A DNA stretch of 54,098 nt, from positions 1-54,098 of the forward strand of contig JAIXRO010000041.1 of assembly GCA_027485145.1 (NCBI GenBank), read 5' to 3'. The first letter of the stretch is position 1. Every line of letters starts with the position of its first letter. The stretch is from Hyphomonadaceae bacterium (lineage in GTDB: Bacteria; Pseudomonadota; Alphaproteobacteria; Caulobacterales; Hyphomonadaceae). The notes below the pieces were generated by a model that saw only the letters and a list, made by a program, of their open reading frames with translations, had not been told where the DNA came from and did no database searches. Positions 1 through 54,098 of the stretch are shown here, one piece after another. The translations under genes were made by a program, and so were the position numbers.

Positions 1-1
1 C

Positions 2-75
2 ACCTGACCGGCGATGAATTTTGTCGCGCGAGGAATGCGCCGCAGGCGCAGGGGAAAATTCTTCGCCGGTCAGGT
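2..75. repeat. Long imperfect inverted repeat (21-bp arms, one mismatch)
   Basis: The arms are 2-22 and 55-75; they are complementary at 20 of 21 positions (mismatch at position 15). The 32-base centre contains a second hairpin, TGCGCC at 36-41 and GGCGCA at 45-50. There is no T tract, so it does not read as a simple terminator. Possible roles are an operator, a recombination or transfer site, or a convergent-gene hairpin; nothing in view decides this. Confidence 0.6.
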
Positions 76-276
76 TTCAGGCCCGGCGCAGGTCGTCCAG
101 GTCCAACGGCAAGAGACGGAAACAAGGGGTCCCTCAGAGGGAGGTTACGGGAACGTATGAGGCTCCCTGTTTCACAACGCACTGCGATACTTCATGGAAA
201 GTCAGACGTGGTGTCGGACGACTCGCCACCCGTTTGAACCTGCAGCTCTTTGATCCGCACACAGAGACCCTCGCGC
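76..276. other. Gene-free stretch
   Basis: Together with the inverted repeat at 2-75 this stretch lies downstream of the leftward parB-like operon. Short open frames cross it on both strands but none has a convincing ribosome site or recognisable protein. I see nothing further in it. Confidence 0.5.
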
Positions 277-308
277 AAAAAGCCGCCCGGCGGCAAGCAC
301 CGGGCGGC
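277..308 (-). terminator. Rho-independent terminator of the ardA-parB operon
   Basis: Read on the minus strand, a 9-bp perfect stem (GCCGCCCGG pairing with CCGGGCGGC, 300-308 and 282-290) with a 9-base loop is followed at once by five T. It begins about 30 bases after the stop of the parB-like gene, the right place to end that leftward transcript. Confidence 0.85.
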
Positions 309-337
309 TCCATACTGCCTGAGAGGAGACGAAGAAC

Positions 338-2107
338 TCAGGCAGCCGTGGCTTCGTAAGTTGAAGGCTCGGTGCCGGATTCGTCCACCGCATCCGCCTC
401 GAACAGTCCGGCAATCCGGTCCCAAGCATCCGCGGGCGGACTAGCTGCGCCCTCGATATGGCGCGTGGGTGGCACATGCATCCAGCCCGGCATCCATGTG
501 CTGTTCACTGAGGTATCGCGGGCAACAAGCGCCTCTGCCAGCTGCGCCTTCTGCGCTTTGGCGGTAGCGCCCTCGGTCTCGCGCGCAGCCTCTGGCGAAA
601 TCGCGCCGGCGATAAAGGCGGTGACCACGCGCTTGTCGCGCAGCAGGTCGAAGAACGCCGCGTCAGGTTTCCAGAACTCCGCCGCATTGGTGTCGCACGT
701 ATGCAACACGGCCTCGATAATCGACCCGCCAGACTCGAGCGACTCCGCCATCCCCAGCGCCAGTACCTGCATCACTTCGGCATCGGACATGGCCAGCAAT
801 GCGGCGAACGTCTCGCAGAGATGATAGGCATCGCCGCTCCGGCGCGGGACCGGCGCGCCGAGGGCCTCGAACAGGGTCTCCAGGCCCTCCCGCGCGGTGA
901 CAAGTTCGGCGGCAGCAGACCCGCCCTCGACGCTCGAAAGTGTCGCTTCCTTCACGGCGCCGGGCGAATGCAGGCGCACGTTCCAGAGTGATGAGCCGCA
1001 CAGCGCATGCGCCGCCATCAGACGCATCGCGATGGCCGGATTTCGGATCAGGCTCGCCTGCGCGGCGGCGTGCCGGTGTAAGCCGATATAGTCCGCCATC
1101 GGGCCGGACATCTCGGGCCGCATATCTGTTTCCGGGGCGGTTTCGCCACTGACCGTGGCCGTCGTGGCCTTGCGGGCTTCGGCAGCTTTCAGCCAGCCTT
1201 CATGGAACGTCACCGTGCCATCATGGCGCTGCTCGACGATGACCTTGCCGCCCTGCTTCTTGGTCGTCTGGACATAGTCCCAGCGCTGGAAGTACGCGCC
1301 GCGCTCCATCAGGATCACATCCGCCCAGCCGCGGTGCAGGTAGCCCTCGACGCGCTCTGCAATCACCGCGCCTTGCGACTCCCAGAACGCAGCGGCGTCC
1401 GCAAACACAGCCGTTTCGCCGAACAGGTCGGCGGTCACCGCGCCGGAATATCCGGCAAGGTCGAACAGCGCCTTGTCGGTGGTGATCGCGCTCCCGCCGG
1501 TGATCCACGCGCGGCAGGCCCGCCCCATCGGGGCGCGCTCTGTTTCGCTGTTCCAGAGTTTGAGCCAGTCTGCTTGCTGGGCAGGTGTCGCAAGCGTCAG
1601 CGCGCGAACGGTTTCCCGATCGACTTCATCCTCAGCATAAAGCTTGCGGATCGGCGCGCTGAGCGCGGCGAGCGCCAGCACCCGCCTGACATTCAGTTCG
1701 GTCACACCGAAGAAGCCCGCAATCTCCTCGACAGTTCTTCCCTCGTCGTGAAGCTTCCGAAACGCGGTGTACTGCTCCATCTCAGTTGCAGGCAGGCGCG
1801 CAACGTTCTCGATGATCGAGGCTTCTATGGCAGATGCAGCATCGCCCTCCACCATCACTGCGCAAGGCACCAGCGGATCGCTGCCAGTCTCCTTCGCAAT
1901 CTGCTGGAGCGCAAAGAAGCGGCGGCGTCCGGCGACGATGCCGAAGCCGTCCGCTTCGCGCCGGACCAGCAGGGTCTGGCGGACGCCCTTCTCCCGGATC
2001 GACGGCAGGATGTCGGAGACATCCGGCGCCTTCCGGCCATGGCGCATGTTGAGTTTTGAGATGCCGAGCTGGCTCAGCGGCAGGTGGATCAGTTCAGATT
2101 GTGACAT
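338..2107 (-). CDS. ParB/Spo0J-family protein of the ICE
   Basis: Protein of 589 residues. The N-terminal 110 residues form a ParB-like domain: a GRRRFFA motif corresponds to the GxxRxxA CTP-binding box of ParB proteins, and ENVARLPATEMEQ corresponds to the ENxxR...E motif just before the helix-turn-helix (about residues 110-150, 'TVEEIAGFFGVTELNVRRVL'). The remaining 400 residues are long and not recognised. ParB proteins bind specific DNA and load on it as CTP-dependent clamps. No parA lies beside it, so a regulatory or element-maintenance role is as likely as segregation. The ATG at 2107 was chosen over one 60 bases upstream because a GAGGAG ribosome site precedes it and the ParB domain starts right after it. 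It is the last gene of the leftward ardA operon. Confidence 0.85.
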   Translation of the reverse strand: MSQSELIHLPLSQLGISKLNMRHGRKAPDVSDILPSIREKGVRQTLLVRREADGFGIVAGRRRFFALQQIAKETGSDPLVPCAVMVEGDAASAIEASIIENVARLPATEMEQYTAFRKLHDEGRTVEEIAGFFGVTELNVRRVLALAALSAPIRKLYAEDEVDRETVRALTLATPAQQADWLKLWNSETERAPMGRACRAWITGGSAITTDKALFDLAGYSGAVTADLFGETAVFADAAAFWESQGAVIAERVEGYLHRGWADVILMERGAYFQRWDYVQTTKKQGGKVIVEQRHDGTVTFHEGWLKAAEARKATTATVSGETAPETDMRPEMSGPMADYIGLHRHAAAQASLIRNPAIAMRLMAAHALCGSSLWNVRLHSPGAVKEATLSSVEGGSAAAELVTAREGLETLFEALGAPVPRRSGDAYHLCETFAALLAMSDAEVMQVLALGMAESLESGGSIIEAVLHTCDTNAAEFWKPDAAFFDLLRDKRVVTAFIAGAISPEAARETEGATAKAQKAQLAEALVARDTSVNSTWMPGWMHVPPTRHIEGAASPPADAWDRIAGLFEADAVDESGTEPSTYEATAA

Positions 2108-2118
2108 GGGGAAACTCC

Positions 2119-2373
2119 TCAGAATGGAAACAGGTGTGGGGGCGCAAGGGCGAGGCCCAGCCGCCACGGCGGCAGGTGCCAGTTGATCGGCACGAAGGGC
2201 GCGCCGAAGGTGTCGAGCGACGCATCGGCTGCGCTGGCGCCGAGATCAAAATCCCGGATCGTCACGTTTGGGCAGCGACCCTCAACCCAGATCGCCGTGA
2301 CAAAGCCCTGCTCAATGTCGAGCGTCAGCGAGGGGCGCGGGCCTAGAAGCTGTTCGAAGATGTCAGGCATCAC
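2119..2373 (-). CDS. Small conserved-type ICE protein, unknown function
   Basis: 84 residues, starting MMPDIFEQLLG. It has no signal peptide, membrane segment or metal motif. Its ATG overlaps the TGA of the upstream gene (ATGA at 2370-2373), so the two are translationally coupled, and the parB-like gene follows after 11 bases. I do not recognise a named family. The coupling and the conserved setting between ardA and parB on ICEs support it as a real gene. Confidence 0.7.
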   Translation of the reverse strand: MMPDIFEQLLGPRPSLTLDIEQGFVTAIWVEGRCPNVTIRDFDLGASAADASLDTFGAPFVPINWHLPPWRLGLALAPPHLFPF

Positions 2374-2843
2374 GCGCCCTCCAGAGCTTGCGCATGCGCG
2401 GCGAGCCGAGTGAGCGTTTCGCGAGCCACAGCAATGGCCTCAGGCAGCAGATCGTTTGCGACCTCGGTAAGGTAGCTGTTATCCGCCCCCGGATAGTTGG
2501 CCTCGATGCCCCAGAGGCTGGCCGCGTGGGATGCGAGTTGAACGCCTTCCAGAGAAACTGACAGCACGATCCCGCAATAGAACCAGTCCCCCTTGCGCCA
2601 GCCTTCCATGACGGCTTCGGCCTTGGCCTGCGCCTCGGCAAACCGCTGACGATGGTTCGGCCCGGGGCCGATGAACCCCGGCGCATCTGCATAGAGCGAG
2701 GGCCAGAAACCGTCCTGGCGCTGATCTGGTGCGTCCGGACAATCATCCGGCACAATCTGCGCCAAGACGGTGAAGGGCCCGGCCTCACAGCTGATGACAT
2801 CGCCGGGGCAGACATAGGATTGGAAGCTTTGAGCGAACATCAT
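2370..2843 (-). CDS. Hypothetical ICE protein (157 aa)
   Basis: Starts MMFAQSFQSYVCPGD at 2843, where the ATG overlaps the stop of the gene before it (ATGA at 2840-2843), the same coupling seen with the next gene. The first half reads as a small beta-rich domain (VCPGDVISCEAGPFTVLAQI), the second as helical with a conserved-looking GDWFYCGIVLSVSLEG segment. No catalytic signature or membrane segment is seen. An in-frame extension to 2921 exists but has no ribosome site and would overlap the neighbour deeply, so it was rejected. The function is unknown; position in the antirestriction operon suggests a role in ICE establishment. Confidence 0.7.
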   Translation of the reverse strand: MMFAQSFQSYVCPGDVISCEAGPFTVLAQIVPDDCPDAPDQRQDGFWPSLYADAPGFIGPGPNHRQRFAEAQAKAEAVMEGWRKGDWFYCGIVLSVSLEGVQLASHAASLWGIEANYPGADNSYLTEVANDLLPEAIAVARETLTRLAAHAQALEGA

Positions 2844-3052
2844 GCTTCGCCCTCCGCGAACAGGCCCGCGATGGCAATCCAGTGCGGGCCGTAGACGGCC
2901 GGCTCCCCGCATTCGTCGCATTCATAGCCGCTCGCGTCCGGCTCACAGCCGTCACGCGGCGCGCGGCAGGCGAGGCAAAAGCCCTCGGACCAGTCGTCCG
3001 CCTGCTGCAGTTCTTCGAGGGTGAACCGGTGCTGGGTGGTTTCGGGGGTCAT
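2840..3052 (-). CDS. Small zinc-ribbon protein
   Basis: 70 residues with two Cys pairs, CLAC (about residues 27-30) and CDEC (about 45-48), the spacing of a treble-clef or zinc-ribbon fold. The rest is acidic. It lies 14 bases after ardA and overlaps the next gene by four bases. Proteins of this kind bind nucleic acid or act as adaptors, but nothing here tells which. Its specific function is unknown. Confidence 0.7.
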   Translation of the reverse strand: MTPETTQHRFTLEELQQADDWSEGFCLACRAPRDGCEPDASGYECDECGEPAVYGPHWIAIAGLFAEGEA

Positions 3053-3066
3053 ATCCGCGCCCTCCC

Positions 3067-3633
3067 CTACCGCGACCAGAAGACATGGACTTCGTCGAAG
3101 CCCATCTGGAACACCATGATCTCGCCATTGAGCGCCATGTCGCGGGCGAGCGCCTGCCAGTCGATATAGTAGCTGAGGCTCTCGGGGATCGCGGTGCCGA
3201 GTTCGGTGTGGAGTTCTTCGGCGAAGTCGGCAGCGCTGCGATACTCGCCCGCATAATCCTCGAACGAGGCGCGCGCCTGCTCAAGGTCATTGCCGGAATG
3301 CTGGTAGATGCGGGCAGCGAGCTCGCCATACTCGCCGATGAACTCGGCAAGGTCACACACGGTCTCGAACGAGGCGTATTCCGAAAGGTGCGCGCCTTCG
3401 AAGCCATCATAGTCGTGGATCGCCCATTCTTCGGCATCCGGCTCCGGGCTGGCGCGCAGCATCGCCGAAACTTCGCGCCAGATTTCGTCTGGTGTGGTGG
3501 CATCGATCCAACGTCCGTGCAGGCGGCCATTGTTGTAAGCGGCAAGGCAGGCAACGTAGATGCGTGGCCTGTCCGGAAGAGTTGGCGCACCCGTGGTTCC
3601 AAGAGGTGCAACGGTAGTGGTCTGGTCAGTCAT
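3067..3633 (-). CDS. ardA: Antirestriction protein ArdA
   Basis: 188 residues. Recognised by the opening 'PRIYVACLAAYNNGRLHGRWIDA', the acidic middle (EEWAIHDYDGFEG), and the 'YIDWQALARDMALNGE' segment near the C-terminus, all characteristic of ArdA. ArdA is a DNA mimic: its acidic surface copies bent B-form DNA and blocks type I restriction enzymes, protecting incoming single-copy DNA after conjugation. The strong negative charge is visible throughout. The start at 3633 (MTDQTTT) was preferred over one 33 bases upstream because GGAGACAG precedes it closely. It is the first gene of a leftward operon, with two inverted repeats upstream that may regulate it. Confidence 0.9.
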   Translation of the reverse strand: MTDQTTTVAPLGTTGAPTLPDRPRIYVACLAAYNNGRLHGRWIDATTPDEIWREVSAMLRASPEPDAEEWAIHDYDGFEGAHLSEYASFETVCDLAEFIGEYGELAARIYQHSGNDLEQARASFEDYAGEYRSAADFAEELHTELGTAIPESLSYYIDWQALARDMALNGEIMVFQMGFDEVHVFWSR

Positions 3634-3932
3634 GTCTGTCTCCTTCCCGCCCGTTCTTTTCCGCATCAGGCGGAGGTGGGCGGCGAGAAGGCGCTTGGCC
3701 GGAGCGCATAAGGGCGCCGCGCAAGGGGACGCTGTAGGTATGATGCCTACGGACGTTTAAACGCGATCAAGTCCCGCCCCCTTGCGCGGCGGCCGCGCTC
3801 TGGCAAACGCGCCGTCCGCCCACCCCCGGCTGAGGAGGAACATAGTTGAGGCGGAGGTAAGCTCGATCAGATCTGCCACGCGCGCTGCCAACTGGAAAAG
3901 GCTGAAGATCAACCCGGCGGGCATGCTTCAGT
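3634..3932. other. Intergenic region upstream of ardA
   Basis: About 300 bases without a gene between fic and ardA. It holds a perfect 13-bp inverted repeat with distant arms (3716-3728 and 3778-3790). Between the arms are a short hairpin (GTAGG 3734-3738 with CCTAC 3746-3750) and the 10-bp palindrome CGTTTAAACG near 3754-3763. This nested symmetry suggests a control region for ardA, but I cannot place -35 and -10 boxes with confidence. Confidence 0.5.
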
Positions 3933-5105
3933 TCAGAGCGGCTCTGTCCCTGCTTCAAGGAGAGACAGGTACCGTTGATAAACAAACACCCGCCCGCGCG
4001 CCTTGCCAGTGATCTCTTCGACAATGCCGAGCGCCTGCAGGCGCTCAAGCGCTGCCGTCGCCGTGGGAAAGGTTACACCGGAAAGCTCCGCGGCTGTGCC
4101 GATCGTCAGAAGCGGGCGTTTTTGAAGGATAGCGTGCAAAGCCTGCGCGGCCGGCGCCCCTCGCCCGAGCCCGGCAATCCTTGCGGCATCTTCCGCAAAA
4201 ATCGCAGAAATCGACCGCGCCGCTTCATGCGCCTGGCGGGCGACATCCCGCACACCGCTCAGGAAGAATTCAAGCCAGGTCTCCCACCGCCCGTGCTCGC
4301 GCACTTCCTGAAGCAGTGCGTAGTAAGTCGCCCGGTGCGATTTGAGGTAGAGGCTCAGGTAGAGGAGCGGCTGGTCGAGGATCCCCTGCTCGCAGAGATA
4401 CAGCGTGATCAGCAGCCGCCCAAGCCGGCCATTGCCATCAAGGAACGGGTGGATCGTTTCGAACTGCAGGTGCGCGAGGCCCGCCTTGATGAGAGGCGGC
4501 AGGCCGGAGTCCGTCTCGTGCAGGAAGGCTTCGAGATTGCTCATGAGATCCAGAACGTGCTGGGGCGGCGGCGGCACGAACAACGCATTGCCGGGCCGTG
4601 TCCCGCCAATCCAGTTCTGCGAGCGGCGGAACTCGCCCGGCTGCTTCGTACTGCCCCTCCCCGAGGAAAGGAGGATCGCATGCATTTCCTTCAGCAGGCG
4701 GAGCGACAGCGGAAAACCGCCGCGGATGCGCTCCAGGCCATGCGTGAGGGCGGCAACATAGGTAGAGACTTCCTCGACATCGTCGAGCGGCACACCGGGC
4801 GCTGCCTCATCTTCGTAGAGCAGCAGGTCGGACAGAGAAGACTGCGTCCCTTCGATCTGGGACGAGAGCAGCGCTTCCTTGCGCACATACATGTAGAGGA
4901 AGAGCGAGGTGTCGGGCGCCACGCTGCGAACCCCGTCCAGGCGGCCGAGGGCGAGCATGGCTTCGCTTGCGAGGACCGACAGCCCGGCCATGTCGATCGG
5001 GGGCCTCGGCGGCAGGCCCGGCGGCAGGAAGGCCCGCACGGTTTCGCCCGTGACGGTGCTCGTCACCCATTTGCCTTTCCGGCCGGAGTCCTGCGGAGCT
5101 GCCAT
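3933..5105 (-). CDS. Fic-family AMP-transferase-type protein with C-terminal winged helix
   Basis: 390 residues. The Fic core HPFLDGNGRLGR (about residues 219-230) matches HxFx(D/E)GNGRxxR, with the catalytic His present. An N-terminal SSQIEG (about 81-86) is the (S/T)xxxE(G/N) inhibitory helix, so this is a class II, self-inhibited Fic protein. The last 80 residues ('TIGTAAELSGVTFPTATAAL') read as a winged helix-turn-helix. Fic enzymes usually transfer AMP to protein hydroxyl groups; many with this layout autoregulate. The ATG at 5105 has AAAGGA upstream; an earlier TTG at 5129 lies inside the operator and was rejected. Directly upstream are four regularly spaced half-sites that its winged helix could bind. 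Confidence 0.88.
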   Translation of the reverse strand: MAAPQDSGRKGKWVTSTVTGETVRAFLPPGLPPRPPIDMAGLSVLASEAMLALGRLDGVRSVAPDTSLFLYMYVRKEALLSSQIEGTQSSLSDLLLYEDEAAPGVPLDDVEEVSTYVAALTHGLERIRGGFPLSLRLLKEMHAILLSSGRGSTKQPGEFRRSQNWIGGTRPGNALFVPPPPQHVLDLMSNLEAFLHETDSGLPPLIKAGLAHLQFETIHPFLDGNGRLGRLLITLYLCEQGILDQPLLYLSLYLKSHRATYYALLQEVREHGRWETWLEFFLSGVRDVARQAHEAARSISAIFAEDAARIAGLGRGAPAAQALHAILQKRPLLTIGTAAELSGVTFPTATAALERLQALGIVEEITGKARGRVFVYQRYLSLLEAGTEPL

Positions 5106-5113
5106 GATCCATC

Positions 5114-5182
5114 CTTTAATAGCGCCCAATCGTTATTAAAGGATAACTGTCTACGCTTTAACTACCTCTGGGGCAATTAAAG
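5114..5182. promoter_or_regulatory. Four-half-site operator array upstream of fic
   Basis: Heptamers CTTTAAT (5114-5120), ATTAAAG (5135-5141), CTTTAAC (5156-5162) and ATTAAAG (5176-5182) alternate in orientation and are spaced 21, 21 and 20 bases, about two helical turns each. The first pair extends to a perfect 11-bp inverted repeat with the inner half-site. It lies immediately upstream of the fic ATG and overlaps its ribosome site. Inferred: a binding site for a dimer or tetramer, probably the Fic protein's own winged helix. Confidence 0.75.
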
Positions 5183-5322
5183 GCTCGCGCCTTGTCGGGC
5201 AACGAGAAAATCGCCGAGTTCAGCCCACGCCGCCAGGCGAAAGGCTTTATCGTCCCAGTGAGCCGGGCCCAGATCGTAAAGACTCGCGCGCCCTACCCGA
5301 ATCTTTTCATGACAGACGTATC

Positions 5323-5730
5323 ATGGCGCTACACATCCGCGATTTCAGGCAAAGCGACGCGGCCGGGCTCTCCCGGCTGAGCGAGGCGGGGCACGTGCTC
5401 GGCGCCCTACCCGCACGTGACGCTGGAGTGAATACCCTCGCCGGCCTCCGCGACGACCAACTCGCAGGCGCGATCTGGCTGAGCCTGGATGGCGAAACCG
5501 GCATGATCCCTGCCATTCTCGTGGTCCATACTTCCGGTTGGCAGTCGGACGTGCGCGAGCTCATTGCAGAAGCAAGCCTCTGGCTTGCTTCACGCGGCGC
5601 AGCCCGCATCGCGCTCCCCATCATCCCGCAGGACAACGACCTGCTCTCCGGGCTGCTGGATATGCAGTTCAAGGCCGACGAACGCGCAGGGATCATGAAA
5701 CGTACAATGCAGGTTCGCAGCGTCGCCTGA
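5323..5730 (+). CDS. Small GNAT-type acetyltransferase-like protein
   Basis: 135 residues opening MALHIRDFRQSDAAGLSRL, the usual beta1-alpha1 start of a GNAT domain, followed by a beta strand (DQLAGAIWLSLDG...PAILVVHTSGW) and a late 'LLSGLLDMQFKADERAGIMKRTM' resembling the C-terminal beta6-beta7 of these enzymes. The acetyl-CoA signature Q/RxxGxG/A is not clearly present, so substrate and even activity are uncertain. It stands alone between the fic control region and the FseA-like gene. Function is inferred from fold only. Confidence 0.6.
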   Translation: MALHIRDFRQSDAAGLSRLSEAGHVLGALPARDAGVNTLAGLRDDQLAGAIWLSLDGETGMIPAILVVHTSGWQSDVRELIAEASLWLASRGAARIALPIIPQDNDLLSGLLDMQFKADERAGIMKRTMQVRSVA

Positions 5731-5964
5731 ACACGGCCTCCGATCAAGCGCCCGCGACCCCTCTGGCCGCAATCGCTCAGATACCTTCAATCTCTACGAC
5801 ACCTGCGGACAGTGGGAAGCGCGCGGCGCGCGCGTCCGCCGGCGAGTCCCAGCCCCAGGCCCGCAGACGAACAACCGGATCCTCATTGAGCCTCGCCGGG
5901 CAGGCCGTCAGGCCGGACAGACCCGCGTGCTCGCGCGGGCGGACCGCGAAGAAGCCAGGCCTCT
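5731..5964. other. Intergenic, nothing clear
   Basis: Between two convergent genes. A long open frame crosses it but has no start signal or recognisable protein, and no terminator hairpin with a T tract was found. Confidence 0.4.
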
Positions 5965-6813
5965 TCAGGCCAGAATCCGCTGCGGGCCGACATTCGCGCC
6001 GAGAAGTTCCATCAGGTATCCGCCGTCCTTCAAAGCCTCAGCCTTTCGAACCAGATACTTGAGCGTATCCTTCATCGAGCCCCGGTCGTCATTCCATTGC
6101 TCCGCGACCTTTTCCCTGCCGTAAATCGACTCGGCAATCTCACGCCGGTTCATGCCGCAAGCGATGCCGTCGAGTGCGATGAGACCATCGCGAAGGATCT
6201 GGGTCGTCTTGGTCCAGAGGGGTGTGGAGAGATCAGGTCCATCGCCATAGATTTCCAGGGCCGCCTTCTGGACCTTGAGCTTGCGCTCATAGGCCGTGAT
6301 ATCGGAGATGGTAAGTTTCATGCGCACAGGCTCGATCCCAATCAGCGACATGCCGGTGCACCTGACCTGCACAACGCAGCCCTTGCCGCGTGTGAGCAGA
6401 AACTCCCGCCCCTGATGATCACTGATATGGGTCATCTGGCAGAAGGGCATGCTCCGCTCCCAGATATCACATGTTTGATCTGGACCGCGCGGACTGCAAT
6501 GGATTTCGACCTGATCCGGAAATGCGATCCGGTTCCAGACGACATCGGCGTCAAAGCCATTCCTGTTCGGATCCGGCATGAGCACGAGACCCCAGCGCTC
6601 CGCGAGTGTCTGGCTCGTTCGTGCCTTCAGCATACGGATGGGCGCGCAGGGTGCCATGCGTTCTGAGATGTCATCCGTGCTGCGCACGGATGCGTCCCGG
6701 CGAAACTCTTCATTGCGCCGCAGGTATTCCCAGGCCCATCGATCCATCGAGAGCCGCGAGAGATAGTCGTACTCGGCCAGAAGCCCCGAGGATTCCAGTG
6801 TGAAGGTTTTCAT
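5965..6813 (-). CDS. DUF6499-DUF2285 regulator, FseA-like ICE activator
   Basis: 282 residues. The N-terminal segment 'YDYLSRLSMDRWAWEYLRRN' is typical of DUF6499; the C-terminal 90 residues ('RDGLIALDGIACGMNRREIAE...VRKAEALKDGGYLMELL') are a DUF2285 helix-turn-helix domain. Known: in ICEMlSymR7A these two domains, joined by ribosomal frameshifting, make FseA, the activator of excision and transfer genes, which the DUF2285 protein QseM opposes. Here both domains are in one frame with no frameshift needed. The ATG at 6813 has AGGAGG nine bases upstream; another ATG six bases before it is too close to that site. It is divergent from trbB. Role as master activator is inferred. Confidence 0.75.
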   Translation of the reverse strand: MKTFTLESSGLLAEYDYLSRLSMDRWAWEYLRRNEEFRRDASVRSTDDISERMAPCAPIRMLKARTSQTLAERWGLVLMPDPNRNGFDADVVWNRIAFPDQVEIHCSPRGPDQTCDIWERSMPFCQMTHISDHQGREFLLTRGKGCVVQVRCTGMSLIGIEPVRMKLTISDITAYERKLKVQKAALEIYGDGPDLSTPLWTKTTQILRDGLIALDGIACGMNRREIAESIYGREKVAEQWNDDRGSMKDTLKYLVRKAEALKDGGYLMELLGANVGPQRILA

Positions 6814-7086
6814 CGGCATCGCCTCCTCGGCGCAAGCCGAGCAAGAGTCGTTCCACTTAAGCGATTTATGATTTCGCAACCCTAAGTGTGAACGGACGGC
6901 GCTGATCTGTTAACACCTGATCCGCCAACGCGCCGATAGCCGGAACGGGATTTACCAAAGCGGCCATTTTGCACCCGTATTCCGGGCATAGCGCCAGCCT
7001 GCACAATATGGCCTGCGCTCCAACTCCCCAAAAGCGTCCGTTCCCGGAACAATAGCGGCAAGAGTTGAAGCCAGGTTTCGAAACCG
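6814..7086. other. Divergent control region between the FseA-like gene and trbB
   Basis: 273 bases separating two divergent genes; promoters for both must lie here or further upstream. I looked for a TraR/LuxR-type box (an 18-20 bp dyad) and saw none. No strong -35/-10 pair was identified. Confidence 0.5.
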
Positions 7087-8082
7087 ATGACGCACACACG
7101 TGAGACAGAAAGCACCGAACGCCGCCTGAACGCGATGCTGCGGACCGCCTTCTGCCCTGTGGTGCGTACTGCGCTCGAAGCAGAGACAACCATAGAAGTC
7201 ATGGTCAATCCCGACGGATCCGTCTGGATTGAAGAAGCTGGGCGCGGCTTGAACCCGACCGGCAACACGATCACCGCTGGCGACCGCGAACGTGTGATCC
7301 GGCTTGTCGCCTCCAGCCTCGGTGCCGGGACATCATCGACCGCCTCAATTGTCTCGGCCGAGCTTCCGGGGACCGGCGAGCGCTTTGAAGGCGTCTTGCC
7401 GCCGGTATCGGCCGCGCCCTGTTATTCGATCCGGAAACTCGCCCGCACGCCGTTCACTCTGGCGGACTATGTCCGGCAAGGCGCGCTGTCCCTGGCGCTT
7501 GCAGACAGGCTCAAGGCGCTCGTCGCTGCGCGCGCCAACATCGTCATTGCGGGGGGCACCTCCTCGGGTAAGACCAGCTTTGCCAACGCCCTGCTGGCGG
7601 AGGGTGGCTTCAGCGGCGAACGGATCGTCATCCTCGAGGATACGCGCGAACTTGCCTGCCCCGCCGCCAATCTCGTTGCCCTGCGCACGCAGGAAGCCCG
7701 CGTATCGCTGCGCGACCTTGTGCGCTCGACACTTCGCCTGCGCCCCGACCGGATAATTGTTGGCGAAGTGCGCGGGGCCGAAGCGCTCGATCTCCTCAAG
7801 GCCTGGAACACCGGCCATCCGGGCGGTCTTACAACGCTCCATGCAAATTCTGCCCTCGGCGCGCTGAGCCGTCTCGAACAGCTCGTCAGCGAAGCGACCG
7901 CTCGCGCGCCATTTGAGCTGATCGCGGAAGCCGTCGACGTCATCGTGTTCATGACCCGCGCCGGCGGCCAGCGGCGCGTCGAAGACGCGGTCCGCGTCCT
8001 TGAGTTCACAGGAGACGGCTATCGCACCGAGCCTGTGCTGTCCCGCTCCCTATCCCTCGTCAGCCAAGGAGATGCCTCATGA
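7087..8082 (+). CDS. trbB: Conjugative transfer ATPase TrbB
   Basis: 331 residues, a VirB11-type secretion ATPase that powers pilus assembly and substrate transfer at the inner face of the cytoplasmic membrane. Walker [10 protein letters not shown] is at about 156-164, the Asp/His box region '[11 protein letters not shown]' follows near 180, and '[36 protein letters not shown]' carries Walker B and the His box. Size is normal for the family. It is the first gene of the trb operon, and its stop overlaps the trbC start (ATGA). The start at 7087 has a weak ribosome site; an internal ATG at residue 17 is possible. Confidence 0.95.
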
Positions 8083-8411
8083 CGAATTCCCGTCCACCTC
8101 ACCTCACACGGAGGGGCATCCATCTCCTCAGCCTCGCGCTCGCGCTTGGCCTCGCCCTGCCGGCGCATGCCGCTGGCACCGGCATGCCCTGGGAAGGACC
8201 GCTCGACCAGATCCTCTCCTCAATCGAGGGACCCGTAGCCCGCATCGTGGCGGTGATCATCATCACGATTACCGGCCTGACACTCGCCTTCGGCGAGACG
8301 TCCGGCGGCTTCCGCAAGCTCATCCAGATCGTGTTCGGCCTCTCGATCGCGTTTGCGGCGACGAGCTTCTTCCTGACCTTCTTCTCGTTTGGCGGCGGAG
8401 CGTTGATCTGA
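8079..8411 (+). CDS. trbC: TrbC/VirB2-family pilin
   Basis: 110 residues with a cleavable signal peptide (hydrophobic 17-30, ending PAHA) and two further membrane segments ('VARIVAVIIITITGLTLAF' and 'LIQIVFGLSIAFAATSFFLTFF'), the normal VirB2/TrbC layout. It is the conjugative pilus subunit, processed and inserted in the inner membrane before assembly. The start overlaps trbB by four bases and its stop shares bases with the trbD ATG (TGATG). Confidence 0.92.
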   Translation: MTNSRPPHLTRRGIHLLSLALALGLALPAHAAGTGMPWEGPLDQILSSIEGPVARIVAVIIITITGLTLAFGETSGGFRKLIQIVFGLSIAFAATSFFLTFFSFGGGALI

Positions 8412-8665
8412 TGATCGAGGGTTTCGAGGTTCCCTTGCACAGGTCCCTGACCGAGCCGGTCCTAATGGCCGGCGCGCCGCGCAATCTCGCGATCTCGATT
8501 GGCACGCTCGCTGCGGCTGTGGGCCTTGGCCTGCAGCTCTGGATCCCCGGCCTTCTCATCTGGCTCCTCGGGCACTCGGCGGCAGTCTTCCTCGCCCGCA
8601 GTGACCCTGACTTCATGGCGACGCTCATTCGCGCGCTCCGGCACAAGGAACATCTCTCATGCTGA
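8411..8665 (+). CDS. trbD: Mating-pair formation protein TrbD (VirB3-like)
   Basis: 84 residues, 'MIEGFEVPLHRSLTEPVLMAGAPRN' then two adjacent hydrophobic segments (about residues 27-60). This is the VirB3/TrbD pattern: a small inner-membrane protein that works with the TrbE/VirB4 ATPase. The start ATG overlaps the trbC stop, and the end overlaps the trbE start by seven bases. No better start exists within the frame. Confidence 0.9.
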   Translation: MIEGFEVPLHRSLTEPVLMAGAPRNLAISIGTLAAAVGLGLQLWIPGLLIWLLGHSAAVFLARSDPDFMATLIRALRHKEHLSC

Positions 8666-11127
8666 ACCTGCGTGAATACGCCTCCGCCCCGCGGCTCCTC
8701 GCAGACTACCTGCCCTGGGCGGCGCTGGTGGCGCAGGGCGTTGTCCTCAACAAGGACGGTGCGTTCCAGACGACGTTCCGCTATCGCGGGCCGGACCTCG
8801 AAAGTTCAACCGAGTCCGAACTCGTCGCTGTGATGGCGCGGGTCAACAATGCGATCCGCCGGTTCGGATCCGGCTGGGCGCTCTTCTTCGAAGCGGTGCG
8901 CGAGGAAGCGGGTGATTATCCGTCCTCGGACTTTTCCGCTGCTGTCTCCTGGCTGATCGACGAGGAGCGCGCTGTAGCGGCCGAAGAAGCGGGATCAAGG
9001 TTCGAGAGCGCTTACTATCTCACCCTGCTCTGGCTGCCGCCGCCAGACACCAATGCCCGCGCCGAGAAAGCGCTGATCGAGCGGCCGGAGCGCCCCGATG
9101 GCGCGGGGTGGCGCGAACGCCTCCTTGTCTTCCAGCAGCAGGCGGAGCGCACCTTTGATCTCCTGTCGACGGCGCTGTCCGAGATTGCGCCGCTGTCGGA
9201 CAGCGAGACGCTGACCTATCTGCACAGCTGTATTTCCAGCCGGCGCCACAAGGTGTCCGCCCCGGAGATTCCCGTCTTCCTGGATGCGATCCTCGCCGAT
9301 GAGCCATTCACCGGCGGGCTCGAACCGATGATCGGAGACGCCCATCTTCGGGTCCTGACCATTCTCGGCTTTCCGGGATCGACGGTGCCAGGCTTACTCG
9401 ATGAGCTGAACAGGCAGGGCTTTGCCTATCGCTGGGCGACGCGGTTCATCGCCCTGGACAAGGCGGAGGCCGAGAAAGTGTTGGGGCGCAAACGCCGGCA
9501 CTGGTTTTCCAAACGCAAGTCTGTCGCGGCGGTCCTGCGCGAGACGATGTTCAATGAGCCCTCAGCGCTGCTCGACAGCGACGCCGACAACAAGGCGCTC
9601 GATGCGGACGCCGCGCTCCAGGAACTTGGGTCGGATCTCGTGGCCTATGGCTACGTGACGACGACCATCACGGTCAGCGATGCGGATCCGCATCTCGCCG
9701 ATGAACGCGCCCGCCACGCCGAGCGCATCATCAATGGCAAGGGCTTCACGGTCATCCGGGAATCCCTCAACGCCGTCGATGCCTGGCTCGGGAGCCTCCC
9801 CGGGCATGTCTATGCCAATATCCGCCAGCCGATCCTCAACACGCTGAACCTCGCCCACATGGTGCCGCTCTCGGCGGTCTGGGCGGGCGAGCTTAAAAAC
9901 CGGCATCTTGGCGCGCCAGCGCTGATCGAAGCGCGCACAGACGGAACAACCCCGTTTCGTCTCAATCTCCACGCCGGCGATGTCGGCCACACGCTCATCC
10001 TCGGCCCGACCGGGGCGGGCAAGTCGGTGCTGCTCTCGATGCTTGCGCTGCAATGGCAGCGCTATGTCGGTGCGCAGGTCTTCCTATTCGACAAGGGCCG
10101 CTCGGCCCGGGCGGCCATCCTCGGCATGGGCGGTGTCCATCTGGATCTCGGCGGCACCCAGCGCCCCCGGCTCCAGCCGCTGAAAGACATCGACCAACCA
10201 GCAGAGGCGAGCTTTGCGGCGGACTGGCTGGCAGGCCTGATTGCCGGCGAGGGCGTCAGCCTGACGCCGGAGCTCAAGGCGCGGCTCTGGCAGGGGCTCA
10301 CCTCGCTCGCGTCAGCACCGCAATCTGAACGTACACTGACGGGTCTCGTTCTCCTGCTGCAGGATGAAGCTCTGAAAACCGCGCTGCACCCGTTCACGCT
10401 GGCAGGGCCCCATGGCCACCTGCTCGACGGGGACGAGGAAGATCTCGCCCTCGCCTCCGTCACCTGCTTCGAAATGGAAGAGCTGATGCAGCAGGGCGCG
10501 GCGGCGACAGCCGTGCTCACCTACCTCTTCCACCGGCTCGAGGCGCGCTTTGACGGGCGCCCTACGCTGCTGATGCTGGATGAGGCCTGGCTGTTCCTGG
10601 ATGCGCCCGTCTTTGCGGCGCGCCTGCGAGACTGGCTGAAGACCCTGCGAAAGAAGAACGTGGCCGTCGTGTTTGCAACGCAGTCGCTTTCCGACATCAG
10701 CGCAAGCGCGATAGCGCCGGCGATCCTCGAAAGCTGCCTGACGCGGATATTCCTCGCCAATGAACGCGCGCAGGAGCCAGCTCTGCGCGAGACCTATGAG
10801 CGGTTCGGGCTCAACACGCGCCAGATCGAAATCATCGCGCGGGCGACGCCGAAGCGGGACTATTACTTCCAGTCCCCGAAAGGCTCCCGCCTGTTTGACT
10901 TAGGGCTTGGCCCGGTCGCGCTCGCTTTCGCGGCCGCCGGCACGCCCGGAGATCAGGCCACAATCGACCGCGTGATAGCCGAGACCGAAGGCGAAGGATT
11001 CTCAGAAACCTGGCTCCACGAAAAGGGCCTCGCCTGGGCGGCAGACCTCCTTACCCGATGGCCGGGCCACTCGTCCGAGCGACCGCAAAGCCAACCCTTC
11101 CGTCCACAGATCCTCGGTGCCGAATGA
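8659..11127 (+). CDS. trbE: Conjugative transfer ATPase TrbE (VirB4 family)
   Basis: 822 residues, the largest and most conserved Trb protein. Walker A GPTGAGKSVLL lies near 449-459 and Walker B 'RPTLLMLDEAWLFL' near 634-647, followed by 'VVFATQSLSDIS'. The N-terminal 'LNLREYASAPRLLADYLPWAALV' is typical of TrbE. It is an inner-membrane-associated ATPase energising pilus assembly. Length matches the family. It overlaps trbD upstream and trbJ downstream, so all are one transcript. Confidence 0.96.
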   Translation: MLNLREYASAPRLLADYLPWAALVAQGVVLNKDGAFQTTFRYRGPDLESSTESELVAVMARVNNAIRRFGSGWALFFEAVREEAGDYPSSDFSAAVSWLIDEERAVAAEEAGSRFESAYYLTLLWLPPPDTNARAEKALIERPERPDGAGWRERLLVFQQQAERTFDLLSTALSEIAPLSDSETLTYLHSCISSRRHKVSAPEIPVFLDAILADEPFTGGLEPMIGDAHLRVLTILGFPGSTVPGLLDELNRQGFAYRWATRFIALDKAEAEKVLGRKRRHWFSKRKSVAAVLRETMFNEPSALLDSDADNKALDADAALQELGSDLVAYGYVTTTITVSDADPHLADERARHAERIINGKGFTVIRESLNAVDAWLGSLPGHVYANIRQPILNTLNLAHMVPLSAVWAGELKNRHLGAPALIEARTDGTTPFRLNLHAGDVGHTLILGPTGAGKSVLLSMLALQWQRYVGAQVFLFDKGRSARAAILGMGGVHLDLGGTQRPRLQPLKDIDQPAEASFAADWLAGLIAGEGVSLTPELKARLWQGLTSLASAPQSERTLTGLVLLLQDEALKTALHPFTLAGPHGHLLDGDEEDLALASVTCFEMEELMQQGAAATAVLTYLFHRLEARFDGRPTLLMLDEAWLFLDAPVFAARLRDWLKTLRKKNVAVVFATQSLSDISASAIAPAILESCLTRIFLANERAQEPALRETYERFGLNTRQIEIIARATPKRDYYFQSPKGSRLFDLGLGPVALAFAAAGTPGDQATIDRVIAETEGEGFSETWLHEKGLAWAADLLTRWPGHSSERPQSQPFRPQILGAE

Positions 11128-11855
11128 GCCGCCCCATGCGCCGCCGCCTTGCCTGCCTGCTGATGACAACCGCGCCCCTGATAGCCGTGCCGATTGCCGG
11201 ACTCCTCGCGCCGCCCGCGATGGCGCAGCTCGCCGTCTATGATCCTGCAAACCATGCCCAGAACATCCTGCAGGCGGTCCGCGCCCTGCAGGAACTCGAA
11301 GGCCAGGTCCAGCAGCTCGCCCATGAGATCGAGATGCTGGAGAACATGGCCCGCAATCTCGAGACCCTGCCCGTCTCCGTCGCCGAGAGCATCATCGGCC
11401 AGCGGGTCCTGCGTATCCAGGAATTGCTGCGCCGCGCGCAGGGCATCGGCTACTCTGTCGATGAGATCGAGCGGGACTACGAGACTGCCTATCCGGAAGA
11501 CTATGGCGCCGCGACGCCGAGCTCCGTGCTTGTCGAGGATGCCCGGGCCCGCTGGCGCCAGTCGAGGGACGCATTCCGCGAGACGCTGACGGTGTCGGCC
11601 GCTGCGCTCGAAGACAATGAGACAGATGCAGACGCGATACGCAGTCTCGTGACGCAAAGCCAGGACGCGGTCGGCGCGCTGCAAGCGGCGCAGGCCGGCA
11701 ATGAGCTCAGCGCCATGACCAACCAGCAGCTGATGCAGATCGAAGCGATGCTGGCCGCCCAGCACCGCGCCGAGGCGCTGGAAGAAGCCCGAAAGCTTGC
11801 TGAAGCGGAGCGGGGCCGTGCCCGCCTCCAGACATTCTTGGGCACGGGAAACTAA
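11124..11855 (+). CDS. trbJ: Mating-pair formation protein TrbJ (VirB5-like)
   Basis: 243 residues. A signal peptide ends PPAMAQ (about residue 34), then 'QLAVYDPANHAQNILQAVRALQ' and long amphipathic helices consistent with coiled coil, as in VirB5/TrbJ proteins, which are periplasmic and sit at the pilus tip. The start at 11124 overlaps the trbE stop (ATGA); an upstream in-frame ATG inside trbE was rejected. Only five bases separate it from trbL, so the entry-exclusion gene trbK normally found between them is missing. Confidence 0.92.
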   Translation: MSRPMRRRLACLLMTTAPLIAVPIAGLLAPPAMAQLAVYDPANHAQNILQAVRALQELEGQVQQLAHEIEMLENMARNLETLPVSVAESIIGQRVLRIQELLRRAQGIGYSVDEIERDYETAYPEDYGAATPSSVLVEDARARWRQSRDAFRETLTVSAAALEDNETDADAIRSLVTQSQDAVGALQAAQAGNELSAMTNQQLMQIEAMLAAQHRAEALEEARKLAEAERGRARLQTFLGTGN

Positions 11856-11860
11856 GCGCC

Positions 11861-13183
11861 ATGGAAGAGATGGATGTCATCGACCGGTTCCTGGAGACCT
11901 TTATCCTCTACATCGATAGCGGGTTCGGGCTGCTGCAGGGCGATGTCGCCTATCTCACCTCCACGCTGATCGTCATCGACATCACGCTGGCGGGCCTGTT
12001 CTGGGCGCTGTCGCAGAACGCCGAAGTGATCGCGGGGCTGATCAAGAAAGTTCTCTATGTCGGTTTCTTCGCGTTCCTGCTCGGTAACTTCGCGGGTCTC
12101 TCGCAGATCATCTTCGACAGTTTTGCCGGGCTCGGCCTCAAAGCGGGATCGAGCCTGATCACCGCCGAAGACCTGATGCGGCCCGGCTATATCGCCGGCG
12201 TCGGATACGGCGCCGCGCTGCCCCTGCTTGAAGAGGCCGGCGAGATGATGGGGCCGATCGCCTTCTTCGAGAACTTCATCCTGATTGCCGTGCTGCTCAT
12301 TGCCTGGGCGGTGATCCTGATCGCCTTCTTCGTGCTGGCGGTGCAGCTGTTCGTTGCGATCCTCGAGTTCAAGCTCACGACGCTCGCCGGGTTTGTGCTC
12401 GTGCCGTTCGCGCTCTGGAACAAGACCTCGTTCCTCGCCGAGCGTGTCCTCGGCAATGTCATCACCTCGGGCCTGAAACTCATGGTGCTCGCCATCATCA
12501 TCGGCATCGGCTCGACGCTGTTCGCCACGATCACCGAGGCGTTCGCGGGCACCGAGGATGTGACGCTCGCCGAAGTCATGGGTACTGTACTCGCGGCGAC
12601 GGTCTTCCTCTGGATGGGCGTGTTCGGCCCCGGCATGGCGTCGGGCCTTATCACCGGCGCGCCGCAACTGGGTGCGGGCTCGGCGATCGGCGCTGCCGCC
12701 GGCGTCGCCGCCGGAACCGTCGCGGCAGGGCTCAGCGCGAAGGCCGCATCGGGCGCCGCCGCAGGCGGCGCGGCAAGCGCCGTCAAGGCGGGCGCCTCGA
12801 TGGCGGGCGGCGCACGCACCGCGTTCGATCTTGGATCAACGGCTTCCGGAAAGTCCGGCGCTGCTGGCTTTGCAGCCGGCCTTGGCGGCGTTGCCCAGGC
12901 GGCCGGCGACACGGTGCGCCGCGCGGCCTCAGGCCCAGCCAGCGCTGTGCGCGATGCCTACCGACGCGGCGCCCGCGGCGCGTTCGAATCCACCGGTGGG
13001 TCAAGCTCATCGCCTTCAGAGAGCCCATCCTCCTCCACGCCGGAGAAGAGCCCAGGCTGGGCGCGCGGCATGCGCACATCGCAGCGCCTCGGCGAGGCCC
13101 GCCAGCTCGCCATGCACAGCCTGCGCGACGGTGATCGCGGCTCCCCGGGCGCCGCCCCCTCCCTGAACGACAAGGACGAGTAA
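11861..13183 (+). CDS. trbL: Mating-pair formation membrane protein TrbL (VirB6-like)
   Basis: 440 residues with about six membrane segments in the first 270 residues ('STLIVIDITLAGLFWALSQ', 'VLYVGFFAFLLGNFAGLSQI', 'FILIAVLLIAWAVILIAFFVLAVQLFVAI' and others), then a Gly/Ala-rich and Ser/Pro-rich cytoplasmic tail. This is the TrbL/VirB6 arrangement; the protein forms part of the inner-membrane channel. The low-complexity tail is normal for TrbL. It lies between trbJ and trbF with very short gaps. Confidence 0.93.
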   Translation: MEEMDVIDRFLETFILYIDSGFGLLQGDVAYLTSTLIVIDITLAGLFWALSQNAEVIAGLIKKVLYVGFFAFLLGNFAGLSQIIFDSFAGLGLKAGSSLITAEDLMRPGYIAGVGYGAALPLLEEAGEMMGPIAFFENFILIAVLLIAWAVILIAFFVLAVQLFVAILEFKLTTLAGFVLVPFALWNKTSFLAERVLGNVITSGLKLMVLAIIIGIGSTLFATITEAFAGTEDVTLAEVMGTVLAATVFLWMGVFGPGMASGLITGAPQLGAGSAIGAAAGVAAGTVAAGLSAKAASGAAAGGAASAVKAGASMAGGARTAFDLGSTASGKSGAAGFAAGLGGVAQAAGDTVRRAASGPASAVRDAYRRGARGAFESTGGSSSSPSESPSSSTPEKSPGWARGMRTSQRLGEARQLAMHSLRDGDRGSPGAAPSLNDKDE

Positions 13184-13187
13184 TCCC

Positions 13188-13886
13188 ATGCGCTTCAAAC
13201 GCCCGACCGCTCACTACGGCGCCTCGCCCTACCCCGAGACGCCCTACCAGAAGGCCGGACAGGTCTGGGATGAGCGCATCGGCTCAGCCCGGGTTCAGGC
13301 GAAGAACTGGCGTCTGATGGCCATCGGATGCCTCGCCCTCTCGTTCGCGACTTCCGGCGCACTGATCTGGCGGAGCCTGCAGTCGACGGTCACGCCCTAT
13401 ATCGTCGAAGTCGATGAGACCGGCGCGGCGAAAGCCGTCGGCCCGGCGACTGAGCCTTACGCGCCGTCCGACGCCCAGATCGCGCATCACCTCGCCGGGT
13501 TCATCACTTTCGTCCGTAGCCTGTCGATCGATCCGGTCGTCGTTCGCGAGAACTGGCTCAAAGCCTACACTTTCGCCGGGCCTGCAGCGGCGACCACGCT
13601 TTCGGAATACGCCCGCGAGAATGATCCGTTTGCGGCGATTGGCCGGCGCTCACGCACGGTGGATGTCGTCAGCATTGTGCGCGTCAGCGAGGAAAGCTTC
13701 CAGGGTCGCTGGATCGAGAAAACCTATGAAGGCGGCGCGCTGACCGGCGCAAAGCGGTTCACCGGCGTTTTCACGATCACGCTCCAGCCGCCGAAGGATG
13801 CTGAGACCCTGCGCGCCAACCCCCTCGGCCTTTATGTCCGCTCGCTCAGCTGGAGCGAAGACCTTGTCACAGGAGAAAGACAATGA
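13188..13886 (+). CDS. trbF: Mating-pair formation protein TrbF (VirB8-like)
   Basis: 232 residues: a short cytoplasmic head 'YGASPYPETPYQKAGQVWDERIGSAR', one membrane segment at about 43-63, then a periplasmic NTF2-like domain ('TPYIVEVDETGAAKAV'...'RFTGVFTITLQPP'). This is the TrbF form of VirB8, an inner-membrane assembly factor bridging to TrbG and TrbI. Length fits. The stop overlaps the trbG start by four bases. Confidence 0.94.
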   Translation: MRFKRPTAHYGASPYPETPYQKAGQVWDERIGSARVQAKNWRLMAIGCLALSFATSGALIWRSLQSTVTPYIVEVDETGAAKAVGPATEPYAPSDAQIAHHLAGFITFVRSLSIDPVVVRENWLKAYTFAGPAAATTLSEYARENDPFAAIGRRSRTVDVVSIVRVSEESFQGRWIEKTYEGGALTGAKRFTGVFTITLQPPKDAETLRANPLGLYVRSLSWSEDLVTGERQ

Positions 13887-14878
13887 CCCGGTTCCTGCTT
13901 GCCTCATCGGCTACCGCCCTGCTCGCGGCCTGCGCCACGCCGCTGCCAACAGAGCCGGTCATCGATATAGGCAACTTTACCGCCGCGATCCCACTGGCAG
14001 AGCCAAAGCCCGAACGGGTGGAGATTGTCGAAACGGCAATTGCGCTTCCCCTGCCCGGGCAGCTCAAACCGGTTGAACCGGCAGCCGGCAAGAAAAGTCC
14101 GAAAACGCCCACAGCAGCAATCAAGGAAGGCCGCGCCGGCGCGGTTGTCGAGCCTTCCTCGGACGGCTTCGTCAACGCCGTCCAGATCTATCCTTATACG
14201 GAAGGCGCCCTTTACCGCCTCTATGCCAGCCCTGGCCAGGTCACGGATGTCGCGCTTCAGCCGGGAGAAAGCCTCGTGTCGGTTTCGGCGGGAGACACGG
14301 TACGCTGGGTGGTCGGGGATACCGCGTCCGGTTCCGGCAGCGCAGCAAGGGCACATATCCTGGTCAAACCCGTCGCCGCAGGCCTGCGCACCAACCTGAT
14401 GATCGCGACCGACCGGCGGACTTATCACCTCGAACTGGAATCGACCGCCTCGACTTACATGGCCGCGCTTTCCTGGCGCTATCCGCAGGATGAGCTGGCG
14501 GGGCTCGCAGCCCGCAACACGATCGCCGCCGCAGAGGACGCTGTCACGGCTGGGCGCGGCGTCAGCCTCGAGACCCTGAACTTCGACTACCGCGTCACCG
14601 GCGACACGCCGGACTGGAAACCGGTCCGCGTGTTCGATGATGGGCGCCAGGTGTTCATCCAGATGCCGGCGGGGATCTCCGCCTCCGAGATGCCGCCGCT
14701 CTTTGTCCTGTCGGCTGCCGGAGAGGCTGAACTCGTCAACTACCGCGTGAGGGGAAGCTACTACATCGTCGACCGGCTGTTTGGCGCTGCCGAGCTGCGC
14801 CATGGGACAAAGCCCCAGACGGTCGTGCGGATTTCGAAAGTCAGTGCGGCGCGGAAGTCCCGCTGGTTCGGAGGCTGA
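13883..14878 (+). CDS. trbG: Mating-pair formation protein TrbG (VirB9-like), lipoprotein
   Basis: 331 residues. The signal sequence ends LLAAC, a lipobox, so it is probably an outer-membrane-linked lipoprotein. The mature domain carries 'IYPYTEGALYRLYASPGQVTDVALQPGE' and 'TNLMIATDRRTYHLELEST', the typical VirB9/TrbG beta domains, and ends with a second beta domain that contacts the outer-membrane core. Between the two lies a 60-residue low-complexity linker rich in Pro, Glu and Lys. It overlaps trbF and precedes trbI by four bases. Confidence 0.94.
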   Translation: MTRFLLASSATALLAACATPLPTEPVIDIGNFTAAIPLAEPKPERVEIVETAIALPLPGQLKPVEPAAGKKSPKTPTAAIKEGRAGAVVEPSSDGFVNAVQIYPYTEGALYRLYASPGQVTDVALQPGESLVSVSAGDTVRWVVGDTASGSGSAARAHILVKPVAAGLRTNLMIATDRRTYHLELESTASTYMAALSWRYPQDELAGLAARNTIAAAEDAVTAGRGVSLETLNFDYRVTGDTPDWKPVRVFDDGRQVFIQMPAGISASEMPPLFVLSAAGEAELVNYRVRGSYYIVDRLFGAAELRHGTKPQTVVRISKVSAARKSRWFGG

Positions 14879-14882
14879 ACCG

Positions 14883-16127
14883 ATGACCGAACCTCCCCCG
14901 TTCAAGGAAGCTGCGCGGCGGCTGCAGATCCGCTCGGCGCCGAAGCCCGCCACACGAATCAACCGCAAACTTCTGATGGCCGGTGCAGGCCTCGGCGCGC
15001 TGGGGCTGTTCGCGGCAACCTCGATTGCACTTGCGCCGCCGCGCCCTGCAGAGCCCGCCCAGCAGGAAGAGCTGATCACGGCCGGCAAGCGCAAGCCCGA
15101 CGGGTTTTCGGCGCTGCCCGCCGACTATACGGCGCTTGCGGATGTGCCGGTGCTTGGCACCCCGCTGTCCGGTGATCTCGGCTCGACCATTCTTGCGGCC
15201 GAACAAGCTTACGGCATCGAAACAGAATTCCAGACCGAATACCGGGCAGATTTTCGCACGCTTCCGGAAGACGAAGCAGCGCGTACCGCGCGGCTTGAAG
15301 CCGCCGCCCAGGCCGAAGAGGCGGCCCGCGCACCAATCCTGTTCCGCCTTGGCGGGGCCGGTGCGCTGCCAACTTCAGCGCAGCCCAGTCCGGAGCCTGG
15401 TTTCGACCTGTCTTCGCAGCTCCTCGCTCTCACACGGCAATCCCCGAACGCCGCATCAAGCGCCGAGCCAGACCCGAACCTCCAGTCCCGCAAGGCCGCG
15501 TTTTCTCGTGAGCCGGCGTCCAGCCCGGTCTACAATCCGGACCGGGTGCAGGACCCGCTTTCGCCTTACCAGCTGATGGCAGGCTCCCTGATCGCGGCGA
15601 GCCTGATCACCGGAATCAACTCAGACCTTCCGGGTACGGTGATCGCGCAGGTAACCCAGGACGTCTATGACACGGTACGCGGCGAGCATCTGCTGATCCC
15701 TCAGGGAAGCCGCCTTCTCGGCCGCTATCAATCAGAAGTCTCGTTCGGCCAGGACCGCGCGCTGGTCGTCTGGGACCGGATCCTGATGCCCGATGGCAGC
15801 TCGATCACGATCTCCGAACCGGGCAGCGACGCCTCCGGCTATGCCGGCCTCAAAGACCGGACCGATCAACATTGGGATAAGGTGTTCGCTGCGGCCGGCC
15901 TCGCTACTCTTCTCGGCATCGGCGCCGAACTCGGCCCCGGCGAGGATGGCGACATCGAGCGCGCGATCCGCCGAGGGACAACCGACACGATCAACGAAGC
16001 CGGGCAACGGGCCGTTGATCGAAGCCTCAGCGTTCAGCCTTCGATCACCATCCGTCCTGGCTGGCCCGTCCGTGTCATCGTGACCAAGGACCTTGTCCTT
16101 CGTCCCTTCAGGGACGCGGCTCCATGA
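14883..16127 (+). CDS. trbI: Mating-pair formation protein TrbI (VirB10-like)
   Basis: 414 residues: a cytoplasmic N-terminus, one membrane segment at about 33-50 ('LLMAGAGLGALGLFAATSIAL'), a Pro-rich periplasmic stretch, and a C-terminal VirB10 domain ('LMAGSLIAASLITGINSDLPGTVIAQVTQDVYD', 'LLIPQGSRLLGRYQSEVSFGQDRALVVWDRI'). VirB10/TrbI spans the envelope and senses energy for the channel. The start at 14883 was chosen because an upstream extension would sit inside trbG. It overlaps the DUF2274 gene by four bases. Confidence 0.95.
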   Translation: MTEPPPFKEAARRLQIRSAPKPATRINRKLLMAGAGLGALGLFAATSIALAPPRPAEPAQQEELITAGKRKPDGFSALPADYTALADVPVLGTPLSGDLGSTILAAEQAYGIETEFQTEYRADFRTLPEDEAARTARLEAAAQAEEAARAPILFRLGGAGALPTSAQPSPEPGFDLSSQLLALTRQSPNAASSAEPDPNLQSRKAAFSREPASSPVYNPDRVQDPLSPYQLMAGSLIAASLITGINSDLPGTVIAQVTQDVYDTVRGEHLLIPQGSRLLGRYQSEVSFGQDRALVVWDRILMPDGSSITISEPGSDASGYAGLKDRTDQHWDKVFAAAGLATLLGIGAELGPGEDGDIERAIRRGTTDTINEAGQRAVDRSLSVQPSITIRPGWPVRVIVTKDLVLRPFRDAAP

Positions 16128-16360
16128 ACCTACGCCTCGGAAAGCTCGCTGATCGCACGCCGGTCAGGCTCACCCTCGCGCTTGATCCCGACACCGCAGC
16201 CGCGCTGCAGGACTATGCGGCGGTTTACCAAGAAACTTATGGCGAAGCCGAGCGCAGCGAAACGCTCGCTGCCGCCATGATCGACATGTTCCTGGCGTCA
16301 GACGCCGGGTTCAGACGGGCCCGGAAGGCCCTGCCCAGCAATGCCAGCAAAGGAGACTGA
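16124..16360 (+). CDS. DUF2274 protein
   Basis: 78 residues opening MNLRLGKLADRTPVRLTLALD, the start typical of DUF2274 proteins, which almost always follow trbI on alphaproteobacterial ICEs. The sequence suggests a ribbon-helix-helix-like small protein with two helices. It may bind DNA and regulate the trb operon, but this is not established. It overlaps trbI by four bases and is part of the same transcript. Confidence 0.85.
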   Translation: MNLRLGKLADRTPVRLTLALDPDTAAALQDYAAVYQETYGEAERSETLAAAMIDMFLASDAGFRRARKALPSNASKGD

Positions 16361-16363
16361 CCC

Positions 16364-16675
16364 ATGGCACAGATCGGCGCATTTACCCTGAAGGACGGAG
16401 CCTGGACCGGGACCATCCGTACCATGACCATCAACGTGAAGGCCCAGCTTGTGCCCAACAAGGACAAAGGGAAAAGCAAGGATACGCCAGACTTCCGGCT
16501 TTACGCTGCCGGCGCAGAACTCGGCGCGGCCTGGCGCCAGGACTCGAAAGACGGCGAGACGCCCTACCTCGCCATCAAGCTCGACGATCCGAGCTTCGCC
16601 CAGCCGATGCGCGCGGCCTTCTTTGAGAACGAAGCAGAAGGCACCGGCGTCATGGTCTGGAACCGTCCCAAATGA
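16364..16675 (+). CDS. DUF736 protein
   Basis: 103 residues, 'MAQIGAFTLKDGAWTGTIRTMTINVKAQLVP', a clear DUF736 match by its opening and by the 'DFRLYAAGAELGAAW' and 'YLAIKLDDPSF' segments. It is a small beta-rich protein found next to conjugation and replication genes of ICEs and plasmids; its biochemical role is not known. The downstream gene overlaps it by four bases. Confidence 0.9.
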   Translation: MAQIGAFTLKDGAWTGTIRTMTINVKAQLVPNKDKGKSKDTPDFRLYAAGAELGAAWRQDSKDGETPYLAIKLDDPSFAQPMRAAFFENEAEGTGVMVWNRPK

Positions 16676-16965
16676 GCCAGTTTCCTCCCCGCGCGTTCAT
16701 CCGCATGGCTGCTGAACTGGACGCTGCAGACCCGCAGAACGCCGCGTCCGGCTGCGACGCGTGCGAAAGCCCGGACGGATTGCGGTTCCTTTCACTCCGC
16801 GATGTTCTTGATCGGCTGACCATCAGCCGGTCACTTCTGTATGAGCTGATCAAGGATCCGGTCCAGCCATTCCCGGCGCCCGTTCATATTGGTCGACGCA
16901 GTGTCTGGGTCGAGAACGAAGTTGTGAGCTACATGCGAGCCGTCTTGATCACAGCCCGCCGGTAA
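16672..16965 (+). CDS. AlpA/excisionase-like DNA-binding protein
   Basis: 97 residues with a winged helix-turn-helix, 'LSLRDVLDRLTISRSLLYELI' then 'FPAPVHIGRRSVWVENEVVSYM', the pattern of AlpA-type regulators and recombination directionality factors. Such proteins activate integrase expression or promote excision. Its place at the end of the trb operon would tie excision to transfer, but this is inference; it could equally be a local repressor. A short N-terminal extension precedes the domain. Confidence 0.8.
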   Translation: MSQFPPRAFIRMAAELDAADPQNAASGCDACESPDGLRFLSLRDVLDRLTISRSLLYELIKDPVQPFPAPVHIGRRSVWVENEVVSYMRAVLITARR

Positions 16966-17407
16966 TGCTCGACTTGTCTTTCAATAAGCTGGTCCCTCTG
17001 AAGGCGAATTGATCATGTAGCGCGCAAAGGGAAAGGGCTCACTGTGCAAAGTCCCGCGTGGATGAAATCAGCGCCTCAAGCTCTGACGCGCCACGATTAC
17101 GGAGTTGCCGTGATCGCGCTGCCGATTGCAGGCATTGTCTCATGCCAATCAGGATTTACAGCGTCCAAGGCGAGGCTGAATTCAAGACAGAGACAACCGC
17201 TCCAAAAGGCGACGCCGGGCCGGAAGCTCCGCCCCGAAAGGATACGTGACATCAAAAGGGGCACACAGGTATGTGTGTTGCCGCTTTGCGAAAAAGCGTA
17301 TTGTACTCACAGATCGGAATCATGACGCCAAGCCGGAGGGCCGGGAGCGCCTGATTGCCGCTCCCAGCTTTGTGATGGGTTCAGGCTGTTTACTTCGGGG
17401 TAGCACA
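16966..17407. other. Gene-free stretch between the conjugation module and cargo
   Basis: About 440 bases. Short open frames exist but none has a credible start or protein. Composition is more AT-rich than the trb genes. It is the boundary between the conserved ICE backbone and the accessory cargo. No repeat or insertion sequence end was seen. Confidence 0.5.
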
Positions 17408-18742
17408 ATGAGCGGCGAATTATCCGGCTCGCAGTCGTCTTCTGCAGCATCGGCGCCAGAAGCAGCAGAAAGCGCCACATTGCCGACGACCGAAGCTCTT
17501 GTCTCCCAGTTCAATCAGAGCTGCTTCTGCATCACGCTTGACAGGGCGGCGCTGGCAACGGCGCTGCAGTCTGCAGCTGGCGACAGCTCATTCTACGAAC
17601 TTTATATCGCCAGCCGCCCACATCTGTTCTCCGGCGTGCCGGTCTTCCTGCCGGAAGCCGACCGTGCGTCGATGTTGGCAATTGTGGGCGCGATAGAAAC
17701 GTTGGCGCGCACTGACACCTACCGTGATCTGGTTCTGTCCTGGGCACCCGACGTAGCGCAGCGCGACTTTGGTCCACGCGGAGCCCTGATGGGCTACGAC
17801 TTTCACCTCGGAAGCGGTCCTCCCCGCCTCATTGAGATCAACACCAATGCCGGCGGCGCCTTCTTGAACGCGTTTGGCGCGCGGGCTCAACTTGCCTGCT
17901 GTGACGCGGTACAGCCCTTCATCAGCGCGCCGGATGCCCGCACGTTTGATCAAACGGTAATCGGGATGTTCGAGGCCGAATGGCAGCGCCAGCGCAGCAC
18001 CGTCCGCCCAAGGACAATCGCGATAGTGGACGACTTGCCAGCGGAACAGTACCTTTATCCTGAATTCCTGCTTGCCAAGCGTCTGTTTGAAGCCGCCGGT
18101 ATTGAGACGGTAGTTGCCGACCCGTCTGAACTGAACTGCGCCGGAGGTAAGCTTACCGCACGCGGCAGCGAAATTGATCTCGTGTACAACCGGCTTGTGG
18201 ACTTCAGTTTGTCGGAGCCCCGGCACGCGGCTTTGCGTCAGGCCTACCTAGAGAACGCGGTCGTCGTGACACCCAATCCCCATAACCATGCGCTTTTTGC
18301 CCACAAGAGAAATCTGACCGTACTCTCCGATACCAACTTGCTGCAGAGTTGGGGCACTTCTCCCGATTTAGTACAATCCCTGTCTTCGATTCCTCGCACG
18401 GTCCCGGTCTCGCCCGATAACGCCGCTGAACTCTGGTCAAGGCGCAAGCAGTTGTTCTTCAAGCCCGTCTCCGGGCATGGGGGCAAGGCGGTGTACCGAG
18501 GGGACAAGCTTACGCGCTCGGTATGGGAAGAAATTCTGCAGGCAGATTACATTGCCCAGGATCTTGTTGCGCCCGGCGAACGCCAGATCCTTCTCGATGG
18601 CGCCCCGCAGACCCTGAAGACAGACGTGCGGCTCTATACATATGACAGCGCGGTACTGCTCGCCTCTGCGCGCCTCTACCGAGGTCAGACAACCAACTTC
18701 AGGACAGTAGGCGGCGGCTTCGCGCCGGTGTTTTTTGTTTGA
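17408..18742 (+). CDS. ATP-grasp-like protein, motif order suggests circular permutation
   Basis: 444 residues. IEINTNAGG (142-150) looks like the Mg-binding ExN motif that in ordinary ATP-grasp enzymes is near the C-terminal end, but here it comes first. The nucleotide-binding part follows: FAHKRNL (297-303), FFKPVSGHGGKAV (350-362, with the ATP-contacting Lys), and DVRLYTYDSAVLLASARLYRG (406-426), ending GGGFAPVFFV. ATP-grasp enzymes join an acid to an amine or thiol using ATP. The substrate is unknown. The ATG at 17408 has GGGGT eight bases upstream; longer forms start at 17375 or 17246. It stands alone between trb and czc genes. Confidence 0.6.
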   Translation: MSGELSGSQSSSAASAPEAAESATLPTTEALVSQFNQSCFCITLDRAALATALQSAAGDSSFYELYIASRPHLFSGVPVFLPEADRASMLAIVGAIETLARTDTYRDLVLSWAPDVAQRDFGPRGALMGYDFHLGSGPPRLIEINTNAGGAFLNAFGARAQLACCDAVQPFISAPDARTFDQTVIGMFEAEWQRQRSTVRPRTIAIVDDLPAEQYLYPEFLLAKRLFEAAGIETVVADPSELNCAGGKLTARGSEIDLVYNRLVDFSLSEPRHAALRQAYLENAVVVTPNPHNHALFAHKRNLTVLSDTNLLQSWGTSPDLVQSLSSIPRTVPVSPDNAAELWSRRKQLFFKPVSGHGGKAVYRGDKLTRSVWEEILQADYIAQDLVAPGERQILLDGAPQTLKTDVRLYTYDSAVLLASARLYRGQTTNFRTVGGGFAPVFFV

Positions 18743-18899
18743 GTTTGTTTCTCCATTCCGAGCATCCTGCGATGCGAGGCCGGTTGGCAGGTCGCGGCAA
18801 GTTGAGACGCGATAATATCACATAAGATCAAGCAGATGCGTCATCGTGGCTGGAAGTCCTTAATGACTTCGAAGGAAAATCAGGCTAAACGCCCCTTAC

Positions 18900-19244
18900 A
18901 TGAAGTTTGCGCGACTCCTGCTCCAGCGGTTGATGCCCATGTTGGCCGCTTTAGCCTTTCTGGCCTTGCCAGCGAGTTCAGAGCCTCTGTGCGACCCGCA
19001 TGAGCAGCACGGCTGCGCTGCCGAAATCGCGGCAGTCCAACAACATGATGATGCAGGTTCTGACGATCCCGCGTCGACCGATCATGGTGTCCACGCCCAT
19101 GGCAATTGTCATGTGCCAATGACCCAGCCTGACTCCGTTGAGTTTTCCGCGCTTGCGGTCCCGGTTGATGCAGTTCCGGCGCTCATCGTGCAGAGTGCCA
19201 GCTCTGCCCTTGTTCCTAGCCTGGAACGCCCCCCCCGCGCCTGA
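18900..19244 (+). CDS. Small secreted His-containing protein upstream of czcC
   Basis: 114 residues with a signal peptide (hydrophobic 10-24, ending PASSE) and a mature part with scattered His, Asp and Cys ('CDPHEQHGC', 'DHGVHAHGNCH'). Such residues suit loose binding of divalent metal in the periplasm. Small proteins of this type commonly precede czc-like operons, but I do not recognise a named family. The function is unknown; a role in zinc or cobalt binding is inferred from composition and position. Confidence 0.6.
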   Translation: MKFARLLLQRLMPMLAALAFLALPASSEPLCDPHEQHGCAAEIAAVQQHDDAGSDDPASTDHGVHAHGNCHVPMTQPDSVEFSALAVPVDAVPALIVQSASSALVPSLERPPRA

Positions 19245-19315
19245 TTGCTTCTCGACAATGCGCGCGGTCCCGCGCGCATGCCGTATGACAGCAACAGGCT
19301 TGGGAAGACCATTCC

Positions 19316-20599
19316 ATGAAATTCAGTATCCTGAGCGCGACCTGCGCGCTCGCTGCGGCGTCCGGATTTTTGCCGGCGGCTGCTCAGACCTGCACACGCG
19401 ATAGCGAAGCCGCCGCGCTTTACCTCCCGCTTGACGAAGCCGTCCGCAGGGCGCTCGAAAGCGACCTGAGGCCAGCGGCTGCACGCGCGGCTGTAGCAAC
19501 CGCCCGCGCAGAGCGGGCAATCGCCGCGCTGAGGCCTGCCGATTCCCTGAGCCTTGAGTTCGAGAACTTTCCGGGGATAGGCCTCGGTTCTGAAATCGAG
19601 AACCTTGAAGTCACCGGTACGTTCAACCGGGTCTGGGAGCGGGGCGGCAAGCGCGAGGCGCGCACGTCCCTCGCCGAGCGCAGCGTGGACATCGCCGAAG
19701 CGGGGGTCGAGATCAGTAAGGCGGAAATCGCCTACGAAATCCAGTCTCTCTATGTAGACCTTGCCCTCACTCAGGAACGTGCCTCACTTGCCGCTGAAAG
19801 GCTCGACGCCGCGCGCAAAGCGCAGGCTTTGATCGAGAAGCGGGTAGAGGCCGCGCGCGACCCGCTCCTCGCAGGGTCCCGCGCAACGGCTGATGCGCTG
19901 GTGGCGGAAGGCGAGCTTGAGAGGCTCACGCAGGAAGCCGAACGGCTTCGCGCAGCGCTCGCAGACTTTTGGGCAGGCTCGCCTGATTTTGGTGTGGATA
20001 TCTGCGGTCTGTCCCGTGGCAACGGACATGATGAACACCCACTCGATGTGACAGGCTCTCCCGAACTGTCGCGCCTGGAAGCCGAGCGGCGCCAGGCTCA
20101 GGCGGCGATCCGGGTTGCCGAAGCGGACCGGGTCCCCGATGTCACCTGGAGCGCAGGCGTCCGGAAATTCGGCACCGACGAAAGCCTCGCGGTACTGGGC
20201 GGGGTCTCTGTGCCGCTCGGTGCACCAAAGCGCGCAGCGCCGTCAGAGCAGAAAGCTGCCTCGCAATCGCGCCAGATTGAGGCGGAGGCAGACGCCCTGC
20301 GTCAGTCCCTGCTCCGCGAGAGCGCGCGTCTTGAACGCACGGCGCTCAACGCGCTTGACGCCATCAGGCTGCTGGAAACCGGCCCTCTTCCTGAAGCGGA
20401 ACGTGCGGTTTCATTGGCCAATGACGGCTATGCGCGCGGCGCCTTTTCCTACCTCGATGTCCTCGATGCACAGAAGCTGCTGTTCGGCCTGCGCGACCAG
20501 CGTCTCGAACTTCTTCGTACCTACCATCTTGCCGAAGCTGCGCTTGCCCGAATCCAGGCCCGCAACCTTCCGCCATCCCTTCAGGAGACTGCCCAATGA
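19316..20599 (+). CDS. czcC: Outer-membrane efflux channel CzcC (TolC family)
   Basis: 427 residues. The signal peptide ends AAAQ (about 24). The mature protein is long-helical with two related halves, as in TolC-family channels; 'LPLDEAVRRALESDLRP' and 'LSLEFENFPGIG' match the CzcC subgroup. It forms the outer-membrane exit of the CzcCBA tripartite pump. It has the usual size, follows the small secreted protein by 71 bases, and overlaps czcB by four bases. Confidence 0.9.
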   Translation: MKFSILSATCALAAASGFLPAAAQTCTRDSEAAALYLPLDEAVRRALESDLRPAAARAAVATARAERAIAALRPADSLSLEFENFPGIGLGSEIENLEVTGTFNRVWERGGKREARTSLAERSVDIAEAGVEISKAEIAYEIQSLYVDLALTQERASLAAERLDAARKAQALIEKRVEAARDPLLAGSRATADALVAEGELERLTQEAERLRAALADFWAGSPDFGVDICGLSRGNGHDEHPLDVTGSPELSRLEAERRQAQAAIRVAEADRVPDVTWSAGVRKFGTDESLAVLGGVSVPLGAPKRAAPSEQKAASQSRQIEAEADALRQSLLRESARLERTALNALDAIRLLETGPLPEAERAVSLANDGYARGAFSYLDVLDAQKLLFGLRDQRLELLRTYHLAEAALARIQARNLPPSLQETAQ

Positions 20600-21900
20600 C
20601 CCGATCAATTCATCCGCTCACGTTCAGTCTCGCAGCCTTGCTGATGGCCGGCATTGTCGCTGCTTGCGGCGCGTCGTCCGAGACGCAGGCCGACGCTCAT
20701 GACCATGCCGAAGAAGAAGGCCACGCTGAAGACGACGGCCACGGCGCCGGCGAGCATGGCGATGAGGAGGCCGAGGCCGAAGAAGGCCCACACGGAGGCC
20801 GCTTGCTGGAAGACGGCGAATTTGCCCTTGAAGTTACAATCTTCGAGACGGGCGTTGAACCAGAGTACAGAATCTATCCGACCTTTGAAGGAAAGCCAGT
20901 CGATCCGTCCAAGGTTGACTTGTCGGTCGGCCTTGCGCGCCTCGGCGGCAAGAAAGACAGCTTCCGGTTCAAACCGGAAGCGGAGTATCTGAAAAGCGAC
21001 GGTGTCGTCGAAGAGCCTCATTCATTCGATGTCGCCGTGAACGCGTCTTACGGCGGAAAGTCCTACAAATGGGCCTACGAGTCCTATGAGGGCCGCACCA
21101 CGATCAGCGATGCAATCGCCGCGGATGCAGGCCTGGCGACCGAACCGGCCGGACCAGCGCTCATTCGTGAACGGGTCGAGTTGTCCGGGACTGTCCAGCT
21201 TACACCCTCTGCCACAGCTGATGTTCGCGCTGTCTATCCGGGCCGCGTGGTCCGGGTGACCCGGACGGTCGGCGACAAGGTGAGCAAGGGCGACACCCTC
21301 GCCGAGGTCGAAAATTCGAGCAGCCTGCAAACCTACTCCGTCCGCGCGCCTATTTCCGGTACCGTGCTCGAACGGCGCACGAACGCCGGGGATGTCGCAG
21401 CCAGCGAGCCGCTGTTCGTGATCGGCGACCTTGGCGCCGCCCAGGCAGAGCTGCACGTTTTTCCAAAAGATGCCGGCCTGATCAAACCGGGTCAGGGTGT
21501 CACCGTCAGGCTGGCGGGCGGCGACATGACAGCGCGCGGGGAGATCGACAGCTTCCTCCCCCTGGCAGAGGCCGGAACACAGTCCCTGATCGCACGCGTG
21601 GTCCTGCCACGGGATGCGGGCTTCAGGGCCGGCATGCGGGTCACGGCTGAAGTTGATACGTCCGAGATGCAGGTGCCGCTCGCGGTGCGCGAGAGTGCTT
21701 TGCAGCGGTTTCGCGACACGACCGCCGTCTTTGCCAAGCACGGCGACACCTACGAAGTCCGGATGCTGGAACTTGGACGCAGCGACGGGGAGTTCGTTGA
21801 AGTCCTCAGCGGCATCGACCCGGGCGAGGCTTACGTTACCGAGAACTCGTTCCTCATCAAAGCGGACATCGACAAGTCCGGCGCTGGCCACGACCACTAG
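20596..21900 (+). CDS. czcB: Periplasmic adaptor CzcB
   Basis: 434 residues. A lipobox (IVAAC, about residues 16-20) suggests a lipoprotein. Residues 30-60 are very rich in His, Asp and Glu (DHAEEEGHAEDDGHGAGEH), and the C-terminus ends GHDH, both likely metal-binding. Next comes a CzcB-type N-terminal domain, then the HlyD-like lipoyl/barrel part ('DVRAVYPGRVVRVTRTVGDKVSKGD', 'VRAPISGTVLERRTNAGDVA'). It joins CzcA to CzcC and may hand metal to the pump. It overlaps czcC and precedes czcA by 11 bases. Confidence 0.92.
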   Translation: MTRSIHPLTFSLAALLMAGIVAACGASSETQADAHDHAEEEGHAEDDGHGAGEHGDEEAEAEEGPHGGRLLEDGEFALEVTIFETGVEPEYRIYPTFEGKPVDPSKVDLSVGLARLGGKKDSFRFKPEAEYLKSDGVVEEPHSFDVAVNASYGGKSYKWAYESYEGRTTISDAIAADAGLATEPAGPALIRERVELSGTVQLTPSATADVRAVYPGRVVRVTRTVGDKVSKGDTLAEVENSSSLQTYSVRAPISGTVLERRTNAGDVAASEPLFVIGDLGAAQAELHVFPKDAGLIKPGQGVTVRLAGGDMTARGEIDSFLPLAEAGTQSLIARVVLPRDAGFRAGMRVTAEVDTSEMQVPLAVRESALQRFRDTTAVFAKHGDTYEVRMLELGRSDGEFVEVLSGIDPGEAYVTENSFLIKADIDKSGAGHDH

Positions 21901-21908
21901 GACGCTGA

Positions 21909-25088
<3,180 letters not shown>

Positions 25089-25111
25089 TACGCAAGGCGA
25101 GAGGGCCAACC

Positions 25112-27076
25112 ATGGTGACCAGGCAAGGCGCCGAGGATGCGCATGACCACAAGAAGGGATGGCTGGGCGGCAACGAACTCGCCTTCTCCCTTCTCTGTGG
25201 GGCATGTCTTCTTTCGGGCTTCCTTCTGCAGCAGCTGGGATCCTTTCCGGACAGCGTAAGCCGAGGATTTTACATCGCGGCTTACGTCTTTGGCGGCTTC
25301 TTCGCGCTGCGCGAAGCTGCCGAAAAAGTAGCAGATGGAAAGTTCGAGATTGACTTCCTGATGCTTGTTGCGGCTGCCGGCGCCGCAATCCTTGGTGCGT
25401 GGGCAGAAGGAGCGCTCCTGCTCTTCCTCTTCAGTCTCGGGCATGCGCTGGAGCACTATGCGATGGGCCGCGCGACGCGGGCCATTCAGGCGCTGGCAGA
25501 CCTCGCCCCTGACTCTGCCCTCGTTAGACGCAATGGCGAGACCGTCGAGATACGCATCGAAAACATTCAGCTTGGCGACATCGTCGTCGTGCGGTCCAAC
25601 GAGCGTCTGCCGGTGGACGGGGTCGTTACCGCCGGCGAAAGCAGCGTCAACCAGGCGCCGATTACCGGTGAAAGTGCTCCGGTCGACAAACGTCCTCTAT
25701 CCGGCACATCGGCTGCCGAGATCGAGGCAGCCGGGCCGGAACACAAGGTCTTCGCGGGATCAATCAACGGGGGCGGCAGTCTCGACATTTACGTCACGCG
25801 GCTCTCGTCAGAGTCTGCGCTCGCCCGCGTTGTCAAACTCGTTTCTGAAGCCGAAACTCGACAGTCCCCGACACAGACGTTCATCAAGCGCTTCGAGAAG
25901 ATCTTTGTGCCGCTGGTCATCGCCCTCGCGGTGCTCACAGGGTTTTCATGGCTTTTCCTGGACGAGGCACCCTCGGAAAGCTTCTATCGCGCGATGGCCG
26001 TTCTGGTTGCAGCAAGCCCCTGCGCGTTGGCCATTGCTACGCCGAGCGCGATCCTCAGCGGTATCGCCCGGGCAGCAAATGGCGGTGTACTGATCAAGGG
26101 CGGTGCGCCGCTGGAGGCGCTTGGCCGGTTGAACGCAATCGCGTTCGACAAAACCGGCACCTTGACCATTGGCGAGCCCAAAGTCGTGGATATCGTCGCC
26201 TTCGAAGGGACCGACGAGCGCGCGCTGCTAGGGACCGCCGCCGCTGTGGAGGCCTTCAGCGATCATCCCCTCGCGCGCGCTATCGTGGAGGCGGCACGCC
26301 AGAAGGATATTCCGAAAGGCCCGGAAGCGGCAGAGTTCCAAAGCCTTACCGGCAAGGGCGTCAGCGCGATGGTCGGAGGCGAAGTCGTCCTGATCGGCAA
26401 GCCTGCGATGTTCGACGGCGAAAGCGGTCCAATCATGCCCGAAACGCTCGCGCGGGAGGTAGACACGCTTTTCGACACAGGCCGCACGATGATGGTGGTC
26501 GCGCAGGGCGGCCGCTTCCTGGGCGCCATCGGCCTGATGGACACGCCGCGTCCGGCCGCAAAACGCGTGATCGCGCAGATACGCAAGCTCGGCATCACGC
26601 GGATGATGATGATCTCCGGCGACAATCACCGTGTCGCCAACGCCATCGCCCGCGATCTCGGACTGGACGAGGCGTTCGGAGACCTGATGCCGGACGACAA
26701 GGTAGCAAAGATCAAGGAGCTGAGACAGCAAGGCGGCGTCGCGATGGTTGGCGACGGCGTCAACGATGCCCCGGCTATGGCGAACGCGAATGTCGGAATT
26801 GCAATGGGCGCGGCGGGCTCTGACGTCGCTCTGGAAACCGCCGACATCGCCCTGATGGCGGACAATCTCGACACCCTGCCCTTTGCCGTCGGCCTGAGCC
26901 GCGCGACGAGCCGGAACATTCGTCAGAACCTCTTCGTCAGCCTTGGTGTCGTGGCCGTACTTGTTCCGGCGACACTCTTCGGCCTGGGCATCGGCCCTGC
27001 CATTCTTCTGCACGAAGGTTCAACGCTGATCGTCGTTGGCAACGCCCTCAGGCTGCTGGTTTACCGCGATGCTTAG
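25112..27076 (+). CDS. P1B-4-type metal-exporting ATPase (CzcP/CoaT-like)
   Basis: 654 residues with no N-terminal metal-binding domain. The transmembrane metal site is SPC (about residues 301-303) instead of CPC, and HEGST occurs in the last membrane segment (about 633-637); these two features define P1B-4 ATPases, which export Co, Fe or Zn. The phosphorylation motif DKTGTLT is near 345, TGES at about 190, and GDGVNDAP near 550. It sits 23 bases after czcA, as czcP does in some resistance clusters, and would move cytoplasmic metal to the periplasm for CzcCBA. Confidence 0.88.
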   Translation: MVTRQGAEDAHDHKKGWLGGNELAFSLLCGACLLSGFLLQQLGSFPDSVSRGFYIAAYVFGGFFALREAAEKVADGKFEIDFLMLVAAAGAAILGAWAEGALLLFLFSLGHALEHYAMGRATRAIQALADLAPDSALVRRNGETVEIRIENIQLGDIVVVRSNERLPVDGVVTAGESSVNQAPITGESAPVDKRPLSGTSAAEIEAAGPEHKVFAGSINGGGSLDIYVTRLSSESALARVVKLVSEAETRQSPTQTFIKRFEKIFVPLVIALAVLTGFSWLFLDEAPSESFYRAMAVLVAASPCALAIATPSAILSGIARAANGGVLIKGGAPLEALGRLNAIAFDKTGTLTIGEPKVVDIVAFEGTDERALLGTAAAVEAFSDHPLARAIVEAARQKDIPKGPEAAEFQSLTGKGVSAMVGGEVVLIGKPAMFDGESGPIMPETLAREVDTLFDTGRTMMVVAQGGRFLGAIGLMDTPRPAAKRVIAQIRKLGITRMMMISGDNHRVANAIARDLGLDEAFGDLMPDDKVAKIKELRQQGGVAMVGDGVNDAPAMANANVGIAMGAAGSDVALETADIALMADNLDTLPFAVGLSRATSRNIRQNLFVSLGVVAVLVPATLFGLGIGPAILLHEGSTLIVVGNALRLLVYRDA

Positions 27077-27080
27077 GCAA

Positions 27081-27419
27081 TCACCCCGGCGCGCGCGGTC
27101 CAAGCAGAATGACTGCAGCGCCAACAAGGCAGATGACCGCTCCAATCCCGTCCCAGCGGTCGGGCCGAACGCTCTCGACAGCCCAAAGCCACGCGAGAGA
27201 GCTGATGATGTAGACACCGCCATAAGCTGCGTACGTGCGCCCGGCCGCAGCCGTCTCAACCAGTGTCAGCAGCCAGGCAAAAGCCACGAGAGAGGCAATG
27301 CCAGGCAACAGCCAGAGCGGCGACTTGCCGAGGCGCAACCATGCCCAGAATGCAAAGCAGCCAGCAATCTCGGCAATTGCCGCGCCTGCATAAACAAACA
27401 CCGTCGCCCGGATATCCAT
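27081..27419 (-). CDS. YnfA-family membrane protein (UPF0060)
   Basis: 112 residues with four membrane segments. '[35 protein letters not shown]', '[20 protein letters not shown]' and '[23 protein letters not shown]' match YnfA closely. YnfA proteins resemble small multidrug resistance transporters and are suspected efflux proteins. The start at 27419 (MDIRATV) agrees with the family; an extension of 12 residues was rejected. It is convergent with the metal ATPase, with only four bases between the stops. Confidence 0.88.
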
Positions 27420-27475
27420 TACGTGCTTGTGGCCTTTTCGGGCGCCAGTTGCCACCCTTAAGCGAGGACTACCTC

Positions 27476-27706
27476 ATGAAAGCCATTACCCTCTTCGCGG
27501 CAATCCTTGCTTTGAGCGCGTGCGCCAACTCGGCATCGCTGGCCAATGAGGCTGAGCTGTCTGCGGCCCCAACCGTGAGGGAAGCTTGCGGCATCAAGCC
27601 GGCAGGCAGGGTTAGATCATTCCGGTCGACGCGGCTTGTTCTGTACCGGGCCTGCAAGGCGAAAGCTGAGGCAGCGATTGCGACAAACGCAGGTGCCACA
27701 GACTGA
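27476..27706 (+). CDS. Small lipoprotein, unknown function
   Basis: 76 residues: signal sequence with lipobox LSAC (about residues 13-16), then a short mature part with two Cys ('REACGIKP', 'LYRACKAKAEAA'). GCGAGGA precedes the ATG. It is divergent from ynfA with 56 bases between starts. I do not recognise a family. The two Cys may form a disulfide. Low-information small protein; called because of the lipobox and ribosome site. Confidence 0.55.
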   Translation: MKAITLFAAILALSACANSASLANEAELSAAPTVREACGIKPAGRVRSFRSTRLVLYRACKAKAEAAIATNAGATD

Positions 27707-27899
27707 TTTCAGGCGCCATCCCGCCCTCCCCGCAAGACTCCTGGCCTCGCAAAGGCTCCACCGCAATCCACACATGAGGGTTCACCGCTCTGCCTGAAGA
27801 CGGGTACCATTCGTGCGCCGCAAAGCTTGCTTAGCGCCTGTTTCGATGTCCGGAACACTCTGGCTGTGGATCTGATGCCACCCTGGCCCTGCGTCCATT

Positions 27900-28871
27900 T
27901 CATCCAGCATCGGTATGGCGCGTGTGACGATCGAGCCTCCCGCTTGGCTCTTGCCGAGCCACGTTATGCAGAAACGTCTGAACTGCATCGGACAGCTCTC
28001 TGAAAGCCGGCGCCTCAGCAGGAAGGTGCGCACCATTGCTCAGAGCGATGAACTGCTTTTGCGCCTCGATACGATCAAGAACCGGCAAGCTAAGCGCGGT
28101 TGGCGTCCAGTTATCTGCACCCGGATGAACGAGCAGAAGTGGGCAAGCCAGCTTCAGGTCGGGCATTTTATACTCATGCAGTGTGCGGAAGAACCGTGCA
28201 CCTATCCATTTTGCGCCAAGCAGGTGGTCGCGCTTGAAGTATTTTTGCATGTCCGGATCGCTGCTCATTGCCTTGAGCGGTGTCGCGATCGAAATTGGCA
28301 TGACCATCCGGTCGAACAGCCATGGGGCCAACTGCATTGTGGCGAGGCTCAGTTTTCCCAGCCATGGCCATCGCGCCGCACGGACAAATGTCCCGGCATC
28401 CGAAAGATCGATCAGAGTTGTTGCGATCACGCCGGCGACCCGTTGACTCTTCCGGGCCGCGAAAACAGCAGTCATGCCGCCCATCGAAAGGCCCATAAGA
28501 ACGACAGGTCCCTGCGCCTCGGTGTCCGCCATTTCAGCAATCACGGCAGGCCACTCGGCATAGTCCCAATTATAACCCGGGGCCGGTTCTGAAAGGCCGT
28601 ATCCGGGCAGATCCGGCGCAAGCACGCGCCATCCAGCATCCAGTGCCGGCAACGCGCAAGGCGCAAGAACACGGCCATTGCCGCCCCCTCCATGGACCAG
28701 AATAAGCGTGCCTTCCGGCTGACCCGCTGGCTGCCAGTCGTCATACCGGATCATATGACCACGGATCTGCCGCTGGCGTTCAACCGGCTCGGTTCGGAAA
28801 TTGATACCGAATGACCTGGAGAGGATGTCTCGGTAATCGGTCCACGACCGGTCATTGCCAAACTTCTTCAT
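27900..28871 (-). CDS. Alpha/beta-hydrolase
   Basis: 323 residues. LVHGGGGNG (oxyanion region), the nucleophile elbow GLSMGG, a late Asp region ('PLLLVHPGADNW') and catalytic His ('SNGAHLPAEAPAF') complete the triad of an alpha/beta-hydrolase. The cap region is moderate in size. The substrate cannot be read; esterase, lactonase or similar activity is possible. The start at 28871 (MKKFGND) leaves 49 bases to the divergent tetR gene, and an in-frame extension would overlap that gene, so it was rejected. Probably regulated by the adjacent TetR protein. Confidence 0.88.
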   Translation of the reverse strand: MKKFGNDRSWTDYRDILSRSFGINFRTEPVERQRQIRGHMIRYDDWQPAGQPEGTLILVHGGGGNGRVLAPCALPALDAGWRVLAPDLPGYGLSEPAPGYNWDYAEWPAVIAEMADTEAQGPVVLMGLSMGGMTAVFAARKSQRVAGVIATTLIDLSDAGTFVRAARWPWLGKLSLATMQLAPWLFDRMVMPISIATPLKAMSSDPDMQKYFKRDHLLGAKWIGARFFRTLHEYKMPDLKLACPLLLVHPGADNWTPTALSLPVLDRIEAQKQFIALSNGAHLPAEAPAFRELSDAVQTFLHNVARQEPSGRLDRHTRHTDAG

Positions 28872-28920
28872 GACGCCGATTGTTGAGCAAAAGCTCAGAT
28901 AAAGAAACTCGGATTTCCGG

Positions 28921-29550
28921 ATGCCCAAAAGAAGCCCGCCGAAACGGTCAGGCAAGCCGGCCAGGCAGGCCGTTCAGGCCCGTTCAATGGCAACAGTTGA
29001 AGCAATCCTGGAGGCGGCAGCTCGGATTCTCGCCGAAGCCGGATGGGCCGCGTTGAACACCAATCTTATCGCGAAACGGGCAGGTGTTTCGATCGGCTCG
29101 GTTTACGAATACTTCCCGGACAAGCGGGCGATTGTCGACGAGATCCTCAACCGGCATTTGGCGCGCGGTGAGGCACTTTTTCGGGAAAGCGCAAACGACC
29201 TCAATTCCGGCCCGCAGCCAGTCGATATCGTGCGGGTTCTTGTATCCGGCTTTGTGACCCTGCACCGCGATGATCCTCATCTGCACCAGGTCTTGTCGTC
29301 AGAGGTAGCGCTCACGCTTGAGCAGAAGATGCGTGTAGCGGCGCTTCGCGCCAACACGATCAAGCGGGTTGCGTTGGCGCTTGCTGACGATTCAGACAAC
29401 CCGCACATCACGGCCACGCTCCTTGTTGATACTGCCGACGCACTGTCGCACCGGTGGCTGGTCGACGCGGCAGGCACGCCGGCATCAGAAAAGATCATGA
29501 CAAATGAACTGCAGAAAATGCTCTACGCCTACCTGACGTGTGAACCCTAG
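28921..29550 (+). CDS. TetR-family transcriptional regulator
   Basis: 209 residues. The N-terminal helix-turn-helix is clear: 'ATVEAILEAAARILAEAGWAALNTNLIAKRAGVSIGSVYEYFPDKRAIVDEIL' contains every landmark of TetR domains. The C-terminal ligand domain is diverged as usual. It is divergent from the alpha/beta-hydrolase, the normal layout of a repressor controlling its neighbour. The ligand is unknown. There is a basic N-terminal extension of about 22 residues. Confidence 0.93.
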   Translation: MPKRSPPKRSGKPARQAVQARSMATVEAILEAAARILAEAGWAALNTNLIAKRAGVSIGSVYEYFPDKRAIVDEILNRHLARGEALFRESANDLNSGPQPVDIVRVLVSGFVTLHRDDPHLHQVLSSEVALTLEQKMRVAALRANTIKRVALALADDSDNPHITATLLVDTADALSHRWLVDAAGTPASEKIMTNELQKMLYAYLTCEP

Positions 29551-29851
29551 CGGATGACGGCCCCGCTGGAGGGTAGCGGCTGATTGAACTCGGTTCTTTG
29601 CCCATCACGTCTCACACTGCCGGGGCTTGGCGCCGTGTATCTCATTTGAAACACTGGTCCCGGTCGATCATTTGCACGCGGAAGAAAATCGAAGGCGCGG
29701 AAACCGATCACGCTCGGCACAAATCGAGGCCTCCAGGCTTTTCGCTAACCTCAACGCGTACGGCCAGTCTTTGTATTATCCATGGCGGACTATCGTGGTT
29801 CTGGACACCCATAGTGTGCGGGTTGGCATTCTCTGGATGAAACTGCAGTCA
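29551..29851. other. Gene-free stretch
   Basis: About 300 bases between the ends of the convergent tetR and metallo-hydrolase genes. One 80-residue open frame crosses it with no ribosome site or recognisable protein. No hairpin with a T tract found. Composition is lower in GC than the flanking backbone. Confidence 0.4.
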
Positions 29852-30862
29852 TCAGTCTCCTTCGGTCGCGACCAAAGACAAGTCTATTGGTACGCCGATT
29901 GTCGCAATCTGAAACCTGCGTCCAAGGCGCTGCGACAAACGCTGAAGGATTTCGTCACTTGTATCGTGCCCTCCGAGCGCGAGATACTCGAACTTGTCTG
30001 AGACCTGCTGTTCGAAATCGGCCGCGTCAGCATCACTGAGCGGCGAAAACACGCCTTCACCCGAGGCGAGACGTTTCTGAACGTCAATTCCTAGTATCTT
30101 GAGACGTCCTTCAGGAACAGGATAATGCAGATCGCCGACAAGCGCATAAACGGGCTGGTCAAACGAAGCGTCGATCAAGGTTATCAACCGGTCCAGAGTC
30201 TGGTGGCCACACCCAACAATGATGACGAGCCCCTTGCCCTCGAGATTTATAACCAATGCCTGTTCATCCACGCGGCCGATGAACAGTTCTCGTGCAATGG
30301 GTCCGGTCGATGCAAGCCCCTCCCCAATGATCGCCGGCCGAGCAAGCTGCACAGGCTGTTGGCCCGGATAAGAGATTTTTACCGGGCTGAATATCTCGAC
30401 CTTGTCAAACAGAGGCTGCACAAGGCCCGGTGAGAAGGTGCGTTGCTTCTCCCATTTGAGACCGCCCACATGATCCCTGTGCAAGTGACTGATAAAGATC
30501 GTATCCACTTCCTCAAGCGACCTGCCGAGCTTTTTCAGGTTGTTCTCAAAGGGTGATGGACTAGCCTCGCCCTGGTTAAAACCGACATCAAACAAGATAG
30601 TCTGGTCGTCAGTCTCCACCAGGTAGGAAACGCCGGGTTCAGTCCTGAAGGCTGGATCGATCGCATGCCAGTTGACGATTGGCGTCACGACCAGACGCCG
30701 TGTTGATCCGAAGGCCTCGAGCTTTGTGTAGTTGGAACTGCGCCATTCGACATCCAACCTTGCTTGCCTGTAACCGCGGTGCGCATCCATTGCGAAAAGT
30801 GCCGTTAGCGCCAACGCCGTAGCACCAAGTACAGCCAGAGAAAGGTACTTTGCTCGTCTCAC
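29852..30862 (-). CDS. Membrane-anchored metallo-beta-lactamase-fold hydrolase
   Basis: 336 residues. A hydrophobic segment at about 7-24 without a clear cleavage site suggests a signal anchor, placing the enzyme outside the cytoplasm. The metal motif HLHRDH (126-131) is the HxHxDH of the fold; further ligands are likely in 'GCGHQTLDRL', 'VGDLHYPVP' and 'ALGGHDTSD'. The GCGH motif resembles the 7,8-dihydropterin-synthase-like branch of the family. The substrate is unknown. Its start overlaps the stop of the paraoxonase fusion gene by four bases, so the two are co-translated and likely work together. Confidence 0.85.
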   Translation of the reverse strand: MRRAKYLSLAVLGATALALTALFAMDAHRGYRQARLDVEWRSSNYTKLEAFGSTRRLVVTPIVNWHAIDPAFRTEPGVSYLVETDDQTILFDVGFNQGEASPSPFENNLKKLGRSLEEVDTIFISHLHRDHVGGLKWEKQRTFSPGLVQPLFDKVEIFSPVKISYPGQQPVQLARPAIIGEGLASTGPIARELFIGRVDEQALVINLEGKGLVIIVGCGHQTLDRLITLIDASFDQPVYALVGDLHYPVPEGRLKILGIDVQKRLASGEGVFSPLSDADAADFEQQVSDKFEYLALGGHDTSDEILQRLSQRLGRRFQIATIGVPIDLSLVATEGD

Positions 30863-32289
30863 AAGGCCGCCTCGCTATCACAAACTGACACGTGGGGTCC
30901 GAAAGCAGATCCAATGAAAATCCGGTCGAGGACAGTGTCAACCAACGCGACTGATGATGCTGCGTGTTGCTGACCTTCGTCAATGAACACACGATCTATA
31001 TGATCTGTGTCCGGATCAAGTGAAACAACCTCGGAAGGCGAAGGCTGGTCTTCCCGCCGCTGGTATCCGAGGGCCAGCGACAAGAGCTTGGGATGGCCCG
31101 CGATGTATAAAAGACCGTTGTCAGCAAAGGTCAGGTTATCAACACCGGTTCCGACGGGGATACTCCGGTTTCTGGTCAGGGTGTTGGTGCGCTGATCCCG
31201 ATCAAAAACAACGACGGACTGCCCCACAAGTTCGCCGACAAATACTTGCTTGCCGTCTGGTGACAGGGTGATACCGTTCGCCATCAACAACCCGTCCGCG
31301 GCAATCATGCTATCCTTGCCGCTGATCAGAAGCACTTTTCCGGTCGGCCGCTCTAGAGCGCCTTCCATGATTTCAGCCAGCGTTCCAGCATCTGCTTCTT
31401 TGTCCAGTGTCACGAGAAGCGTATCGGGACCAAGCACGACAAGATCATTCGGATTGTGGAGCAAAGGCGATGTTATACTGCGAACATGCTCAAATGTTCC
31501 CTCGGGCTTAAGCCTGAATACTTCGATCGCGTGATGCGCCTCGGCGCGATTTGCAACGAACAGCCAGTGGTTCCCGTCCGGGTCCGGATAAAGGTCCGCT
31601 CCAAAACTCTTGAATGTCTCAGGTGACGGCGGCGCAAGGTCCTTGCGTGTGGCCCCTGCGGGTTCATCAAGCGGGATTGCCCATATCTTTGCGCGCCCTG
31701 GCCCGCCTCCCCTGAAAGAACGGCGGTCTCCGCCGACCGCATAGGCTACACGCTGAACCTGATCCGAAACGATGTCTTCAGCCCCATTAAGCCCGTCAAG
31801 CCGCACGCATGTCCCATTGAAAGCAGCTTTGATTATCCGGGTTTCGCCAGCCTGGCCCCAAACCCCGCGGAGAAAGACACCCGCCCAGGCCAGCGTTACA
31901 AGCACGCTCAGCAAGGCCGCCCGTCCGGCCATGTCGCGTGCGACGCTGTAGCCGCTCAAAGGCTCGCGCAAGTCGTCCGGGATCGGCATTGCGCGCAACG
32001 GAGAGACATTTGCGCCACCGGTATTCCCCTTTGGTACCCAGCCAAACACGTAGCCTGGCACCACAGCGAACATCCGCATCAATTGACCTCTGACCTCGCG
32101 CCAATCTGTCCGGTGCACGGCAACCTTTAGCATCCACCAGTGCGTGCTCATGTGAGAGACAAAATATCGCTGTCCAACAATATGCGCACGCTCGAGGTGG
32201 TAGAAGGCTGACAGCCAATTCCTGGCAGCATAGGCCGAACGCGCCGCCTTCATCTCATCCTGAAAAGCTTTTTTGATACCTGGCTTCAA
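30859..32289 (-). CDS. DUF3703 domain fused to a paraoxonase-like beta-propeller
   Basis: 476 residues in three parts. Residues 1-110 match DUF3703 ('HLERAHIVGQRYFVSHMSTHWWML', 'FGWVPKGNTGGANVS'), normally a separate small protein. A membrane segment spans about 122-142. Residues 150-476 match paraoxonase/arylesterase: calcium ligands of PON1 are all present at matching spacing (E171 D172, N281 D282, N338, D384 N385), as are the disulfide cysteines (C161, C470). The PON1 His pair 115/134 is replaced by F229 and R248. The likely topology is DUF3703 in the cytoplasm, propeller in the periplasm. Substrate and activity are unknown; loss of the His pair argues against ordinary lactonase activity. 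Confidence 0.8.
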   Translation of the reverse strand: MKPGIKKAFQDEMKAARSAYAARNWLSAFYHLERAHIVGQRYFVSHMSTHWWMLKVAVHRTDWREVRGQLMRMFAVVPGYVFGWVPKGNTGGANVSPLRAMPIPDDLREPLSGYSVARDMAGRAALLSVLVTLAWAGVFLRGVWGQAGETRIIKAAFNGTCVRLDGLNGAEDIVSDQVQRVAYAVGGDRRSFRGGGPGRAKIWAIPLDEPAGATRKDLAPPSPETFKSFGADLYPDPDGNHWLFVANRAEAHHAIEVFRLKPEGTFEHVRSITSPLLHNPNDLVVLGPDTLLVTLDKEADAGTLAEIMEGALERPTGKVLLISGKDSMIAADGLLMANGITLSPDGKQVFVGELVGQSVVVFDRDQRTNTLTRNRSIPVGTGVDNLTFADNGLLYIAGHPKLLSLALGYQRREDQPSPSEVVSLDPDTDHIDRVFIDEGQQHAASSVALVDTVLDRIFIGSAFGPHVSVCDSEAAL

Positions 32290-32360
32290 TGCGCACCTGT
32301 CCTCGTTTCAGAACAGGTTAGGTGCTGGCAATCACCTCGTCTTGAACGATTCGCTTGGCA

Positions 32361-33062
32361 TTATTGGAGCAGGTTCTTCGCCGTCGATGGCAGGATCCCT
32401 GTAAGTCGCTTCAACGTCCTCGAATAGTGCGACTGATCTGAAAAGCCGCCGGAAATCGCTGCTTCTGCCAGACTGGCGCCTTGCCGCAGGGCGCCAGCAG
32501 CCCGGCCGACAGCTACCCAGAGCAACCATTTGGACAGCGGAATTCCCAGAGAAGCGTGCGCGAGCGCCCGGAGCCTCGATTCTGACAGGCCAACTTGCCG
32601 GGCTGCGACAGACACCGCTGCTTTGAGCGGCGCTGTTCTGAGGAGGGACAAGGCTTGTTCCAGACGCTCGTCGATCTGCAGGACCCGCGCGGACGCCAAG
32701 GCTGCAAGAGTGCTCATCGCCGTACTCAAATCGGCCTGCAGAAATGGAGCCGGATCAAATATGTCACGCCGCACGGCATAACTGTCCGGTCCCAGCTCCG
32801 CCAGAATATGCTGGGCGACTGCCGATTGGGGCTCAATCAAGATCAGCAGGATACGACCTGCCGGCAACAATCTGTGGGGCGTGCCGGGGCGTATAAAGAC
32901 TGGGTCGGAGTGAACAAGCAGCCCGGACGGTGTTTCAATCCGGAGCGCGTCACCAAAGCCCCAGCTCACCTGGAGCGTCGCATGGGAATGGCGCGCGTTA
33001 TCGCCAGCGGGCCCGCAGTAAGCGAAAAAGTAGTCGCCAAAATCGTGCTCGCCCTGCCACAT
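32361..33062 (-). CDS. AraC-family transcriptional regulator
   Basis: 233 residues. The N-terminal 100 residues look like a cupin sensor ('ARHSHATLQVSWGFGDALRI', 'FIRPGTPHRLLPAGRILLILIEP'), the last 100 are two helix-turn-helices ('AVSVAARQVGLSESRLRALAHASLGIPLSKWLLWVAV', 'LAEAAISGGFSDQSHYSRTLKRLTGILPS'). AraC proteins usually activate nearby genes in response to a small molecule. It lies 26 bases after csoR and 71 bases before the paraoxonase fusion, in the same orientation. Confidence 0.9.
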   Translation of the reverse strand: MWQGEHDFGDYFFAYCGPAGDNARHSHATLQVSWGFGDALRIETPSGLLVHSDPVFIRPGTPHRLLPAGRILLILIEPQSAVAQHILAELGPDSYAVRRDIFDPAPFLQADLSTAMSTLAALASARVLQIDERLEQALSLLRTAPLKAAVSVAARQVGLSESRLRALAHASLGIPLSKWLLWVAVGRAAGALRQGASLAEAAISGGFSDQSHYSRTLKRLTGILPSTAKNLLQ

Positions 33063-33088
33063 CGATGATTCAGCAATCTTGGGAGCGC

Positions 33089-33364
33089 TCAGCCCCGATA
33101 CTTTCCAAACAGATCGACCAGCTCTGAAAATTTCTGCCGCTGCGTCTCGGCGTCACCGTCGCGGATGGCTTCTTCAACACAGTGAGCGGCGTGGTTCTTC
33201 AGGAGTTCATCTTCGACCTTGCCAAGCGCGGCCTTGATCGCCTGAACCTGGGTCAGGATATCGATGCAGTACCTGCCTTCCTCGACCATTCCGGACACGC
33301 CGCGTACCTGGCCTTCAATTCGTCTGAGCCGGGTTACAACGGATTTAGGCGGCGCGTGATGCAT
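33089..33364 (-). CDS. csoR: Copper-sensing repressor CsoR
   Basis: 91 residues, all helical, 'VVTRLRRIEGQVRGVSGMVEEGRYCIDILTQ'. The ligands Cys33, His58 and Cys62 have exactly the C-x24-H-x3-C spacing of copper-binding CsoR, rather than the RcnR (nickel) or FrmR (formaldehyde) pattern. Binding of Cu(I) releases it from G-tract operators. Such a site lies just upstream (33371-33389) between csoR and the divergent secreted protein, and two more lie before the copper ATPase gene at 39.1 kb. Confidence 0.92.
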   Translation of the reverse strand: MHHAPPKSVVTRLRRIEGQVRGVSGMVEEGRYCIDILTQVQAIKAALGKVEDELLKNHAAHCVEEAIRDGDAETQRQKFSELVDLFGKYRG

Positions 33365-33370
33365 TTGACT

Positions 33371-33389
33371 TATACCTCTTGGGGGTATA
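33371..33389. promoter_or_regulatory. Probable CsoR operator between csoR and the copper genes
   Basis: TATACCTCTTGGGGGTATA: an AT-flanked imperfect dyad around a run of five G, the form bound by CsoR/RcnR-family repressors. It overlaps the csoR ribosome-site region and sits upstream of the divergent secreted-protein gene, so it could control both directions. Very similar sequences occur at 39075-39116. Confidence 0.7.
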
Positions 33390-33422
33390 TTTAACCGACT
33401 GGAATTGGCTGGTCAACGCTCC

Positions 33423-33845
33423 ATGATGGATTTGCTTCGCCGCGCGGTTATTGCCCTCACCCTGCTTGTGCTGGGCGCCGGGCATGCGGCGTGTGCGTGC
33501 GCTGCGGTCGCACAGGCGGTGGCCGGATCAGAGGCAGTGGTGTCCACACTGGCAAGCCACGACATTCACACAGTCTCCCAGGACGCGCCTGACACTGATC
33601 ACTGTGACCCGGGCTCCGAAGATAAGGGCCATGACTGTACCGGGTGCGAAGCTGTTGCCTTGCCGACAGATTCCGCAAACAAGGCGGTCAATACGTTTCC
33701 GGCTGACGCCGCAGTCCTTCCTGCCCAGCCCGCCACCGGGAGCAGCGGGGTATTCAATCTCGCGACCCTGAGGATTGAACCGGCCCGAGATCCGCCCCCG
33801 CAACGCCCCTCGCTCGTTACCCTGAAGATACGCCTGCAGAATTGA
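33423..33845 (+). CDS. Small secreted Cys/His protein, first gene of the copper set
   Basis: 140 residues: signal peptide or anchor at about 6-24 ('AVIALTLLVLGAGHAACACA'), then a mature part with 'HCDPGSEDKGHDCTGCEAVALP' whose Cys and His could bind copper. Reminiscent of the small DUF2946-like proteins near copper operons, but I cannot confirm the family. A TTG start 18 bases upstream is possible; the ATG at 33423 was preferred. It is divergent from csoR and directly downstream of the CsoR-type site. Confidence 0.6.
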   Translation: MMDLLRRAVIALTLLVLGAGHAACACAAVAQAVAGSEAVVSTLASHDIHTVSQDAPDTDHCDPGSEDKGHDCTGCEAVALPTDSANKAVNTFPADAAVLPAQPATGSSGVFNLATLRIEPARDPPPQRPSLVTLKIRLQN

Positions 33846-33961
33846 TCCTGTGATGATCGCTGCGCCCGCCTCCGGGCCGCGCAGTCCGCTTCTTCATCAT
33901 CCGAACGTGCGTGCGCCTTCGCGCCCACTGTCTACACCGATCATTCACAGGAACGCTCCCC

Positions 33962-34609
33962 ATGAAACTCTCCCACTCTATTCTCGCCGCTGCCGTTGTG
34001 TTTGCAGCCTCGCCCGCCTTTGCGCTCGAGGGCGACAGTTCCGCCACCGCGATGCAGCACTCTGATCATTGTGGCCTGCCTATGGGCGAAGGCACGGTGG
34101 CCGGACTCGACGTCAAGGCATCCAAAGCCACGATCGATCATACGCCTATCGCCGCCCTCAATTGGGACGCCATGACGATGGACTTCAAGGCCGCCAAGGG
34201 CGTCGACCTGTCCGCCTTCGCCGCCGGCGACCGCGTCCATTTCCTTCTGACTGAGGACACAAAATCAAAGTCTTACAGGATTGAAGCGATGTGTACGCTC
34301 GACGCCCCGAAAGGCCTGCATGACGCCTGCATGGGCAAGATGCACGAGACGGCCATGGCGCTCGCGGCAGCCAGCGGCAAATCCTGCGACATGGGCGGGA
34401 TGGATCATGACGCGATGCCGGGCATGGACCACACCGGCATGAAGGGCATGGACCACGGCAAAATGGACCACATGGATCACGGCGACATGAAACCAGCCGA
34501 TGCCGAGGCCATGAACTGCAAGGAGATGTGCGCGATGATGAAGAAATCATCCGATGCTCCGCCGGCAGACGAAAAGCCTACTGCTGAGATGGACCATAGC
34601 CAGCACTGA
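33962..34609 (+). CDS. Periplasmic copper chaperone with CusF domain and Met/His-rich tail
   Basis: 215 residues. The signal peptide ends AFA (about residue 20). Residues 40-100 form a CusF-type OB domain: His in 'ATIDHTP', then 'NWDAMTMDFK' with the Trp and two Met that hold Cu(I) in CusF. The last 90 residues are a repeat of MDH(D/G)xM units and Cys-containing segments ('NCKEMCAMM'), clearly a multi-site metal sponge. Much longer than ordinary CusF (about 110). It precedes the multicopper oxidase, whose insertion has the same kind of repeat, so it may feed copper to it. Confidence 0.85.
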   Translation: MKLSHSILAAAVVFAASPAFALEGDSSATAMQHSDHCGLPMGEGTVAGLDVKASKATIDHTPIAALNWDAMTMDFKAAKGVDLSAFAAGDRVHFLLTEDTKSKSYRIEAMCTLDAPKGLHDACMGKMHETAMALAAASGKSCDMGGMDHDAMPGMDHTGMKGMDHGKMDHMDHGDMKPADAEAMNCKEMCAMMKKSSDAPPADEKPTAEMDHSQH

Positions 34610-34616
34610 TCCGGTT

Positions 34617-34654
34617 GCCTGCCGCGCAGCGCGCTTCCAGCGCGCGCGGCAGGC
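34617..34654. other. Strong hairpin between the CusF-like and copA genes
   Basis: An 11-bp perfect stem (34617-34627 with 34644-34654) without a T tract. Placed between two genes of one operon, it could stabilise or partly stop the transcript. It is too close to the copA start to be a simple end of transcription. Confidence 0.6.
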
Positions 34655-34678
34655 GTTCCTCACACAAGGTTCGAACCC

Positions 34679-36532
34679 ATGCTCACACGACGCAATCTCC
34701 TCCGTACGGCCGCTGCAGGCGGACTCTTCGCGGCATCCAGCGCCCTGCTCCCGGCCTGGGCGCGGAGCGCTACTGCCGGCAACAAAGGAATCTTTGAAGT
34801 CTCCGGCAATGCCTTTGACCTCACCGTCGGCCACAGCGCCGTCGAGATCGGTGGCCGCTCCGGCCATGCCATCACGATCAACGGAACGCTGCCCGGACCA
34901 CTGATCCGGTTCCGCGAAGGCGAAAAGGTGACCCTCAAGGTCCAAAACACGCTCGACGAGGACACATCGATCCATTGGCACGGGCTTCTCGTGCCGTTTC
35001 ATATGGACGGGGTGCCCGGAGTTTCCTTCCCCGGCATCAAGCCGAAGTCGACATTCACCTATGAGTTCGCGGTCCCCCAGAGCGGCACCTACTGGTACCA
35101 CTCGCACTCGGGCTTGCAGGAACAGATGGGCCATTATGGCCCGTTGATCATCGATCCTGCTGGAGATGACCCGGTACAGTCAGATCGCGAGTATGTGCTC
35201 GTCCTGTCAGACTGGAGTTTCGAACATCCGCACAAGGTGTTTGCGCGCCTGAAGAAGGATGCTGCCGTTTATAACTTCCAGCAGCGCACAGCTGGTGACT
35301 TCCTGAAGGACGCCCGTCAAAACGGTCTCGGCGCCACGCTTGCCGACCGCGCGTCGTGGGGCGCCATGCGCATGTCGCCGACCGACATCTCGGATGTCAC
35401 GGCCTCGGTCTACACCTATCTGATCAACGGCCATGCGACGGAAGACAACTGGACCGCGATCTTCAATTCCGGGGAACGTATCCGCCTGCGGATCATCAAC
35501 GCGTCGGCCATGACAATATTCAATTTCCGGATCCCAGGATTGCCCATGACCGTGGTGGCTGCAGACGGGCTCCATGTGCAACCGGTCGAGACAGACGAGT
35601 TCCAGATCGGGGTTGCCGAGACCTATGACGTGATCGTCAGCCCGACCCGCGCCAGGCCGTTTGCGCTCGTCGCAGAATCGATCGACCGGTCAGGTCAGGT
35701 GGTCGCGACACTCGCGCCTGAAACGGGCCTTGTTGCAACCGCTCCCCTGCTGCGCGAACGCCCGACGCTGACCCACCGCGACATGGGCATGGACATGGCA
35801 TCCATGGATCACGGCTCAATGGCGGGAATGGACCACGGCACCATGCCGGGCATGGATCATGGCGCCATGGACATGGCTGCGGCAGTCCCGCAAGGCCATG
35901 ACCACAAGATGGGCGTCGGCGTGGATAACGTTGCGATGGTGCAAGTGAGCCGGATGGACGAGCCGGGGCTCGGCCTCGAATCTGTCCCGCACAGGGCGCT
36001 CAGGTATTCACAGCTCCGGAGCCTCACGCCCAACCCGGACACACGGGCGCCGGGCCGCGAAATGGAAATCCATCTCACCGGCAATATGGAACGCTACATG
36101 TGGTCCTTCGACGGCGTGAAGCTTAGCGAAGTGACGGGTCCGATTATTTTCCATGAAGGCGAACGCCTGCGCGTGACACTCGTCAACGATACGATGATGA
36201 CGCACCCGATCCACCTGCACGGCATGTTCTTCGACCTCGTGGTGGGCGATACCGATCACAAGCCGCGCAAGCACACGGTGATCGTCAAACCTGCCGAGCG
36301 GCTGTCGTTTGATGTCACCGCCGACCATGTTGGCGACTGGGCCTTCCACTGCCACCTCCTGTTCCACATGCATGCCGGCATGATGCAGGTCGTCTCGGTC
36401 GTGCCACGAAATGCGGCGACCGGCGCTGACGATCCGCATAGGGATCATACGCCTTCAGATACTCCAGTGACGGACGACCCTCCGCCAAAAGAAGCCCCGA
36501 TGACGGGCATGAGCCACGAAGGACACCGTTGA
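34679..36532 (+). CDS. copA: Multicopper oxidase CopA (PcoA family)
   Basis: 617 residues. The twin-arginine signal (TRRNLLRTAAAGG) exports it folded. All copper motifs are present: HWHG near 99, WYHSHSG near 140, HPIHLHG near 509 and HCHLLFHMHAGM near 559, making type 1 and trinuclear centres. A Met/His-rich insertion of MDHGxM repeats lies at about 369-400. It oxidises Cu(I) to the less toxic Cu(II) in the periplasm. Named here after the resistance-determinant oxidase, not the ATPase of the same name. It overlaps copB by four bases. Confidence 0.93.
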   Translation: MLTRRNLLRTAAAGGLFAASSALLPAWARSATAGNKGIFEVSGNAFDLTVGHSAVEIGGRSGHAITINGTLPGPLIRFREGEKVTLKVQNTLDEDTSIHWHGLLVPFHMDGVPGVSFPGIKPKSTFTYEFAVPQSGTYWYHSHSGLQEQMGHYGPLIIDPAGDDPVQSDREYVLVLSDWSFEHPHKVFARLKKDAAVYNFQQRTAGDFLKDARQNGLGATLADRASWGAMRMSPTDISDVTASVYTYLINGHATEDNWTAIFNSGERIRLRIINASAMTIFNFRIPGLPMTVVAADGLHVQPVETDEFQIGVAETYDVIVSPTRARPFALVAESIDRSGQVVATLAPETGLVATAPLLRERPTLTHRDMGMDMASMDHGSMAGMDHGTMPGMDHGAMDMAAAVPQGHDHKMGVGVDNVAMVQVSRMDEPGLGLESVPHRALRYSQLRSLTPNPDTRAPGREMEIHLTGNMERYMWSFDGVKLSEVTGPIIFHEGERLRVTLVNDTMMTHPIHLHGMFFDLVVGDTDHKPRKHTVIVKPAERLSFDVTADHVGDWAFHCHLLFHMHAGMMQVVSVVPRNAATGADDPHRDHTPSDTPVTDDPPPKEAPMTGMSHEGHR

Positions 36533-37329
36533 TGACCCGCGCTCAGATGATTGCCATGCTTGTCCTGCTTTCTCCGGTGACGGCCGCGCCTGCTTTTGCG
36601 CAGGAAACACCCGCACCCGGATCGCAGGCCGAAACCTATTGGGACAAGGATGAGTTCAAGGCGTCTCAGGACGCCCTGAAAAAAGAGCATGGCGGAGGGA
36701 CAAATTACATGATCCTCGCCGACCGGTTCGAATACCAATCGGGCGAGGGCTCTCCCGCTCTTCTTCTGGAAGGTCAGGGCTGGTGGGGTACGGACGAGAA
36801 CCGGCTCTGGATAAAGTCCGAGATCGACTACGACCTGGATACGAGCAGTTTTGAAGAATCTGAAGTACAGGCGCTCTGGTCACGTCCGATCGCGCGCTAT
36901 TTCGATCTGCAGGCAGGCGTGCGTCATGATTTCGAGCCGGGTCCGTCCCGCACCTACGCAGTCGCTGGAATCCAGGGGCTCGCTCACTACTGGTTCGAAA
37001 TAGACGGGGCCGTGTTCCTCAGCGACGAAGGTGACCTTTCTGCTCGCCTCGAAGCCGAGTATGAATTCCTGCTGACCCAGCGCCTTGTCCTGCAACCGCG
37101 AACGGAACTGAACTTCGCGGCTGAGGACGTTCCTGAACTTGAAACCGGCGCCGGACTTTCCACTGCGGAATTGGGCCTGCGCCTGCGCTATGAGTTCGAT
37201 CGTCAGTTCGCGCCCTATGTCGGGGTCAACTGGAAAGCCTCAACTGGCGAGACCGCAGACTATGCCCGCGCCCGCGGCGAGGACACGGAAACACTCTCTT
37301 TCGTCACCGGCATCAGGGTCTGGTTCTGA
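36529..37329 (+). CDS. copB: Outer-membrane copper resistance protein CopB
   Basis: 266 residues. Signal peptide ending AFAQ (about 24), then alternating beta strands ('MILADRFEYQSGEGSPALLLEGQGWWGTDENRLWIKSEIDYDL', 'LWSRPIARYFDLQAGVRHDF') ending in Trp-Phe, the outer-membrane barrel signature. It matches CopB/PcoB, but lacks the long Met/His-rich N-terminal section of Pseudomonas CopB. It works with CopA in copper sequestration or export. The start overlaps copA. Confidence 0.92.
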   Translation: MMTRAQMIAMLVLLSPVTAAPAFAQETPAPGSQAETYWDKDEFKASQDALKKEHGGGTNYMILADRFEYQSGEGSPALLLEGQGWWGTDENRLWIKSEIDYDLDTSSFEESEVQALWSRPIARYFDLQAGVRHDFEPGPSRTYAVAGIQGLAHYWFEIDGAVFLSDEGDLSARLEAEYEFLLTQRLVLQPRTELNFAAEDVPELETGAGLSTAELGLRLRYEFDRQFAPYVGVNWKASTGETADYARARGEDTETLSFVTGIRVWF

Positions 37330-37370
37330 ACTGCATTCCGCTCAAACTCCTAGTCCTGAAAGGACATCCC

Positions 37371-37724
37371 ATGCACACGCTCAAACTGATCGCCGCATCA
37401 TGTCTGGCCATCGCTCTCTCAGCTACTCCAGCGCTTGCTCACATCAGCGTCAAATCGACGAGCATCGAGAATGCGGCCGTCATCGAGTCCGCTCCTGAAG
37501 CCTTCTCCTTCAGCTTCAGCCAGCCGGTGGGCCTCATCGCGTTTTCTATCAAAACAGAAGCGGGTGAGGCCATCGATCTCGACTTCACGCCACCAAAAGC
37601 TCCGGCTGCCACATTCACAGTTCCGCTACCGGACCTTGCGCCCGGTCTCTACAGTGTGGAGTGGCGCACGATGTCGAAGGATGGTCATCCAATGACTGGA
37701 AAGTCGACTTTCCAACTGAGATAG
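37371..37724 (+). CDS. copC: Periplasmic copper-binding protein CopC
   Basis: 117 residues. Cleavage after ALA would leave an N-terminal His (HISVKSTS), which with the Asp and His in 'SKDGHPMTG' forms the known Cu(II) site of CopC. The beta-sandwich pattern fits. It lacks the Met-rich Cu(I) loop, so it is probably a Cu(II)-only type. CopC passes copper to CopD. It precedes copD by 12 bases. Confidence 0.92.
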   Translation: MHTLKLIAASCLAIALSATPALAHISVKSTSIENAAVIESAPEAFSFSFSQPVGLIAFSIKTEAGEAIDLDFTPPKAPAATFTVPLPDLAPGLYSVEWRTMSKDGHPMTGKSTFQLR

Positions 37725-37736
37725 GGTTGGACTCAT

Positions 37737-38567
37737 ATGCTCCTGCTGGACGCTGCCAATCTTGCAACAAAGATCCTGCTCTACGGCGCCAGCCTCGCAG
37801 CGATCGGGGCGGCGCTCCACGGGGCGCTCGGACTGCATGCCAACCGGCGCGCTTACTTCTGGCTCGCCGCTCTGGTGGGTCTCACCGCACTGATGCGGCT
37901 GCTTGTTCTCAATGCACAGATGGGCGGCAGCCTCGGCGCAGCGTTGTCACTTGATCAGTTCGGGTGGACCTGGGCTGGAGGCGGGCGCCCTGCGCTCTCC
38001 CTGCTCGCTGGTGCTATTCTCCTATTTGCGGCAAGCATTGCAAAATGGCGTGTTCTTCTGATGTTCGCGGCTGTCGGCATCAGCGCCGGCTTCGGCCTCA
38101 CCGGGCACACGGCAGGACTGGAGGCGCCCGGGCTCGCTCCCTGGGTTGTGTCGGTTCATGTCCTGATCGCCGGCTTCTGGCTGGCGGCGCCTGTCACGCT
38201 CTGGCCCGGACCCGCGATGACTGACTCAGATGTCCTCGCCCGGACCGAAGCGTTCAGCCGTGTCGCCAGACTCATCGTGCCGCTGCTGTTTGTGTCCGGC
38301 CTTTATCTTTTCTGGCGGGTCAACGGCGACTTCCTGTCAGCGCTAAGCTCCGGTTACGGACGGCTCCTGGCCGCCAAGCTTTTGGCCGCAACACTTATCC
38401 TCGGGCTCGGCGCGTTGAATATGACCCGTGTCACCCATCAGCTCGCGGCCGAACCTGCCAGGGGGCGCGCAACATTGCGGATCACCCTGCGGCTTGACGC
38501 TGTCCTCTTTACACTGATCCTCGGCATCATCGCCGCCGCCACAACGATTTCCGGCCCTATGGAATAA
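37737..38567 (+). CDS. copD: Copper resistance membrane protein CopD
   Basis: 276 residues with about eight membrane segments. His residues in segments such as 'GLTGHTAGLEAPGLAPWVVSVHVLIAGFWLAAP' match the CopD/PcoD domain. CopD lies in the inner membrane and is thought to move copper between periplasm and cytoplasm with CopC. The gene has the usual length for the shorter CopD type. It follows copC closely and precedes the NTF2-like gene by 10 bases, all one operon. Confidence 0.9.
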   Translation: MLLLDAANLATKILLYGASLAAIGAALHGALGLHANRRAYFWLAALVGLTALMRLLVLNAQMGGSLGAALSLDQFGWTWAGGGRPALSLLAGAILLFAASIAKWRVLLMFAAVGISAGFGLTGHTAGLEAPGLAPWVVSVHVLIAGFWLAAPVTLWPGPAMTDSDVLARTEAFSRVARLIVPLLFVSGLYLFWRVNGDFLSALSSGYGRLLAAKLLAATLILGLGALNMTRVTHQLAAEPARGRATLRITLRLDAVLFTLILGIIAAATTISGPME

Positions 38568-38577
38568 GGAAACTCCA

Positions 38578-39057
38578 ATGAAAGCCAACCTCATCGCCTT
38601 TGCCGCCGCTGCTTTCCTGTGTCTCGCAGGTCCGGCCGCTGCTGATCAGGGCGCCGCCCCTGAAGCACCGGACTCACCCGCCGGGATCGTCGAAGCATTC
38701 GCCGCCGCGCTCGATTCTGGCGATACAGCCGCGCTGTCTGCTCTGCTGGCCCCTGACGTTCAGATAGCCGAGAGCGGCGGGATCGAGCGCTCTCTCGATG
38801 AATACCGATCCCATCACATGGGGGCCGATATCGAGTTCTCAAAAGCGGTCGAGACAAAGGTCCTGAGCCGCCACATTTTTGAAGGCGAAGGACTGGCAAC
38901 AATCATGACCGAAGCTGTGTCCACCGGTATGTTCCGGGGCAAGGCCGTCAACAGCAGCCTGATGGAAACGATGGTCCTCAAACAGACGGACGGCGACTGG
39001 AAGATTGTCCACATACACTGGTCATCAGCGAGCCTTGCATCGGATCACGATCACTGA
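38578..39057 (+). CDS. Secreted NTF2-like (SnoaL/DUF4440-type) protein
   Basis: 159 residues. Signal peptide ending PAAAD (about 23), then an NTF2-like fold: 'SPAGIVEAFAAALDSGDTAALSALLAPDVQIAESGGIERSLDEYRSHHMGADIEF' and 'LMETMVLKQTDGDWKIVHIHWSS', the typical final strands. These domains form pockets for small molecules, sometimes catalytic. The C-terminus ends SDHDH, which may bind metal. Proteins of this type follow copCD in several copper clusters, but the role is not known. Confidence 0.8.
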   Translation: MKANLIAFAAAAFLCLAGPAAADQGAAPEAPDSPAGIVEAFAAALDSGDTAALSALLAPDVQIAESGGIERSLDEYRSHHMGADIEFSKAVETKVLSRHIFEGEGLATIMTEAVSTGMFRGKAVNSSLMETMVLKQTDGDWKIVHIHWSSASLASDHDH

Positions 39058-39074
39058 ATCGGCGCACTGAATTC

Positions 39075-39116
39075 ATACCCCCATGGGGTAATTGACGAAT
39101 ACGGTATGGGGGTATA
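39075..39116 (+). promoter_or_regulatory. Copper ATPase promoter with two CsoR-type sites
   Basis: Two G/C-tract sites similar to the csoR operator: ATACCCCCATGGGGTAAT (39075-39092) and TATGGGGGTATA (39105-39116). Between them TTGACG (39092-39097) makes a good -35; a -10 would fall near 39115-39120 (TATCTG, 17-base spacing) just past the second site, so a bound repressor would block polymerase. The gene starts at 39151. Confidence 0.7.
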
Positions 39117-39150
39117 TCTGAAGATATAGAAAAGCACGCAGGAGCGCGGC

Positions 39151-41541
39151 ATGTCTTCCACCGAAACCAGGACAAAAGCGGATCCGTTACCGAAGAACGA
39201 CCCGGTCTGCGGCATGACCCCGAAGGCAGACACCCCGCACCGCCTTATGCATGAAGGCGCCGAGGTCGTGTTCTGCAGCGCAGGTTGCAAATCCAAGTTT
39301 GAGGCCAATCCCGCCATCTACACGAATGCCTCCACGGCGCATGGGGCGGATATGCATGACCACTCAGGCCACGGGGCTGCCTGCCACGGTCATGCCGGCG
39401 CCATACCTATGAAGATGGCAGCAGCAGGAAGTCAGTGGACCTGCCCCATGCACCCGGAGATCGTGCGCGACGGCCCCGGCGCCTGCCCGATTTGCGGCAT
39501 GGCCCTCGAGCCGATGACGCCCAGCGCAGGCGATGGCCCCAATCCCGAGCTGCGCGACATGAAACGGCGCTTTGTGTTCGGCCTGGTGCTGTCATTGCCG
39601 TTGCTGGTCATCGAAATGGGTGGGCACGTCTTCGGAATTGACCGGTTCATTCCGCCCACAATCAATCCCTGGATCCAGATGGCTCTGGCAACGCCCGTGG
39701 TGCTCTGGGCAGGCTGGCCTTTCTTTGCGCGGGGCGCCGCATCTGTCAGAAACCGCAGCCTCAACATGTTTTCGCTGATCGCGCTCGGTACCGGCGCGGC
39801 CTGGATCTACAGTATGATAGCCGCGATTGCGCCGGGCCTGTTCCCGGCCGAATTGCGCTCGGCGCACGGCACCGTGCCCGTCTATTTTGAAGCCTCTGCG
39901 GTCATCATCACGCTAGTGCTGCTCGGGCAGGTGCTCGAACTCCAGGCGCGCGAAGCGACCGGAGGCGCGATCCGGGCGCTGCTTGACCTTGCGCCGAAAA
40001 CAGCTCGCCGGATCAATGCGGATGGCACTGAAGAAGATGTACCGCTCGAGACGGTCGTTGCTGGTGATCGCCTGCGGGTGCGGCCCGGGGAAAAGATACC
40101 GGTAGACGGCGTCGTCACCGAAGGGCGCTCCTCCATCGACGAGTCGATGGTCACTGGGGAATCGATGCCGGTGACCAAATCGGTAAATGACCGCGTGATT
40201 GGCGCAACCGTCAATCAGACCGGCAGCCTGATTGTTGAAGCGCAGCGGGTCGGCAGCGAGACCATGCTCTCCCAGATTGTCCATCTCGTGGCCGACGCGC
40301 AACGCAGCCGCGCGCCTATCCAGCGCCTCGCCGACCAGGTGTCGGGCTGGTTTGTTCCAGCCGTAATCTTTGTCGCTGTAACGGCCTTCTTTGGCTGGCT
40401 CATATTCGGGCCGGACCCTGCCTTCTCTTACGGTCTCATAGCCGCCGTCTCGGTACTGATCATCGCTTGTCCGTGCGCGCTCGGTCTTGCGACACCGATG
40501 TCGATCATGACCGGTGTCGGTGCGGGCGCGCGGGCCGGCGTGCTTATCCGGAATGCCGAGGCGCTCGAGCGCATGGAAAAGGTCGACACACTGCTCATCG
40601 ACAAGACCGGCACACTGACAGAAGGCAAACCCGCGCTTGTCGGGATGGATATGGCGCCGGGCGCTGATGAAACGGTCGCCCTCCGCCTCGCCGCCAGCCT
40701 GGAAAGCCACAGCGAGCATCCCCTCGCCACAGCGATCGTCGCTGCCGCGCGCGCAAAAGGTCTTGGGCTCGCTGATCCCTCGGAGTTCGACTCGCCGACG
40801 GGAAAAGGTGTCATCGGGACTGTTGAAGGACAGAAAGTGGCGCTGGGTGCCGAGCGGTTCATGGACGAACTCGCTATTGATACAAGCGCGCTGCGGACCC
40901 TTGCCGAGCGCCGCCGGGAGAACGGCGCAACCGCCATCTACCTCGCCGTCGATGGCGCCGCGCAGGCGGTGTTGGCAATTGCGGATCCGGTGAAGGCATC
41001 TACGCCAGGCGCGCTGAAAGCCCTTCGGGATGCCGGCCTGCATATCGTCATGGCGACCGGCGACAATCGCACCACCGCTGAGGCGATCGCCCGCTCTCTG
41101 GGTATCGATGCCGTCGAGGCCGAAGTGCTGCCTGCCCAGAAAGCCGATATCGTGAAACGCCTGATCGCCGAGGGCCGGGTCGTTGCCATGGCGGGGGACG
41201 GCGTCAATGACGCCCCTGCCCTGGCGGCCGCCGATGTCGGCATCGCGATGGGCACCGGCACCGATGTTGCCATTGAAAGCGCCGGCGTCACCCTGCTCAA
41301 GGGAGACCTTGGAGGCATTGTTCGGGCCCGGACTATTTCGCGGGCAACCATGCGGAATATCCGCCAGAATCTCTTCTTTGCATTCGCCTATAACGCTGCC
41401 GGGATCCCGATCGCCGCCGGTGTGCTCTATCCCATTACCGGCGCTCTGCTCTCCCCCATGATCGCAGCCGCCGCGATGGCCCTGTCTTCAGTGTCCGTGA
41501 TTGCCAATTCGCTGCGGCTGAATGCGCTCGAAAGACGCTAA
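39151..41541 (+). CDS. Copper-exporting P-type ATPase with YHS and HMBD domains
   Basis: 796 residues. N-terminal YHS domain (DPVCGM at 17-22, FCSAGC at 41-46), a His-rich linker (about 62-85), a heavy-metal-binding domain ([22 protein letters not shown], about 95-115), then the P1B ATPase core: CPC near 440, [11 protein letters not shown] near 484, GDGVNDAPA near 690. CPC marks a Cu/Ag exporter; the layout is like SilP/CopA-type pumps. It moves Cu(I) from cytoplasm to periplasm, where CopA oxidises it. It has its own promoter with CsoR-type sites. Confidence 0.93.
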
Positions 41542-41729
41542 TTGGACAAGCTCACGGGGCCTTGTCAAACGAGAAGGAGAACAAGATCAGGAATGCAAGA
41601 CCGATCAAGCGGCTTGTCATCGGGCATTCTCGCTTAGCTCCGAAGTTCTTCCTGCACGATCCTGGGGCGCTGTTCGATCAGCGCGAGCAGTACCCGCGCC
41701 GGGCCTTCAGGGCGCCTGCACTGGGTCGT

Positions 41730-41749
41730 ATTATACACGTCAATGACGT
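41730..41749 (-). promoter_or_regulatory. Possible leftward promoter and operator near the ICE end
   Basis: On the minus strand TATAAT (41735-41730) follows directly on a perfect palindrome ACGTCAATGACGT (41737-41749). A -35 box at proper distance is not clear. No start codon with a good frame follows downstream, so the transcript may be non-coding or a relic. Confidence 0.35.
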
Positions 41750-41896
41750 ATCCCTACCTTCAATTTTCGCTGCACATTTCATCCTTCGAGGTGGATCAGC
41801 AACCTCGTCGATGAGGCTCTCTTGACCCGGCTCTTAGAGTCAGGGACTTCATGTTGTCGGATTTCCTGTGGAAATCGGAATCGAACCACTCTCCCA

Positions 41897-41933
41897 TGCC
41901 AACAGCTACCGATTTGTTGGCAGATTGTTGGCA
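41897..41933. repeat. Three TGTTGGCA octamers near the ICE end
   Basis: TGCCAACA (41897-41904, inverted), TGTTGGCA (41915-41922) and TGTTGGCA (41926-41933). The two direct copies are 11 bases apart, one helical turn. They lie 60-95 bases inside the probable attachment site, where tyrosine integrases have arm-type sites and excisionases bind. Confidence 0.55.
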
Positions 41934-41990
41934 TTCGACGATGCGCCACATTAATTTCTGAAAACAAAACAGAGCTATAAGGGCGCTCGC

Positions 41991-42010
41991 GATTCCGCCC
42001 CCGGGCACCA
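41991..42010 (+). other. Probable attR: duplicated 3' end of a plus-strand tRNA (tRNA-Phe)
   Basis: GATTCCGCCCCCGGGCACCA reads as the last 20 bases of a tRNA: GATT (T-loop end), CCGCC (T-stem), CCCGGGC (acceptor), A73 and CCA. The 5' three-quarters of the tRNA are absent. An acceptor starting GCCCGGG and A73 are typical of bacterial tRNA-Phe. A tRNA 3' end alone, next to mobile DNA, is the classic attachment-site duplication left by ICE integration. Confidence 0.75.
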
Positions 42011-42088
42011 TTTCCCACTTACGCCGAACGATTTTCAGCATACGCGCGTGCGGCGCGCTGAACGCTTTGATGATTGTGTTTCGGGAAG

Positions 42089-42164
42089 TGGCTCCGTGAG
42101 CAGGACTCGAACCTGCGACCGGGCGATTAACAGTCGCCTGCTCTACCAACTGAGCTATCACGGA
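42089..42164 (-). tRNA. tRNA-Asn (GTT)
   Basis: 76 bases including encoded CCA. Read on the minus strand: acceptor TCCGTGA / TCACGGA, D-arm 'AGCTCAGTTGGTAGAGC', anticodon stem-loop GCGACTGTTAATCGC with anticodon GTT, T-loop 'GGTTCGAGTCC', discriminator G. All arms pair. Native chromosomal gene just beyond the ICE end. Confidence 0.95.
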
Positions 42165-42428
42165 ATAGCCGGAGACGGGGGCATAGCAGAGCGCGTTGCC
42201 CGTTCAAGTGCCTAAGTGCGGCGCGGGGCGAATTTCTGTGACGGGTTAACGACGGGCCGCGAAACAAAAAAATGGCGGAAGCGTGAGCTCCCGCCAAAGG
42301 CGTTGGGTGATGGTGGGTGTCTCCAAAGAAGACATGGCCACAGTCGCCCGATATGGTTAACCGCACGTTAACAAACTGGACAAATCTGAACCGGCCGCGT
42401 TTACGGCCCGCCCGTCGAGGGGGGTGCT
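42165..42428. other. Intergenic between tRNA genes
   Basis: Holds the terminator described at 42264-42296. The stretch between that and tRNA-Asn should contain the tRNA-Asn promoter on the minus strand; I cannot place the boxes with confidence. Confidence 0.4.
42264..42296 (-). terminator. Terminator downstream of tRNA-Cys and the tRNA-like gene
   Basis: Minus strand: stem TGGCGG / CCGCCA (42296-42291 and 42278-42273) followed by seven T. It ends leftward transcription from the tRNA-Cys and tRNA-like pair and separates them from tRNA-Asn, which suggests that the tRNA-like sequence is transcribed with tRNA-Cys. Confidence 0.7.
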
Positions 42429-42502
42429 TGGAGGCCCTGCCTGGAGTTGAACCAGGTAATGCAGATATTCCGTTCTGCAGCGTTCCGCTCCGCCACAGGG
42501 CC
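42429..42502 (-). tRNA. tRNA-Cys-like gene with 8-nt anticodon loop and no U33
   Basis: 74 bases with encoded CCA, the same length as the neighbouring tRNA-Cys. Acceptor GGCCCTG / CAGGGCC, D-stem GCG / CGC, anticodon stem GCAGA / TCTGC, variable ATTA, T-stem CCTGG / CCAGG with loop TTCAACT, and U73 all pair or fit perfectly. The anticodon loop is ACGGAATA, eight bases, with no T before any possible anticodon. The D-arm (GGCGGAGCGG) and U73 resemble tRNA-Cys. All stems are kept, so it is not a random relic; it should not read a normal codon. Confidence 0.75.
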
Positions 42503-42556
42503 CCATCGGATTGCCCGCAGCAACTAGCATGCCATTGCGCCGTTACAAATATGACT

Positions 42557-42630
42557 TGGAGGCTCCACCCGGAATCGAACCGGGGTGCACGGATTTGCAA
42601 TCCGCTGCGTCACCACTCCGCCATGGAGCC
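42557..42630 (-). tRNA. tRNA-Cys (GCA)
   Basis: 74 bases with encoded CCA. Minus strand: acceptor GGCTCCA / TGGAGCC, anticodon loop TTGCAAA with GCA, T-arm CCCGG TTCGATT CCGGG, discriminator U73 as expected for tRNA-Cys. It lies 54 bases upstream of the tRNA-like gene in the same direction. Confidence 0.95.
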
Positions 42631-42779
42631 TTCGTCAAGGCGAGAGCCTCTAGCAGGCAGCGGCGGACCGCACAATTGGGGCCCGCAGACTTATTGCGCC
42701 GCTTCGCGCTGATTGCGTCCTGACCTTGTCGTGATACATGGCGCATCATTCCGGACCGCTTTCGAGGGGACAGACTCGC

Positions 42780-43433
42780 ATGGATTTCGCCCGCGCCCGT
42801 GAGATCATGGTAGACAGCCAGATCCGCCCAAATGACGTCACCGATCCCGGCATTGTGTCCGCCTTCCTGCGCACGCCGCGCGAAGTGTTCACGCCTGCGG
42901 ACAAGCAAGGCATCGCCTATTCGGAGCACGAGATCACGACCTCGCCCGGCCGCGCGCTGTGGACGCCGCGCGACACAGCAAAACTGATCAAACTCGCCGA
43001 CATCAAGCCGTCCGACACGGTTCTGGTGGCCGGCGCCGGCGCGGGTTACGAAGCAGCCCTGATCAGCCTGCTGGCGGCGAAAGTGGTGGCGCTCGACGAG
43101 ACGCAGGCGCTCGCGGACGCGATGGCAGAGCGCTTCAAGGCGGTCGGCGCCCGGAATGTTGAACCGCTCGCCGGGCCGCTTGAACTCGGCGCGCTGGCGG
43201 CAGCCCCCTTTGACGTGATTTATGTGGCGGGGATGCTGGAAGTCTTGCCCGAGGCCTGGACGACGCAGTTGCGGGACGGGGGACGGCTGGCCGCCGCAGT
43301 CGTTGATGATGGCGGTTTGGGGCGGGGTACGGTGGTTCAGAAGTCGGGCACGGCGGTATCGGCCCGCACCGGGTTCGATGCCAGTCCGCCGAGATTTTCG
43401 GCGTTTGACCGGAAACCGTCTTTTAGCTTCTGA
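42780..43433 (+). CDS. Protein-L-isoaspartate O-methyltransferase-family protein
   Basis: 217 residues. 'MVDSQIRPNDVTDPGIVSAFLRTPREVFTP' and the SAM-binding 'DTVLVAGAGAGYEAALISLLAAKVVALDE' match Pcm-like methyltransferases, which repair damaged Asp residues using SAM. The usual GxGSGY motif is AGAGAGY here, and the alphaproteobacterial subgroup beside tolC is diverged, so the activity is not certain. The start at 42780 fits the family; a 14-residue extension was rejected. It lies just upstream of tolC, an order seen in Caulobacter relatives. Confidence 0.85.
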   Translation: MDFARAREIMVDSQIRPNDVTDPGIVSAFLRTPREVFTPADKQGIAYSEHEITTSPGRALWTPRDTAKLIKLADIKPSDTVLVAGAGAGYEAALISLLAAKVVALDETQALADAMAERFKAVGARNVEPLAGPLELGALAAAPFDVIYVAGMLEVLPEAWTTQLRDGGRLAAAVVDDGGLGRGTVVQKSGTAVSARTGFDASPPRFSAFDRKPSFSF

Positions 43434-43534
43434 AGCCTAACGGTCGTATGGCACTATTCGGCTGCAAGGGGATTGCTGTTCACCTTCGACCGGACGGCGG
43501 CTATATACCTGAAGCTCAGCCAAGGATGCCCGTG

Positions 43535-44815
43535 ATGCTCGCCGACAAATTGAAGCTCCTTTTGGGCGCGAGTCTCGCGAGCCTGATGTTCGGGGTCCAG
43601 GCTCATGCCGAGACCCTTCCCGAGGCGGTCGCGGCGGCGTTTGCGACCAATCCCCAACTCGAAATCCAGCGCTACGGCACTGATATTGCGAGGGAAAACC
43701 TTGATCTTGCGCGGTCTGCCCGGCTGCCATCGGTGAACCTCTCGGCGAGCGGCGGGTATGAATATGTAGATACGGACGCGGTGCTGAACTTCGGCGTGGG
43801 CGACCGCCCGATCGCCAGTGCGCAATTGCAGGCTTCGCAGCCGATTTATGCCGGCGGACGGATCAGCGCGGGAATTGAACGCGCCAAAGCCGGTATCGGC
43901 GCAGCCGACCGGAATTTCGATGCGGCCCGGCAAGACCTGATCCTCGACGTGGTGACAGCCTATGTGGATGTCCGCCGCGACCGCGAGGCGGTGGCGATCC
44001 GGAAGAACAATGTCGAAGTCACCGGCGAACAGGTTCGCGCAGCCGAGGACCGGTTCGAGGTGGGCGTGGTGACGCGCACGGACGTATCTCAGGCGCAAGC
44101 CCGTCTCGAAGGCGCGAAAGCCGCCCTCGCCGGAGCCGAAGCTGCGCTCGAAGGCAGCCAGGCCTTTTACGAATTCCTGACGGGCCAGCCGCCCGGCGAC
44201 CTGGTCGTGCCGCCGCCCCTGCCCGCCTTGCCAGCGGCGCTGGAAACTGCGTTTGCCGACGCCGATGCCAACAACCCGTCCATCCTTGCCGCGCGCGAAG
44301 AGTTGCGGGCGGCGGGCGCTGGGGTGGATGCCGCCAAGGCCGACGGACGGCCGCAGCTCAGCATCGTCACCACGGCCGGAATTCAGGAAACCTATGGCGA
44401 TGCCAGCCGGCGCGATACGAACGTATCCGCCGTTGCACAGGGCCGGATGCCGATCTTCACGGGCGGCGCCGTCAAGGCGCAGGTCAACGCCGCGAAACTA
44501 CAGCGCGAGCAGGCGCGCCGGCGTGTGGATGCGTTCGAAACACAGGTACGGGCGCAAGTGGCGCAATCCTGGTTCGGCTACGAGGCGTCGGTGCGCGCCA
44601 TCGAAGCTTCCCGCCGGCAGGTGGAGGCGGCCGAGATCGCCTATGAAGGCGCAAAGGAAGAACTCGCCGTTGGTGTTCGCACCACCCTCGATGTGCTCGA
44701 TCAGGAACAGCAGCTGTTCGAGGCACGGTTGTCGCTGATCGGGGCCGAGCGCGATGCCTATGTGGCGGCACACCAACTGTTGAGAGCCACAGGCGGTCTC
44801 GGCACAACCGGTTGA
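43535..44815 (+). CDS. tolC: TolC-family outer-membrane efflux protein
   Basis: 426 residues. Signal peptide ending AHAE (about 21), then 'TLPEAVAAAFATNPQLEIQRYGTDIARENLDLARSARLPSVNLSASGGYEY', the canonical TolC start, and a second homologous half ending 'DVLDQEQQLFEARLSLIGAERDAYVAAHQLLRATG'. It forms the trimeric outer-membrane tunnel for type I secretion and multidrug efflux. The ATG at 43535 has AAGGA eight bases upstream; one nine bases earlier is too near that site. This is the housekeeping copy, distinct from czcC. Confidence 0.93.
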   Translation: MLADKLKLLLGASLASLMFGVQAHAETLPEAVAAAFATNPQLEIQRYGTDIARENLDLARSARLPSVNLSASGGYEYVDTDAVLNFGVGDRPIASAQLQASQPIYAGGRISAGIERAKAGIGAADRNFDAARQDLILDVVTAYVDVRRDREAVAIRKNNVEVTGEQVRAAEDRFEVGVVTRTDVSQAQARLEGAKAALAGAEAALEGSQAFYEFLTGQPPGDLVVPPPLPALPAALETAFADADANNPSILAAREELRAAGAGVDAAKADGRPQLSIVTTAGIQETYGDASRRDTNVSAVAQGRMPIFTGGAVKAQVNAAKLQREQARRRVDAFETQVRAQVAQSWFGYEASVRAIEASRRQVEAAEIAYEGAKEELAVGVRTTLDVLDQEQQLFEARLSLIGAERDAYVAAHQLLRATGGLGTTG

Positions 44816-44927
44816 CAGGCTGGTCTTGGAACGCGGCCCGCGTTAACCTTGTCAAAGGGTTGTTAACCGGATGCAGGCTATTTGAACCAAATGGTCTGGG
44901 AAGCGATTCTAGAAACGGGGGGCTGAG

Positions 44928-45569
44928 ATGGCCAACGAAGCACACAAAGAGCCAACGATGGAGGAGATCCTCGCATCGATCCGCAAGATAATCTCCGATG
45001 ACGAACCGGCGCTCGCCCGCCAACCTTCGCCGACAGCGGCCTTTCGCGATGCGCCGCTGGAACCCATGAATGATTACGAAGACATCGAGGACGCCATCGC
45101 CGGCGATGTACTGGAAGACACGGACCAGTCGATTTTCGAAGCCGGCGGCAATGCGGTGACTGAGCCGGAACCGGTCAAGCTGTCCGGACCCGAATTCTCG
45201 TTCGAGGAAATGCTTGGCTCCGCACGCCAGGCTGCTGTTCAGGCGCCGGTAGATCCCGCGCCCGTGACCCCCATCACCCGCGCCGCCCCTGTCCGCCCTG
45301 CCTTCAACGCCTCGGAGCCCCCCATGACCAACAGCGCCCGCTACGTCCATACCGCCCTCACCGACGATCACACGGCCGATGTGGCGGCCGGCGCGCTCGG
45401 CAAGCTGATTTCCAAGATGGAGATTTCGACCGACAACAACACGATCGAAGGTCTCGTCCGCGAGCTGCTCAAGCCGATGATCAAGGAATGGCTCGATGCG
45501 AACCTTCCAGGCATCGTCGAGGAAAAGGTAGAAGCTGAGGTTCAGCGGATCGCCCGCATGGCGCGCTAG
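44928..45569 (+). CDS. popZ: Polar organizing protein PopZ (DUF2497)
   Basis: 213 residues. The N-terminal helix 'EPTMEEILASIRKIISDDE' and the C-terminal oligomerisation part 'LVRELLKPMIKEWLDANLPGIVEEKVEAEVQRIAR' are hallmark PopZ sequences; between them is an acidic Pro-rich linker. PopZ forms a polar matrix that tethers ParB-bound origins and many cell-cycle proteins in Caulobacterales and relatives. Length fits. It is followed by a terminator and valS, the same order as in Caulobacter. Confidence 0.93.
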   Translation: MANEAHKEPTMEEILASIRKIISDDEPALARQPSPTAAFRDAPLEPMNDYEDIEDAIAGDVLEDTDQSIFEAGGNAVTEPEPVKLSGPEFSFEEMLGSARQAAVQAPVDPAPVTPITRAAPVRPAFNASEPPMTNSARYVHTALTDDHTADVAAGALGKLISKMEISTDNNTIEGLVRELLKPMIKEWLDANLPGIVEEKVEAEVQRIARMAR

Positions 45570-45599
45570 CCTCATTTCCCAAACTTGATATAGGGAACG

Positions 45600-45629
45600 G
45601 CGCGCCTTCACCGGCGCGCTTTTCTTTTG
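45600..45629 (+). terminator. Terminator after popZ
   Basis: Perfect 7-bp stem GCGCGCC / GGCGCGC (45600-45606 and 45613-45619) with a 6-base loop and the tail TTTTCTTTT, 30 bases after the popZ stop. It separates popZ from valS. Confidence 0.85.
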
Positions 45630-45653
45630 TGCTCTTACCGGACCCTTCCGACG

Positions 45654-48521
45654 ATGCTTGACCAGAGATTTGATCCTGCCGAGGCCGAAGCACGGCTTTA
45701 CAAGGCATGGGAAGCCGCAGGCTGCTTCCGGCCTTCGGGCGACACCAGCGCGCAGGCTTACTCGATCGTGATCCCGCCGCCGAACGTGACCGGCGTGCTC
45801 CACATGGGGCATGCGCTGAACAACACGCTGCAGGACGTTCTGATCCGGTTCGAGCGGATGCGCGGCAAGAATGTGCTGTGGCAGCCGGGCACGGACCATG
45901 CGGGCATCGCGACGCAAATGGTCGTCGAGCGCCAGCTGGCGAAGGAAGGGCAGAACCAGGATCGACGGACCATGGGACGCGATGCTTTCCTCAAGCGAGT
46001 CTGGGCATGGAAGGAAGAATCAGGCGGCGCGATTGCGGGTCAGCTGAAGCGGCTCGGCGCGTCGTGCGACTGGTCTGTCGAGCGATTCACGATGGATGAA
46101 GGCCTGTCAAAGGCCGTGACGAAGGTGTTCGTCGATCTTCATGCGAAGGGACTCATCTACCGCGACAAACGACTCGTGAACTGGGACCCGCATTTCCAGA
46201 CGGCGATCTCGGATCTGGAAGTGGAGACGCGCGAGGTTGCCGGACACTACTGGCACCTGAAATATCCGCTGGCGGATGGTGTGACCTACAATCATCCGGC
46301 CAAGGACGAAGACGGGAACGTCACGTTCGAGGCGCGTGACTATATCGTGGTGGCCACCTCCCGGCCGGAGACAATGCTCGGCGATACCGGCGTTGCCGTG
46401 CATCCGGAGGATGAGCGGTATGCGGGACTCGTCGGGAAGCACGTCGTGCTGCCGATCACCGGACGGCGCATTCCGATCATCGCGGATGAATATGCCAATC
46501 CCGAAAAGGGCTCGGGGGCGGTGAAGATCACGCCGGCGCATGACTTCAACGACTTCGAGGTGGGCAAACGGGCCGGACACAAACCGCTGAATATCCTGAC
46601 CGCTGTGGCTGCCATCGAGAGCGGCGCCGACGCCGACGCAGCCGGTATTCCGGCTGAGCTGCGCGGGCTCGACCGCTTCGCTGCGCGCGCAAAGGTTGTT
46701 GAAGCGTTCGAGGCCCTGGGCCTGCTGGCGCGTATCGAGGACCTCAAGATCGAGCAGCCGTTCGGTGACCGGTCCGGTGTCGTGATCGAGCCGTGGATGA
46801 CGGACCAGTGGTATGTCGATGCGGCAACGCTCGCGAAGCCGGCGCGCGCGGCGGTCGAAGATGGACGCACGCGGTTCGTGCCGGAGAACTGGACGAAGAC
46901 GTATTACAACTGGATGGACAACATCCAGCCCTGGTGTGTGAGCCGTCAGCTTTGGTGGGGACACCGGATACCGGCCTGGTACGGGCCGGCGATGACCACC
47001 GAGCCGGACGGGAATGGCGGTCACCAGATTGCGGTCGACCATTCCCAGGATGGCCCGGGACACATTTTCGTGGCGGCAAGCGAAGCCGAGGCGCTCTCGG
47101 CGGCGGAAGCCTTCTACCGCAAGCCGGTTGCGATTGCAGCGAGCCGCGACGAAGCCCGAAAGGCGATGTTGGCCGGAGATCACACGACGCACATCTGTCT
47201 GTATCAGGAAGAGGACGTGCTCGACACATGGTTCTCCTCCGCGCTGTGGCCGTTCTCGACGCAAGGGTGGCCGGAAAATACCGAGGCCCTGAAGACATTC
47301 TATCCGACGAGCACGCTGGTGACGGCGTTCGACATCATCTTCTTCTGGGTCGCCCGGATGATGATGATGGGGCTCGAATTCACCGGCGAAGCTCCGTTCA
47401 AGGATGTTTACATCCATGCCCTCGTTCTCGACGAGAAAGGGCATAAGATGTCAAAGTCCAAGGGCAATGCCATGGACCCGCTTGAGCTGATCGACGAGTT
47501 CGGCGCCGACGCCCTTCGTTTCACGATGGCGGCGATGGCGGCGCAGGGGCGCAACGTGCGGCTCTCCAAACAACGCGTGGAGGGCTACCGCAACTTTGCC
47601 ACCAAACTCTGGAACGCTGCGCGCTTTGCGGAATTGAACGAGTGCGGCGCGCCGGGGGCTTATGATCCGGCTACGGCGCAATATCCGGTCAACCAATGGA
47701 TCCTGAGCGAACTGGCGGCCTGTGTCGAGGACGTGACCCGCGGGATTGAGGAGTACAAGTTCAACGAAGCCGCCGGCGCGCTTTACAAGTTTGTCTGGAA
47801 CACGGTGTGCGACTGGTATGTCGAACTGATTAAGCCGTTGCTGATGGGCACCGACGAGGCGGCCAAGGCCGAGACGCGCGCGGTGTGCGGCTTTGTTCTG
47901 GATGAGGCCTTGAAACTTTTGCACCCTTTCATGCCCTTCGTGACCGAGGAGTTGTGGGAGCGGCGCGCACCGGGCCGGGCGGGCAAGGACGGGTTCCTGA
48001 TGCTTCAAACCTGGCCGGCGCTCACGCCGTTCAGGCACAAGGAAGCCACGGCGGAGATCGAGTGGCTGATCGGGATGATCACGGAAATCCGCTCGCTGCG
48101 AAACGATCTGGGCGTGCCGGCAGGCGCGAAGGTTCCGATGACACTGGTCACTCCGTCGGCTCAGGATGCGCAACGGCTCGAGCGGCATGGTGACGTGCTG
48201 CGTCGGATGGCGCGGCTGGACGAGACCGGCACGGCTGCGGCCTTGCCGGAAGGCTCGGTTTCGACGCTCGTGGGATCCACGGTCGTGGCGCTTCGGATTG
48301 CGGAACTGATCGATCGGGCCGAAGCAAAGAAGCGGCTCGACAAGGAAATCGGCACCCTGGAGAAGGACATCACCTCCACCGAGAAGAAGCTCGGCAATGC
48401 TGACTTCGTTGCGCGGGCACCGGAAGAGATCGTTGAGGAAAATCGCGAGCGCGTGAAGGACTGGACGCTTCGCCGTGAAAAGCTGAGCCTTGCGAGGACG
48501 GCGCTTTCCAAACTGGCCTGA
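45654..48521 (+). CDS. valS: Valyl-tRNA synthetase
   Basis: 955 residues, class I synthetase charging tRNA-Val. HMGH (about 50-53) and KMSKS (about 598-602) are the ATP-binding motifs; 'VATSRPETMLGDTGVAVHP' belongs to the editing domain; 'TDHAGIATQMVVERQL' is characteristic of ValRS; the C-terminal 60 residues are a coiled coil ('AKKRLDKEIGTLEKDITSTEKKLGNADFV'). The start at 45654 (MLDQRFDP) fits the family better than one 27 bases earlier within the terminator tail. Confidence 0.97.
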   Translation: MLDQRFDPAEAEARLYKAWEAAGCFRPSGDTSAQAYSIVIPPPNVTGVLHMGHALNNTLQDVLIRFERMRGKNVLWQPGTDHAGIATQMVVERQLAKEGQNQDRRTMGRDAFLKRVWAWKEESGGAIAGQLKRLGASCDWSVERFTMDEGLSKAVTKVFVDLHAKGLIYRDKRLVNWDPHFQTAISDLEVETREVAGHYWHLKYPLADGVTYNHPAKDEDGNVTFEARDYIVVATSRPETMLGDTGVAVHPEDERYAGLVGKHVVLPITGRRIPIIADEYANPEKGSGAVKITPAHDFNDFEVGKRAGHKPLNILTAVAAIESGADADAAGIPAELRGLDRFAARAKVVEAFEALGLLARIEDLKIEQPFGDRSGVVIEPWMTDQWYVDAATLAKPARAAVEDGRTRFVPENWTKTYYNWMDNIQPWCVSRQLWWGHRIPAWYGPAMTTEPDGNGGHQIAVDHSQDGPGHIFVAASEAEALSAAEAFYRKPVAIAASRDEARKAMLAGDHTTHICLYQEEDVLDTWFSSALWPFSTQGWPENTEALKTFYPTSTLVTAFDIIFFWVARMMMMGLEFTGEAPFKDVYIHALVLDEKGHKMSKSKGNAMDPLELIDEFGADALRFTMAAMAAQGRNVRLSKQRVEGYRNFATKLWNAARFAELNECGAPGAYDPATAQYPVNQWILSELAACVEDVTRGIEEYKFNEAAGALYKFVWNTVCDWYVELIKPLLMGTDEAAKAETRAVCGFVLDEALKLLHPFMPFVTEELWERRAPGRAGKDGFLMLQTWPALTPFRHKEATAEIEWLIGMITEIRSLRNDLGVPAGAKVPMTLVTPSAQDAQRLERHGDVLRRMARLDETGTAAALPEGSVSTLVGSTVVALRIAELIDRAEAKKRLDKEIGTLEKDITSTEKKLGNADFVARAPEEIVEENRERVKDWTLRREKLSLARTALSKLA

Positions 48522-48634
48522 CCCGGATCCGTTCAAGGCATAGACCACCCGTTTGCGGCGGCGAATAAGCGCTTTTCCGGAAGGAAATTGCGCGCTACGC
48601 CCTTTTTCAGAACACCGACACGGAAAGCACGTCA

Positions 48635-50362
48635 ATGACCAAGACCTGGGATAAATCCCGCCTGCCCTCCCGCTATGTGACCGAGGGGCCGGAACGGGCG
48701 CCGCATCGCAGCTATTATTACGCGATGGGCCTTTCCACGAAGGACATCAAGAAGCCGTTCGTCGGCGTGGCGTCCTGCTGGAATGAGGCGGCGCCCTGCA
48801 ACACGGCACTGATGCGCCAGGCGCATGCGGCCTCGGTCGGCGTGAAGGAAGCAGACGGTACACCGCGCGAGTTCTGCACGATCACGGTGACGGATGGCAT
48901 CGCCATGGGCCACGAGGGGATGCGTTCGTCTCTCGTCAGCCGCGAAGTGATTGCAGATTCGGTCGAACTGACGATGCGCGGGCATTCCTATGACGCACTG
49001 GTCGGCGTTGCGGGCTGCGACAAGTCCCTGCCCGGCATGATGATGGCGATGCTGCGCCTGAATGTGCCAAGCGTTTTCATCTATGGCGGATCGATCATGC
49101 CCGGCCGGTTTGAAGGCAAGGATGTGACGGTGCTCGATGTGTTCGAGGCGGTCGGCGCACACGCGGCGGGTTCGAACGACATGACGAGCGCAAAACTTGA
49201 AGCGCTCGAGAAGCTGGCCTGCCCCGGCGACGGCGCCTGCGGCGGGCAGTTCACGGCGAACACGATGGCGTGTGTTTCGGAAGCTATTGGCCTTGCGCTG
49301 CCGCTTTCGTCTGCGCTGCCAGCGCCGTATCTGGAGCGGGATGAATATTGCGTGGAGAGTGGCCGGGCGGTGATGCGGCTGATCGAGCAGAACATCCGTC
49401 CACGGGATATCTGTACGCGGGAGGCATTCGAGAACGCGGCTGTGGTTGTGGCGGCGTCGGGTGGCTCAACGAACGCGGCGCTGCACCTGCCGGCTATGGC
49501 GCATGAGTGCGGCGTGCAGTTCGATCTGAAGGACGTCGCGGCGATCTTTGCCAAGACGCCTTACATCGCCGACCTGAAACCGGGCGGCAATTACGTTGCC
49601 AAGGATTTCGGCGAAGCGGGCGGCGTGCCGATGCTGATGAAAACGCTGTATGATGCGGGCCTGATCCACGGCCACTGCATGACGGTGACGGGCAAGACTG
49701 TTGCGGAAAACCTCAAGGATGTCGTGTTCAACAAGGATCAGAAAGTGATCCGTGAAGCCTCGAATCCACTTTCGCCGAACGGCGGTGTCGTCGGGCTCTG
49801 GGGATCGCTTGCGCCGGATGGCGCCATCGTGAAAGTGGCGGGTCTCAAGGAGCTGACCTTCACCGGGCCTGCGCGCGTCTTCGACGGCGAAGAAGCTTGC
49901 TTCGCCGCTGTGCGTGACCGGCAGTACAAGGAAGGCGATGTGCTGGTGATCCGGTACGAAGGGCCCAAGGGCGGGCCCGGCATGCGCGAGATGCTGTCGA
50001 CTACCGCCGCGATCTACGGCCAGGGCATGGGCGACAAGGTGGCCTTGATCACCGACGGGCGGTTTTCAGGCGCGACGCGCGGGTTCTGCGTCGGGCATGT
50101 CGGCCCGGAAGCCGCCGACGGCGGGCCGATTGGCCTGCTGCGTGACGGCGACATCATCACGCTCGACGCCCTCAAGGGCACGATCGATGTGCGTTGGACG
50201 CCGGCCGAGATGGCGGATCGCAAGCGGGAATGGAAGCCGCGCACGACGAAGTATGGCTCCGGCGCGCTGCAGAAGTTCGCAAAACTGGTAGGCCCTGCCC
50301 ATGAAGGCGCCGTAACGCATCCAGGCTTTGCGGGCGAAGGGCATGTGTACGCCGATATCTGA
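48635..50362 (+). CDS. ilvD: Dihydroxy-acid dehydratase
   Basis: 575 residues. IlvD signatures: '[13 protein letters not shown]', '[13 protein letters not shown]' (about 127), '[15 protein letters not shown]', and '[12 protein letters not shown]' (about 473), with the cysteines that hold the Fe-S cluster. It catalyses the third common step of valine and isoleucine synthesis in the cytoplasm. Length is normal. It is 113 bases after valS, a suggestive pairing of valine metabolism with Val-tRNA synthesis, but each probably has its own promoter. Confidence 0.96.
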
Positions 50363-50437
50363 TGACGGCAGCTGCGGGCCCTTCCGGGCGCCCGCGACGC
50401 AGCCTAAGCTGCCGGTATCAGTTCGAGGACCGTAGGC

Positions 50438-51451
50438 ATGACCGACCGCGCAACAGATCCGGCGACCGGGGCGCCGCTTTCGCTCGGCGATCTGCCCGAG
50501 GAATTCGCAGGTTTCGAGCGCATCTATTCGCAGGAAATCCAGCCGAACCTGATTGCCCGCGAGTCTGAAAGGGTCGCCGCGGCTGCGAAAGCCATCCAGA
50601 CACGCTGGATTGGCGGCGGGATCATCGCCGCGGGTGCGGGGCTGGGCCTCGCCGTGCTCAAGATGCCGTTTGTGGCGATCATCGCCGGCATCGCGGGCGC
50701 CGGCGTTGTCTTCTGGGGCAACATGGGCATCTCCCAGCTCGCCAGCGAAGCCAAGAGCCTGATCGTTGAACCCATTGCGCGCCAACTCGGCTTAGCCTTT
50801 ACCCCGCAACCGGGCACATGCGACACGATCTTCCGGCACAAGGAACTCGGCGTGGTGCCAGGTTGGGACCGATCCAAGTTCGAAGACCTTGTGATCGGCA
50901 AACGCGGCGACGTCGATTTCGAGCTCTTCGAAGCGCATCTTGAAGAGAAACGGACGACGACAGACTCGAAAGGCCGCACACAGACGACCTGGGTGACGGT
51001 GTTCCAGGGCCAGTGCCTGAAGCTCGACTTTCACAAGCGGTTTTTCGGGCGGACACTGGTCACGCGCGATGCCGGGTTCTTCAATCGGTTTGGCGGCGGC
51101 AATGGCATGCAGCGGGCGATGCTCGAAGACCCCGTCTTCGAGAAGATCTTCGAAGTGTACACAACGGACCAGGTCGAAAGCCGGTTTCTCCTGACACCGG
51201 ACTTCATGCAGAAGCTTGTCGATCTTGAAACCGTGTTCAAAGGCGGAAAACTCAAAGCCGCGTTCGATGGCGGCGAAATGCTGATCACTGTACAGGGTGG
51301 AAACCTGTTCGAGCCGGGTTCGATGTTCAAGCCGCTCGACAGCGCTGACCGCGTGCGCGAATTGCTCGCGGATTTCGCCGCGGTATTCCGCCTGATCGAC
51401 ACGGTGACGGCTGGACGAGCCAAGATGCCGCCGCCGGCCTCACCGGTCTGA
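50438..51451 (+). CDS. DUF3137 membrane protein
   Basis: 337 residues. N-terminal helices, two membrane segments at about 66-105 ('WIGGGIIAAGAGLGLAVL', 'FVAIIAGIAGAGVVFWGN'), then a cytoplasmic beta-rich domain with 'TTWVTVFQGQCLKLDFHKRFFGRTLVTRD' and 'FMQKLVDLETVFKGGKLKAAFDGGEMLITVQGGNLFEPG', matching DUF3137 proteins. Function is unknown. It follows ilvD by 75 bases and is convergent with the alkylsulfatase gene. Confidence 0.85.
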   Translation: MTDRATDPATGAPLSLGDLPEEFAGFERIYSQEIQPNLIARESERVAAAAKAIQTRWIGGGIIAAGAGLGLAVLKMPFVAIIAGIAGAGVVFWGNMGISQLASEAKSLIVEPIARQLGLAFTPQPGTCDTIFRHKELGVVPGWDRSKFEDLVIGKRGDVDFELFEAHLEEKRTTTDSKGRTQTTWVTVFQGQCLKLDFHKRFFGRTLVTRDAGFFNRFGGGNGMQRAMLEDPVFEKIFEVYTTDQVESRFLLTPDFMQKLVDLETVFKGGKLKAAFDGGEMLITVQGGNLFEPGSMFKPLDSADRVRELLADFAAVFRLIDTVTAGRAKMPPPASPV

Positions 51452-51465
51452 ACAGAGGGTCGCTC

Positions 51466-53418
51466 TCAAGGGGTGACGATCGGGAATGGTTCGGGCGGGG
51501 CCGGCGGATCAAGAACACCGAGCAGCGAAGCCGCCGCGGCCGGATTGCCCTTGATCGACAAGACACCCTTGAGAACCAGATCGGCGGGCTTCTGGCCGCC
51601 AAAGATCATGCCGAGGAAAGCCGGCTTTGGGAGGGTCAAGGTTGCATCGGCCGTTTGACCGGCGCCAGGCTCATGAACCAGAACGGAATTCCGGATGCTG
51701 ACGATCCGTGTCTCCTTGAGGTCGGGAAATTCGAAGGCAATCGTCACTGATTTTCCCTCCGCAAGCTGAGGATCGACCCGGACGGCAAGCATATCAAAGA
51801 CCTGTTCGACGGAGATCGCGGAGACGACGTCGGCCGAGAGCGTTGACATGGAACTTCCGGACGGCGTGACGCGGGCTTCGGCTGCGCCTGTCAGATACAT
51901 GTTCCGCCAGAGAGAGCCTTCCGCCTGATAACCCATCTGCTCGAGCGCTTGTGCGAGCAGTTCTCGCGCCTTTGTGTTCGTGGAATCAGCAAAGACGAGA
52001 TGGCTCGCTACTTCGGCCGCCCAGCGATAATCTCCAGCCTTGAAAGCCGTCTTCGCGGTGCGAAGGGCTTTGCCTTTGCCGCCCATCGCCTTGACATACC
52101 GCTTGCTCGCCTCTTCCGGAGGCCAAGGATTCAGGTTGACCGGATTGGCATCGTACCAGCCGAGATAGCGTTGGTACACGGCCTTGGAATTGTGCGCCAT
52201 CGTGCCGTAATAGCCGCGATTGTACCACTTCGAGGCGAGGCTTTCGGGCAACGCGATGACCTCGGCGATCTCCTCGGCCGTGTTGCCCTTGTTCATCAGG
52301 CGGACGGTCTGGTCGTGGAGGTATTTGTAAGCATCACGGTGCGACGACATGAAGGCGCGCACCTCATCCTTTCCCCAACGGGGCCATCCATGCGAGACAA
52401 ACATCACATCCGTCCGGTCGCCATACAGATGGATGGACTCAGTGAGATAGTCCGCCCACGCCTTTGCATCGCGCACCAGCGCGCCGCGCGGTGGGAGAAT
52501 ATTGTGCATCGTCGCGTTGGCGTTCTCGGCAAGGCAGAGCGCGCGCAGGTGTGGCAGATAGAAGTTCATCTCGGCCGGCGCTTCGGTGCCGGGCGTGACC
52601 TGGAACTCGATCGTTATCCCGTCGATGACGAGAGTCTCGCCTGTCCCGGTAACCGTGTGTGTGGGCGCAATCAGGCTGATGGATCCGTTTGGCAGTCCCG
52701 TACCGATGCCGGCGCCGCCCTGGCCGGCCGGTCCCGGGGTGAGACGGGTTCCGAACTGATAGTTCGCGCGGCGGCTCATGGCCGGCCCGGCGATGAGATT
52801 TTCGCTGACGGCGTGTTCCATGAAACCATCCGGCGCGATGATCTGCACCTTTCCGGACTTCACGTCAGCGTCGCTGACGATGCCTTTCACGCCGCCGAAA
52901 TGGTCGCCATGGCTGTGCGTATAGATCACCGCCACGATGGGCTTTTCACCGATATGCTTGCGCACGAGGGACATGGCCGCAGCCGCCGTTTCCGTGGCCG
53001 TGAGCGGGTCTACCACAATGTATCCGGTTTCGGACTCGATGATGCTCATCACCGAAATGTCGAGTCCCCGGACCTGCCAGAGCCCCGGCACCACTTCGAA
53101 CAGGCCGTGATTGTTCAAAAGGCCGAGATGGCGCCAGAGGCTGGGGTTCATCGTTTCCGGCGGGTCACCCTCGGCGAAGTCATAAGCGCCCGCATTGAAG
53201 ACGACGCGTCCGTCGGCTGCGAGAATTCGGGTATCCTCCAGCGACGCGATGAAGCCTTTTGCGGCCAGTTCGGCTTCGCTGGTGTCCGACCAGGGCAAAC
53301 CTTCGGCGAATGCCTGGTTGGCCGCGACTGTTGCCGGCGTCGCCTTTCCCGTTTCGGCATCCGCCGCCGCTGCAAGGCAGCACGCCGCCAGAATGGCCGT
53401 TCCAAGAGCACGCTTCAT
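51466..53418 (-). CDS. Secreted alkylsulfatase-type metallo-beta-lactamase-fold protein
   Basis: 650 residues. Signal peptide ending ADAE (about 21). THSHGDHFGG (167-176) is the zinc motif; 'FVSHGWPRWGKDEVRAFMSSHRDAYKYLHDQTVRLMNKG' is typical of the SdsA1/YjcS sulfatase dimerisation part, and the last 130 residues are an SCP2-like domain ('LSADVVSAISVEQVFDMLAVRVDPQLAEGKSVTIAFEF'). These enzymes hydrolyse alkyl sulfates such as SDS, giving carbon or sulfur. Size fits the family. Exact substrate not readable. Confidence 0.92.
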   Translation of the reverse strand: MKRALGTAILAACCLAAAADAETGKATPATVAANQAFAEGLPWSDTSEAELAAKGFIASLEDTRILAADGRVVFNAGAYDFAEGDPPETMNPSLWRHLGLLNNHGLFEVVPGLWQVRGLDISVMSIIESETGYIVVDPLTATETAAAAMSLVRKHIGEKPIVAVIYTHSHGDHFGGVKGIVSDADVKSGKVQIIAPDGFMEHAVSENLIAGPAMSRRANYQFGTRLTPGPAGQGGAGIGTGLPNGSISLIAPTHTVTGTGETLVIDGITIEFQVTPGTEAPAEMNFYLPHLRALCLAENANATMHNILPPRGALVRDAKAWADYLTESIHLYGDRTDVMFVSHGWPRWGKDEVRAFMSSHRDAYKYLHDQTVRLMNKGNTAEEIAEVIALPESLASKWYNRGYYGTMAHNSKAVYQRYLGWYDANPVNLNPWPPEEASKRYVKAMGGKGKALRTAKTAFKAGDYRWAAEVASHLVFADSTNTKARELLAQALEQMGYQAEGSLWRNMYLTGAAEARVTPSGSSMSTLSADVVSAISVEQVFDMLAVRVDPQLAEGKSVTIAFEFPDLKETRIVSIRNSVLVHEPGAGQTADATLTLPKPAFLGMIFGGQKPADLVLKGVLSIKGNPAAAASLLGVLDPPAPPEPFPIVTP

Positions 53419-53528
53419 TTTATCCTCCCCAAGGACAGTTGCGCCGGTTTCGGTCGCATTGATTTACGGATCAATCTCTAACGAGCCAGGCTGCCTGCGC
53501 AAAGGGCGGTCCCGAGTTTTCTGGGCTG

Positions 53529-53550
53529 GACGCCCGGGCGACCGGGCGTC
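53529..53550. promoter_or_regulatory. Inverted repeat before the alpha/beta-hydrolase gene
   Basis: Perfect 8-bp arms GACGCCCG (53529-53536) and CGGGCGTC (53543-53550) with a 6-base centre. It sits 13 bases upstream of the hydrolase ATG in the divergent region shared with the alkylsulfatase gene, so it may be an operator or a 5' leader hairpin. Confidence 0.4.
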
Positions 53551-53562
53551 TATCTGGAGGTC

Positions 53563-54098
53563 ATGATCACCGGTCCGACATCTCACAGCTATTTCTCGCA
53601 GCGCCTGCGGCTCCACTATGTGGACTGGGGCAACGCGGATGCCCCTCCCCTGATTCTGCTGCATGGAGGGCGGGACCATTGCCGCAGCTGGGATTGGGTG
53701 GCCGAAGCGCTGAGCGCTGACTGGCATGTCATCGCACCCGATCTGCGCGGGCACGGCGACAGCGCCTGGTCTGCCGATGGCGACTATTCGGCTCGGTCGT
53801 GTGTCTATGATCTCGCCCAGCTGATCCATCAGAAGCAGCTGTCGCCCGTCACGATCGTCGCACACTCTTATGGTGGGCACATCTCGCTGCGTTATGCGGG
53901 CATTTATCCGGAGAATGTTCGCAAGCTGGTGGCGATCGAGGGGCTCGGACCTTCGCCCCGGATGTTGGCCGAGCGGATGAGCGTGCCGATCGGGAAACGC
54001 ATGCGCGACTGGATCGATTCCAAGCGCGCCGCCGCCGGGCGCAGCCCCAAGCGCTACGCAACGCTGGAAGAAGCCTACCAGCGCATGAAGGAAGAGAA
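53563..54098 (+). CDS. Alpha/beta-hydrolase, cut by the window end
   Basis: The first 178 residues are present and the frame is open to the last base. 'HYVDWGNADAPPLILLHGGRDHCRSWDWVAEALSADWHVIAPDLRGHGDS' is the standard start of an alpha/beta-hydrolase, with oxyanion HGG and nucleophile elbow AHSYGG (about 107-112). The acid and His lie beyond the window. CTGGAGG precedes the ATG. It is divergent from the alkylsulfatase gene. The substrate is unknown; epoxide hydrolase- or haloalkane-type relatives are possible. Confidence 0.85.
   Translation, partial: MITGPTSHSYFSQRLRLHYVDWGNADAPPLILLHGGRDHCRSWDWVAEALSADWHVIAPDLRGHGDSAWSADGDYSARSCVYDLAQLIHQKQLSPVTIVAHSYGGHISLRYAGIYPENVRKLVAIEGLGPSPRMLAERMSVPIGKRMRDWIDSKRAAAGRSPKRYATLEEAYQRMKEE

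What the first reader, a model, noticed from the sequence alone, without database searches (positions are those of the whole stretch)
42429..42502. tRNA-Cys-like gene with an 8-nt anticodon loop and no U33
All four stems pair perfectly, CCA is encoded and U73 is kept, yet the anticodon loop is ACGGAATA with no U33 and an extra base. It lies 54 bases downstream of tRNA-Cys, shares its D-arm pattern and length, and is followed by a good terminator. Preserved stems suggest selection. It may be a frameshift-reading tRNA, a tRNA used outside translation, or a regulatory tRNA mimic.
Basis: partly seen in the sequence, partly recalled or inferred. Interest (0 to 1): 0.72.

Follow-up and report, generated by a model that had tools for sequence, protein, structure and literature searches.

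The report
Non-decoding tRNA-Cys-like gene, partly conserved
Beside the normal cysteine tRNA gene of this bacterium sits a second gene that still folds like a tRNA but seems no longer able to read a codon; one related species has kept its stems unchanged and another has let it decay, so it looks like a tRNA copy kept for some job outside translation, or one on its way to becoming a dead gene.

Summary
Window 42429-42502 (-) is a 74-nt tRNA fold (20 of 20 tested stem pairs Watson-Crick, U73, encoded CCA) with the 8-nt loop ACGGAATA and no U33. The 'good terminator' is not its own; it lies about 130 nt further on, in a CC0196-like sRNA. The gene was found in 3 of 42 genomes of the genus, one clade, between tRNA-Cys and that sRNA. 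The loops (ACGGAATA, ACAGAATA, GCCGGATA) lack U33 and share no anticodon in the central register; only in a shifted register do the two intact copies share GAA. Decoding is therefore unlikely, not excluded. Between the window genome and its sister the gene differs at 4/74 sites, none of 40 stem positions, against 43/149 in the two adjoining spacers (p=1.5e-5) and 72/219 four-fold sites; in the third species stems and T-loop are broken and the rate equals that of the spacers. So the fold seems to have stayed selected after the normal anticodon was lost, and was then dropped in one lineage. Most likely a retired tRNA-Cys-type paralogue kept as a non-decoding tRNA-like RNA (cf. Bacillus cereus tRNA-Other); a dying pseudogene is the main rival. 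A sister genus has its own 8-nt-loop tRNA-Cys-like gene in 5 of 7 genomes. No expression data.

The parts
42429..42502 (-). tRNA-like gene: 74 nt, tRNA fold, U73, CCA encoded
   Evidence: ARAGORN; RF00005 43.2 bits; pair count
42466..42473 (-). 8-nt anticodon loop ACGGAATA (ACAGAATA in G001, GCCGGATA in G021)
42557..42630 (-). ordinary tRNA-Cys (GCA), the only tRNA-Cys found in this draft genome (96% complete)
   Evidence: own-genome searches
42503..42556 (-). 54-nt spacer, 13/54 different between G000 and G001; no terminator or sigma-70-type promoter found by simple scan
42334..42428 (-). downstream spacer, 30/95 different between G000 and G001; holds a TTAA-N7-TTAA site at 42357-42371
42271..42329 (-). 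CC0196-like sRNA (RF01519, 25.9 bits, below gathering 35) with the terminator at 42273-42296; a neighbour, not part of the tRNA-like gene
   Evidence: core sequence in 39 of 42 genus loci
42089..42164 (-). tRNA-Asn (GTT), downstream neighbour in most genus loci

Best explanation
A divergent, most likely tRNA-Cys-derived paralogue lying in tandem with tRNA-Cys. The GCA anticodon and U33 were lost before the three-species clade split (from comparison of three copies). Its tRNA fold then stayed under selection while the window genome and its sister diverged (statistical, one pair of genomes), and broke down in the third species (seen). The mechanism is inferred: it is read through from tRNA-Cys, cut by the normal tRNA-processing enzymes because it keeps acceptor stem, T arm and CCA, and persists as a stable RNA that does not decode. 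It would act by its fold, binding tRNA-handling proteins or serving as a structured or processing element of the transcript, much as tRNA-Other is proposed to work in Bacillus cereus.
For: G000 versus G001: 4/74 differences, none at the 40 stem positions, versus 13/54 and 30/95 in the adjoining spacers; Fisher p=1.5e-5 against both spacers, 0.0025 against spacer 1 alone; p=3.5e-7 against four-fold sites 72/219; stems 0/40, p=7.7e-6. All three copies have the enlarged loop without U33. G021 has 14 private changes, four in stems, three of 20 pairs broken, T-loop and CCA lost, and does not differ from its spacers in rate (p=0.63; p=0.20 against G001). The three carriers form one clade, 100/100. 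An ordinary tRNA-Cys is present.
Against: No expression data, no known target or partner. The constraint rests on one genome pair (G001 is a MAG; G000 is a 223-contig draft) and 74 bases. It weakens with other yardsticks: p=0.002 if spacer 3 (5/101) is pooled in and p=0.02 against all coding sites 171/1239; 20 of 1277 overlapping 74-nt coding windows differ by 4 or fewer. Even the decayed G021 copy is below four-fold divergence (18/74 vs 91/231, p=0.012), so spacers and four-fold sites disagree on what is neutral. No copy in 38 of 41 loci read, so dispensable. Position 48 is A and G001 lacks one D-loop G (sequence), which weakens tRNA tertiary contacts. No sigma-70-type promoter was found.
Confidence: 0.48

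Rival explanations
1. An ordinary tRNA pseudogene: a tandem tRNA-Cys-type copy that became redundant, lost its anticodon and is decaying; the intact stems in two genomes are luck or uneven local rates.
For: Narrow range (3 of 42 genus genomes), clear decay in G021, no GCA or U33, and an Rfam score (43.2) below the 41 own-genome hits of 48.5 bits or more. Nearby spacer 3 is as conserved without being a known RNA gene.
Against: The adjoining spacers differ by 24% and 32% and four-fold sites by 33% between G000 and G001, while none of 40 stem positions differs.
Confidence: 0.35
2. A decoding tRNA with an unusual 8-nt loop (frameshift reader, or a reader of UUY through GAA in a shifted register).
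For: Full tRNA body, U73 and CCA. Functional 8-nt loops exist: yeast mitochondrial tRNA-Thr(UAG) (PMC7609411, passage). The two intact copies share GAA in one register. The draft shows no complete tRNA-Phe: 45 nt at the end of contig C41 and a 21-nt tail in the window.
Against: U33 absent in all; central triplet and 4-nt word differ in all three. G001 has the same GAA and an intact tRNA-Phe, and the C41 copy of tRNA-Phe is simply cut by the contig end. GCA, a strong CysRS identity element (PMC7609411 passage), is gone; one full-length CysRS-like gene each in 11 of 12 genomes searched, none in the 87%-complete G406.
Confidence: 0.07
3. The conserved element acts as DNA or as a processing landmark (an integration site, or RNase P punctuation between tRNA-Cys and the downstream sRNA), not as a separate RNA.
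For: It lies between a tRNA gene and a conserved sRNA; tRNA genes are common integration sites (general knowledge).
Against: Conservation coincides with the ends of the tRNA fold and changes avoid the stems; G021 and the 38 other genomes read do without it.
Confidence: 0.1

Closest known systems
tRNA-Other pseudo-tRNA of Bacillus cereus (Rogers et al. 2012, PMC3399842; abstract, passages and section 11 read)
   Same: tRNA fold, narrow species range, not used in translation, proposed to work as a tRNA-like element.
   Different: tRNA-Other has a Trp anticodon, flanks a pathogenicity island, is expressed and has a knock-out phenotype; here the anticodon is lost, the neighbour is tRNA-Cys and nothing is tested. 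Sequence relationship was not tested.
   Same: tRNA-Cys-like body, 8-nt anticodon loop if read with a 5-bp stem, anticodon stem GCAGA/TCTGC in 3 of 5, U73, CCA; 0/76 different among three syntenic copies.
   Different: Keeps GCA, has A1-U72, a longer variable loop, lies elsewhere in the genome. Common origin neither shown nor rejected (AU p=0.245).
selC* tRNA-Cys (Mukai et al. 2017, as described in PMC7609411; passages read)
   Same: An extra, structurally odd tRNA-Cys-type gene with U73.
   Different: selC* has an 8/4 acceptor/T arrangement and, in some groups, partners selB* and cysS*; the window gene has 7/5 stems and one full-length CysRS-like gene was found in its genome.
Yeast mitochondrial tRNA-Thr(UAG) with 8-nt anticodon loop (PMC7609411, passage)
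   Same: 8-nt anticodon loop.
   Different: It decodes with a known anticodon; the window gene has no clear one.

Membership tests
tRNA (Rfam RF00005) by structure | covariance-model score over gathering, four-arm fold | tested here: met
   43.2 bits vs 29; 20/20 tested pairs
Functional elongator tRNA | 7-nt anticodon loop with U33 | tested here: not met
   8-nt loop, no U33 in any of three copies
Functional elongator tRNA | conserved anticodon | tested here: inconclusive
   central triplet GGA/AGA/CGG differs in all three; shifted register GAA/GAA/GGA is shared by the two intact copies
tRNA-Cys | U73 | tested here: met
tRNA-Cys | GCA anticodon | tested here: not met
   loop ACGGAATA
tRNA-Cys | closest to tRNA-Cys by sequence and structure | tested here: inconclusive
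   Model R1: tRNA-Cys 55.3 bits, C79 hit = tRNA-Leu(CAA) 37.3; pairwise 53 identities to each for G000, 52 (Cys) vs 55 (Leu) for G001
tRNA pseudogene | stems drift at the neutral rate | tested here: not met
   G000-G001 0/40 stem changes; G021 copy does drift at the spacer rate
Pseudo-tRNA with a role outside translation (tRNA-Other type) | transcript and a phenotype on deletion | not testable with these tools
   no expression or genetic data
selC* tRNA-Cys | 8/4 acceptor and T stems; in some groups partner cysS* | tested here: not met
   7/5 stems; one full-length CysRS-like gene

The most novel reading that the evidence does not exclude
Hyphomonadaceae repeatedly, or from one old duplication, keep an expanded-loop tRNA-Cys paralogue for a job outside standard decoding: genus g3 keeps it with GCA in an 8-nt loop, and the window clade keeps only the fold after giving up the anticodon.
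Probability: 0.15. Interest if true: 0.65.

Novelty: new variant of a known kind. Interest (0 to 1): 0.4.

Why it matters
Few bacterial tRNA-like genes outside decoding are described. A clade with two fold-preserving copies and one decayed copy, and a sister genus with a conserved 8-nt-loop tRNA-Cys, gives a natural series for asking when and why a tRNA leaves translation.

Tried and rejected
Frameshift or rare-codon reading: disfavoured on loop variation and missing U33, not excluded. Phage or plasmid origin: no plasmid match and only short weak phage matches covering under half the query; of three viral contigs with the 5' 17-mer, ARAGORN found tRNA genes in one, among them a tRNA-Cys with GCA. 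Tandem duplication with its promoter: local similarity of the two upstream stretches is not above shuffles (142, 108 and 234 of 1000 as good in G000, G001, G021). Origin by tree: 74 columns cannot resolve it; the window copies plus g3 genes group in 62% of bootstrap trees when tRNA-Leu is in, AU p=0.245 without it; grouping with the neighbouring tRNA-Cys alone p=0.055, with the g3 tRNA-Cys p=0.368. CsrA-type ACGGA loop: in G000 only, ACAGA in G001 (motif recalled). A dedicated second CysRS: none seen among 12 genomes; weak partial matches lie in ORFs of about 430-1030 aa and were not identified. Wider relatives: a pattern search with up to 3 mismatches hit 2 of 398 order genomes, G000 and G021; G001 was not in that sample. 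The g3-type model hit 4 of 398 at E<=1e-14, 12 first-look candidates scored in each genome listed; G406 was found only. Paper searches (one search returned none) showed no description of this gene in the listed titles and abstract openings; five papers were opened (PMC8007984, PMC3399842, PMC13092985, PMC7609411, PMC9858662) in passages or sections only.

Full report
What is there. On the minus strand of 42089-42630 lie, in transcription order, tRNA-Cys, the tRNA-like gene, a CC0196-like sRNA and tRNA-Asn. The tRNA-like gene reads GGCCCUG-UG-GCG-GAGCGGAA-CGC-U-GCAGA-ACGGAAUA-UCUGC-AUUA-CCUGG-UUCAACU-CCAGG-CAGGGCC-U-CCA. All 20 tested pairs are Watson-Crick. Free-energy folding gives a stable structure (z=-3.31), but the minimum is a long hairpin and not the cloverleaf for this copy. 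The G001 copy does fold into the cloverleaf, and the two ordinary tRNA-Cys folded here do not, so this says little.

Distribution. A whole-genome BLAST search of 42 genus genomes with the gene plus its 5' spacer found 3: the window genome G000, G001 and G021. I read the tRNA-Cys locus in 41 of the 42 (42 loci, G014 twice; G030 gave no tRNA-Cys match). ARAGORN finds no further tRNA between tRNA-Cys and tRNA-Asn in the 38 other genomes, and model R1 finds only the ordinary tRNA-Cys in their loci; in G010 the contig ends 125 nt after tRNA-Cys. Where tRNA-Asn follows within the locus, the Cys-Asn distance is 392-394 nt in the three carriers and 262-342 nt in the other genus loci. G001 matches a public pond MAG contig, 'Hyphomonadaceae bacterium isolate D1_MAG_00065'. 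A caveat on absence: the RF00005 search of the own genome did not list this gene although it scores over the cut-off, so whole-genome negatives alone would not be enough.

Clade and rate. A DNA tree of the stretch upstream of tRNA-Cys (41 rows) puts the three carriers in one clade (100/100), with G000 and G001 as sisters (93/71, not starred). G000-G001 differences: tRNA-Cys 0/74, spacer 1 13/54, tRNA-like 4/74, spacer 2 30/95, sRNA 0/68, spacer 3 5/101, tRNA-Asn 0/76; four-fold sites 30/109 and 42/110. The four changes lie in the D-loop, anticodon loop and variable loop; none is in a stem. G021 has 14 private changes including four stem positions, three of 20 pairs broken, T-loop and CCA lost; neither ARAGORN nor Rfam at gathering recognises it.

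How strong. Against the two adjoining spacers the G000-G001 constraint is p=1.5e-5, and G000-G021 does not differ from those spacers (p=0.63). With spacer 3 pooled in p=0.002, and against all coding sites p=0.02. Against four-fold sites it is p=3.5e-7, but by that yardstick the decayed G021 copy is also slow (18/74 vs 91/231, p=0.012). So constraint is likely, its strength depends on what is taken as neutral, and it rests on one pair of genomes.

Why it probably does not decode. The loops are ACGGAATA, ACAGAATA and GCCGGATA. None has U33, the central triplet is GGA, AGA or CGG, and the 4-nt word differs in all three. In a register shifted by one the two intact copies share GAA, so a Phe-type reading is not strictly excluded; G001, however, also has an intact tRNA-Phe, and the G000 tRNA-Phe is cut by a contig end. 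The loss of GCA and U33 predates the clade's split; later constraint concerns the fold.

Origin. Model R1 scores ordinary tRNA-Cys at 55.3 bits and tRNA-Leu(CAA) at 37.3 in the own genome, and U73, the short variable loop and position favour tRNA-Cys. But pairwise identity to tRNA-Cys is only 53 of 74, with tRNA-Leu(CAA) equal (53 identities) or, for the G001 copy, ahead (55 vs 52). Five double changes and one single change relative to the neighbouring tRNA-Cys break no pair; some acceptor changes may be ancestral, since ordinary tRNA-Cys genes of other genomes carry GGCCCTG acceptors.

A second odd gene in the family. R1 over 105 family genomes found a separate second tRNA-Cys-like gene in genus g3 in G043, G058, G309, G406 and G052; G349 and G405 showed only the ordinary one, with filters that lose some weak matches. 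ARAGORN calls it tRNA-???. Read with a 5-bp stem it has the 8-nt loop CCTGCAAG or CCCGCAAG, keeps GCA, U73 and CCA and has A1-U72; a 6-bp stem with a 6-nt loop is equally possible and is how ARAGORN reads three of five. Rfam scores 42.1-46.1 bits in the three copies tested. Three syntenic copies are identical (0/76), against 50/397 and 62/397 flank differences (p=9e-5 and 8e-6). Common descent with the window gene is neither shown nor rejected.

Mechanism. Seen: fold, loss of anticodon, decay in a third species. Statistical: constraint in one pair. Inferred: co-transcription with tRNA-Cys, tRNA-type processing, persistence as a non-decoding RNA, action through its fold. The nearest described case is Bacillus cereus tRNA-Other (PMC3399842; abstract, passages and section 11 read), proposed to be a tRNA-like element in a larger regulatory RNA. 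Surveys may overlook such genes: one study of 42,109 genomes excluded predictions labelled pseudogene or undetermined (PMC13092985, passage).

Verdict. A real, unusual feature with a modest claim: a probably non-decoding tRNA-like gene whose fold seems to have been selected for in at least one lineage, function unproven.

Noticed in passing
window 41990-42010 (+): The last 21 nt of tRNA-Phe, without the rest of the gene, lie where sister G001 has an intact tRNA-Phe; the first 45 nt of tRNA-Phe are at the end of contig C41 of the same genome. This suggests an element inserted at tRNA-Phe, so the left part of the window, with a CopD-like protein and a heavy-metal P-type ATPase, may be an island.
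   Followed up: partly
window 42271-42371 (-): A CC0196-like sRNA (below Rfam gathering) whose core is found in 39 of 42 genus loci; a TTA(A/C)-N7-TTAA site, the CtrA-box pattern (recalled), starts 46-47 nt before the core in 9 of 42 loci, including G000, G001 and G021.
   Followed up: partly
L136-L140 (genus g3): Conserved second tRNA-Cys-like gene with an 8-nt (or 6-nt) anticodon loop and A1-U72, in 5 of 7 genomes.
   Followed up: partly
G019, G025, G006, G100 (places): 27-nt exact copies of the tRNA-Cys anticodon arm (query 22-48) elsewhere in these genomes, and slightly diverged ones in others; possibly attachment sites of elements that target tRNA-Cys.
   Followed up: no
L024 and L025 (G034, G008): The sequence right after tRNA-Cys is unlike that of the relatives and tRNA-Asn is not found within the 1.5 kb held, as if an element had inserted at tRNA-Cys.
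   Followed up: no
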